NCBI GenBank assembly: GCA_029210915.1
Contig: JARGGJ010000014.1
Coordinates: 1-38,511, forward strand
Source of the DNA: Patescibacteria group bacterium
GTDB taxonomy: Bacteria; Patescibacteriota; Patescibacteriia; 2-12-FULL-60-25
Length of the DNA stretch: 38,511 nt
Reading direction: 5' to 3'
Program-made: the position numbers and the translations under genes
Notes under the pieces: model-generated
What the model was told of the DNA's origin: nothing
What the model saw: the letters and a program-made list of their open reading frames with translations, nothing else
Databases searched by the model: none
Shown: piece after piece, positions 1 through 38,511 of the stretch
Numbering within the stretch: the first letter of the stretch is position 1
Layout: the number at the start of each line of letters is the position of its first letter

Positions 1-82
1 AAACCCTGAACTACGAACCGCCCATCAATTTTCATTATCTTAATCATAATTTGTTACCGATGTACCCTTCAAGTACAAAGGG

Positions 83-111
83 TTGACATTTACTGCATTT
101 TCTGCTAAATT
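83..111 (+). promoter_or_regulatory. Sigma70-type promoter, upstream of the kinase pair
   Basis: TTGACA at 83-88, a 17-nt spacer, and TAAATT at 106-111 preceded by TGC (extended -10). It would start transcription near 118, ahead of the second promoter at 136-164. Confidence 0.55.
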
Positions 112-135
112 CATACATCTTGAATTTTCAAGAAA

Positions 136-164
136 TTGACCTTCAAACCAGCCCCTTCTATAAT
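136..164 (+). promoter_or_regulatory. Sigma70-type promoter giving a leaderless transcript
   Basis: TTGACC at 136-141, a 17-nt spacer and a perfect TATAAT at 159-164. The expected start of transcription (about 171) coincides with the ATG at 172, so the first gene may have no 5' leader. This also rules out any start codon upstream of 165. Confidence 0.7.
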
Positions 165-171
165 GGAGAGT

Positions 172-429
172 ATGATGAAAATCTACTATTTTCCGCTAAA
201 AGAAAACGGACGCGAAGATAACGCTGTACCTATCACGCTTTTGCCTGATGGCAAGGTTGATATCTCTCAGCTTCCCGAAAAAATCAGAAATCATCTCAAC
301 TCCTTCGGCATACTAAACGAAATCAAATCCACAGCTGTTTTCCCCGAAGCCGGCAAAGCTTTTCTCGAAGCTCTTCTTGCCGCAACAAATCAAAAAATGC
401 GTTTCCGGGCAACGCCTGAAAAAATTTGA
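172..429 (+). CDS. Small conserved-looking protein paired with a kinase-like protein
   Basis: An 86-residue soluble protein. I do not recognise the family. It has no signal peptide or membrane segment. Its centre reads VPITLLPDG followed by a short acidic stretch, and it ends in RFRATPEKI. The start is placed at ATG 172 (ATG 175 is the alternative) because TATAAT at 159-164 sits seven bases upstream. Its TGA stop (427-429) is one base before the ATG of the kinase-like gene, so the two are very probably co-translated and may work together. A small partner encoded directly before a HipA/PI3K-fold protein resembles split HipA-type toxin systems such as HipST. I cannot show homology, so that comparison is speculative. 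Confidence 0.75.
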   Translation: MMKIYYFPLKENGREDNAVPITLLPDGKVDISQLPEKIRNHLNSFGILNEIKSTAVFPEAGKAFLEALLAATNQKMRFRATPEKI

Positions 430-430
430 T

Positions 431-1852
431 ATGCTCGAAGCTTCTCCATCACCACAAAACGTTCCAAAAAAACCGGGTCAAGAAACCCGCGAAATATTTT
501 TATTAAACCCATTTTCCGAAACGGGTTCTTTTATTTCCGATAATCAAAAAAAGCTTAATGCCTATAACGCCAAACATCATCACGAAACAGAACGATCTGC
601 AAATTTAGCTGCGGATATCGAAACTAAACTGGATTCTGTTTTGGCAGACAGAAAAAATATCGATGCCTTATCCTTTCGCAAATCATTATGCGAAGCTCCA
701 ATAATTACTCGCTCCAACATTGGTTCCGGCAGTAACAATTCCGTTGAACAAGTTATCCTTAATTCCGATGAAAAAGGTGAACTCATCACTTTTGCCAAAA
801 ACGAAACAGGTGAAACTTTTTATCTTATCGATTCAGAGCAAAATGTATTTAAACTTTCACAAACTGTAAACGAAACCGGTGAAATCGAAATTAAACGCGG
901 TATAATCACGGGCGAGTATAAATCTCAAATTGAAAAACTTTTAATTGAGCGAAATAAAAGTGAATCTAAACGTCGTTTTGATGTAGCCGGCTATTACGAC
1001 ATTCCCATGGATTCCATACCGGTTGATGAAGATATTATAGGGCTAAAATACATGGATCGCGGACATGCCGTAAGATCAGAATACGTATCCAGTGTTATCG
1101 ATATTTTATTAAACCTCGACGCCAGTCAGCAGACATCTCTCCGTATCGAAAACGGCACTTTATCATCTTTTCAATTGCAAGCCCCCGGCGAAGCACTAAC
1201 TTCAAACGCACTGGATAACTTTTTGGAAAACAAATCCAAATGTTCCGGAGCAAAATCTTTGATGCGCTTAGCTTGTTTGGATTTCCTAATAAAACAAGCC
1301 GACAGACACATCGATAATATATTTTATGATGAAAAAAGCCAAAAATATTCGGGCATAGATAATGGTGGAGCAAACGAACTTTCTGTAGACGGTGAAGTAT
1401 CTCTACCAAACGGCGAAACGTATAAAATGGGAATGCCTGTAGACACCTACATTTCCATTCCCCTAGACATGGTTTATATGGACGAAGAGTGGCAAATCGA
1501 CAAAGAAGCTCTTACCAAAATGCGAGAACTGTATTTCAATATTCTAAATTATATTAAATATATAAACGGAGAATTATCTCCCGAAGAATCCGCCGACTTA
1601 CCCGAACATGTCAGACACGGACGTGACGCCAAAATTATTAGCGATTCTTACAAACTTTTACACGAGCGCTTAGATGAAGATGGTAATCCAATTCCCGAAA
1701 CCACCAAAATAGCCAAACATGAAGCCAACGAATTCATGAAACGTCTCGCGTACTTAATTACATACAAAAGGCCGCCCAAATTAAAAAAAGATAATCACTC
1801 CGAACAGATGATCCCGATTGTTAAAATCATGCTCCAAAGATACGGTCGCTAA
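431..1852 (+). CDS. PI3/4-kinase- or HipA-like kinase-fold protein
   Basis: A 473-residue protein. About residue 300 it has the pattern D-x(3-5)-Q-A-DRHIDN followed some 15 residues later by GIDNGGA. DRHxxN with a following IDNG is the catalytic and metal-binding signature of the PI3/4-kinase and HipA atypical kinase folds. Near residue 100 the segment GSGSNNSV could be the glycine-rich ATP loop. The start is placed at ATG 431, one base after the TGA of the preceding gene. An in-frame ATG at 377 lies inside that gene and is less likely. The substrate is unknown. A HipA-like protein kinase, a lipid-kinase relative or a pseudokinase are all possible. Expression probably depends on the promoters before the first gene. 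Confidence 0.7.
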   Translation: MLEASPSPQNVPKKPGQETREIFLLNPFSETGSFISDNQKKLNAYNAKHHHETERSANLAADIETKLDSVLADRKNIDALSFRKSLCEAPIITRSNIGSGSNNSVEQVILNSDEKGELITFAKNETGETFYLIDSEQNVFKLSQTVNETGEIEIKRGIITGEYKSQIEKLLIERNKSESKRRFDVAGYYDIPMDSIPVDEDIIGLKYMDRGHAVRSEYVSSVIDILLNLDASQQTSLRIENGTLSSFQLQAPGEALTSNALDNFLENKSKCSGAKSLMRLACLDFLIKQADRHIDNIFYDEKSQKYSGIDNGGANELSVDGEVSLPNGETYKMGMPVDTYISIPLDMVYMDEEWQIDKEALTKMRELYFNILNYIKYINGELSPEESADLPEHVRHGRDAKIISDSYKLLHERLDEDGNPIPETTKIAKHEANEFMKRLAYLITYKRPPKLKKDNHSEQMIPIVKIMLQRYGR

Positions 1853-1876
1853 ACACACAAAAATATCAAATAATCA

Positions 1877-1922
1877 ATAGCAAATAGCAAGAGAAGCTTA
1901 AGTAACTCTTGCTATTTGCTAT
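1877..1922. repeat. Long intergenic palindrome, copy 1
   Basis: Arms ATAGCAAATAGCAAGAG and CTCTTGCTATTTGCTAT pair perfectly over 17 bp around a 12-nt loop. A second copy at 20905-20960 has the same arms, but its loop is the reverse complement. It lies between the kinase-like gene and tdk and may act as a terminator, although no T-run follows directly. Confidence 0.8.
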
Positions 1923-1946
1923 TTGCGATTATAAAATAGCGTAAAT

Positions 1947-2519
1947 ATGACTCAAACAAACCATGGCTCCTTAGAGATAATCTGCGGTTGCATGAGCTCG
2001 GGCAAAAGCGAAGAGCTGATTCGCCGTTTGCGCCGAGCCACAATAGCCAAACAAAAGGTAATTGTTTTCAAACCCGGCATCGACGACCGAACTGCGGATA
2101 CGCAAATAGCCTCTCGTAATGGTGTACTTTACGAAGCTATTCCCATCAGCAATATCAACGACATCAACAACCATCTTACCGACGATATTAAGGTCATCGC
2201 TTTTGACGAAGTGCAATTTTTCCCCGATGAACTCATCCAATTCATCCGCGATTTAACCGCATCCGGCCGCCGAGTAATCACCGCCGGTTTAGATACGGAT
2301 TTCCGCGGTCAATCATTCAATATAATTGCTCCCCTATTGGCTGAAGCGGATCGCGTTAGCAAATTGGACGCCGTGTGCATGCAATGTGGAGAAAAAGCTA
2401 CTCGCAGTCAGCGATTTATAAATGGCGAACCGGCACCATTCGATGCTCCGCAAATAGTTGTTGGTGGCGATGAAATGTACGAAGCAAGATGCCGAACCTG
2501 CCATACCGTACCGAGATAA
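1947..2519 (+). CDS. tdk: Thymidine kinase (type II, TK1-like)
   Basis: Phosphorylates thymidine to dTMP with ATP, a nucleoside salvage step that suits an organism dependent on imported precursors. The 190-residue length is usual for the family. The P-loop is GCMSSGKS (residues 14-21) and the Walker B-type motif is DEVQFF (87-92). The C-terminal zinc lasso has CMQC (144-147) and CRTC (182-185), so both the ATPase core and the lid look intact. The ATG has no clear Shine-Dalgarno. A TATAAA at 1930-1935 lies 11 bases upstream, so the leader may be only a few bases long. It stands alone between palindromic repeats. Confidence 0.97.
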   Translation: MTQTNHGSLEIICGCMSSGKSEELIRRLRRATIAKQKVIVFKPGIDDRTADTQIASRNGVLYEAIPISNINDINNHLTDDIKVIAFDEVQFFPDELIQFIRDLTASGRRVITAGLDTDFRGQSFNIIAPLLAEADRVSKLDAVCMQCGEKATRSQRFINGEPAPFDAPQIVVGGDEMYEARCRTCHTVPR

Positions 2520-2533
2520 AAGATTAAAGTAAC

Positions 2534-2580
2534 AAGTTCATCAAGAGCATTTAAAAACACTCTTGATGAACTTTAATCTT
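2534..2580. repeat. Intergenic inverted repeat (TTCATCAAGAG family), copy 1
   Basis: AAGTTCATCAAGAG at 2534-2547 pairs with CTCTTGATGAACTT at 2560-2573, directly downstream of tdk. Related copies are at 18005-18056 and 28561-28640. It probably acts as a 3' stem-loop for tdk or is a dispersed repeat. Confidence 0.75.
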
Positions 2581-2633
2581 GATGAACTTTTATCTAAATA
2601 TAAAAGCCGACCTATTCGATCGGCGAGTACGCC

Positions 2634-3074
2634 TTAACGGCGGTGATAACGTCTATCCTGACGCTTTTTGTTTTGCTTGCGCTTATCCGCCTTTTGCCTC
2701 TTATGCTTCTGCGGGGCAATGAGCGGCCTCGCCGAGTAGTGCCGGGTCGGGCGAGCTTCATGATACCGGCGCGATGGAGCCGGGCGATGCACATACCGCG
2801 GAGGCCTGTGCCTTGGCGGTCGATGCGCGCGTTGCGGAGGCGAGTATCTTTCTTGATGCCTTGCATAACCCTGATTGTGGTGATGCGATCCGTAGTAGCC
2901 TCGCGTTGTACGATATTGAGGCGTATGATGCACAACCACCGTTCGGTGCTCTACCGGCGGTGGAGCCGAAGTATACCCTACATAATACGGGCGAGTATGA
3001 GTATGAACCGTGCATGCAGATGATGCTAAAACAATGAAAAAGAACAAAGAAACAAGTACGAGTTTTTTGTACAT
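2634..3074 (-). CDS. Small His/Arg/Tyr-rich lipoprotein
   Basis: A 146-residue secreted protein of unknown family. The N-terminus is a lipoprotein signal peptide: basic start, hydrophobic run to about residue 17, and a lipobox ending LASSAC with the acylated Cys at about 21. The mature part is low in complexity and strongly basic, full of His, Arg, Tyr and Pro, with a Lys/Arg tail. That suggests binding to an anionic partner (cell-wall polymer, nucleic acid) or to metal, but nothing in it is diagnostic. A strong AAGGAGG site lies before the ATG, and a promoter lies at 3095-3123. The overlapping frames on both strands are shadows caused by its biased composition. Confidence 0.8.
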   Translation of the reverse strand: MYKKLVLVSLFFFIVLASSACTVHTHTRPYYVGYTSAPPPVEHRTVVVHHTPQYRTTRGYYGSHHHNQGYARHQERYSPPQRAHRPPRHRPPRYVHRPAPSRRYHEARPTRHYSARPLIAPQKHKRQKADKRKQNKKRQDRRYHRR

Positions 3075-3094
3075 CCTGACTCCTCCTTATTTAG

Positions 3095-3123
3095 AACATA
3101 GCGGAAAAAGCACTTTTTGTCAA
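3095..3123 (-). promoter_or_regulatory. Sigma70-type promoter of the lipoprotein gene
   Basis: On the minus strand, TTGACA (3123-3118), a 17-nt spacer, and TATGTT (3100-3095). It shares the string TTGACAAAAAGTG with the rpsP promoter at 17405-17433. Confidence 0.7.
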
Positions 3124-3353
3124 TGCGGGCTCAACCCCAAGCCACAACTAAGCTGAAGCCAGCTGAGCTGGCTGAGCTTTGCCTTTTCAGGGGTTTGTTC
3201 AAACAAGTTCAAAAAGTCTTCCCGACAAAGGACCTGACTACCTCGCAAACCAGCCCGCCTGCCAAGCAGAGCGAGGCGGCCAGGGCGACGCGTTGCGGGC
3301 AGGGATTTAGAGGGTTTAACTTTATGAACTTTATAAACTTTTAACTTGATAGA
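3124..3353. other. Intergenic region with palindromes
   Basis: No gene seen. It contains the near-perfect palindrome AGCCAGCTGAGCTGGCT, a GC-rich block beginning GCCCGC and ending GCGGGC, and a short run of the AACTTTATG/AACTTTATA words. The 75-codon plus-strand frame here has repeat-derived sequence and no ribosome-binding site. Confidence 0.6.
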
Positions 3354-4706
3354 CTAAGCAATATAAAGCTGCCCATCCTCCTGATCTTCCATATACTCCA
3401 CCTCCGCCGGTTGCCCCAAAATGTTATCAAAAAAATTCGCCACATCATCATTCGGTTTTAGTTGTGATATTGTCACGGGTTTTATCAAACTTAATCCTTC
3501 GAAATCTCGGCATCGCGAAAGCGCGACATAAATTTGCCCTGCGGCAAATGCACCTCGTCCAAGATCTAGAGTTACTTTATTGAATGTCTTTCCCTGGCTT
3601 TTATGAATCGTAACCGCCCAAGCCAGCCTAAGTGGTATCTGTTTAAAGCTCCCGATCTCTTCCTGAGTCAATTCCTGTGTACGCTTATTGTACTTACTGC
3701 GGTGGATATTCCATTTATAAACCTCGATCTTTACCGGCTCCACAACATCATCCAATTGTACGGTTACACATGGGCTTTCGCCATCCGTGATATCTACCAC
3801 AAAACCCAAACTCCCGTTCACATATTGCCCCTTCAAATCATTGGCGACACACATCACACGCGCGCCAACTTTCAAAACCAAATGCACATCAGTTGGCGTA
3901 TCTTTTTCTTTAAACTTCCCATCTACAACTCCCTCAAAGATAAAAAAGTCGGATTGAATCTCTCCTAACTTTCGCTGATTGATAAAATCCGCCGCTTCAT
4001 TTGTTGGTGTAAGCAAAATCGAATCCTCCGGCGGTTCACCATTTATTATCCTGCTATTTATTTTAGATAACTGAGCCGGCGTAACATCCCTGTTTCTAAT
4101 CGCATTTAAGAGCTCTATAAAATCCTCATCATTCTGACGATAAATCTTCGACAGCTCTGCATGATCAACTTCGTTCATTGCATGTAAATTCTTGTAAGCC
4201 AATGATGAGAAAAAATACGGCGTTTGATATTTCTGATCAAACTCTCCTCTATCATAAGATGTCACAACCGGCGGTAACTGATACAAGTCCCCAATTCCAA
4301 TGATGCGAACCCCGCCAAACGGCCTTTTATCTTGCCTGATAATTTGCAAAAACAAATCCATAGCATCAAACAAATCCGCCCTAACCATCGAAATCTCATC
4401 GATGATGATGGTTTCAATTTTTCGATATATCTCGGGCTTCTTCCGCGACTCGGCCTCCATCCTTGCTGTCGCAAGATCTACCGATGGCGGTATCTTAAAA
4501 AACCTGTGTATCGTCTCCCCGCCTACATTTAGAGCCGCGACACCGGTTGGTGCCAAAACCGGAGATCTCTTTTTGCACTGATCTACAAAATATCTCAACA
4601 AGGTACTCTTGCCCGTGCCGGCTCGCCCGGTTATAAAAACAAAAGCCTTGCCATCACGTATTTTATGCAAAGCCCCATCAAATTCGGGCGTTCTTTCTAA
4701 ATTCAT
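3354..4706 (-). CDS. PIF1-like superfamily 1 DNA helicase
   Basis: A 450-residue ATP-dependent DNA helicase of the PIF1/RecD-like group, expected to unwind DNA 5' to 3' in repair or replication. Motif I is GRAGTGKS (27-34), motif II is IIIDEIS (100-106), and motif III is GDLYQLPP (139-146). The C-terminal UvrD-like half has GQYVNGSLG and the final signature TIHKSQGKTF followed by YVALSRCR. All key motifs are intact. Its length is typical for a bacterial PIF1-like protein without extra domains. The ATG has no clear Shine-Dalgarno. A TTGACA on the minus strand at about 4737-4742 may drive it, back to back with the tRNA promoter. Bacterial members often sit in accessory or phage-linked places, but the composition here matches the backbone. 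Confidence 0.93.
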   Translation of the reverse strand: MNLERTPEFDGALHKIRDGKAFVFITGRAGTGKSTLLRYFVDQCKKRSPVLAPTGVAALNVGGETIHRFFKIPPSVDLATARMEAESRKKPEIYRKIETIIIDEISMVRADLFDAMDLFLQIIRQDKRPFGGVRIIGIGDLYQLPPVVTSYDRGEFDQKYQTPYFFSSLAYKNLHAMNEVDHAELSKIYRQNDEDFIELLNAIRNRDVTPAQLSKINSRIINGEPPEDSILLTPTNEAADFINQRKLGEIQSDFFIFEGVVDGKFKEKDTPTDVHLVLKVGARVMCVANDLKGQYVNGSLGFVVDITDGESPCVTVQLDDVVEPVKIEVYKWNIHRSKYNKRTQELTQEEIGSFKQIPLRLAWAVTIHKSQGKTFNKVTLDLGRGAFAAGQIYVALSRCRDFEGLSLIKPVTISQLKPNDDVANFFDNILGQPAEVEYMEDQEDGQLYIA

Positions 4707-4757
4707 TTCGGTATATTGTGTGGTTTGGGAGACTCTATGTCAATTACAAATTTACCC

Positions 4758-4786
4758 TTGACAGAAACCCTAAGCTTTCCTATAAT
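4758..4786 (+). promoter_or_regulatory. Consensus promoter of tRNA-Glu
   Basis: TTGACA (4758-4763), a 17-nt spacer and TATAAT (4781-4786) make a perfect sigma70 promoter, as expected for a stable RNA. Transcription would begin near 4793. Confidence 0.9.
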
Positions 4787-4826
4787 ATCCCCACAATTCA
4801 CAAATCGATATTCGTAGTTCGACTTG

Positions 4827-4855
4827 TACCCCGTAGCTCTTTGAGCGTAGGGGTA
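4827..4855 (+). other. Hairpin in the tRNA precursor leader
   Basis: TACCCC (4827-4832) pairs with GGGGTA (4850-4855), with a further GCTC/GAGC stem inside. It lies in the 5' leader of the tRNA transcript and may mark a processing site or be a repeat relic. Confidence 0.5.
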
Positions 4856-4876
4856 TGTTCGAAATTCGAATTAAAT

Positions 4877-4951
4877 GGCCCGTTCGTCTAGTGGTTAGGA
4901 CATCAGGTTTTCATCCTGAAAGCAGGGGTTCGATTCCCCTACGGGCTACCA
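4877..4951 (+). tRNA. tRNA-Glu (anticodon UUC)
   Basis: The cloverleaf is complete. The acceptor arms are GGCCCGT and ACGGGCT with a terminal G-U pair. The anticodon stem is CAGG/CCTG around a loop carrying TTC. The T-arm is AGGGGTTCGATTCCCCT. The discriminator is A at 4948 and CCA is encoded at 4949-4951. A consensus promoter lies upstream and an intrinsic terminator follows, so it is a single-gene transcript. Confidence 0.97.
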
Positions 4952-4953
4952 AC

Positions 4954-4979
4954 AAAAAATCCCTTTTACGGGATTTTTT
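4954..4979 (+). terminator. Intrinsic terminator of tRNA-Glu
   Basis: AAAAAATCCC pairs with GGGATTTTTT around TTTTAC, and the 3' arm supplies the T-run. Confidence 0.9.
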
Positions 4980-5048
4980 GTAATAACCAATTTCCAATCT
5001 CCAATAACCAAAGAGAATCTAACGTTGAAAAATATTATTTAAAAAAAT

Positions 5049-5088
5049 ATCCCGTTTGCAACCTGGTGAATCCAGATGCAAACGGGAT
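5049..5088 (-). terminator. Terminator of the 7-gene minus-strand operon
   Basis: ATCCCGTTTGCA pairs perfectly over 12 bp with TGCAAACGGGAT, with a further CTGG/CCAG stem inside. On the minus strand the hairpin is followed by the T-run complementary to 5041-5047. It lies just past the last gene (stop at 5111). Confidence 0.85.
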
Positions 5089-5110
5089 GATATGAGAAAG
5101 TACTAAGTAG

Positions 5111-5581
5111 TTACTCGCGAACAGCCAAATATTTTGTCACTCCCCAGGTTCCATTAAGACCCATCACAGGAAGAGTTAGCGACCAGCCAAAACAATCCCA
5201 ATACACAGTGGCTACACCCTCCCAATGGTTCACGCGCTTTTTCGAGCCCAAGGCTATAACGCCGTCAGAGAACTCGATCGAATGTGCTTTGAAGCAAGAA
5301 ATGAATTCCTCATACAATGCCGGTCGCAAACCTACATTTGCCATTTCTCGAAGGATTGTGTCTTCATGACCGCAATCAGATACGAAAAACACAAAATCCA
5401 ATTCCCGGCTTTCACGAGACACATTAAGGCAGTCTCCAACCGCCTCAAACATATTCTCACGAAGCTCAATATCATAATCCTCATCAACATCTCTACCAAA
5501 GATTTTTCGCAACTCGTCATAACTCGGCTGAACATATTCAACCAGAGCCCTGAACACCTGATGTTGTTTATTAACCGTCAT
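5111..5581 (-). CDS. Hypothetical protein, last gene of the helicase/DHH operon
   Basis: A 156-residue soluble protein that I do not recognise. The start is set at the ATG at 5581, reading MTVNKQHQ, because GGAGG lies just upstream. The longer frame back to 5716 adds a low-quality N-terminus across non-coding DNA. The first half is acidic (for example GRDVDEDYDIELREN) and the second half is mixed alpha/beta with Trp and Tyr near the end (YWDCFGWSLTL). There are no membrane segments or recognised catalytic motifs. It is followed by the operon terminator. Confidence 0.7.
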   Translation of the reverse strand: MTVNKQHQVFRALVEYVQPSYDELRKIFGRDVDEDYDIELRENMFEAVGDCLNVSRESRELDFVFFVSDCGHEDTILREMANVGLRPALYEEFISCFKAHSIEFSDGVIALGSKKRVNHWEGVATVYWDCFGWSLTLPVMGLNGTWGVTKYLAVRE

Positions 5582-5639
5582 GACTGCCTCCTTTTTGTTT
5601 TGTGATTTTGTTTTGGAGTTTGAATTGGCGACCCGACAA

Positions 5640-5663
5640 CTTGGTTCCACAAGTGAAACCAAG
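5640..5663. promoter_or_regulatory. 24-bp near-perfect palindrome upstream of the last operon gene
   Basis: CTTGGTT at 5640-5646 mirrors AACCAAG at 5657-5663, with CAC/GTG inside, about 60 bp before the start of the 156-aa gene. It could be an operator or a small RNA hairpin; function unknown. Confidence 0.4.
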
Positions 5664-5752
5664 GGGAGAGAGTCGGATAACCAATTCAACCCGGAAGCAG
5701 CAACAAGTTTCGCCACTGTTTCCGGAAAGCTTAAAGAACATTTTTATTCACA

Positions 5753-5804
5753 CCCTCTTGTCAAAGAGGGATATCTGGCGCCTTGGTGCCGGATTGGGAG
5801 ATTA
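5753..5804 (-). repeat. Double-hairpin repeat, copy at the end of the 134-aa gene
   Basis: CCCTCTT/AAGAGGG forms the first hairpin. TCTGGCGCC/GGTGCCGGA, with two G-U pairs, forms the second. TTGGGAGATTA closes the element. On the minus strand the gene's TAA stop (5804-5802) is the first three bases of the repeat end, TAATCTCCC. Confidence 0.85.
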
Positions 5805-6206
5805 CCGCCTGCTCACAACCTCCTCCGCAATCTGTGGTCGATGATGAGCCTCGGCAGCCTCCCGTGTTGGCGCGTTGACAACGTCCGCATGCTTTTTGTG
5901 TTGCGAGCAGTAACAAAGATCGCCAACCACACTCACAACCCAACCTTTCGGCAAGTTGTGCTTGGGTGCGATCTCTTCGCAAATCAAGAGGCTATGATAT
6001 ACCGCCTGGCATCGAACATGGCCTTCGGGAGTGGAGGCATGAGCTCGCTCATCCAGACGTTCATGCTCACGGATGAGTTCTGCGTGTTTCTTGAGCACAG
6101 CCTTGGCACTCGCAATTTCAGCCAAAGCTTCAGCATTCACTCGGCAAAAACCGCGCAGTGCTGATTGCCGAGTTTTTTTGACGTTTGTCCACTCAGCCTT
6201 ATTCAT
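5802..6206 (-). CDS. Hypothetical protein with an alanine-rich helical middle
   Basis: A 134-residue protein of no recognised family. The start at 6206 (MNKAEWTN) is chosen because AAAGGAAAG precedes it. The longer frame to 6302 runs through the repeated leader at 6227-6375. The middle is rich in Ala, Glu and Arg and likely helical. The C-terminal part has CEEIAP and CYCSQHKKH with four His/Cys that might bind metal. The stop codon TAA is formed at the junction with a double-hairpin repeat. It shares its upstream leader block with the helicase gene of the same operon. Confidence 0.65.
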   Translation of the reverse strand: MNKAEWTNVKKTRQSALRGFCRVNAEALAEIASAKAVLKKHAELIREHERLDERAHASTPEGHVRCQAVYHSLLICEEIAPKHNLPKGWVVSVVGDLCYCSQHKKHADVVNAPTREAAEAHHRPQIAEEVVSRR

Positions 6207-6226
6207 TTTCTTTCCTTTCTGTTTGT

Positions 6227-6375
6227 GTTTTTCTAAATCCACCTCACCATCCCCTGTTACAGCTCCCTTTATGAAAGGGAGACAGTTTAAATGCTTTAGC
6301 ATTTAAACAGAGGGAATCTTGCAGTAAATTCAGAAGAGGAGTTACACATGTAACTCCCCAAGAACCTCCTTTTCT
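6227..6375 (-). repeat. 150-bp direct repeat, copy 1 (leader of the 134-aa gene)
   Basis: Nearly identical to 10513-10660. It contains CTCCCTTT/AAAGGGAG, a 10-bp hairpin GTTTAAATGC/GCATTTAAAC, and GGAGTTACA/TGTAACTCC. The second hairpin differs from the other copy at two base pairs, with pairing kept. Confidence 0.85.
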
Positions 6376-6395
6376 AAAGAACATTTTTCAGCTTA

Positions 6396-6447
6396 CCCTC
6401 TTTAGCAAAGAGGGACATCCGGCGCCTAGGCGCCGGATTGGGAGATT
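6396..6447 (-). repeat. Double-hairpin repeat after the 483-aa gene
   Basis: CCCTCTTT/AAAGAGGG, then TCCGGCGCC/GGCGCCGGA (perfect), then TTGGGAGATTT. The gene's TAA is separated by five bases from the repeat end AATCTCCC. Confidence 0.85.
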
Positions 6448-6452
6448 TCAGT

Positions 6453-7904
6453 TTATCGCGATTTGGAAGATTTATGTGATTTCTTCCCTGCTCGCTTCTT
6501 CGCCTCCTTCGCCACTCCTCCAAACAATTGCCCCATATCAAACTTCTTGGGGTCTGCCGGAGTTTGTGGCTTATTCGATGAGGCTTTGTTCACGGCTTTG
6601 GCGATTCTCTGCTCATTCACGAGCTTGATCGCCGCTTCCAAAACCGCATCAACATCGCGGGCTTTGGAAAGGCTGTAAAAATCAGAGGTCGCGCCTCCGT
6701 TTCCCAACCTTCCCTTAATCGCCTGCTGGCGTCGCTCACGCCCGTAAGGCGCGGTCAGCTCATCCATGAGGATGTCTTCCGCGCTCGAGCTATGACGCTC
6801 CAAAGCACGCTCGGCGATTGCCTTGGCAACATTCAGAAGCCCTCCGGTAATACCGTAAGCTTCCAAATTCCGCGCCTCCGCCACCTCTTGCGCTTTGCGT
6901 TCCGCCACGCGCTTTTGCTCGGAGTTAACGAAGGCCGCTTCGACCTCCAGCTTAAGCTGTTCTGCCTTTACGGCGTAACGAGCTGCGCTGTATTCGTCGA
7001 CTATTTCGTATGCCAACGAGCACAATCTATCCCGCAGGCTCTTGGGAATCAATGCATCTCCGGAGCATTTCATTTCCAGATCCCTCAATTCCCCTTGCAA
7101 AGTACGAGCCTCGGCAATTTTCTGCTTCCGCTCGAGCTCCTCACGCTTTTGCTCACGAACCAGATCGAGGTAGGCGACTGCCTCGGAATGAAAACGCTCC
7201 GCCTCCTCTTCGTCTCGCGTCCAATAAACTTCAAAGTACGCGTCCGAAGAAAAATAGCGACTCGTACGCTGTCTTGCAACCCCATAGCCCATCAATGGCT
7301 CACCTGTTACAACACAGGTACCATACTGCAGAGCCTTCACACGTTGCACATGAGAGTTGGGATCCATGGGATCCGGCAACGTGATCTGCGGTTTGTCCAC
7401 GAACCTGGACCACTGGAGCACATTTGCCTTATCACGAAGCCTGGCTTTCAAAGAAACCAAGTCCGTGTCACGTTCCGAATTCCAGTAATCCAAATGAACA
7501 AAGATGCAAACCTCTCTACCATCAGGCAAAAAGATTCCCTCATCCGGAAGATCCTTCCAAGAGTATGTTTCCACCTCCTCCTGCGGGATCTCAACCTGCG
7601 GATGGGCGCCCTTTTGATAGAACACACTTCGCTCTCTGACAAGAACCATGAGTGTGTCGGGCGCTGTAGCAAGCACCTCGGCTTCCTGCGCCTCATCCAG
7701 AGGCGGAAGCCGCAAGCACTCCACATTTTGCACCTCGCCGGCACATCTGGCGCCGGCCAAGCACTCCTTCACGAGAGGCATCAAGTCAGTAGCGGTAAGG
7801 ATCGGAAAAATTTCCACCCCTGCCCGCATATTGAGCTCGCGAGCTCTCTGCAAAACTTGTCGGTTCGCCTCGAGCACGCTCTTCAAAGCTTCCAAATTTT
7901 CCAT
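6453..7904 (-). CDS. Large coiled-coil hypothetical protein with a basic tail
   Basis: A 483-residue protein that I do not recognise. Residues 1-200 look globular, with several Trp, Asp and Pro. Residues about 235-345 are a charged helical or coiled-coil stretch (EEEAERF, REELERKQK, AERKAQEVAEA). Residues 350-430 are again globular. The last 35 residues are a Lys/Ser-rich tail (KKRAGKKSHKSSKSR), suited to contacting nucleic acid. The GGAGGAGG site before the ATG is very strong, and a small CGAGT/ACTCG hairpin lies directly before it. The gene sits between the helicase and two small genes, so a role as helicase partner is a reasonable but unproved guess. Confidence 0.75.
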   Translation of the reverse strand: MENLEALKSVLEANRQVLQRARELNMRAGVEIFPILTATDLMPLVKECLAGARCAGEVQNVECLRLPPLDEAQEAEVLATAPDTLMVLVRERSVFYQKGAHPQVEIPQEEVETYSWKDLPDEGIFLPDGREVCIFVHLDYWNSERDTDLVSLKARLRDKANVLQWSRFVDKPQITLPDPMDPNSHVQRVKALQYGTCVVTGEPLMGYGVARQRTSRYFSSDAYFEVYWTRDEEEAERFHSEAVAYLDLVREQKREELERKQKIAEARTLQGELRDLEMKCSGDALIPKSLRDRLCSLAYEIVDEYSAARYAVKAEQLKLEVEAAFVNSEQKRVAERKAQEVAEARNLEAYGITGGLLNVAKAIAERALERHSSSAEDILMDELTAPYGRERRQQAIKGRLGNGGATSDFYSLSKARDVDAVLEAAIKLVNEQRIAKAVNKASSNKPQTPADPKKFDMGQLFGGVAKEAKKRAGKKSHKSSKSR

Positions 7905-8241
7905 TTCAAATCCTCCTCCGAGTAAAACTCGTTTTGTTTATTTTTGATTTTTAGTAGGGATAACCCTTGCTGTGCCCCTCGTAGTCGAATGACGAAGTGG
8001 GGTGGTTGTCCGTGCCGGTTTATACGGAATTGATAATCACATGCATCATCCCTATGTTGTTATCTTCTCAAACCTTTCAACTTCCACGTTCGACGTTTGA
8101 CGTTCGACGTTAGACGTTAAAAAGTCATTCAAAGTGGGAAGTGCTAAGTAACACTCCCCAAAAACCTCCTTTGTAAAAGAACTGATTTAGCGACGCCCCC
8201 TCGTCAAAGGGGGACAATCACACAAAGTGTGATTTGGGGGA
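7905..8241 (-). other. Intergenic leader with repeats
   Basis: No gene seen. From the downstream gene backwards it holds an SD-adjacent hairpin (CGAGT/ACTCG), a possible long-range pairing TAGGGAT/ATCCCTA, a run of CGACGTT words (8086-8119), a GGGA-A-GTG/CAC-TCCC hairpin, and the double-hairpin repeat at 8196-8243. Confidence 0.6.
8086..8119. repeat. Tandem CGACGTT-type words
   Basis: Four to five successive ACGTTCGACGTTTG-like units. The same kind of run occurs at 22361-22448, 24161-24204, 26004-26036, 26297-26324 and 34284-34368. Confidence 0.7.
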
Positions 8242-8243
8242 TT
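8196..8243 (-). repeat. Double-hairpin repeat at the helicase stop codon
   Basis: CCCCCT/AAAGGGGG, then AATCACAC/GTGTGATT around AAA, then TTGGGGGATT. On the minus strand the helicase TAA reads straight into the repeat as TAATCCCCC. It differs from the copy at 36238-36286 mainly by one compensated base pair in the second hairpin. Confidence 0.9.
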
Positions 8244-10365
8244 AGCACATTTGCCTCACCACCCACTCGGCAAACATATAGGGGAGCTGGGGTTGATACT
8301 CGGCCGGAACTTCATCCGGCTTACTGATCTCTTCCCAACCCTCCAACTGCTCGCCTGCGAAAGTTCCTTGGCACACCACCCGATAGCTCTCGCCATCATA
8401 GATGCTAACCGAAGTAACTTGTTTTTTTGAATACTTTTGGACCAACTCTTCAGGAACGACCGTTCCCTCCATGGTAGCCCTGATCCAGCCCTTAGTATCT
8501 TTCCAGAATCGGACGGTGCCAAGCTTTCTGATGCCATGGGCAACAGACGTTTTGGCCGACCAAATCTCTTGCGAGTATCCGGAGTTCTGGCTCCTGTTGG
8601 AGAATTCCAGAGACTGGGTATTCGCCAAGAGCTCCAGAAAACGCTGATGCAAGTCACTACCCGCAGAAACCAACGGAAATTCCGTAGGCTCCAAGAGCTT
8701 GTGCCCCATCAGCTTGTACACACTCTTCATTGCGAGGAGCGCTTCCTTGATGGCTTTGGGGTTAAGCATCCTCTGCTCGCACCAAGAGCGAAACTCTCCA
8801 AGTTCTTCGTCTCCATGGCGCTTCTTGAACCAATCGCCACGGAGCTTGTACTCTGGCCCCAGCTCGCCATTGTACTTGATGTAGCCAAACTCACGCAGAG
8901 CTGTGGCTACGATGTTGTACGATGTTAGATGATCACTCCCTTCAACCACCAAACCCTCTCTAACCCAAAACTCATTACGAGTCAGGGAATAAAGAGAACC
9001 AACGGAGGAGATGGCAATCATCACATCCATGAGCTCAATGTCGGCACGTTCTTCCACACGCACCAACATCTCGCCCCAATGCGGCTCCACCGGCAAACGC
9101 TCGACCTTGGCACCGTAATCGGTAAGCTTCAGGTCGCCGTTTTGCTTGATGAGCCCTCGGTCTCGGAATCTATCGACAATTCGCGCGTAAGCGGGCAAGT
9201 CGATATAGCCAATGAGATCAAGTTCTCTTGCATCAACCCTGAGCTTTGCGCACGTTAGTGCTACACGCTCCAAGTCTCCACCTAACTTGAACTGAGGCGC
9301 CTCGGGCTTCAAAGAGTGAAAGTCCACATCTCTCTTACTGAGGATGTAAATCTCGCCATTCTCGGCCCGACCATGTACGCGCCCGCCCATCTGAAGCAAC
9401 TCATTCGGCCCCAGAGGCAACTTCTCGAGCGACTTCACGCCACCCGACTTCAATACCTCTGTGTACCATTCATCCACGATGACGACCGTATCCAGCCCAG
9501 TAATGTTCAACGAACTGGCTCCGGCAATCGTCATGAACACGATGAACGGCTTCTCAATTTCACCCAAGAGATAGGGACGGAGCTTCTCGGCAGTTTCCCC
9601 GCCGTGATAAAACTCCGAATGAATCCCGTCCTCGCGGGCGAAGAGCTCGGCCATCTGCTCGGCCATGGCTCGCGTGGGCACAAAACAAGCAACTCCGCGT
9701 TTTTCACGGATAATCTTGTCTTTCATTCCCATGAGCAAACGGTCCGGAACCAAAGGCGCGCGCCATTCAGCGGGTTTTTCCACGCTGACATTCGCCCGCC
9801 GTGTCGAATCCATCACCTCACAACGAATGACCGTCCGCGCACCGAGGTAAACCTCGTATTTCGCGGGGTCGATCGTTGCACTCATCCAGATGAATGTACA
9901 TCCCACTCGCTTGGCCAGCGCCATCGCAAGCTCGAGATGTTCACTCGTCTGGTGAATCTCATCGATGACGATGAGGTCGTCAGCCGTGATCTTACGGCTT
10001 TTTAGCCAGTTCACAGCCACGCCGGGCGTGACGACGAGAACATTGCATGTCCACGTGTAATCTGTGGCTTCATGCTCACGAGTCACAACATCGACTTGCT
10101 TTTCGTTTTCGAGAACCGCGGCGCAGATGTCGCGGATAGCCACGGTCTTACCCGTGCCGGTCCCCGCAACAACTCCGAACCCACCATCTTCCAGGTGAAT
10201 CACGGCGTCCGCCAACTCCTCCCCCTTCTCCTGCAAAAGCAAAGTCGGAGGGATCTCGTCGTTCGAAAGAACGACAGAGATATTGACGCAAGTGCTCCGC
10301 GTAGGAGCAATAACAACTACTCGCTTAAACTTTTTCAAAATTTTCTCCCGAAGCAGGTACCCCAC
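8242..10365 (-). CDS. DEAH/NPH-II-like superfamily 2 helicase
   Basis: A 707-residue NTP-dependent helicase, probably acting on RNA or RNA/DNA, with the DEAH/RHA arrangement. Motif I is GTGTGKT (68-74), motif II is DEIH (135-138), motif III is SAT (162-164), and motif VI is QMGGRVHGR (325-333). The region after residue 370 resembles the winged-helix and ratchet region of DEAH proteins, ending in a long C-terminal part I cannot assign. The start is uncertain. The frame opens only 15 bases before the GTG at 10365, and the strong AGGAGG at 10499-10504 lies about 130 bases upstream in another frame. The N-terminal residues before about 35 may therefore be wrong, or a frameshift may exist. It is the largest protein of the operon and presumably its engine. 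Confidence 0.88.
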   Translation of the reverse strand: MGYLLREKILKKFKRVVVIAPTRSTCVNISVVLSNDEIPPTLLLQEKGEELADAVIHLEDGGFGVVAGTGTGKTVAIRDICAAVLENEKQVDVVTREHEATDYTWTCNVLVVTPGVAVNWLKSRKITADDLIVIDEIHQTSEHLELAMALAKRVGCTFIWMSATIDPAKYEVYLGARTVIRCEVMDSTRRANVSVEKPAEWRAPLVPDRLLMGMKDKIIREKRGVACFVPTRAMAEQMAELFAREDGIHSEFYHGGETAEKLRPYLLGEIEKPFIVFMTIAGASSLNITGLDTVVIVDEWYTEVLKSGGVKSLEKLPLGPNELLQMGGRVHGRAENGEIYILSKRDVDFHSLKPEAPQFKLGGDLERVALTCAKLRVDARELDLIGYIDLPAYARIVDRFRDRGLIKQNGDLKLTDYGAKVERLPVEPHWGEMLVRVEERADIELMDVMIAISSVGSLYSLTRNEFWVREGLVVEGSDHLTSYNIVATALREFGYIKYNGELGPEYKLRGDWFKKRHGDEELGEFRSWCEQRMLNPKAIKEALLAMKSVYKLMGHKLLEPTEFPLVSAGSDLHQRFLELLANTQSLEFSNRSQNSGYSQEIWSAKTSVAHGIRKLGTVRFWKDTKGWIRATMEGTVVPEELVQKYSKKQVTSVSIYDGESYRVVCQGTFAGEQLEGWEEISKPDEVPAEYQPQLPYMFAEWVVRQMC

Positions 10366-10689
10366 CCTGCTCCGGCCAGCTTACGCTGACTTCCTGTGTG
10401 CTTAGGCTTTTACACCCAACATCACAAGCAGAGGGGTTATACGTGTTTCCACACGAGGGTACCCGTTTGTTCGAAAAAAATCTTTTTTTGTTTTTAATCC
10501 TCCTAATTTTTTGTTTTTCTAAATCCACCTCACCATCCCCATTAACAACTCCCTTTATGAAAGGGAGACAGATTAAATGTAAAACATTTAATCAGAGGGA
10601 ATGTTGCAGTAAATTCAGAAGAGGAGCTACACATGTAACTCCTCAAGACCTCCTTTCTAAAAAGGTACAATGGATCGTTCCGGCCGATC
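10366..10689 (-). other. Intergenic leader before the helicase
   Basis: Contains the second copy of the 150-bp leader repeat (10513-10660), an AGGAGG without an ATG at the right distance (10499-10504), and a GTGT/ACAC hairpin near 10450. A 67-codon minus-strand frame (10528-10325) runs through it and overlaps the helicase start. I do not call it a gene, but it could hold the true N-terminus if there is a frameshift. Confidence 0.5.
10513..10660 (-). repeat. 150-bp direct repeat, copy 2 (leader of the helicase)
   Basis: Pairs with 6227-6375. Its second hairpin is GATTAAATGT/ACATTTAATC, where copy 1 has GTTTAAATGC/GCATTTAAAC. Two base pairs have changed on both sides. Confidence 0.85.
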
Positions 10690-11076
10690 CTAACCGCTAA
10701 TGCCTCGGCACAAGCCTAATGCGTCACGTAAACGCTCCAGCTCTTCTGCCTCCACCGATTCCGGATTCCACTTCGCAAACCGCATGACTTTCGCCATCCG
10801 ATTATATAGAAGCGCTTCCGTAAGCGGTGAAAACCGTACCTCGGCCTCCACACCATTTCCCAAATCAAGCGAACTGCTCGCCTCGACAAAGAGAATCTCC
10901 TTGCCTTGGCGCACAATCGCCCAACCCTTGGCCAACCCCGTATCTCCAAAAAAGACACGCAGTTGCCCACTAGAAATGGCAAACTCGGCCCCTCGATATC
11001 CATCCTCCTCCAAACTATGGCAACGAATATCAAAAGACTCAGCACCACAAGTCCAGAACTCTTTAACGATTTCCAT
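10690..11076 (-). CDS. Hypothetical 128-aa protein
   Basis: A soluble protein of no recognised family. It looks beta-rich in the first two thirds (GYRGAEFAISSGQLRVFF, EILFVEASSS) and ends in an acidic helix (EAEELERLRDALG). GGGAGA lies at good distance before the ATG. Cys at 10, 19 and 124 have no spacing typical of a metal site. It lies between the zinc-ribbon gene and the helicase in the same operon. Confidence 0.7.
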   Translation of the reverse strand: MEIVKEFWTCGAESFDIRCHSLEEDGYRGAEFAISSGQLRVFFGDTGLAKGWAIVRQGKEILFVEASSSLDLGNGVEAEVRFSPLTEALLYNRMAKVMRFAKWNPESVEAEELERLRDALGLCRGISG

Positions 11077-11192
11077 AGTATCTCCCTTTTTTGGTCGTCT
11101 TACAGAGAATGATTTGCTGCGACCGGGGAGTTGAAATCATCGCGTTCTGACTTGTCTGAAACGCCAAATGAATTTAGCATTTCGGATAAGTA

Positions 11193-11218
11193 GGGAATTG
11201 CAAAGCACTGCAATTCCC
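11193..11218. repeat. Hairpin repeat with AAGCAC loop, copy 1
   Basis: GGGAATTGCA pairs with TGCAATTCCC around AAGCAC, 3' of the zinc-ribbon gene. Compare 11579-11604. Confidence 0.8.
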
Positions 11219-11251
11219 AAGTTAAATTTTAGGAACTAATTTTTTAACAAA

Positions 11252-11524
11252 TCAGTCCCCCGGCTGCGCACCACAATTGCAGCACGAGCCGTCTGAGAAA
11301 CGATACGAGCCGATATCATCCCATCGGCCAGTACCTTTATTTTCCCCATTAAAACATCCACAATGGGGGCAGAAATCCCTTTTATTTTCAGGGATCGTTT
11401 CATCGATCTCCTGGTCGACGAGTTTCACCTCAGCAACAACACCTTCCGGGGTAAAAACTTTCCCTCCGTAGATGACGCCGTTGTCGCTGCTGACCATAAG
11501 ATTCCTTTTGTTTGTGTTTTCCAT
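11252..11524 (-). CDS. Small zinc-ribbon protein
   Basis: A 90-residue protein. The C-terminal half has CPHCGC and then SCCNCGA, two CxxC knuckles about 25 residues apart, which should bind one zinc ion. The N-terminal half is short, charged and without motifs. Proteins like this often contact nucleic acid or other proteins, but no specific family is recognised. GAGGA precedes the ATG. It is flanked on both sides by matching AAGCAC-loop hairpins and lies second in the operon. Confidence 0.75.
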   Translation of the reverse strand: MENTNKRNLMVSSDNGVIYGGKVFTPEGVVAEVKLVDQEIDETIPENKRDFCPHCGCFNGENKGTGRWDDIGSYRFSDGSCCNCGAQPGD

Positions 11525-11578
11525 TTTTTTCCTCTTTCTGTTTTCAAATCCCCGACTTATCAGGAACTTGATTCAGAA

Positions 11579-11604
11579 AGGAATCGCAAAGCACTGCGAT
11601 TCCT
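11579..11604. repeat. Hairpin repeat with AAGCAC loop, copy 2
   Basis: AGGAATCGCA pairs with TGCGATTCCT around AAGCAC. Relative to 11193-11218 two base pairs differ on both arms while the loop is identical. The repeat copy inside elp3 (34954-35003) has a related GCAAAGCACTG apex. Confidence 0.8.
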
Positions 11605-11641
11605 AAGTTAGATTTTCAGGGTGTGCTTACCCTTTCGAGTT

Positions 11642-11680
11642 CCCTTCCCTTCGGTAAGGGAGGGGCGAGGGGTGGGATCA
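11642..11680 (-). repeat. GC-rich hairpin repeat at the DHH gene stop codon
   Basis: TCCCTT/AAGGGA closes over a CGGT loop and is followed by a G-rich run. On the minus strand the TGA stop reads directly into TCCCACCCCTCGCC, so this gene also ends at the edge of a repeat. Confidence 0.6.
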
Positions 11681-12691
11681 ACCGAACCGCACCCGAAGAG
11701 CAGGAAGGATCACCTCTTCCCACACCTTCTCGCTGCAATGCAGGAGAAACGATGTGTTGGAGATGATCCCCGCCTTCGGCGAGGACTCACTGCCCTCGGG
11801 CACCAGGTTGCGGAGATCGATCTCCTCCTGGTGCTTCCGGACGACAGCTAGGCTGTACTGCACCCTGTGCGCGGCCGCGATGGGTCCGGCGTCCTTCCGC
11901 ACGACTGTCACCTTGCACCCAGTCGCCTCCATGGCTTGGGTGAGGGTGTTCAAGTCGTGCCTCGGAGCACCGCAGGTGTCCACGAAGGAAACCTGCGCGC
12001 AGGGGGAGGTGATCCCCTCGGCGAGCCTCTTGGCTTCGGCCACGCCAGCCTCGTAGGCGGCGACCTTTGCCTCGAGCCCGGCCCGTGCCTCGGCATCGCC
12101 GGAGGCGGCCTTGACGAAGCTCTGAAACAGCTCCGCCTTGGCGTTCTCAGCGATCTCGGGACGCTGGGGGTTGAATGACGGGAGCGTCGAAAGCGCTCTC
12201 ACTACCGTCCACCCGAGCGGGGTGAGCGTCTCAGCGGACTGCTTGGGACGAACGTCGAAAATCTCGGCATCCTGCTCGAGACCCTCGTACGACACCCCAG
12301 CAGCCTTCATGGACGCCGTGAGTCCGTCCAAGTCCGGGTCGGCCACAATGACCGTCCCTTCTCCGGTGAACTCGCCGAGCTCGACGAGCACGGCACACCC
12401 GGGCGAGGTCTTGCGGTCGACAATGCGAGCGTTTCCGCCCAGCACCGCTTCCACGGCCTCAGCAGCTTCGGGATTGCGTCCCTCACCGCGGTGGTGGTCG
12501 CGAACGTGAACTTCCACGCCCAACTCCACCAGAGCCTTGACCGTCTCGGCCAACTCCGGTGTCGAGGGCGTGTCCACGAAGAGCACTCTGCGCGTATCCG
12601 AAGGGATAGCAGCAAGAGTTGCCTCACGGTCAACGGCGGCGAAGAACTTGGTGAAGAGGGCGGGCGTAGTAGCGATCGAAAAACTGAACAT
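11678..12691 (-). CDS. DHH-family phosphoesterase
   Basis: A 337-residue protein related to the DHH superfamily (RecJ nucleases, oligoribonuclease NrnA, cyclic-dinucleotide phosphodiesterases). The metal-binding motifs are RDHH (64-67) and ADPDLDG (117-123), where the family expects a D-x-D around residue 120. No clear C-terminal DHHA1 glycine motif is visible, so substrate and subfamily are open. AAGGAGAT precedes the ATG. It is the first gene of the operon, behind the promoter at 13405-13433 with a leader of about 700 nt. Its GC content is clearly higher than the backbone (GAG, CTC and GCC codons dominate), suggesting acquisition from another lineage. A role in nucleic-acid turnover with the helicase is inferred. 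Confidence 0.8.
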   Translation of the reverse strand: MFSFSIATTPALFTKFFAAVDREATLAAIPSDTRRVLFVDTPSTPELAETVKALVELGVEVHVRDHHRGEGRNPEAAEAVEAVLGGNARIVDRKTSPGCAVLVELGEFTGEGTVIVADPDLDGLTASMKAAGVSYEGLEQDAEIFDVRPKQSAETLTPLGWTVVRALSTLPSFNPQRPEIAENAKAELFQSFVKAASGDAEARAGLEAKVAAYEAGVAEAKRLAEGITSPCAQVSFVDTCGAPRHDLNTLTQAMEATGCKVTVVRKDAGPIAAAHRVQYSLAVVRKHQEEIDLRNLVPEGSESSPKAGIISNTSFLLHCSEKVWEEVILPALRVRFG

Positions 12692-13404
12692 TCGTATCTC
12701 CTTCCGGGCATCTCGCCCGATTGTTGGCTCTCAAAACCTCCAAGATGATTCTTGGAAGTTCATTCGAGCCTCCCACTTGCGTGAGAGGTTTTCCACCTTA
12801 TGCGAATAAAAAGTTCGGCGCTTGCACTGCAAGCTTTTCTAACTTTTTAAGCGGAACATGCAACAACATCGGAACAAATCCAAATGTTGGATTGGTTAAA
12901 TTAATAGACATAGTCTTAAAGCTAACAGCTATTTGCTATCAGCTCTCGACCGCCTTTGGCGGTATCTGCTAAATATAAAAAGATCCTTGCCGAGCAAAGA
13001 TCTCGATCAAACTCATCTACCTCCCTCTTTTCATCCTTCATCCTTAATCATTTATCCTTTATCTTTTATCCTTTATCGTAAATAGTTTTGATCGTTAAAT
13101 TGTCAAAATAGCTACATGATATACAAACCATTAAGATGCTCCCGCTCACCGCTTGTACGCATGACTTCACCTACTATCAATTAACAATTAATAATTGATT
13201 ATGAGTGAATTCAAGCTTACAAAAAAATCCGCCTTTTTGGAGAGCGAATTATTTACTAAAAATCCCTGCCATCAAACTTTATAAACTTGATGAACTTTAG
13301 GAACTTTCAGCTTCGATAAACCTCGCTCTCCTACGAGATTTAAAGCTAAATTTTAAGGTTAATTTCTATCAGGCACGACTTGGGCATTTTCAGCCTGACA
13401 AATA
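12692..13404 (-). other. About 700-nt leader of the DHH/helicase operon
   Basis: No convincing gene on either strand. It holds a CCTC-CAC/GTG-GAGG hairpin (12767-12789), TTTATCC word repeats (13030-13080), AACTTGATGAACTTT words (13276-13306) and several smaller palindromes. As it lies between a good promoter and the first gene it is probably transcribed as a long 5' leader. Confidence 0.5.
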
Positions 13405-13433
13405 AATATATCATAAATAAGCCATTTTGTCAA
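13405..13433 (-). promoter_or_regulatory. Promoter of the 7-gene accessory operon
   Basis: On the minus strand TTGACA (13433-13428), a 17-nt spacer and TATATT (13410-13405). The 13-mer TTGACAAAATGGC is shared with the promoter at 25860-25888, which drives the cysteine-rich membrane protein gene. Confidence 0.75.
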
Positions 13434-13613
13434 GGGTAATAGGACGTTTTCTTAGCTTTTTGCCTATTTTAGGCAAAAATTCTGTCTTAAATTATTATCA
13501 AAAACACTGTTTTATCAGTTAAATACAATCAAAAAATAGCCCAAATCTTGAGCTATCAACTCCATTGGTAGAAACATCGTTTCAAAATGACATTAATTTC
13601 AAGTTCGATATTC

Positions 13614-13835
13614 CTAGTTCCTTTTGTTTGATTTCCAAATAAAATATCCTCCAATCAGAATTAAAAAAAATGGCCAAAGAGATAGTAATCGATAAACCGG
13701 TACGAATCTCTCAAAAAGAAACAAAAACCCAATCACAGCAAGTGTGATCCCAAACCACCTCATCCCCTTCTTCTCACCTTTATCAACCACATCCGGTTTA
13801 TCTAAAGATGTAGAGTATTGCTTATCGTAGTCCAT
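13614..13835 (-). CDS. Small membrane protein, LiaI/DUF5668-like
   Basis: A 73-residue protein with a polar N-terminal 25 residues and two hydrophobic helices (about 28-44 and 49-66) separated by ERFVPVYRL. The pattern GITLAVIGFLFLFERF and LWPFFLILIGGYFIW resembles the LiaI/LiaF-type (DUF5668) two-helix membrane domain linked to envelope-stress proteins. No partner sensor is nearby. There is no clear Shine-Dalgarno. It stands alone, divergent from the transporter pair. Confidence 0.7.
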   Translation of the reverse strand: MDYDKQYSTSLDKPDVVDKGEKKGMRWFGITLAVIGFLFLFERFVPVYRLLSLWPFFLILIGGYFIWKSNKRN

Positions 13836-14000
13836 AACATTTTTCGCTATCGCTCAACAAATTTCCAATCACCAAATTCCAAGCATCAATTATGGAATCG
13901 CTTCGCGATATTAATTATATTTAGACGTTACTAAGTATTTCCAAAAAACGCAAGCGGCTCAACGTAGGACGACTGGGACGTAGGACGAGCGACGAGGATA

Positions 14001-14009
14001 TGTTATAAT
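14001..14009 (+). promoter_or_regulatory. Extended -10 promoter giving a leaderless transcript
   Basis: TGTTATAAT places TATAAT at 14004-14009, six bases before the ATG at 14016, so transcription should start at or within a base or two of the start codon. Confidence 0.65.
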
Positions 14010-14015
14010 AGTTTC

Positions 14016-14606
14016 ATGAATCGCTGGATACGGACGATAATCCAAGGAGATATGTTCTACCTTATTGCGTTTGGCTTGCTTACGCCAATTTTTGCTTTAT
14101 TTTTAATTGAACGAATTCCAAACGCCAGCCTACTCACCGTCGGAATCGCAGAAGCTATCTTCCTCATGACACTGGCGATACTACGCCCGTTCACACAACT
14201 CTCATCTCAATCGGATACCAAAGGTTTCCGCACCCAATACCTTTTATGGTTTGGCAGTGTCTTTATCGTACTCTCACCATTTCTCTACCTTCTCTCCCGC
14301 GACATGTTAGATATTTTTGTTATCCAAATGATCTACGGCATTGGTGTGGCTTTTTCCGAACCCGCTTGGTCGCGCTTGGTTAGCCAAACAAATACTATAC
14401 CCTCGGGTAAATATAACGAGCCATATTACGCAACAGGTACTTTAGTGGCAGCGGGGTTAGCGGCGATCGGAGGCTTTATAGCAGAAAAACAAGGCATTCC
14501 CACACTTTTACTTTACGTTGGAGCTACACTTTTTTGTGCCGCTCTTATAATGATTTTTATTTACAGCCGCATTGGGATGCGTACCCATAAACAAAAACTA
14601 TGGTAA
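14016..14606 (+). CDS. Half-size MFS transporter-like membrane protein, paralogue 1
   Basis: A 196-residue integral membrane protein with about six transmembrane helices, half of a normal 12-helix major facilitator. It starts with DMFYLIAFGLLTPIFALFL and continues ERIPNASLLTVG, like the N-terminal half of an MFS drug/sugar permease. It ends in a short basic tail. It overlaps the next gene by seven bases (ATGGTAA), and that gene encodes a homologue aligning over the whole length, so the likely functional form is a heterodimer. This is not a frame-shifted single gene, because both products resemble the same (N-terminal) half. No substrate can be inferred. The start is fixed by the extended -10 six bases upstream. 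Confidence 0.85.
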   Translation: MNRWIRTIIQGDMFYLIAFGLLTPIFALFLIERIPNASLLTVGIAEAIFLMTLAILRPFTQLSSQSDTKGFRTQYLLWFGSVFIVLSPFLYLLSRDMLDIFVIQMIYGIGVAFSEPAWSRLVSQTNTIPSGKYNEPYYATGTLVAAGLAAIGGFIAEKQGIPTLLLYVGATLFCAALIMIFIYSRIGMRTHKQKLW

Positions 14607-15217
14607 CCAACCAAGCAAAATTATTGGCAGCAACCGATATCATCTTAGCCGGTGCCTTTGGATTAATCCTCCCCATACTCCCCATCTTCTTAATCGATCG
14701 CATCTCCGGTGCCACGCTTTTAACAATCGCGCTCTCCTATTCTATCTTTCTGACCGCCAAAGCCTTCTTTGGCTGGGTCTTTGGCCTTTTCTTAACTCAC
14801 GGCGATTATATATCAAGAATCAAAAGCGGTTTATTTTTTGGTTCACTGTTAATTACTGCAACGCCCATAGCATATCTTTACGCAACAAACATTGGCCATA
14901 TCTTCTTGGCACAAATTCTTCTTGGCTTGGGTTTCGCTTTCATGAAAACCTCTTGGATGCACCTTACTCACCAAACAATCGAAGAGTTCTTCCACGAAAC
15001 ACTTTTGCACATTCATGGTTTTATTTTAACCTTCTGCTTGGCAATCGCAGCCGCACTCGGTGGTTTCATCTCTTACAATTACGGCTACGAAACCTTGCTT
15101 TACACCATGACAAGTTTAGGCCTTCTGGCAACAATACTCAGCATCATCTTTTCCTTTTCCAAAGATAAAAAACCCGCAAAAAGAAAAACAACCAAAAGAA
15201 AAAGCCGAGCTTCTTAA
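14600..15217 (+). CDS. Half-size MFS transporter-like membrane protein, paralogue 2
   Basis: A 205-residue protein with about six transmembrane helices. It aligns end to end with the preceding gene product: FGLILPILPIFLIDRISGATLLT against FGLLTPIFALFLIERIPNASLLT (shown with a break at ISG/IPN), and an ALGGFIS / AIGGFIA helix near the end. It has a Lys/Arg-rich cytoplasmic tail (KKPAKRKTTKRK). Translation is probably coupled, as its ATG overlaps the stop of the first gene. Together the pair provides 12 helices, the size of a complete MFS carrier. Confidence 0.85.
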   Translation: MVTNQAKLLAATDIILAGAFGLILPILPIFLIDRISGATLLTIALSYSIFLTAKAFFGWVFGLFLTHGDYISRIKSGLFFGSLLITATPIAYLYATNIGHIFLAQILLGLGFAFMKTSWMHLTHQTIEEFFHETLLHIHGFILTFCLAIAAALGGFISYNYGYETLLYTMTSLGLLATILSIIFSFSKDKKPAKRKTTKRKSRAS

Positions 15218-15258
15218 CGATCCAACTTTATTATTTATAATTTATTATTTATTATTTG

Positions 15259-15990
15259 TTAATTAGAATTCCCAGCTCGCCATTCGGCGATTTTTTTATG
15301 ATCTCCCGAAAGCAAAACCGGCGGTACTTTTAAACCCATAAAATCTTCGGGTCTGCTGTATTGCGGATATTCTCGATTTTCACCATTACTCCAAGATTCC
15401 TCATCCAATGATGCTTCCTGACCCAAAACTCCGGGTCTCAACCGCGCAACCGCATCCAACATAACCAATGACGCCAATTCTCCACCCGTCAAAACATAAG
15501 GACCAATGGAAAGTTCTTCGTGCACTAAATGCTTTGCAACCCTCTCATCCACCCCTTCATATCTTCCGCACACAAAAACAAGACGATCGTATTTAGATAA
15601 TCTCTGCGCATCTTTCTGAGTAAAAAGCTTACCCTTGGCACTGGTCAATATTACTCTCGTCTTTAACTTTGCTTTTGATTTTACCATGACCGACTCTGAT
15701 CCAATCAACCTCTTGCCACTGTTCACTGACCACTTACCACTCACCAATTTCAAAGCCTTCATAGCACTATAAATCGGCTCAACCTGCAATATCATACCCG
15801 GTCCACCGCCAAATGGTTTATCATCAACTCTATTATGTTTATCTGTTGTATACTTCCTTATATCGTGTGCTTCAACTTTAAGAAATCCGGCTTTTTGAGC
15901 ACGACCTAAAATCGACTGTGACGCATACCCATCAATCATCTCGGGGAATATGGTCAAAACATCAACTTGCAACTTAGTATTCTTTTTCAT
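15259..15990 (-). CDS. trmD: tRNA (guanine37-N1)-methyltransferase TrmD
   Basis: Methylates G37 next to the anticodon of tRNAs reading CNN codons, using SAM, and prevents +1 frameshifting. It is a SPOUT-fold homodimer. Recognisable parts are VDVLTIFPEM at the N-terminus, PFGGGPGM, VCGRYEGVDERV and the knot region IGPYVLTGGELA. The start is put at ATG 15990 (MKKNTKLQ). The ATG at 16014 lies in a GTACGAT word repeat that looks non-coding. There is an insertion of roughly 25 residues (VSGKWSVNSGKR and on) between the SAM domain strands. Its DNA is made of AGTGGTAAGTGG-like words resembling the intergenic repeats. It is downstream of rpsP and khpA, but separated by a terminator. Confidence 0.95.
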   Translation of the reverse strand: MKKNTKLQVDVLTIFPEMIDGYASQSILGRAQKAGFLKVEAHDIRKYTTDKHNRVDDKPFGGGPGMILQVEPIYSAMKALKLVSGKWSVNSGKRLIGSESVMVKSKAKLKTRVILTSAKGKLFTQKDAQRLSKYDRLVFVCGRYEGVDERVAKHLVHEELSIGPYVLTGGELASLVMLDAVARLRPGVLGQEASLDEESWSNGENREYPQYSRPEDFMGLKVPPVLLSGDHKKIAEWRAGNSN

Positions 15991-16060
15991 GATATCATTT
16001 CGTACATCGTACATCGTACATCGTACAACGTCTAGGTGAGATCAATTGTTATCGCAAAGA

Positions 16061-16084
16061 AAAAAGACGCCTTAGCGTCTTTTT
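16061..16084. terminator. Bidirectional intrinsic terminator between khpA and trmD
   Basis: GACGC/GCGTC around CTTA with A-run and T-run on the two sides. On the minus strand it follows khpA. Confidence 0.85.
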
Positions 16085-16143
16085 CACTTTTTCACGCACC
16101 TTGTTCCATGTTATATGTTACAAGTTGCATGTTACATGTATTG

Positions 16144-16500
16144 TTAGATTCCGAGATCTGCAAGATCCTGATCCATCGGTGAAGCATCTTCACTGGCTGC
16201 TTGAGCCGGTGCTGTTGCTTTGTTATCCTGATGAGCCTGACGTGCACCTTCCGGTTCAAAAATCTTGAGGTTAACACGTGCATTTTCCTTTGCTCCGACC
16301 GTCTTTAGAAGGATGCGGAGTGCGCGGGCTGTTTGACCTTGGCGGCCAATTACATAACCCATATCATCTTGATTGATGTAAAGGGTAATGAGCACACCGC
16401 GCTCGTCAACTGTTCGTTCTGTACGAACATCATCCGGGTGATTCACAATGGATTTCACCAAGAATTCAATAAACTGCTGGTCCTTAAACTCTTCTGCCAT
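16144..16500 (-). CDS. khpA: KH-domain RNA-binding protein KhpA
   Basis: A 118-residue single-KH-domain protein. The first 80 residues are the KH fold, with the GxxG loop GRQG at 52-55 (YVIGRQGQTARALRILL) that grips single-stranded RNA. The last 35 residues form an Ala/Gln/Asp-rich disordered tail beyond the usual 75-80 residues. KhpA acts with KhpB in RNA regulation and cell-division control in Gram-positive bacteria. The rpsP-khpA-trmD order is the common bacterial one. Here it has its own promoter (16693-16721) and terminators on both sides. Confidence 0.92.
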   Translation of the reverse strand: MAEEFKDQQFIEFLVKSIVNHPDDVRTERTVDERGVLITLYINQDDMGYVIGRQGQTARALRILLKTVGAKENARVNLKIFEPEGARQAHQDNKATAPAQAASEDASPMDQDLADLGI

Positions 16501-16692
16501 ATCGGCGATATGTCCGCACCGTGTACCGTATTCATATTAATACAAATAACGACATACGCATTACGGACTATTATTTTGAACTTACCTTCTTTATTTGTTA
16601 CATGTTACATGTCACAAATTTATAGTGCAGGCAAGTTATGTTAATTGTAATTTTCCGGTTTTAAGCGGCACCTTCACTTAAAACATGTACTT

Positions 16693-16721
16693 AGAATAGC
16701 ACAAAAAGCACGAAATGTCAA
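16693..16721 (-). promoter_or_regulatory. Promoter of khpA
   Basis: On the minus strand TTGACA (16721-16716), a 17-nt spacer ending TGC, and TATTCT (16698-16693). Confidence 0.75.
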
Positions 16722-16740
16722 CAAAAGGCTTAACAAAGCA

Positions 16741-16763
16741 AAAAAGAGCTTGCGCTCTTTTTT
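16741..16763. terminator. Intrinsic terminator after rpsP
   Basis: GAGC/GCTC around TTGC with A/T runs on both sides, seven bases past the rpsP stop. Confidence 0.85.
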
Positions 16764-16769
16764 AATATT

Positions 16770-17237
16770 TTACTCAGCTTTTGGCTCTTCTGCAGATGCC
16801 TCTTCCACCGGCTTCTCCTCGGACTTTGCATCTTCCGGAACCGGAGTTTCTGCAGGTGTTTCTTCCTTAGGAGCTGGTACAGTCTCTACCTTTGCAGCTT
16901 CTTTAGCCTCTTCCTTGGCTTTGTCTGATGCTTTTTGCTTTTTAGCAATTGCTTCATGACGTTTCTTGGAAAGTTTAATTGATTTACGTTTCTCACCCTT
17001 TACAACACCCTGGTCTACAAGCAAATTCCATACCGTATCCGAGCATTGTGCCCCATTAGAAATCCAATGTGTAATACGATCTGATTTTAAAGTTACTGTA
17101 ACCGGGTTTGTTCGCGGGTTGTAATGGCCAAGTATTTCCAAAGCTTTACCCCAAGGGTCACGAGCTTTTTCGCAAACAATAAGGCGATACTCCGGCTGTT
17201 TCTTCTTGCCAATACGAGTTAATCTAATGTGTAACAT
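16770..17237 (-). CDS. rpsP: 30S ribosomal protein S16 with long acidic tail
   Basis: The first 80 residues are S16 (MLHIRLTRIGKKKQPEYRL, then DPWGKALEILGHYNP), a small-subunit assembly protein that binds 16S rRNA. The next 75 residues are a Lys/Ala then Ala/Pro/Glu-rich extension absent from most S16 proteins and probably disordered. Similar low-complexity tails occur on khpA and the HU-like protein in this window. It has a strong promoter at 17405-17433 and is followed at once by a terminator, so it seems monocistronic despite the conserved gene order. Confidence 0.96.
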   Translation of the reverse strand: MLHIRLTRIGKKKQPEYRLIVCEKARDPWGKALEILGHYNPRTNPVTVTLKSDRITHWISNGAQCSDTVWNLLVDQGVVKGEKRKSIKLSKKRHEAIAKKQKASDKAKEEAKEAAKVETVPAPKEETPAETPVPEDAKSEEKPVEEASAEEPKAE

Positions 17238-17249
17238 ACTATCGCTACG

Positions 17250-17325
17250 CTTTAATTAATAAATAATAAATAATAAATAATAAAGATCCTATCGCTTTTT
17301 TATTTATTATTTGTACTTTGTTATT
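17250..17325. repeat. AT-rich TTATTATTTG-type word repeat
   Basis: Tandem AATAAATAATAAAT words on one side and TTTATTATTTGTA words on the other form an imperfect palindrome. Similar tracts lie at 15225-15260, 26898-26957, 33331-33356 and 33415-33482. Confidence 0.65.
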
Positions 17326-17404
17326 TGAAGATTGTGTTACCAGGCACAACAATCAAATTACGAGCAAATGATGAGGTACTCGTACCTCAATCGATGATGG
17401 GCAT

Positions 17405-17433
17405 ATAATAGTGAAAAACCCACTTTTTGTCAA
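17405..17433 (-). promoter_or_regulatory. Promoter of rpsP
   Basis: On the minus strand TTGACA (17433-17428), a 17-nt spacer and TATTAT (17410-17405). Confidence 0.8.
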
Positions 17434-17443
17434 TACTCACAAC

Positions 17444-17467
17444 AAAAAAAGAGCATTTACGCTCTTT
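17444..17467 (-). terminator. Intrinsic terminator after thioredoxin
   Basis: On the minus strand GAGC, GTAAAT, GCTC and a seven-T run. Confidence 0.85.
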
Positions 17468-17509
17468 CCCTTAGCTGTTAGCTATCTGCTATCAGCTATC
17501 TGCTGATTT

Positions 17510-17827
17510 TTAGAGGAATTTCTCAAGCTTCGACATAAGAGCATCCTTTGGCATACCGCCAACGATTTGCTCGGCAACAGCACCATCTTTAAACAAAAGC
17601 ATTGTAGGGATAGACATAATCCCGTACTTACCTGCCGTTGCCTGATTCTCATCAACATTTAACTTGCCAACCTTGATCTTACCTTCAAGCTCGGTGGCCA
17701 ACTCATCAACTATAGGAGCCATCATTTGGCACGGACCGCACCAAGGCGCCCAAAAATCAACAAGTACGAGGCTGCCGGCCTTGATTGCCTCTTCTTCAAA
17801 ATTGTCATCAGTAAAAACAAAACTCAT
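17510..17827 (-). CDS. trxA: Thioredoxin
   Basis: A 105-residue cytoplasmic disulfide reductase with the standard thioredoxin fold and no signal peptide. The active site is WCGPC with Cys30 and Cys33 in FWAPWCGPCQMMAP. The conserved cis-proline lies in MSIPTMLLF, and the buried Asp in VLVDFWA is present. The length is typical. No thioredoxin reductase is seen in the window. It is monocistronic, with a terminator directly downstream. The upstream region is made of TAGTATTTAGTACTTAG words, so its promoter is hard to place. Confidence 0.97.
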   Translation of the reverse strand: MSFVFTDDNFEEEAIKAGSLVLVDFWAPWCGPCQMMAPIVDELATELEGKIKVGKLNVDENQATAGKYGIMSIPTMLLFKDGAVAEQIVGGMPKDALMSKLEKFL

Positions 17828-18004
17828 ATTTTTTAAAGTATCTGGTATCTAGTATTTAGTACTTAGCAAATAACTCTGCCAAATACAATATACCATATAC
17901 AAAATACCTACTTAAAAACTTTAAAACTTATGACCTCTAGGATAATCACTCGTGGTTTTTTTAGCAACCCACTTAACAACAACTTATTAACACTACTAAG
18001 TAAC

Positions 18005-18056
18005 AAGATTAAAGTAACAAGTTCATCAAGAATAATCTTAATCAACCCTTGATGAT
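18005..18056. repeat. Intergenic inverted repeat (TTCATCAAGAG family), copy 2
   Basis: AAGATTAAAGTAACAAG and TTCATCAAG match the copy after tdk (2520-2547). The right arm is shortened to CCCTTGATGA. Confidence 0.65.
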
Positions 18057-18080
18057 TCGAGCTAAGCTCAATATTGTTTC

Positions 18081-18133
18081 AACTTTATAAACTTTACGAA
18101 CTTTACGAACTTTACGAACTTTATAAACTTTCA
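18081..18133. repeat. Tandem nonamer array (AACTTTACG)
   Basis: Six direct 9-bp units with small variations between infB and trxA. They are too short and spacer-free for a CRISPR. Confidence 0.8.
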
Positions 18134-18139
18134 ACTAAT

Positions 18140-20170
18140 CTACCTCGGCATCTCCACTTTCTGTGTTTTCGATTCTTCCGTATAAAAATCCAAACGATCG
18201 CCAACTTCCAATTTTTCTTTGCCGTGGTAAGAGACCCCGCATTCTTGACCGGAAGAAACTTCTTTAACTTTTTCCTTGCCAACTTGCAACGACTCGACAT
18301 CCCCTTGCCCAACAGGTTGTTCTTCCTCACCCTCCTTGCGCCAAACTATCATTTTAGCACCGGATTTTGCTTCACCTGTTTTAATTTTACAACCAACAAC
18401 CATTCTGTCTTTCTCGGTTCTAAAAATAGCAACAACTTCTCCTTTGCCTAATTCCGTTCGCACAACCTCATCGGGCAACAAAGCGTTTAACCTCGCTATA
18501 ACATCATCAATAAGTTCATAAATAATTTTATATGTAACCAATTGCACGCCCTGATCACGAGCCATTACGGATGCTTGAGTGGTGGCAACGGTATTGAATC
18601 CATATATAACGGAATTCTCCGAAGATGTAGCCGCTTCAATATCATTTTCCGTTACATTGCCCAAACCTTTTTTGATAACCTCCACGCTTACATGGTCATG
18701 TTGTATTTTTTCCAACATTCCCAAGATAGCCTCGAGCGATCCTAAAACATCCGCTTTCAAAATAACATTTAATGTTGCGTGGCCTTGTTTATTTTTATCT
18801 TCCTCTTTAATACTCTTAACTGCCGTAAACTGGTTGGTGGCCAAATTCCCGGATTTGGCTTTACGTTTTTCCAAGTGCTTCCAGTCATCCGGCACTTCAA
18901 ATATATCTCCAACCGATGGCGCTGTTTTAAAACCCAAAACTTTAACAGGTGTTCCCGGTGGTGCCTCATCTACCGTATCACCTTTATAATCACGCATTGC
19001 ACGAACCCTGCCCATAAGATTTCCATTTACTCCCAAGTAATCATTACGTTTTAAAGTACCAATTTGCACAAGCGCGGTTGCAACCGGGCCTTCGCCTTTA
19101 TCAACGTGCGCTTCAATAATTGTTCCGCTGGCTAATCTTGCAGGATTGGACATGAGCTGCTCTGCGTTCATATCCGAAATAAGTAAAATAACTTCCAACA
19201 AATCATCAATGCCGATTCCCTCTTTGGCTGATATTTTTACCATTGGCACATCACCGCCCCAAGCTTCGGTTGTAACCCCGACTTCTGCGAGTTCCGCCAG
19301 CACGCGATCTATATCGGCTTCCGGTTTATCAATCTTATTAAGCGCCACCACAAAAGGAATCTTTGCGGCTTTTATAATATCTATAACTTCTCTTGTTTGC
19401 GGCTGAACCCCATCATCGGCAGCAACAACAAGTACAGCAATATCGGCAACCTTGGCTCCACGCGAACGCATTACCGTAAAAGCTTCGTGCCCCGGAGTAT
19501 CAATAAAAGTAATCAAACGATTCTTACGCGTCGCTTGATAAGCTCCAATATGTTGAGTGATCCCGCCAGCCTCGGCATCCATAACATGTGTCCTTCTGAT
19601 AGCGTCTAAAGTTTTGGTTTTACCATGGTCAACATGCCCCATTACAACCACAACCGGCGGCCTGGATGCCATGTTCTCATCAGTATCACCCTCTATTGTT
19701 CTTTGTAATTTATTTTGCGCAGCTTCCTCTGTTTTAACCTGCTTGGCATCCGCATCTTCTTGAGTTGCCTCAAAACCCAACTCATCGGCAATTATTGCGG
19801 CTGTCTCAAAATCCAACCTTTCATTCTGTGATGCCAAAATACCGGCTTTCATCAATTCTTGGATAACGCGAGTAACCGGCAAATTCAACCTCCCTGCCAA
19901 TTCTCTAACTATAATAACGGATGGTAAAGTAATTTTTTTCTTTTCACCGGCATCCCCTACCTCAGCTCCGGATTCGGTTGAAAGCTCTAAAAGCTGTCCG
20001 CGCAATCTCTGGCGTCTCTGCTCCATCGTCCACTTCTTAAAAATTTGCTCAGCAGTACGATTGTCGAGTTTTACAGCTCTTTGGCCAATATCAAAACCAA
20101 GCTTAGGCAGCTTTTCTAACAATTCTTGTGGCGTAACCTTAAGTCTACGCGCTAAATCACTTACATTCAT
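18140..20170 (-). CDS. infB: Translation initiation factor IF-2
   Basis: A GTPase that brings initiator tRNA to the 30S subunit and promotes subunit joining. The 676-residue length is near the short end, as the N-terminal region is reduced. Two small IF2-N helical modules are visible at 1-45 ([20 protein letters not shown]) and about 80-135. The G domain has G1 GHVDHGKT (178-185), G2 in [11 protein letters not shown]3 DTPGHE, G4 NKID and G5 SAK. Domains II-IV follow, with the IF2-like beta-barrels and the C1/C2 regions. Promoter 20178-20206 lies just before the ATG, so the leader is very short. No nusA or rbfA neighbours are present, unlike the classic infB operon, but truB is close by. Confidence 0.97.
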
Positions 20171-20177
20171 ACACCTG

Positions 20178-20206
20178 AGCTTAGTAAATTTTGGCTAAAA
20201 AGTCAA
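20178..20206 (-). promoter_or_regulatory. Promoter of infB
   Basis: On the minus strand TTGACT (20206-20201), a 17-nt spacer and TAAGCT (20183-20178). The -10 lies seven bases before the infB ATG, again a leaderless-type arrangement. Confidence 0.65.
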
Positions 20207-20214
20207 GAAAAATA

Positions 20215-20233
20215 CCACCCTTTCAGGTGGTTA
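20215..20233 (-). other. Hairpin upstream of infB
   Basis: CCACC/GGTGG around CTTTCA. On the minus strand it lies after the 183-aa gene and is followed by only a short A/T tract, so it may be a weak terminator for that gene. Confidence 0.4.
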
Positions 20234-20272
20234 GAGCCATAAAAACAGGCTTTTGTTGATTTTGTGCAAAGC

Positions 20273-20824
20273 CTAAGGCTTTATGAGGGTTCGAGATTTA
20301 CCATTCCACACGAATCTCGATTGCATAACCTCTCGCGGATCAGCACTCGAGCAACAGCACACTGCCCATGAATAACCTTCATGTTTCGCTTTCAAGACTT
20401 TGATAAATCGCCTCTGCTCGAGATTCAACTCACCATAACGAACCAACCAAACATTTTGACCATGCCCAATCCTTCTTTTACAGTAAGGGCAAGTTGGATC
20501 TAACTCATGAAGCAGCTTCTCAAAAAAACATTGCGGACAAAGAGCAATCTCTCTATGGCCCAAAATCCTGCCCTTCGATCCCTCGGGATCAAACAACACA
20601 ACATCTTCGTAGGTCATAAGCGAAGCTAATAACTCTCTTTTCTTTAGTGCTCCATACAACACCTTGGGAGCCCTAAACACAAAAGCTCGTGCCGCCTTGT
20701 GACCGCAAGAATACTTTGGAAACCCACCCTTAAAATAAACATCCAGAAAAGATAACAACACAATGGGACCCGCATATTGTTTTGGGCTGTTAATACCCTC
20801 GAGAGCCGGATAACTGATTTCCAT
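20273..20824 (-). CDS. Hypothetical zinc-binding protein
   Basis: A 183-residue protein that I do not recognise. Around residues 105-135 it has CPQC and CPYC, two knuckles 20-some residues apart that likely bind zinc. There are also His/Cys in YSCGHKAARAF and a CCCSS run near the end. The start is taken at the second ATG (MEISYPAL), preceded by GAGGG. The first ATG at 20863 overlaps the predicted -10 and so would not be in the transcript. It sits between infB and truB but has its own promoter. Confidence 0.7.
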   Translation of the reverse strand: MEISYPALEGINSPKQYAGPIVLLSFLDVYFKGGFPKYSCGHKAARAFVFRAPKVLYGALKKRELLASLMTYEDVVLFDPEGSKGRILGHREIALCPQCFFEKLLHELDPTCPYCKRRIGHGQNVWLVRYGELNLEQRRFIKVLKAKHEGYSWAVCCCSSADPREVMQSRFVWNGKSRTLIKP

Positions 20825-20861
20825 CTCTTTTCCCTCTCTATAACTTAAAAGATCTACCCGC

Positions 20862-20890
20862 ATTTAGTCACAAAACTACAAAATAGTCAA
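20862..20890 (-). promoter_or_regulatory. Promoter of the zinc-binding protein gene
   Basis: On the minus strand TTGACT (20890-20885), a 17-nt spacer and CTAAAT (20867-20862). Confidence 0.55.
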
Positions 20891-20904
20891 CCCTTATTAA
20901 ATAT

Positions 20905-20960
20905 CAAATCGCAAATAGCAAGAGTTACTTTAGCTTCTCTTGCTATTTGTTATTTGCGAT
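20905..20960. repeat. Long intergenic palindrome, copy 2
   Basis: CAAATAGCAAGAG (20912-20924) pairs with CTCTTGCTATTTG (20937-20949). Its loop TTACTTTAGCTT is almost the reverse complement of the loop of the copy at 1877-1922. The right arm also carries TTGTTA, which fits a -35 box for truB. Confidence 0.8.
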
Positions 20961-20975
20961 TAGTCATTGTACGAT
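20947..20975 (+). promoter_or_regulatory. Possible leaderless promoter of truB
   Basis: TTGTTA (20947-20952), a 17-nt spacer and TACGAT (20970-20975), six bases before the ATG at 20982. Confidence 0.4.
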
Positions 20976-20981
20976 AAGTCA

Positions 20982-21659
20982 ATGATCCCCGAAGAAGGCC
21001 TATTGTTACTCATCGATAAACCCGTAGATTTCACCTCGCACGATGTGGTTAACGTAATACGCAAAAAATTCAACACCCGCCGAGTTGGCCACGGTGGTAC
21101 TTTGGATCCCTTCGCGACCGGCTTACTCATAGTTGGAGTTGGCCGTGCAACTAAAAAACTCACAAACATAGTCGGTCTCGATAAAACCTATGAAGCCACA
21201 GCAACCTTGGGCGCAACTTCAGATACTTACGATCTAACGGGGGAGATCGTCGCTCGTCCCACGTCCCACGTCCTCCCTCCTTTCGCGAAAGGAGGGATCC
21301 CGCGTCAGGAGGAAATCGATAAAGCTATGGAAAATTTCCGCGGATCCATCGAGCAAAAAGCTCCGGCGTATTCCGCTAAAAAAGTAAAAGGCAAAAAACT
21401 CTACGAGCTCGCGCGTGCCGGAGAAGACGTTGAACACCTCCGCCCTACCAAAAAAGTAGATATCACAGAACTGGAAGTTGCCGATTACAACTATCCCATT
21501 TTAAAATTCCGCGTCACCTGCTCCTCGGGCACCTACATCCGCTCTCTCGCCAATGACATCGGCGAAGTACTAGGTTGCGGAGCCTACCTTACAGAGTTAC
21601 GACGTACCCGTATCGGGGAATACAAGCTCGAAGATGCGAAACAATTAAACGAAATTTAG
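20982..21659 (+). CDS. truB: tRNA pseudouridine(55) synthase TruB
   Basis: Converts U55 in the T-loop of tRNAs to pseudouridine. The catalytic Asp is residue 42 in HGGTLDPFATG, and the KTYEA and YSAKKV motifs are present. At 225 residues it lacks the C-terminal PUA domain of longer TruB proteins. The start is ATG 20982, reading MIPEEGLLLL. The upstream TTG at 20967 is less likely. Residues 91-109 (ARPTSHVLPPFAKGGIPRQ) are an insertion encoded by a CCACGTCC word run and a perfect 22-bp palindrome, not typical TruB sequence. Confidence 0.95.
   Translation: MIPEEGLLLLIDKPVDFTSHDVVNVIRKKFNTRRVGHGGTLDPFATGLLIVGVGRATKKLTNIVGLDKTYEATATLGATSDTYDLTGEIVARPTSHVLPPFAKGGIPRQEEIDKAMENFRGSIEQKAPAYSAKKVKGKKLYELARAGEDVEHLRPTKKVDITELEVADYNYPILKFRVTCSSGTYIRSLANDIGEVLGCGAYLTELRRTRIGEYKLEDAKQLNEI
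21275..21296. repeat. Palindromic repeat inside truB
   Basis: CCCTCCTTTCG mirrors CGAAAGGAGGG, a 22-bp perfect palindrome translated as part of LPPFAKGGI. It resembles the first hairpin of the double-hairpin repeat family and adds residues without breaking the frame. Confidence 0.75.
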
Positions 21660-21728
21660 TAAAAAAAATAAATTTTCAAATCTTCAAAAAAACAATCTTT
21701 GTAAAGAACATTTTTAGTATCGAACCAC

Positions 21729-21749
21729 ACTTCTTAAACGAAGTTTTTT
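21729..21749 (+). terminator. Intrinsic terminator of truB
   Basis: ACTTC/GAAGT around TTAAAC followed by a T-run. Confidence 0.75.
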
Positions 21750-21754
21750 ATTAC

Positions 21755-21783
21755 TTGACTCTTAATTCAAATCAAAGCATTAT
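21755..21783 (+). promoter_or_regulatory. Promoter of the 85-aa membrane protein gene
   Basis: TTGACT (21755-21760), a 17-nt spacer and CATTAT (21778-21783). Confidence 0.6.
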
Positions 21784-21814
21784 TTAACATAGAACCTTCA
21801 AGGAGATCACAATC

Positions 21815-22072
21815 ATGTACGCACCTCACACACTCGAGCACCTCAAACAACAAAAAGAAACAATGGAGCTTATCGGTGCCATGGATGGTTGGGACAAGTT
21901 TAAATACTTTGCTTCTCAAGTCGGTATGGCTGTAGGATTAATATCCGTTCTGTATTTTTTGGAACCATCGATCAGTGGCTGGGTTTTTGGCATCATCATA
22001 ATACCCATTGGAGCTATTTGCGCTCTTATCTTCTACCTTTTTGCCGCCCTACTCGAAACCATCTTTGGCTAG
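21815..22072 (+). CDS. Small two-helix membrane protein
   Basis: An 85-residue protein of unknown function with a polar, possibly helical N-terminus (HTLEHLKQQKETMEL). Two transmembrane helices follow, about 33-49 (SQVGMAVGLISVLYFLE) and 55-82 (WVFGIIIIPIGAICALIFYL). AAGGAGAT precedes the ATG, and it has its own promoter and terminator, so it is a complete single-gene unit. Confidence 0.8.
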   Translation: MYAPHTLEHLKQQKETMELIGAMDGWDKFKYFASQVGMAVGLISVLYFLEPSISGWVFGIIIIPIGAICALIFYLFAALLETIFG

Positions 22073-22080
22073 AGCTCAAC

Positions 22081-22103
22081 CCTCCTCTACACGGAGGTTT
22101 TTT
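22081..22103 (+). terminator. Intrinsic terminator
   Basis: CCTCC/GGAGG around TCTACAC, then six T. Confidence 0.9.
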
Positions 22104-22504
22104 GTTTTCGGATATTATCCATCATGCATAATGCATTATTCATTGTATAGTTATCGGAGTAATTTAAGCGAAAATCAAGCATAATCAAGGCTCAGACAGT
22201 AACCTTGCCAGCCACCCAAATCCCTGCTACATTATATACGCAGAAATTAATGTTATTAACCGACTCGGATGCAACTTTTCGTGATGTCAATCTCTTCAAG
22301 AACTTACTCTGAATTTCCCGCTCCAAACTCTCAAGCAAATGATACCAATTTTCCGGATTACGTTTACACGTTCATAACGTTTTTAACGAGTTAACGAGGA
22401 TACCATATAGCTACCAAACTCGTTACAAACGTTCTAACGTTATAAGCGATTATATTATAGCGGGGTTTTGAACAATACGAATAAGCAAGCCGAGCGTATA
22501 AATT
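22104..22504 (+). other. Intergenic region before rny
   Basis: No gene. A candidate rny promoter is TTGCCA, a 17-nt spacer ending TGC, and TACATT near 22205-22235. The rest, 22361-22448, is CGTTATAACG/TTAACGAG word repeats. A TATAAA directly before the rny ATG is too close to act as its -10. Confidence 0.5.
22361..22448. repeat. AACGTT-word repeat tract before rny
   Basis: Repeated ATAACGT, TTAACGAG and CTAACGTTAT words that can pair with each other, related to the tracts at 24161-24204 and 34284-34368. Confidence 0.6.
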
Positions 22505-24037
22505 ATGTACGAATTTATCGCATTGGTATTAGGCCTTGCGGCTGGTGGCGGCGGTGCAGCCATCTACTACAGCCAAAAAGCCAAATCAGCCAAACTCTCT
22601 CTAGAGGAGGCTAACGCAAAAGCAGAAAAAATTATTAGAGACGCCGAAGCCAAAGAAGCCGACGTCATGGTTCGCGCTAAAGATAAAGCCATCAAAATTC
22701 TGGAGGATGCGCGTCAAGAAGAAAAGAAAGCCTTGGAAGAATTAAAGCATCAACAAAAAGAGTTAAACGAACGCGAAAACTCTTTTTCCAAAAAGATGCT
22801 CGAAATCGATGATCTTAAAAAAACTTTAGACGATAAAACGGCCGATATCGAAAAACAATCAGCCGAAGTCGAAGCTATGAAACTCGAGGAAAGCAAAAAA
22901 CTCGAGGAAGTCGCGGGACTAACCCAAGAGCAAGCTGTAGAGCGCATGCTCTCGCTTGTCGAAGAACAACACCAAGACACGCTCATGAACCGAATCCGCA
23001 AGCTGGAGCAACTGGAAACAGACGAAATCGAACGCAAAGCACGCAACATTATCGGCGTAACCATTCAGCGTATCGCCGCATCCCACGTTACGGAAACAAC
23101 AACCACAAATGTTGAATTGCCGAACGATGAAATGAAGGGCCGTGTTATTGGCCGTGAAGGCAGAAACATTAAAGCCATCGAACAACTAACCGGTTGTGAA
23201 CTCATCATCGATGATACACCAAACATGATCACAATCTCCGGCTTCTCCCCCATTCGCCGCCAAGTCGCCAGCCGATCTCTTACAAAGCTTATCGCCGATG
23301 GCCGCATCCACCCGGGTCGCATCGAAGAAGCTGTAGACGAAGCCAAGAAAGAACTTCAACTTGATATTAAAAAAGCCGGTGAAGATGCCTTATTCGAACT
23401 CGGCATTTCCATGGCCGGTATCGATCCTAAACTTATCCAAATCCTAGGCCGCCTAAAATACCGCACTTCCTATGGCCAAAACATTCTCCAACACTCAATC
23501 GAGGTGTCCCTTATTGCCACTGCTTTGGGCGAAGAACTCGGCGCCGATGTTGCAGTTTGTAAAAAAGGCGGCCTATTCCACGATATCGGCAAAGCCGTAG
23601 ACCACGATTTGCAAGGAGGCCACCCCGAACTGGGCGTACAAATCCTAAAGAAATTCGGTTTCCCCGAAGAAATCTGGTACCAATCCATTGGCCATCATGA
23701 AGATAAACCTAAAACCTTAGAAGCCGTCATTGTCAAAGCCGCGGATGCAATCAGCGGAGCTCGCCCCGGTGCTCGTAAAGATTCTTTAGAGCAATACGTT
23801 AAGCGCTTGGAAGAACTGGAAAACGTAGTCAAAGGCTTCGACGGAATAGACAAAGTCTACGCCATCCAAGCCGGCCGTGAGGTTCGCGTTTTCGTAAACC
23901 CAATGTCCATCGACGATTTCAACGCCACTAACCTAGCACGCGAAATCGCCAAAAAGATAGAATCCGAACTCAAATACCCCGGCGAAGTCAAAGTCACATT
24001 AATCAGAGAGACGAGGATTACTGAGTACGCTCGATAA
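22505..24037 (+). CDS. rny: Ribonuclease Y
   Basis: A membrane-anchored endoribonuclease that starts mRNA decay. The layout is canonical over 510 residues: one N-terminal transmembrane helix (about 4-22, LVLGLAAGGGGAAIYY), a long charged coiled coil (about 25-180), a KH domain with GREG at 216-219, and an HD domain with the catalytic HD pair at 359-360 in GGLFHDIGKAVDHD. The C-terminal region follows, ending ITEYAR. All catalytic residues are present. The TAA stop is also the first bases of a double-hairpin repeat. In many bacteria ymdB follows directly. Here it lies 8 kb downstream, behind an accessory cluster. Confidence 0.97.
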   Translation: MYEFIALVLGLAAGGGGAAIYYSQKAKSAKLSLEEANAKAEKIIRDAEAKEADVMVRAKDKAIKILEDARQEEKKALEELKHQQKELNERENSFSKKMLEIDDLKKTLDDKTADIEKQSAEVEAMKLEESKKLEEVAGLTQEQAVERMLSLVEEQHQDTLMNRIRKLEQLETDEIERKARNIIGVTIQRIAASHVTETTTTNVELPNDEMKGRVIGREGRNIKAIEQLTGCELIIDDTPNMITISGFSPIRRQVASRSLTKLIADGRIHPGRIEEAVDEAKKELQLDIKKAGEDALFELGISMAGIDPKLIQILGRLKYRTSYGQNILQHSIEVSLIATALGEELGADVAVCKKGGLFHDIGKAVDHDLQGGHPELGVQILKKFGFPEEIWYQSIGHHEDKPKTLEAVIVKAADAISGARPGARKDSLEQYVKRLEELENVVKGFDGIDKVYAIQAGREVRVFVNPMSIDDFNATNLAREIAKKIESELKYPGEVKVTLIRETRITEYAR

Positions 24038-24071
24038 TCCCCCAATCGAGCTGAGCTCGATATCCCCCTTT
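24036..24071 (+). repeat. Double-hairpin repeat at the rny stop codon, truncated
   Basis: AATCCCCC, then ATCGAGC/GCTCGAT around TGA, then ATCCCCCTTTA. The second G-run is missing. The rny TAA (24035-24037) overlaps the first two bases. Confidence 0.85.
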
Positions 24072-24160
24072 ACTGAAACAAGTTCAATATCACGATTTTA
24101 CTAGTCATATCGTCATCCTGAATTAATTTCAGGAGGGGGTTTTGTTTATTTGTGGTAATT

Positions 24161-24204
24161 TAACGTTATGACGTTATAGACGTTATGACGTTACGACGTT
24201 ATAA
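24161..24204. repeat. Tandem GACGTTAT words
   Basis: Five units of TGACGTTA-like words just before the regulator gene. The last unit supplies the TATAAT at 24200-24205. Confidence 0.75.
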
Positions 24205-24205
24205 T
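24200..24205 (+). promoter_or_regulatory. -10 box with near-leaderless spacing
   Basis: TATAAT lies eight bases before the ATG at 24214. The -35 is weak. The box is made from the end of the CGTTAT repeat tract. Confidence 0.45.
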
Positions 24206-24213
24206 AGGTTCGT

Positions 24214-24954
24214 ATGCGAAACATCATCCCCATTTTAAAATCCTTAGGACTTCTGGAAAGCGAAGTCAAAACTTACATAGCCGCTCTCGAGCTCGGCCCC
24301 AGTTCGGTTTTAGACCTCAATAAAAAAATCGGCCTCTCCCGCCAAGCCATCTACACAGCCATCGAATCATTAATCGAGTTGGGCTTAATGAGCTCGGTCG
24401 AAAAAGGCAAAAAAACCCTTTTCGCCGCCGAGTCCCCCGAAAGATTAAGATCCTTCGCAGAGGCTAAACTTAAAAAAATGGAAGCGACTGTTAGAGAGAT
24501 TAGAGATATTTCCAAAGATTTAGCACTAATTCAAAATGGAGATAAACCCGTGGTAAAAATGTTTGAAGGGAAAGAAGGATTAGTAAGCCTACTTCAAGAG
24601 TTAGTAAATTCAAAACCTCACCATATAGATGAATTCACAAATGAAGATGCAATCGCAAATTTTCTCACAGACAACGACCTAAAACCTATAAAAGATTATC
24701 TAGATAAATCTCGTGCCACTACAAATCTTTTATCAAAATCTAGCAACCCTGATGAGAATGTTAGAAAATTTACAAAAAGAAAAGTCCTAACAAGAAAAGA
24801 TATCGATGTTAATGCTGATATAACTGTTTATAATGATAAAGTTGCTTTAATGACTTTTCGAGGTAATGGAATTTCAGTTTTAATAGATAGCAAAGATATC
24901 GCCGATGCAGTACGTAGTTTGTTCAAACTGGCTTGGGATAACGAAAAAAAATAG
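24214..24954 (+). CDS. TrmB-family transcriptional regulator
   Basis: A 246-residue protein. The N-terminal 80 residues are the TrmB winged helix-turn-helix (LGLLESEVKTYIAALELGPSSV, then GLSRQAIYTAIESLIELGLM). A short helix follows (EAKLKKMEATVREIRD), then a C-terminal domain of about 140 residues that in related proteins binds a ligand or dimerises. TrmB-type regulators are best known in archaea for sugar control and are frequent in Patescibacteria. The target is unknown. It is followed by a terminator and faces the cysteine-rich membrane protein gene. Confidence 0.88.
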   Translation: MRNIIPILKSLGLLESEVKTYIAALELGPSSVLDLNKKIGLSRQAIYTAIESLIELGLMSSVEKGKKTLFAAESPERLRSFAEAKLKKMEATVREIRDISKDLALIQNGDKPVVKMFEGKEGLVSLLQELVNSKPHHIDEFTNEDAIANFLTDNDLKPIKDYLDKSRATTNLLSKSSNPDENVRKFTKRKVLTRKDIDVNADITVYNDKVALMTFRGNGISVLIDSKDIADAVRSLFKLAWDNEKK

Positions 24955-24989
24955 CCCGGAAAACAACAGGTTGTGTCTTCCGAGCTTGA

Positions 24990-25014
24990 GCTCTCCTACA
25001 TGGAGAGTTTTTTA
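24990..25014. terminator. Intrinsic terminator between convergent genes
   Basis: CTCTCC/GGAGAG around TACAT, then six T on the plus strand. It overlaps the last bases of the minus-strand gene. Confidence 0.85.
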
Positions 25015-25746
25015 TCCGTAGATTCCGCCACCGTCGCATCCGTAGATGCCGCCACCTTCTTGCCTCGCGGTTGCGAACACGAAGGTGTTTTGGCTTTGGT
25101 TCATGCCGCCGAACATCGCTTGAGCGAGATTGTCGACGACTGTGTTTGCCGTGCACACGATCTGGTTGCCGATGTCACGAGATTCGCGCTTCAGAAGCAC
25201 GAGAAGGCTTGCGCCAAAAGCAGATTTCTCGGGCTTGCAGACCAACTTGCCGGTTTCGGCGTTGATCTCGAGCTCGATTTGCTCTCGGCGAGGTCGGCGG
25301 CAACAGGTGCCGTTCTTGCGGTTCTCGCATTCGGGACCGCAGTTGCACTTGTGGTGGTCGCCGTCGTTGTCGCTCGAATCGCCATTGGCCTCATGGCCAT
25401 CGCAATTGAGCAGGAAATTTTTGTCGTTTGAGTCGTTTCTTTCTCGCTTGACGCGCTCCCGAGCAACGGCCTCGGACACTGCACTGAACCAAATTAGTGC
25501 ACCACCAACCGCCGAGATATAAATCGAGACAAACCAACCCAACAAAAAACAAGTAAGTGACAGACCCAACATTCGCCACATCGAAGCCGATGACATTTCT
25601 TCAGCGTCTCTGATATGAACGATGTTGTAAGCGATTTTTTTCAAATCTTTGGGTATCGCTTTTGTCTGACTCCAAAAAAAAGCAAAACAATTTTCTCCGT
25701 TTTCATCTTGTTCGTTGTTTACTTCTTTCTTTACGATTTTTCCCAT
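25012..25746 (-). CDS. Cysteine-rich two-helix membrane protein
   Basis: A 244-residue protein of no recognised family. The start is placed at the ATG at 25746 (MGKIVKKE), behind AAGGAGAAG. Residues about 56-98 hold two hydrophobic helices (MLGLSLTCFLLGWFVSIYIS and AVGGALIWFSAVSEAVA). They are followed by a basic stretch and an Asp/His/Cys-rich segment (CNCGPEC, GTCCRR) that could bind metal. The C-terminus repeats GGGIYG twice. Its promoter shares the 13-mer TTGACAAAATGGC with the accessory operon at 5-13 kb, and the leader is folded. The GC content is above that of the neighbours, so it may be acquired. Confidence 0.65.
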   Translation of the reverse strand: MGKIVKKEVNNEQDENGENCFAFFWSQTKAIPKDLKKIAYNIVHIRDAEEMSSASMWRMLGLSLTCFLLGWFVSIYISAVGGALIWFSAVSEAVARERVKRERNDSNDKNFLLNCDGHEANGDSSDNDGDHHKCNCGPECENRKNGTCCRRPRREQIELEINAETGKLVCKPEKSAFGASLLVLLKRESRDIGNQIVCTANTVVDNLAQAMFGGMNQSQNTFVFATARQEGGGIYGCDGGGIYG

Positions 25747-25830
25747 ATTCTCTTCTCCTTTTGATGTTGGTCCCACAGCGAAGAGTTACTGCGGGAACGT
25801 GCGATTTGCCGAGGTTTCTGCCCGGCGCAG

Positions 25831-25856
25831 GCTCTCCGACACTTTTCAGAGAACCA
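25831..25856 (-). promoter_or_regulatory. Hairpin at the start of the 5' leader
   Basis: On the minus strand GGTTCTCTGA pairs with TCGGAGAGCC over 10 bp with two G-U pairs. This begins close to the predicted transcription start. A second stem CCCGCAG/CTGTGGG (one G-U) follows nearer the gene. Confidence 0.5.
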
Positions 25857-25859
25857 AGA

Positions 25860-25888
25860 AAGATACCATATTTTGGCCATTTTGTCAA
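25860..25888 (-). promoter_or_regulatory. Promoter of the cysteine-rich membrane protein gene
   Basis: On the minus strand TTGACA (25888-25883), a 17-nt spacer and TATCTT (25865-25860). Confidence 0.7.
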
Positions 25889-26003
25889 GACCGGCAGGAC
25901 AAAAAATAAAAGCCGTCATATTCCTGACTTCTGTTTGTCTACTCCTTGTTAACCACCTGACACTTTTAATATCGCTATAATAGACTTATTTTAGCCATTT
26001 TTC

Positions 26004-26036
26004 CGACGTTAGACGTTTGACGTTAGACGTTTGACG
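26004..26036. repeat. Tandem GACGTTA words
   Basis: Four units GACGTTAGACGTTTG, close to the tract at 8086-8119. Confidence 0.7.
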
Positions 26037-26054
26037 CAAAGTGTCCAGGAGGGC

Positions 26055-26083
26055 TTGACAAAAACGTAAGGCTGTGTTAGGGT
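26055..26083 (+). promoter_or_regulatory. Promoter of the structured RNA / 67-aa gene
   Basis: TTGACA (26055-26060), a 17-nt spacer with TG at 26075-26076, and TAGGGT (26078-26083). Transcription would start near 26090. Confidence 0.55.
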
Positions 26084-26289
26084 CAATCATTCGATAGACA
26101 AAGGGCAACCAGAGTCTACCGAATCGCAGGTCGAGCGTAAGCTCGATTTTCGAAAGACCAAAACAAAAAACCATACACAAACCTTACAATCAAACATCAT
26201 AACAATCGTACTAAGTAGCTCGTACAACGTACTACTTAGTACTTAGTACGGTCTTGCACCCTCACCCGGCATGCTTGTCCGGAGGAAAC

Positions 26290-26310
26290 ATGCTCACGTT
26301 AAGACGTTAA
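26290..26310 (+). CDS. Possible 6-codon leader peptide
   Basis: GGAGG at 26281-26285 is followed after four bases by ATG and the frame MLTLRR, ending in TAA. The frame is made largely of GACGTTAA repeat words, so it may be chance. Confidence 0.2.
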   Translation: MLTLRR

Positions 26311-26324
26311 GACGTTACGACGTT
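26297..26324. repeat. Tandem GACGTTAA words inside the structured RNA region
   Basis: Three to four units, related to 34284-34368. Confidence 0.65.
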
Positions 26325-26586
26325 TTACGCATGTAATGTCTAGCTTTCCCGTAATTAGCAACTCACAAATTCAAGCGCTCGCTTGCGAGCCAAAGAGGAG
26401 CGAACACGCAAGGCCGGAACTTGGATGAAAATCCATTTTACCAAAGGTGCAAAAAGGAGCATTGCAAACAAACCAACTAAGAAATTAGTTGGTTTAAAAT
26501 GCAACTTCGCGCCGAGTTAAACTCGGGGCTCCCGTGTAGTTCGTCAAAAGGAGGAGAGTTGGCGAGCTGTACGGGAGGCAAATATC

Positions 26587-26790
26587 ATGACCAGGTCAGA
26601 AGCGAATGCAATTTTCAGCAACTTTTGGTGTAAGGGTAGAAAAGAGGATTCGCGATTGCAGGAAGCAATCAGCATCCTTGGCATTAAGCGCGAAGACCTT
26701 CTGCGCTTCTCCAAAGAAGCGGACAAGGTTCAACGTGGAATGCCGCGCTGTATGGTCCTCACTCCAACTTCTGTTGGCCGTCGCCGCTGA
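26587..26790 (+). CDS. Small basic protein behind a structured leader
   Basis: A 67-residue soluble protein of no recognised family, rich in Arg, Lys and Glu, probably helical in the middle (LQEAISILGIKREDLLRFSKEADKVQ). A strong GGGAGG (26573-26578) lies eight bases before the ATG. Its first bases are also the end of the 15-bp stem of the leader, so translation could be gated by that fold. After the stop come two more stem-loops: TTAAGG/CCTTAA with AGGAA/TTCCT, and ATAGCA/TGCTAT. Confidence 0.6.
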   Translation: MTRSEANAIFSNFWCKGRKEDSRLQEAISILGIKREDLLRFSKEADKVQRGMPRCMVLTPTSVGRRR

Positions 26791-26811
26791 ATCAATCTTT
26801 AACATCTTTCT

Positions 26812-26866
26812 TAAGGAAGGAAACTTCCTACCTTAACCGATAGCAACGTGATGATGCTATGAGTTA
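26812..26866 (+). other. Two hairpins after the 67-aa gene
   Basis: TTAAGG-AGGAA / TTCCT-CCTTAA at about 26812-26839 and ATAGCA/TGCTAT at about 26841-26862. There is no strong T-run, so they may be RNA-stabilising or repeat structures, not a classical terminator. Confidence 0.5.
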
Positions 26867-26969
26867 AGGAAATTAAAAAATATTTAAAAACGCAATTTAC
26901 AAATAATAAAAAAATCCCTCCTCTCGCTTTGTTATTTATTATTTGTTATTTATAAATTAAAAGATAATT

Positions 26970-27575
26970 ATGTTAGAAAAACTATTCGCGCCAAAAGCCG
27001 CACAAATCGATAATCATCCTGAATGGTTGCCGGATGAAGGACCAAAAACAACTTTAGATAATTTACCCGAAGAAATCTTGGAGCAAACAACCGGGGCCGA
27101 ATATCGTGAGTCAACAGGAGCGAGAGTGGAGCAAAACAATCTGCAGGAAATCCAATTACCCGAGGTGGAAATCCCCGAACATCTGCCAGATTGGTTCGAC
27201 ATAACCGCCGAAGCGTTAGATGACATCGCCGAAGAAACCGCACTCGGAAATCTGGTTGCTATCGGCAAAATGGGAGCGCATGATCCAAAAATCATCAAAG
27301 ATTATGTAAAGGAAATACCACAAGAAACTTTAGAAATAATTGAAAAAGCAACAATCGACATGGCCTGCGAACAATCTAAAAAACTCGCGGCTCATATCAC
27401 CGGCAGAGAATTGCTGGTAGCTGTGGAATTACAAGAACAACAAATTCAACTTAAAAAACTATTTAACATTGCAAACTGCTTACAAGCCGCAGGGCACGAA
27501 CAATTACTAAGTACCCTCGTAAACCTCGAGCGTACTTACAACTACGCCCGGAGCGAGCAAGTAGCTTCAGCTTAA
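26970..27575 (+). CDS. Hypothetical acidic protein
   Basis: A 201-residue soluble acidic protein that I do not recognise. The N-terminal 70 residues are rich in Glu, Pro and Asn and look disordered. From about 70 to the end it is helical, with DDIAEETALGNLVAIG and LLVAVELQEQQIQLKKLF as amphipathic stretches. There is no clear Shine-Dalgarno. The upstream TTATTTG word tract supplies a plausible TTGTTA (26929-26934), 16-nt spacer, TATAAA (26951-26956), which would leave a leader of only a few bases. Confidence 0.7.
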   Translation: MLEKLFAPKAAQIDNHPEWLPDEGPKTTLDNLPEEILEQTTGAEYRESTGARVEQNNLQEIQLPEVEIPEHLPDWFDITAEALDDIAEETALGNLVAIGKMGAHDPKIIKDYVKEIPQETLEIIEKATIDMACEQSKKLAAHITGRELLVAVELQEQQIQLKKLFNIANCLQAAGHEQLLSTLVNLERTYNYARSEQVASA

Positions 27576-27581
27576 AGGAAT

Positions 27582-27654
27582 GGAGAGTTCACTCTCCCCT
27601 CCACCCAAACAATTGTCTATACAAAAAAACCATCAGACAATTGGTTAGGTGGAG
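27582..27654 (+). promoter_or_regulatory. Folded intergenic leader before the 141-aa gene
   Basis: GGAGAGT/ACTCTCC (27582-27597) is followed by a larger hairpin: CTCCACC/GGTGGAG, an internal loop, and CAATTGTCT/AGACAATTG (27599-27654). The outer arms resemble the CCCCACCTAA/TTAGGTGGGG hairpin before the next gene. Confidence 0.6.
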
Positions 27655-27683
27655 CAAGATACTTTTCACAAAGGCACAAAAAC

Positions 27684-28109
27684 ATGGAAGAAATCTCATA
27701 TACCCAGATCTTCGACATTTCCAACCCACCTTCTGACCCCGAATCATGGTGGTTAATCATGGAGGGTGACTTCGGCGGACAGATTTACCTTACTGTTCCG
27801 CTCAAACTCTTGGGTTCCAAAGCCAATCCAATTCAGTTATTGGCTGAATTGGACAAAATCGCTTGGGATTGCAACGAAGGTGATGGAACATACCTGTATC
27901 TTCACTCCCCCAGCTTGTGCCTAAAGGCCATGCAAACCGCAACAATCGAGGATGAGGACGAAGACTTTGATCCCGAAGCGCTCGCCAATTGGATCAGTGG
28001 CGGCATGGGCGGTGGCGAATGCCAAAGCACAATCTGGATTCACCCCGAGTTTAGCAAGCTCCCCACCCGAGTAGCTCGCATACATGAACTACTCGATCTC
28101 ACCCCGTAA
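27684..28109 (+). CDS. Hypothetical acidic protein
   Basis: A 141-residue soluble protein of no recognised family. It has a Trp-containing N-terminal region (DPESWWLIMEGDFGGQIYLTVPLKLLG), an acidic run (EDEDEDFDPEAL) and a Gly-rich segment (ISGGMGGGECQS). AAAGG lies before the ATG. It is flanked on both sides by hairpins with CCACC/GGTGG arms, suggesting that it and its neighbours are expressed under similar RNA-level control. Confidence 0.7.
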   Translation: MEEISYTQIFDISNPPSDPESWWLIMEGDFGGQIYLTVPLKLLGSKANPIQLLAELDKIAWDCNEGDGTYLYLHSPSLCLKAMQTATIEDEDEDFDPEALANWISGGMGGGECQSTIWIHPEFSKLPTRVARIHELLDLTP

Positions 28110-28118
28110 CTTTAGCTC

Positions 28119-28138
28119 GACGTGTTTAAAAACACGTC
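28119..28138 (+). other. Hairpin after the 141-aa gene
   Basis: GACGTGTT/AACACGTC around a short A-rich loop, ten bases past the stop. No T-run follows. Confidence 0.6.
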
Positions 28139-28139
28139 A

Positions 28140-28262
28140 CCCCACCTAAATAACTATCGCAAAACTTATTTAATCCGTGCTTTTAAATAGATGGTTTCTT
28201 AGGTGGGGACTGCGTGCAAGTTAGTTCTACAGGAACAGGCGCCTCCTTTTGCCAACCTGTAG
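28140..28262 (+). promoter_or_regulatory. Two large hairpins before the 64-aa gene
   Basis: CCCCACCTAA (28140-28149) pairs with TTAGGTGGGG (28199-28208), with ATTTAA/TTAAAT inside. CTACAGG (28227-28233) pairs with CCTGTAG (28256-28262), with GGC/GCC inside. A TATAAT at 28282-28287 follows, so the hairpins may belong to the transcript from the preceding gene. Confidence 0.55.
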
Positions 28263-28281
28263 CCTTGTTCGCAAATTCCCC

Positions 28282-28287
28282 TATAAT
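28282..28287 (+). promoter_or_regulatory. -10 box of the 64-aa gene
   Basis: TATAAT with a weak -35. The ATG follows 25 bases later, behind AAGGAAA. Confidence 0.45.
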
Positions 28288-28312
28288 TTTTAAGTAAAAA
28301 GGAAATACAAAA

Positions 28313-28507
28313 ATGAATAACGAATTTTTTTCCTCAAATTCTCCCGTCAACGACAACGATCGAGCTCAGGTGATCGAGTTCCGCTCGATCGCAAACGAGT
28401 CGTCATCGTCCCGCCCTAATCTTTCCCTGGTTGGCAAGGTAATCGAGCTTCGCTCGGTTAGCCAAACCAACTCCCTCCCCGATCCCGAACCGCCACTAGC
28501 GGCTTAA
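28313..28507 (+). CDS. 64-aa protein with an internal repeat
   Basis: A short, Ser/Asn-rich, probably disordered protein of unknown function. It contains a duplicated segment (VIEFRSIANES and VIELRSVSQTN). At the DNA level each copy is a small palindrome (GATCGAG/CTCGATC and CGAG/CTCG), so the repeat could equally be selected as DNA or RNA. AAGGAAA precedes the ATG. Confidence 0.5.
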   Translation: MNNEFFSSNSPVNDNDRAQVIEFRSIANESSSSRPNLSLVGKVIELRSVSQTNSLPDPEPPLAA

Positions 28508-28560
28508 ACGGATCTCCTGCGACACCCTCTGTCGCAATCTCCCCAGACTACGTAAGTAGC

Positions 28561-28640
28561 AAGATAAAAGATTAAAGTTCATCAAGAGTAACCATGTTTA
28601 CATAAGTGACTCTTGATGAACTTGTTACTTGATGAACTTA
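28561..28640. repeat. Intergenic inverted repeat (TTCATCAAGAG family), copy 3
   Basis: AAGTTCATCAAGAGT (28575-28589) pairs with ACTCTTGATGAACTT (28609-28623). A second CTTGATGAACTTATATC unit follows. Confidence 0.8.
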
Positions 28641-28745
28641 TATCTTATGTGGCGTGGGAAGCTTGATTCTTTTAACAAAGTAATATAAGCTCCTCAATAA
28701 GAGTGCCAAGGAAATAATCGCTTTTATTCATCACTTGATGAATAT

Positions 28746-28769
28746 CCCCCGTAGCCTCGGCGAAGGGGG
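28746..28769 (+). repeat. Partial double-hairpin-type repeat
   Basis: CCCCC (28746-28750) and GGGGG (28765-28769) with a GCCTCGGC core, followed by ACCCCATTGGTCC. It is degenerate compared with the other copies. Confidence 0.5.
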
Positions 28770-28797
28770 ACCCCATTGGTCCTCATGCGAAAGAAAG

Positions 28798-28820
28798 TCG
28801 CCCTAATAAGCGATTTTTTT
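28798..28820 (+). terminator. Possible intrinsic terminator
   Basis: TCGC/GCGA around CCTAATAA, followed by seven T. The stem is short. Confidence 0.5.
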
Positions 28821-28906
28821 GTTGCCTACAAATATTTACAGCTTGACGTAATTGCCATTATCCATTTCACTATTACTAGAACTTCGACAAATAAAGGAAA
28901 ATAGCT

Positions 28907-29827
28907 ATGGATCGACAGTTAACATTAAGTATTAGATACTTGATGAAGAAGCATAAAACCAGTGAAGCTGATGTATTCGATTTGGACGGAACCGTAATCG
29001 GCTCTAACATTTTAAAAGGTCTTGTCATGGGACTGGATACTGAAATAAAATCCAAAAAACAAGGTTACTACCCCGCGAAAAAAAAACTAAAATTTCAAAA
29101 ATTATTAAATAGTGGTAGAGAACCCAAACTCTCTGTAGGATTCGAACCCGACCCTTCTCAAGGAAATGTAATCAGCTTAGTTGAATCCGGATTTTTTATT
29201 GGCATGAAAGTAGACCATGTAAAAGAAAGAATCTACGCGGGAATGGATCAAATACTACAAACAAGAAATGACTTCACGCAACTTCTTATCTTAGCACTTC
29301 GTAGACGAAAACCGAGGAGATTAATCATCTGCATAACGGGCACGCCTCATGAAATTGCAAACGCAATCTGTCCTTTTTTTGGTTTTGATTTTGCTATTGG
29401 GTGCATGTACGCACAATCGAGCGGTATTTACACGGATGGTAAAAGCAATCTTGATTCCGGCTTAAACAAAGGAAAAGTCATGGATGAGCTATCTAGAGAT
29501 TGCGGGATTGTTTGGAAGGATGCAATTGCTCTTGGCGACAGTCCATTCGATCTTGAGATGTTTGAACGCTCAAAATACCCAATTGCAATAAATCCAAATA
29601 AAAAACTCCAAAAAATCATCCGTACAACCAGAAATCCAAACTGGGTAAACGGCACAATCCCCTGGATAGATCATATCGAAGGTGATGCTCTGGAAGGAGT
29701 TCATATTTGGCTGCCAAATAATCAAGGACTTCTTACAGAAACTTATGTGAACAGCCTTCTGCCCGAAGATGTTATTAATGTTATGTCCGATATCTACGAG
29801 GAAAGGCTAAATGGATGTTACCTGTAA
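28907..29827 (+). CDS. HAD-superfamily phosphatase (SerB-like)
   Basis: A 306-residue hydrolase of the haloacid dehalogenase fold. Motif I is DLDGT with the nucleophile at Asp25. Motif II is TGT (144-146). A Lys at 188 or 190 (LNKGK) is in the motif III position. Motif IV is GDSPFD (210-215). The cap between motifs I and II is about 110 residues, and roughly 70 residues follow motif IV. The spacing fits phosphoserine-phosphatase-like members; the substrate is unknown. AAGGAAAA precedes the ATG. The next gene begins 28 bases after the stop, so the two are likely co-transcribed. Confidence 0.85.
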   Translation: MDRQLTLSIRYLMKKHKTSEADVFDLDGTVIGSNILKGLVMGLDTEIKSKKQGYYPAKKKLKFQKLLNSGREPKLSVGFEPDPSQGNVISLVESGFFIGMKVDHVKERIYAGMDQILQTRNDFTQLLILALRRRKPRRLIICITGTPHEIANAICPFFGFDFAIGCMYAQSSGIYTDGKSNLDSGLNKGKVMDELSRDCGIVWKDAIALGDSPFDLEMFERSKYPIAINPNKKLQKIIRTTRNPNWVNGTIPWIDHIEGDALEGVHIWLPNNQGLLTETYVNSLLPEDVINVMSDIYEERLNGCYL

Positions 29828-29855
29828 CAACAAGAAAGAAAGAAAAACAAACAAA

Positions 29856-30704
29856 ATGCCATCATCAAAAGCTGATGACATAAAAAATATGTTTATTTTA
29901 GACATAAGGAAATTTACCCTTGGCACAAAAGCTGTTGCCGAAACCTTGTTCAACATCGCAAACATGTATGCTCTTAGTACAGAAGATGAAGCAAAAAGAT
30001 TAACTCGACAAGTAGAAAAAAAATACCCTGAAATAGATCAAAAAACTGCCACGCAATCGGATCCACTATTTGTTGAGGTTCAACTAGCAAAACTAAGTAC
30101 AATCTTCTTTAGGGCTTCTGCAAAAAAATTCGCCAATGCCGATTTCTCAGAATTTGATGAGATTGATTTCAATCTGGATGAATTCCATAGTAAGCCATAC
30201 ACACATAATATCGATCCAGTTTCTGTTGCCCAATTCATAGCATGGTGTTATGCTAAACTACTTATCAAATCAATCAGATCATCTTGTCCATTCACATACA
30301 AACTCTTAAGTCATGAGCCAAAACACAGAACTGTAAAAATTATAATATCCGATCTTCCACAAATAATCAATCAAGCTATTATTGCATATTTAGATATTAA
30401 AGAAAGGGATAAATTTCACTTTATTCATATTCCTTTTACCGGCTCTAAAGAAAGTTTAGAGAAATCAAGATTTTTAAACTTTTTTGAAGGTGCGAGAATA
30501 ATACATTTTCAAACCATCTTAGAAGTTATTGATAAAAACAGTACTTACGTTCTAATAAACCCCACGGCATCAGACAAAGAACGTTTAAGTGAATCAGGGC
30601 TACAAAAACAATTTCTCGTTATTAGTAACTCTGAAGGCACTAGATACTTTAGCCATAAAGATGGAGCATTTCGAGAAATACCCGACTGCCCATTCTCTAA
30701 TTAA
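29856..30704 (+). CDS. Hypothetical protein co-transcribed with the HAD phosphatase
   Basis: A 282-residue soluble protein that I do not recognise. The start at 29856 (MPSSKADD) avoids overlapping the HAD gene; an ATG at 29811 inside that gene is the alternative. The C-terminal half alternates hydrophobic strands and helices (VKIIISDLPQIINQAIIAYL, FHFIHIPFTGSKES, STYVLINPTAS), like a Rossmann-type or phosphoribosyltransferase-like fold, but no motif is decisive. It is followed by a clear terminator, which closes the two-gene unit. Confidence 0.7.
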   Translation: MPSSKADDIKNMFILDIRKFTLGTKAVAETLFNIANMYALSTEDEAKRLTRQVEKKYPEIDQKTATQSDPLFVEVQLAKLSTIFFRASAKKFANADFSEFDEIDFNLDEFHSKPYTHNIDPVSVAQFIAWCYAKLLIKSIRSSCPFTYKLLSHEPKHRTVKIIISDLPQIINQAIIAYLDIKERDKFHFIHIPFTGSKESLEKSRFLNFFEGARIIHFQTILEVIDKNSTYVLINPTASDKERLSESGLQKQFLVISNSEGTRYFSHKDGAFREIPDCPFSN

Positions 30705-30725
30705 ATTATAATCCCACAGAACTTT

Positions 30726-30753
30726 ACCGCAGGACATAATCTGCGGTTTTTTT
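30726..30753 (+). terminator. Intrinsic terminator of the HAD unit
   Basis: ACCGCAG/CTGCGGT around GACATAAT, then a T-run. Confidence 0.92.
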
Positions 30754-30871
30754 ATCTATCCTTTTATTAAAATACCTTATCTTCATGAGTAAACTGACAA
30801 TTTAACTAATATAAATCAAGTTGATTCATTTCTCACTTCATGTTAGCCTTAGACCCGAAAGGGAGGGCACT

Positions 30872-31120
30872 TTGAAAACCAAACAACGCGTACGAGCTAA
30901 ACACTTGCCCATATTGCTTCCCGGATCGTGCGACCGTATAAAATTTTGCATAACATTGGGTGAGTTTGACCTGCGCATATTAAAAAATCTGCGGCGGCAA
31001 ATATGGCAAAGAATCGCCAAAGGCAGAGCAACTACGGATGAACACGAACTGTATCAATTAATTGATATCGAGATTTTGCGTCATGCAAAAATCTCTACAA
31101 ATAAAAGGGGTTCATCGTGA
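30872..31120 (+). CDS. Small basic protein with TTG start
   Basis: An 82-residue protein of no recognised family, rich in Arg, Lys and Leu and probably helical (LRILKNLRRQIWQRIAKGRATTDEHEL, shown only as a landmark up to RIAKG). The start is TTG at 30872 because GGGAGG lies six bases before it. The frame upstream to 30821 has no ribosome site. It overlaps the next gene by four bases (GTGA), a classic translational coupling. Confidence 0.65.
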   Translation: MKTKQRVRAKHLPILLPGSCDRIKFCITLGEFDLRILKNLRRQIWQRIAKGRATTDEHELYQLIDIEILRHAKISTNKRGSS

Positions 31121-31623
31121 AAAATTTTGACAAAGAACTTTTCTTAAAGTTTCTTAAACAAGCTCGTCTAGAAGCGTATATCCATGAAAGAAACTCTATA
31201 AGATATAAAAATCTCCCCGGATTTTCCGGACGAGTTTACGATGATGGCGAAAGCCGTTTAACCTTGCTTCAATCCGGCTTGGAAAATACATCCTACATTG
31301 AAATAGGCTATCGTAATAAAGTAACGGTTTGGAACCTTACTCACCGTGGTCATTTTCTTTATGAAGATTCTACAAATAAAAACCGCCAAATAGACATGTT
31401 TAGGTTCATGCTGGTAATGGTCGCTTTCCTAAAAAAATCTATCGGACAACCCGGATCACCTCATCGTGTCAGAGGCCCCAATAAATTTGTAGATCAAACC
31501 ATGGAATACGAATGTATCCAATCCTCACAAACCTTCCCCGTTACCGGCGTCGAACGCGTTTTCTACCAAAAAAAACTTGTATACGAAGCGCGCTTCAGCG
31601 CTGGGTGGCTCCGCAACAACTAA
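31117..31623 (+). CDS. DUF5680-like protein
   Basis: A 168-residue soluble protein beginning with GTG in the GTGA overlap. The pattern FLKQARLEAYIHE, then a YDDGESRLTLLQ segment, and VERVFYQKKLVYEARFSAGW at the C-terminus resembles DUF5680, a small family of unknown function seen in Patescibacteria and others. The assignment is from memory of the pattern and is tentative. It forms a two-gene unit with the small basic protein and is closed by a strong terminator. Confidence 0.7.
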   Translation: MKNFDKELFLKFLKQARLEAYIHERNSIRYKNLPGFSGRVYDDGESRLTLLQSGLENTSYIEIGYRNKVTVWNLTHRGHFLYEDSTNKNRQIDMFRFMLVMVAFLKKSIGQPGSPHRVRGPNKFVDQTMEYECIQSSQTFPVTGVERVFYQKKLVYEARFSAGWLRNN

Positions 31624-31654
31624 AACCGTCTAAAACTCTTTAGACGGTTTTTTA
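31623..31654 (+). terminator. Intrinsic terminator
   Basis: AACCGTCTAAA pairs with TTTAGACGGTT around ACTCT, followed by T residues. Confidence 0.95.
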
Positions 31655-31697
31655 TTGACTCTAAGCAACATTTTCTTTAATATAAACGCATAAGAGA

Positions 31698-31703
31698 TAT
31701 ACT
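31698..31703 (+). promoter_or_regulatory. -10 box of the 60-aa gene
   Basis: TATACT about 38 bases before the ATG. No good -35 is seen. Confidence 0.4.
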
Positions 31704-31741
31704 GTTCTTTCAAAAACCATTCACTATAAAGGAGATTCATA

Positions 31742-31924
31742 ATGGTTAATAAAAAATTACTATTAGATGAAGAAAAAACCGAAACTTCCAAAGAGGTTTC
31801 AAAACCAAAAATCTACAACCCTCTGCCCAAAAGAAGGATTTACCACGTAAGTCCGGATGGAACTGTAATTTTTGATCGCTCTGAAGCTGTTTCGGATATC
31901 GAATCAAAAAAACACAATCCATAA
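31742..31924 (+). CDS. 60-aa hypothetical protein
   Basis: A short charged protein, Lys- and Glu-rich at the N-terminus with a small ordered-looking core (RRIYHVSPDGTVIFDRSEAV). There is no recognised family. AAGGAGAT seven bases before the ATG supports it as a real gene despite its size. Confidence 0.65.
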   Translation: MVNKKLLLDEEKTETSKEVSKPKIYNPLPKRRIYHVSPDGTVIFDRSEAVSDIESKKHNP

Positions 31925-32033
31925 TCTAACAGTTTATTTCATATAAACTCTATCGTGCACAAGTTTCTATTTGTATATCTCTTACTTGTGCCATCTCTTG
32001 AACAGATATCCAATATGTCTCTTCAAGAAATGT

Positions 32034-32846
32034 ATGAAAAAAATCAACTTCCTAATCTTCGGAGACATAGTCGGAAAAATTGGTCGTAAAGCGCTTATAC
32101 AAAACCTTTCCAATCTTAAAGCTAAATACAAACCCGATCTAACAATCGCTAATGTAGAAAACCTGGCTCATGGCCGAGGTATAACTAAAAAAACCCTACA
32201 AGAAATCAAAGATGCCGGAGTTGATGTTTTTACCTCCGGTCATCATGTTTTTGAGAATCAGCAAGGTTTACCGCTTTTGGATAATGAAGAGTGGTCTAAA
32301 GTATTAATCCGGCCAGCCAATGTAGGCCCAAACCTCCCCGGTAGCGGTTGGATTCATCTCAATATCAAAGATACACGGGTCAGCATCCTAAATCTCCAGG
32401 GTCAGCTTTTCATGCCTCAAGATCCCTCCTCAATTTTTCTCTCATTTGACCGTTTTTGGAAAGAACAAGTAAATGAATCATCAAAATCTATCATCATAAT
32501 TGATGTCCACGCCGAAACAACCAGCGAAAAAAACGCCTTTGCCAATTATGTTGATGGTAGAGCCAATATTGTATTTGGCACCCACACCCATGTGCCCACC
32601 GCAGACCTCAGAGTCATGCCAAATGGCACCGTTCAATTAACAGATGTTGGTATGGTGGGAGCTCATGATTCCGTTATTGGATTCGAGAAAAATAGCTCTA
32701 TTAAGCGATTTTTAGCCGAATCTACAGCCCCCTACAAAATCCCCGAAACCGGCCCGGCCGAGATAAACGGCTTATTTGTCAGCCTGGATATGGACACTCA
32801 CAAAGTGCTCAAAGTAGAGCAAATCCGCGAAACGGTTGCAATTTAA
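32034..32846 (+). CDS. ymdB: YmdB-family metallophosphoesterase
   Basis: A 270-residue dimetal phosphodiesterase. Bacillus YmdB hydrolyses 2',3'-cyclic nucleotides and affects RNase Y-linked processes. The start is placed at MKKINFLIFGDIVG, the usual family N-terminus; the upstream 21 codons are unlike it. Metal ligands are recognisable in FGDIVG, NVENLAHG, TSGHHVFEN, DVHAE and GTHTHVPTAD, so the active site seems complete. The LTDVGMVGAHDSVIG segment is also typical. In many genomes it lies next to rny; here 8 kb of accessory genes lie between. Confidence 0.93.
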   Translation: MKKINFLIFGDIVGKIGRKALIQNLSNLKAKYKPDLTIANVENLAHGRGITKKTLQEIKDAGVDVFTSGHHVFENQQGLPLLDNEEWSKVLIRPANVGPNLPGSGWIHLNIKDTRVSILNLQGQLFMPQDPSSIFLSFDRFWKEQVNESSKSIIIIDVHAETTSEKNAFANYVDGRANIVFGTHTHVPTADLRVMPNGTVQLTDVGMVGAHDSVIGFEKNSSIKRFLAESTAPYKIPETGPAEINGLFVSLDMDTHKVLKVEQIRETVAI

Positions 32847-32864
32847 GCCAAATTGTGCTATACT
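32836..32864 (+). promoter_or_regulatory. Promoter of the HU-like gene
   Basis: TTGCAA (32836-32841), a 17-nt spacer ending TGC, and TATACT (32859-32864). The -35 lies inside the end of ymdB. Confidence 0.65.
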
Positions 32865-32926
32865 TAGTACATAAATACTTCTGCACCCAAAATATGGATT
32901 GCAGATTAACCCATTAACCTTTTACT

Positions 32927-33298
32927 ATGAACAAAGCAGAACTCATCAATGTGATCGCCGATCGCGTTGGCGTCACCAAAAAACAAGCAGAGGACATGGT
33001 CGAATCATTCGTTGATATCGTCACATCCCAGCTCGTAGGCGACGGAGATGTAACCATCGCAGGTTTTGGCCAATTCACCGCCCGCACACGCGCAGGCCGT
33101 ACCGGTGTTAACCCGCAAAACCCAACCGAGCACATCCAAATTCCTCCGGTACGCGTTGCAAAATTTAAACCGGGCAAAGGCTTAAAGGATGCTCTCAAAG
33201 CTCCCAAGCACCAAGCTCCGGCCATGGAAGCTCCGGCTCCTTCACCGGAACCGGAAACTCCAAGCGAACCGGCAACACCCAGCTACCCATCAATGTAA
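32927..33298 (+). CDS. HU/IHF-family DNA-binding protein with a Pro/Ala tail
   Basis: A 123-residue nucleoid protein. The first 90 residues are the HU fold: MNKAELINVIADRVGVTKKQAEDMV, then VTIAGFGQF and the DNA-binding beta arm with RAGRTGVNPQNP, where the tip Pro intercalates, ending KFKPGKGLKDAL (shown in parts). The last 33 residues are a Pro/Ala/Glu-rich tail not found in standard HU. It is followed by an intrinsic terminator. It could be called hupB, but the HU/IHF subtype is not decided. Confidence 0.95.
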   Translation: MNKAELINVIADRVGVTKKQAEDMVESFVDIVTSQLVGDGDVTIAGFGQFTARTRAGRTGVNPQNPTEHIQIPPVRVAKFKPGKGLKDALKAPKHQAPAMEAPAPSPEPETPSEPATPSYPSM

Positions 33299-33302
33299 CA
33301 AC

Positions 33303-33329
33303 AAAAAAACAGCTGCAAGGCTGTTTTTT
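33303..33329 (+). terminator. Intrinsic terminator of the HU-like gene
   Basis: ACAGC/GCTGT around TGCAAG with flanking A and T runs. Confidence 0.9.
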
Positions 33330-33330
33330 A

Positions 33331-33479
33331 ATTTACAAATAATAAGTAACAAATAACAAAGAATGATGTTATTTTTTTATATACCATAAAAAAAGTAAAT
33401 TCAAAAAATCCCTCCCCTCGCTTTATTATTTATAATTTAATACGTACCGCTCGCTTTATTATTTGTTATTTGTAATTTA
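33331..33479. repeat. AT-rich TTATTATTTG-type words
   Basis: AAATAATAAGTAACAAATAAC on one side and two CCTCGCTTTATTATTT units on the other. The second unit continues to the end of the methyltransferase gene. Compare CCTCTCGCTTTGTTATTT at 26918-26938. Confidence 0.65.
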
Positions 33480-34202
33480 TTATTTCCTCCTCACAACTAC
33501 AACTAAATTTCTTCCTAAAAACATGCTCGTCCAACCCTTACTATCATATCCCCCAATTTTCTCAACCTCCCAATCTTTTTCATTAAAAAGTGATTTAAAC
33601 TCTTTTAATGTAAACGCATGAACATAACGATTCTTTGGAGTTTTGCCCGCTTTCCAGATGTAATAGAGATCACCACTATCCCCTCCTTTAAACCCCGGGA
33701 TACGTAACCAAGCGTATTTTATCATCTCCCATGATAAAAATCTTTTGGCACGCAAATTCCAAACAGATAAAATCATAATCCCACCCGGCTTCAATATTCG
33801 ATGCAATTCTTTGATCGATTCCCGTCGCTCCGCATCCGACGGCACGTGATGCAACACAGCTACACAAGTAACAGCGTCGGCGATATCATCCGGTAATTCT
33901 AATTTTGGAAATTCCCCTGCCTGCATTTTTGATCCTTTGTGATTCTCGAGCCGACGAATCGCAAATTCTCTTAATGACGCGCTCGGCTCAATCCCAATAT
34001 ACTTAACTCCATCTGGCACAACATCAAGCAACCGCGCATTCCCGGCTCCCACATCCACCAAAGTCTGCCCGGGTTTTAAGCGGTCCATAAAATCCAACAT
34101 CAATTCCCACACATGATGCCTCGTATGCCCAAAAGCATTCCCCTCGGACTCATAAAACTCCGATACTTCATTCTTTAATTTTTTCATTATTTCATTATCC
34201 AT
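33480..34202 (-). CDS. Trm9/ALKBH8-like class I SAM methyltransferase
   Basis: A 240-residue Rossmann-fold methyltransferase. The N-terminal FGHTRHHVW and motif I LVDVGAGNAR (48-57) are present. The later segment AVLHHVPSDAERRESIKEL-HRILKPGG, with a final LSVW, follows the pattern of the Trm9/ALKBH8 group, which methylates cm5U to mcm5U at the tRNA wobble position. Assignment to that group is from the motif pattern; a general methyltransferase is the alternative. It is divergent from elp3, which makes the cm5U precursor, so a shared pathway is plausible. A TATAAT on the minus strand at 34278-34273 may be its -10. Confidence 0.8.
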   Translation of the reverse strand: MDNEIMKKLKNEVSEFYESEGNAFGHTRHHVWELMLDFMDRLKPGQTLVDVGAGNARLLDVVPDGVKYIGIEPSASLREFAIRRLENHKGSKMQAGEFPKLELPDDIADAVTCVAVLHHVPSDAERRESIKELHRILKPGGIMILSVWNLRAKRFLSWEMIKYAWLRIPGFKGGDSGDLYYIWKAGKTPKNRYVHAFTLKEFKSLFNEKDWEVEKIGGYDSKGWTSMFLGRNLVVVVRRK

Positions 34203-34283
34203 AGTTTCAATCCTACTTTAACTCCAACTTTTGAGCAATATCCAACCCTTGATCAAACCTGTTTTTTCTGTCATTATAACTCA

Positions 34284-34368
34284 ACGTTACAGTCTTAACG
34301 TCATAAAGTCATAACGTCTTAACGTAGCAACCAAATCAACTCCGTTACGACGTTATGACGTTAAGACT
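34284..34368. repeat. Inverted GACGTTA-word tracts between the methyltransferase gene and elp3
   Basis: AACGTTACAGTCTTAACG-like words occur on one side and TCCGTTACGACGTTATG-like words on the other. They are complementary, so the spacer can form a long hairpin. Confidence 0.7.
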
Positions 34369-34381
34369 TGTCCCTAAATTC

Positions 34382-36559
34382 ATGTTAATCAAACCTCCCT
34401 TGGATATCGCCAAAGCCGTGATCAAATCATTGGCTGATTTGGATTCGCCGACACGCAAGGATTTGATGAAAGTAATTCGCAAAACAATCACCGGAACAAA
34501 CTACGCTTTTCCAACTTCGATCCAACTCTGGGAAGCATATCGCGAGCTTTTAAATGAGGGTTTAGAAAAAAATGAAACAATAGAACGAGCACTAAGAGTT
34601 AAAGATGTACGCACCGATAGCGGAGTCGCTCCTATCACTGTACTCACAAAACCATATCCTTGCCCCGGCAAATGCGTATACTGCCCCACAGAGTACCGCA
34701 TGCCCAAAAGCTACATTAGTAGTGAACCAGCCGCGGCTCGCGCTCTCAGCCTGGATTTTGACCCCTACGAACAAGTAAAACAGCGCGTCGAAGCTCTAGA
34801 GCGCAACGGCCATACAGCTAACAAAATCGAACTCATCGTCAAGGGCGGCACCTGGTCCGCTTACCCCCAAGATTACCGCGAATGGTTCATTACCAGATGT
34901 TTTGAGGCCGCCAACGAACTCGGTCAACCCTCTATAGCAAAGGGCGACAACAGCCCCCTTGTCAAAGGGGGACATTCAGCGCAAAGCACTGAATTGGGGG
35001 ATTCTCAGTCCACAAACGAAACCGCTTCCTACCGCATCATCGGCCTCACAATCGAAACCCGCCCCGATCACATCACCCCCCAAGAAGTAATCCACCTCCG
35101 CAAACTCGGAGTTACCCGCGTCGAACTCGGTTTGCAAATCATCAACGATAGAGTTTTAGAGCTCACGGGTCGCGGAACAACCGTCGCCGACGCTGAACAA
35201 GCTATCACACTGTTAAAAGCCGCAGCTTTTAAAGTCGACGTCCACATCCTCCCCGGTCAACCCGGCGCATCACGCAAAGATGACCTGGAATCTTTCAAAA
35301 CATTATTCGACGATCCCCGCTTCCGCCCCGATATGATCAAGCTCTACCCTTGTGTTGTACTCCCCAATTCCGAGCTATACGAACAAACCATGCGTAGAGA
35401 ATTCAAACCCTTGGAAGGCGAAAATCTTCGCGAGCTCTTAATGGAAATGCAAACCATGATCCCCTATTACTGCAGAGTTTCTCGCCTCATCCGCGATTTC
35501 CCAACCGGTGATATTTCCCACGGCAACAAACAAACCAACCTCCGAGAATCTATCGAAACAGAAATGAAAAAACGCGGTATCCATTGCAAATGCCTGCGCT
35601 GCCGTGAAGTTGGCCACGTTCCGGGCGATCATACTCACGACAAAACCCAACTCTTCGAAGAACGTTATGAAAACGCTGGTGGAATAGAAGTATTCCTCTC
35701 AATCGAGAACGAAGACAGAAGCGCAGTGTTTGGTTTTTGCAGGCTCCGCTTGCCTCAAATCCCCCAATCCCGCCAGGGCGGGATATCCCCCTTTGACGAG
35801 GGGGTCGCTATCGAAGCTGATGATTTACGTATTCATGGTGAAATTCTACCGTACAAAGCTTCACTTAAAGAAGACGCGCAAAAATTACGCCGTAATCAAA
35901 CTCTCGCTGAGAAAAATATGTGGTTCGATGTTTTATCTAAAGATAAAACAGGCTTTCGTTTTCTGAGACAAAAACCGATTGATTCATTTATCGCTGATTT
36001 TTATTGCTCTAAACTTTTACTTATTATCGAAGTTGATGGAAAGATCCATGACAAACAAAAAGAATACGACGATTCTCGAACGTACTGTTTAGAGGATCTA
36101 GGCCTAAAAGTCATTCGTTACACAAACGAAGAAATACTTTATAACATCACCGCAGTAAAAAAAGATTTGGATTCCCAAATCCAAATCAGACTAAACGAAA
36201 TTAAAAATTTAGCCACGATAAGCAAAGCTTCCGAGACGCCCCCTCGTCAAAGGGGGACAATCGCACAAAGTGCGATTTGGGGGATTTACGAAGCCTTCCC
36301 AATCCTCCGCACCTCCGCCCAAATCCGTGAGCTCCACACTTACGGCACAGCTTTAAACATCAATCAGCAAGATAAAGACGCTTCTCAACATAAAGGTTAC
36401 GGCAGAAAATTGATGGCAAGAGCGGAAGAGATTGCAATCGAGGAAGGCTACGATAATATGGCCGTCATCTCCGGCATCGGAGTTCGTGAATACTACAAAC
36501 TACTTGGATATCACGAAGAAGACACCTATATGGTGAAAGATTTACAAAACAGCGATTAA
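34382..36559 (+). CDS. elp3: Elp3-family radical-SAM/acetyltransferase with embedded DUF559 nuclease
   Basis: Elp3 uses a 4Fe-4S cluster, SAM and acetyl-CoA to put a carboxymethyl-type group on U34 of tRNAs. The start is placed at ATG 34382 (MLIKPPLD); the ATG at 34355 lies in repeat DNA. Cluster cysteines are Cys94, Cys98 and Cys101 (CPGKCVYC). LTIETRPD and the zinc site CKCLRC follow. The C-terminal acetyltransferase domain starts with FGFCRLRLP and resumes with IRELHTYG, GYGRKLM and VREYYKLLGYH. At 725 residues it is some 200 longer than usual because of two repeat-derived insertions. One is a 50-bp repeat near residues 191-207. The other is a 529-bp cassette after RLRLP encoding a DUF559 domain (about 500-600). 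The frame stays open throughout, so the protein may still work if the insert loops out. Confidence 0.95.
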   Translation: MLIKPPLDIAKAVIKSLADLDSPTRKDLMKVIRKTITGTNYAFPTSIQLWEAYRELLNEGLEKNETIERALRVKDVRTDSGVAPITVLTKPYPCPGKCVYCPTEYRMPKSYISSEPAAARALSLDFDPYEQVKQRVEALERNGHTANKIELIVKGGTWSAYPQDYREWFITRCFEAANELGQPSIAKGDNSPLVKGGHSAQSTELGDSQSTNETASYRIIGLTIETRPDHITPQEVIHLRKLGVTRVELGLQIINDRVLELTGRGTTVADAEQAITLLKAAAFKVDVHILPGQPGASRKDDLESFKTLFDDPRFRPDMIKLYPCVVLPNSELYEQTMRREFKPLEGENLRELLMEMQTMIPYYCRVSRLIRDFPTGDISHGNKQTNLRESIETEMKKRGIHCKCLRCREVGHVPGDHTHDKTQLFEERYENAGGIEVFLSIENEDRSAVFGFCRLRLPQIPQSRQGGISPFDEGVAIEADDLRIHGEILPYKASLKEDAQKLRRNQTLAEKNMWFDVLSKDKTGFRFLRQKPIDSFIADFYCSKLLLIIEVDGKIHDKQKEYDDSRTYCLEDLGLKVIRYTNEEILYNITAVKKDLDSQIQIRLNEIKNLATISKASETPPRQRGTIAQSAIWGIYEAFPILRTSAQIRELHTYGTALNINQQDKDASQHKGYGRKLMARAEEIAIEEGYDNMAVISGIGVREYYKLLGYHEEDTYMVKDLQNSD
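34954..35003 (+). repeat. Double-hairpin repeat inside the radical-SAM part of elp3
   Basis: CCCCCT/AAAGGGGG, then ATTCAG-GC/GC-CTGAAT around AAA with one mismatch, then TGGGGGATT. It is translated as SPLVKGGHSAQSTELGD, just before STNETASYRIIG. Confidence 0.92.
35758..35804 (-). repeat. Left inverted repeat of the DUF559 cassette
   Basis: AATCCCCC, then the perfect hairpin ATCCCGCC/GGCGGGAT, then CCCCCTTT/GAGGGGG. It is in the opposite orientation to the right copy. Confidence 0.92.
36238..36286 (+). repeat. Right inverted repeat of the DUF559 cassette
   Basis: CCCCCT/AAAGGGGG, then AATCGCAC/GTGCGATT around AAA, then TTGGGGGATT. Almost identical to the copy at 8196-8243. Confidence 0.95.
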
Positions 36560-36570
36560 ACGCTGTTTTT
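36546..36570. terminator. Intrinsic terminator between elp3 and the GGDEF gene
   Basis: CAGCG/CGCTG around ATTAAA with A- and T-runs on either side. It overlaps the elp3 stop and serves the two convergent genes. Confidence 0.85.
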
Positions 36571-36574
36571 ATTT

Positions 36575-38428
36575 TTACGCCAATTCTTTTCTAAACTGCA
36601 TTACCTTATCTCTATCCGCCTCTGCCTCATAGAGACGCTCTTTTAATTTCGCTATTCTTTCATGATCTTTTTCCGTTTCTTTATTGGCTCTTTCCAAAGA
36701 TTCTTGTAATTTAGATATTTCCGCATGTTGCATCTCTATAATCAATTCATTTCTTAATAATACATGCTCCAAATCCGCTTGTTCAAACTCCTTTTTACCT
36801 TTAAATTCCAACCCTTTAGTAATAAAAGATATTATTTCAGATGTCAGTTTTTTTAATGATTTATTGCCCGACCTGTATTCCAATGCCCACTCTTTTATCT
36901 TTTCTTTACCATCCGCTCCAAAAATTGATTTTGCCGAATATGCATACAAAACATCAAGATCCGCGATGGCCGCATCGCGATCCTTAACAGGCAATCTCTG
37001 AATCTGATCTTCTCTTTGCAACAACAAAACAAAACGATTAACCGCCTTGTCAATTTCAACTCTCGCATCCGCTTCATGAACCAAAGTATCCGGGTTCGAC
37101 ATGCCGGGGTTATTTTCTTCAGAGTAACCCTTGGAGCCAAAATTAAACTGCAGCATCTCGGGTCTGTACCTGCCGGAACCGCCTTTGTATTCCGGAATTG
37201 GTCCAACTTCCAATGTAGTATCGCGGATAGATTGAATGACTTCTTGAACCATTTCCGCATCATCCACGTTTATCTTAAATACAAATTCATCACCGCCAAC
37301 TCTGTAAGCTTCCGCGCCAATTTCCGCATACTTTCTTTTTACCGAATCCAAAATTTTACCTGCTGCCAAAATTGCGTTATCTCCTGTTTTTCCACCGCCC
37401 TCTTTATCAAAAAATTTCAAAAAAGCCATGTCTATCGAGATAACCGAAATCGGTTTTTTACTTTCAATCCTTTCTGTTAACTCGCCAAAAAGCATGCCCC
37501 TTTCTTTTAAACCTGTAAGGCTGTCTCTTTTTAGCTTTTCAACTTCCAAAGTCAACTCCGCCAAACGAAACTCTCTGTCTCCCTTAGACTTTGATTCATT
37601 CCGCTTTGCTGCCAGCTCTTTTAATATCTCACGCCCCTCAGTTTCACCCAAATCTTCCATAACCGACTCAAACTCCGAAACAGCCTTTTCTTGCTCTTCT
37701 CCATATTCAATTCGCCCGGTTTCTCTGGTTGAATTTGGCACCTCATCGGTTATTTCCAACAAGCGCTCATCTGCTCTTTTTTGTAAATCACCAATAACCT
37801 GCCTTTGCAATTCCACCTCTACCTTACGCTTCATATCATATCTATCTTGAAACGAACGAATGGATTGATCTCGTGATGTTAAAAACAAGTTTCGCTCCCA
37901 CTCCGGATCATCGTCTTTGCCAGCCTCCAGCCCTGCTCCTCTATCACGCAAAGCCTGTACAAACTCGCCAAAATCCAACGCTACATCACTCCCCGGTTTC
38001 GCAAATACCGTTCCCAGAGTCTTCTTTAAAAAATCATTATATAATTTTTCCGCAGGCACCCCATCCGGATTTTTAATTTTATCTACCATTCTTTCCAACC
38101 TGGATCTTACTTTCACAAAATCATTCATCGTAAAAAGCCTCTCGCGAAGAAGTGTGATAAGCAAAGTCCTATCATCCTGTTCCGCATCGGCCTTATCTAT
38201 CTCACCAACAGATTCCATTCCAAAAACAGATCTTATTGATTTTAAAACTTCAAAACTGCCTCTAAAAGAAATATTATTTGCCGCGAGCGGAACCGCCTCC
38301 ACCCCGTGTTCCTCGGGCAGTTCAACTTTAACCTGGAGACTCTCTGTAACTTTTTTCGCAATTTCTTCATTTACATCTTTTAAAACTATGGCAAAGTCGT
38401 TTCCGCTGACTCTATATACCTCAAACAT
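36575..38428 (-). CDS. GGDEF-domain protein with a degenerate second GGDEF end and coiled coils
   Basis: A 617-residue cytoplasmic protein. The GGDEF domain spans about 300-455: it opens with RDSLTGLKERG (301-311), has Asp333 in SIDMAFLKFF, and the signature YRVGGDEF (375-382) is intact. Diguanylate cyclase activity is therefore possible, though the substrate loop (FDKEGGGKTGDNA) is unusual. Residues 5-16 (YRVSGNDFAIVL) align with 375-386 (YRVGGDEFVFKI), so the protein begins in the middle of a second, decayed GGDEF domain. The rest is helical, with a C-terminal coiled coil (about 550-617). The start is ATG 38428, with an in-frame TAA five codons upstream and no Shine-Dalgarno. Confidence 0.85.
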   Translation of the reverse strand: MFEVYRVSGNDFAIVLKDVNEEIAKKVTESLQVKVELPEEHGVEAVPLAANNISFRGSFEVLKSIRSVFGMESVGEIDKADAEQDDRTLLITLLRERLFTMNDFVKVRSRLERMVDKIKNPDGVPAEKLYNDFLKKTLGTVFAKPGSDVALDFGEFVQALRDRGAGLEAGKDDDPEWERNLFLTSRDQSIRSFQDRYDMKRKVEVELQRQVIGDLQKRADERLLEITDEVPNSTRETGRIEYGEEQEKAVSEFESVMEDLGETEGREILKELAAKRNESKSKGDREFRLAELTLEVEKLKRDSLTGLKERGMLFGELTERIESKKPISVISIDMAFLKFFDKEGGGKTGDNAILAAGKILDSVKRKYAEIGAEAYRVGGDEFVFKINVDDAEMVQEVIQSIRDTTLEVGPIPEYKGGSGRYRPEMLQFNFGSKGYSEENNPGMSNPDTLVHEADARVEIDKAVNRFVLLLQREDQIQRLPVKDRDAAIADLDVLYAYSAKSIFGADGKEKIKEWALEYRSGNKSLKKLTSEIISFITKGLEFKGKKEFEQADLEHVLLRNELIIEMQHAEISKLQESLERANKETEKDHERIAKLKERLYEAEADRDKVMQFRKELA

Positions 38429-38458
38429 GGTTGGTATTTTTTATTTTTTTACTTCATT

Positions 38459-38464
38459 ATTATA
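38459..38464 (-). promoter_or_regulatory. -10 box of the GGDEF gene
   Basis: TATAAT on the minus strand, about 30 bases before the ATG. The -35 is weak. Confidence 0.45.
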
Positions 38465-38511
38465 TCATCGGTGATGATCTTAACCGCAATATCGGCAATC
38501 ATCTTGTTTTA

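Follow-up and report, generated by a model that had tools for sequence, protein, structure and literature searches.

A DUF559 nuclease cassette with inverted hairpin arms lies in frame within Elp3 of a Ca. Uhrbacteria genome and probably represents a widespread mobile element

Introduction

Palindromic repeats lying in frame within bacterial genes have been known since 2000 as Rickettsia palindromic elements (RPE). These are hairpins that have entered coding genes without shifting the frame and are tolerated there unspliced (PMC2229807, PMC10969869), and the movement of such small mobile sequences has been named an open question (PMC2229807). Among DUF559 proteins, a cyanobacterial gene has been assigned to the EDxHD homing family (PMC9403480) and another family member has been investigated as Vsr-like (PMC12907096). 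The DUF559/COG2852 proteins VsrA of Caulobacter and PDB 3hrl belong to the same family as the nuclease described here, and a repeat association is undescribed for them in the literature searched; that search, which covered few subscription papers, found no tie of DUF559/COG2852 to inverted or palindromic repeats, and a prior description is possible.

The locus described here, a DUF559 gene between hairpin arms within elp3, resembles RPE in that its arms are also palindromic, lie in frame in coding genes and are unspliced. It differs in arm sequence and host range, and whereas RPE have no known enzyme, the DUF559 element has a nuclease-bearing form in the same genome and genes. With the EDxHD homing endonuclease I-Bth0305I it shares a nuclease fold and a selfish-gene habit, and perhaps also the conserved acidic and His residues, but the DUF559 cassette has no surrounding intron or intein, carries its own hairpin arms and encodes a compact protein (~130 aa) with no extra DNA-binding modules. 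As in REP/REPIN-RAYT systems, one enzyme gene lies between inverted palindromic repeats and non-autonomous copies occur genome-wide, as singles and inverted pairs; the enzyme, however, is a PD-(D/E)XK-type nuclease rather than a Y1 transposase, and some copies are in frame within genes. Like an intein, it is a selfish in-frame element with a nuclease domain in a conserved protein; unlike an intein, it shows no splicing domain, sits in permissive loops rather than active-site motifs and would remain in the mature protein. In its behaviour the element combines a homing gene with RPE/REPIN elements, and it fails as an intein and as a RAYT system.

Results and discussion

The cassette within Elp3

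The window (the whole stretch of DNA analysed, 38,511 nucleotides, contig C5) belongs to a metagenome-assembled draft genome (1.46 Mb, 98% complete) placed in Ca. Uhrbacteria (Patescibacteria) by its nearest named relatives. The features of the locus are as follows.

34355..36559, + strand: elp3 ORF, the host gene (radical SAM + KAT), 734 aa, sole elp3 copy of the genome
34954..35003, - strand: solo arm in the elp3 radical-SAM loop, in frame; hairpin B 34954-34971, hairpin A 34972-34995, GGGGGATT 34996-35003
35757..36287, + strand: whole in-frame cassette AAATCCCCC...GGGGGATTT, 531 bp = 177 codons
35757..35804, + strand: left arm; AAATCCCCC, hairpin A (35766-35786), hairpin B CCCCCTTTGACGAGGGGG (35787-35804)
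35864..36175, + strand: DUF559 (PF04480) EDxHD/Vsr-like nuclease domain
36239..36287, - strand: right arm, inverted; hairpin B (36239-36256), hairpin A (36257-36278), GGGGGATTT

The insert in Elp3 is a real, in-frame, arm-bounded DUF559 cassette, in the order hairpin arm, intact nuclease, inverted hairpin arm. The elp3 ORF is free of stops and matches TIGR01211 (Elp3; 519 bits) on either side of the insert, and its radical SAM, radical-SAM C-terminal and acetyltransferase matches are interrupted by a full DUF559 domain (PF04480, E 6e-31, aa 504-607) between RLRLP and IRELHTYG, so that the unbroken frame claimed by the original prediction is borne out, as is the presence of inverted hairpin repeats around an intact DUF559 block, every invariant residue of the family being kept. 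The arms, initially detected at 35761-35804 and 36239-36282, follow a general layout of AAATCCCCC, hairpin A (variable in sequence) and hairpin B (CCCCCTTTGACGAGGGGG), and the border bases AAAT...ATTT place the ends of the cassette at 35757 and 36287. The insert had been given as 529 bp (35758-36286), a length for which a two-base target duplication or slightly different borders seemed to be required; at 531 bp, or 177 codons, such a duplication is unnecessary. The solo arm at 34954-35003, in the same gene as the cassette, had been missed. No ATG, GTG or TTG lies in frame between the left border of the cassette and the nuclease domain, while a start is present in 131 of 132 free-standing copies; the elp3-borne nuclease is therefore apparently made only as an Elp3 fusion.

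In an AlphaFold model of the full fusion, most of Elp3 on either side of the cassette reaches pLDDT 90-97. The arms are modelled as disordered linkers and the nuclease as a domain of its own, and the top structural matches are Elp3 structures.

Elp3 relatives and their loops

DUF559 occurs in the Elp3 KAT loop of three genus members (G000, G029 and G028), each time flanked by repeats, and is missing in the other genus and family members checked, so the domain is not a shared, repeat-free part of all close Elp3 orthologues. The sister species G029 (L029, WJLP01000071.1) carries the same insert as the window in an independent assembly; in G028 a DUF559 insert occupies that junction too, its arms and nuclease having diverged. 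Some DUF559-free Elp3 relatives have a solo palindrome or another type of palindrome in the KAT or radical-SAM loop, and in L149 a DUF559 cassette occupies the radical-SAM loop, the same loop as the solo arm of the window. Of the classical insertion-sequence features, inverted arms are present and no duplication was seen, there being no base-exact empty site for comparison: neither was found among relatives ~70-76% identical, searches via L243 and L240 gave partial flanks only, and the sites in L252 (Deinococcus) and L253 (Aulosira) are empty at a divergence too high for exact junctions.

As a separate observation, the Elp3 KAT loop across the family is a hotspot of in-frame palindromes of several unrelated sequence types beyond the DUF559 type (L011, L014, L015, L021), for example gtcatctcgac...gtcgagatgac in L015 and gtcatcccgg...ccgggatgac in L021.

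Cassettes in other genes and solo arms

Five DUF559 genes are present in the genome of the window. Besides the elp3 insert, a second cassette (L005) interrupts TatD in frame and is absent in 8/8 genus relatives, of which L083 has an empty loop and L082 a solo palindrome at the same loop; L003 and L004 are free-standing genes with inverted arms, and L002 has no evident arms. Solo arms lie in frame in Elp3, PheT, DNA polymerase IV and QueA, and the genome holds at least 31 hairpin-B palindromes. At L004:1825-1931 two right arms stand in tandem, ~57 bp from each other, which may be a relic of arm copying.

Our survey comprised 146 distinct DUF559 cassettes, almost all patescibacterial, 8 of which interrupt a gene in frame: those in the Elp3 KAT loop (window, G029, G028), the Elp3 radical-SAM loop (L149), TatD (L005), TsaC (L150), MurD (L147) and an unassigned gene (L151). 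The last resembles a type III methyltransferase by eye, but without a Pfam or NCBIfam match it was left out of the identified hosts. Apparent fusions to RecQ, DXR, AroD and a lamin-tail protein (L065, L144, L148, L146) were treated as upstream read-through and excluded from the count. One in-frame case outside Patescibacteria is on a finished cyanobacterial plasmid, that of Pseudanabaena galeata, where a double-armed cassette interrupts a PglX-like methyltransferase in frame; this protein has a second repeat-derived in-frame segment, and Aulosira has neither. Relatives without the cassette thus exist for Elp3 and PglX as well as for TatD. Repeat-flanked DUF559 genes do therefore lie inside other genes (TatD, TsaC, MurD, PglX), as the original prediction of a mobile nuclease tolerated within a host protein would have it. 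Mobility and tolerance in host proteins are well supported; the mode of movement would be as proposed below.

Outside the phylum, ten DUF559 genes on plasmids of cyanobacteria, Deinococcus and alphaproteobacteria were scored for arms; most clearly exceed every shuffle, and the arms of L237 score more weakly. Copies of the arms of the Azospirillum and Sphingomonas cassettes are dispersed over several replicons of the same strains. Three free-standing cassettes (L239, L243, L251) separate neighbouring genes within tight operons (paaD/paaZ, pntA subunits, sufB/sufC).

Selection on nuclease and arms

Comparison of the window with G029 gives a pS of 0.72-0.76, close to saturation of synonymous sites, and a pN/pS of 0.13 and 0.17 for Elp3 and 0.14 for DUF559, whereas the arms are identical at 97/99 nt (98%) against 873/1158 (75%) in the remainder (p=2e-9). 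The low pN/pS points to constraint on the encoded protein, and the near-identical arm bases to constraint on the DNA itself, although the identity of the arms could also come from gene conversion; either way the arms are not inert. Across 13 arms of the window's genome, every one of the 8 base pairs of hairpin A varies on both sides, pairing holds in 99% of cells, and G-U occurs in one cell; the near absence of G-U points to hairpin A functioning as a DNA rather than an RNA hairpin. Perfect hairpins could instead reflect quasi-palindrome correction.

These data bear on whether the nuclease domain has been domesticated, giving Elp3 a useful new function with the repeats as remnants of its arrival. 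Purifying selection on the nuclease equals that on Elp3 across a divergence that saturates synonymous sites, and the nuclease's own start codon is lost in the window, both of which agree with domestication; yet no DNA at the locus is better conserved than the arms, for which a fused enzyme would have no use, and the domain is confined to three genus members while being shared with hosts as unrelated as TatD, TsaC, MurD and PglX. We consider domestication unlikely. A homing gene that is purely selfish would not usually keep an intact nuclease for so long by vertical descent, as seen in Elp3, and this may point to use by the host. The strong selection on the nuclease would be expected if the element is still active, if the domain has to fold cleanly inside Elp3 or if the host benefits.

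Nuclease fold and linkage to the arms

Residues E66, D68, H72 and D79 are invariant across 41 DUF559 sequences, that of the window included, and the nuclease profile matches I-Bth0305I at E 1.2e-5. The nuclease model (pLDDT 88) has TM scores of 0.88 to PDB 3hrl, 0.74 to the I-Bth0305I catalytic domain (3r3p_B, Foldseek) and 0.35 to E. coli Vsr. The nuclease, described earlier as Vsr-like and of the PD-(D/E)XK world, is in its predicted structure closer to I-Bth0305I, an EDxHD homing endonuclease, than to the Vsr of E. coli.

The upstream and downstream flanks of 143 patescibacterial cassettes were aligned as inverted repeats, with a threshold score of >=15. This score was reached by 66% of cassettes, by 6% of mismatched cassette flanks and by 0% of shuffles; about one third of DUF559 genes lack clear arms (e.g. 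L002). Within genomes, the arms of a cassette matched each other better than those of every other cassette in 65/102 cases (medians 18.5 vs 12.0; p=1.6e-10). Nuclease identity correlated with arm similarity within genomes (rho 0.54, 56 pairs), and the weak between-genome correlation (rho 0.11) was left out of the argument. The palindrome CCCTCTCC-n-GGAGAGGG was found in 56/76 genomes with a strong DUF559 match vs 9/305 without (OR 92, p=3e-40), and since related genomes are not independent, the association was also examined inside families, where it persisted (p=8e-7). The repeats are therefore tied to DUF559 both in cis and across genomes, and do not simply flank unrelated DNA.

Paralogues of the same genome, L143/L171 (85% nt) and L139/L160 (81%), are homologous from arm to arm, over ~530 bp, with unrelated flanks; that the cassette moves as a unit, arm-nuclease-arm, is well supported by these alignments.

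Against this background, the family could still consist of ordinary Vsr-like repair or restriction nucleases, with independent hairpins accumulating nearby. VsrA of Caulobacter, a DUF559 protein, is functionally tied to a cytosine methyltransferase (PMC12907096), and PADLOC returns weak similarity to methyl-directed restriction enzymes. Such a reading is quite improbable, given that arms match in cis around the cassette they flank, also among cassettes of a single genome, that paralogues move together with their arms, that the nuclease sits in unrelated genes and that the fold is closer to I-Bth0305I than to Vsr.

Possible other sources of mobility and of the insert

A Y1 transposase (RAYT/TnpA-REP) might alternatively mobilise the palindromes, which would then be REP elements with DUF559 as a passenger or chance neighbour. 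REP/REPIN hairpin repeats are thought to be mobilised by Y1 (PMC3116915, PMC8266576), and the arms have a similar general shape. No Y1 transposase was found in the window's genome, however, in spite of its many palindromes; across 381 genomes there was no Y1-palindrome association after control for DUF559 (p=0.51 and 0.79), and within Y1-free genomes the DUF559 OR was 104. Unless a diverged transposase escaped detection, mobilisation by RAYT/Y1 is rejected for the window's genome, and it is very improbable as a general account. Y1 domains were also noted in two very long ORFs (G359:C40:10989-11231, 1311 aa; G294:C8:34147-34491, 1004 aa), possibly as in-frame insertions.

An assembly artefact, pseudogene or chance open frame, which the draft status of the genome might suggest, is scarcely credible in view of the identical insertion in the independent G029 assembly, a pN/pS of 0.13-0.17 over the whole fusion and several independent in-frame cases, including that on the finished plasmid. 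An intein is rejected: the Pfam search returned no intein (Hint) domain in the fusion, and neither Cys/Ser nor His-Asn, the residues of intein junctions, occur at the borders Q-I-P.../...W-G-I-Y, in agreement with the original prediction that splicing residues were absent.

A proposed nuclease-bearing palindromic element

In our judgement the insert is probably a representative of a widespread mobile element made up of a hairpin arm, a single DUF559 gene of EDxHD/Vsr fold and an inverted arm, of which solo arms would be the non-autonomous form. The nuclease, if active, would recognise the hairpin ends, probably as DNA hairpins extruded in replication or supercoiling, and nick or cut its own ends or solo arms, whereupon repair would copy the arm or whole cassette to a new place by homing-like or hairpin-primed copying. 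We infer arm cleavage and homing-like copying from the enzyme family, and because solo arms and cassettes share loops in different species. The majority of copies would land intergenically, and intragenic ones would persist only when in frame and in a surface loop tolerant of extra residues. Inside a host protein the arms would be translated as flexible linkers and the nuclease as an added domain that is not spliced out, with Elp3 presumably continuing to function.

On somewhat better than even chances, this element represents a new class of autonomous bacterial element in Patescibacteria, Cyanobacteria, Deinococcota and Alphaproteobacteria, in which a lone EDxHD-type nuclease between hairpin arms, with no transposase, mobilises solo palindromes and can be stably inherited as a translated, unspliced domain of housekeeping enzymes. 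If so, such a transposase-free element might explain the spread of palindromic elements that lie in frame. In-frame palindromic repeats now have a candidate enzyme in cis, from one of the commonest nuclease families of 'unknown function', and the question of palindrome movement therefore becomes directly testable in laboratory strains. The locus also suggests that a selfish nuclease can persist unspliced in conserved genes by residing in the protein as a domain. Odd annotations of a 'DUF559 fusion' may accordingly mark insertions rather than functional fusions.

Two further observations concern palindromes elsewhere. Genome G106 holds 66 copies of CCCTCTCC-n-GGAGAGGG with a weak DUF559 match (E 1.6e-5), possibly a decayed or missed nuclease. 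A separate repeat in the window's genome, not of the DUF559 type, consists of CCCCCTTnnnnnAAGGGGG followed by tagattcgattgtaaacaatcgaatcagag and is present in three copies (L224:1763, L229:1548 and L229:3293).
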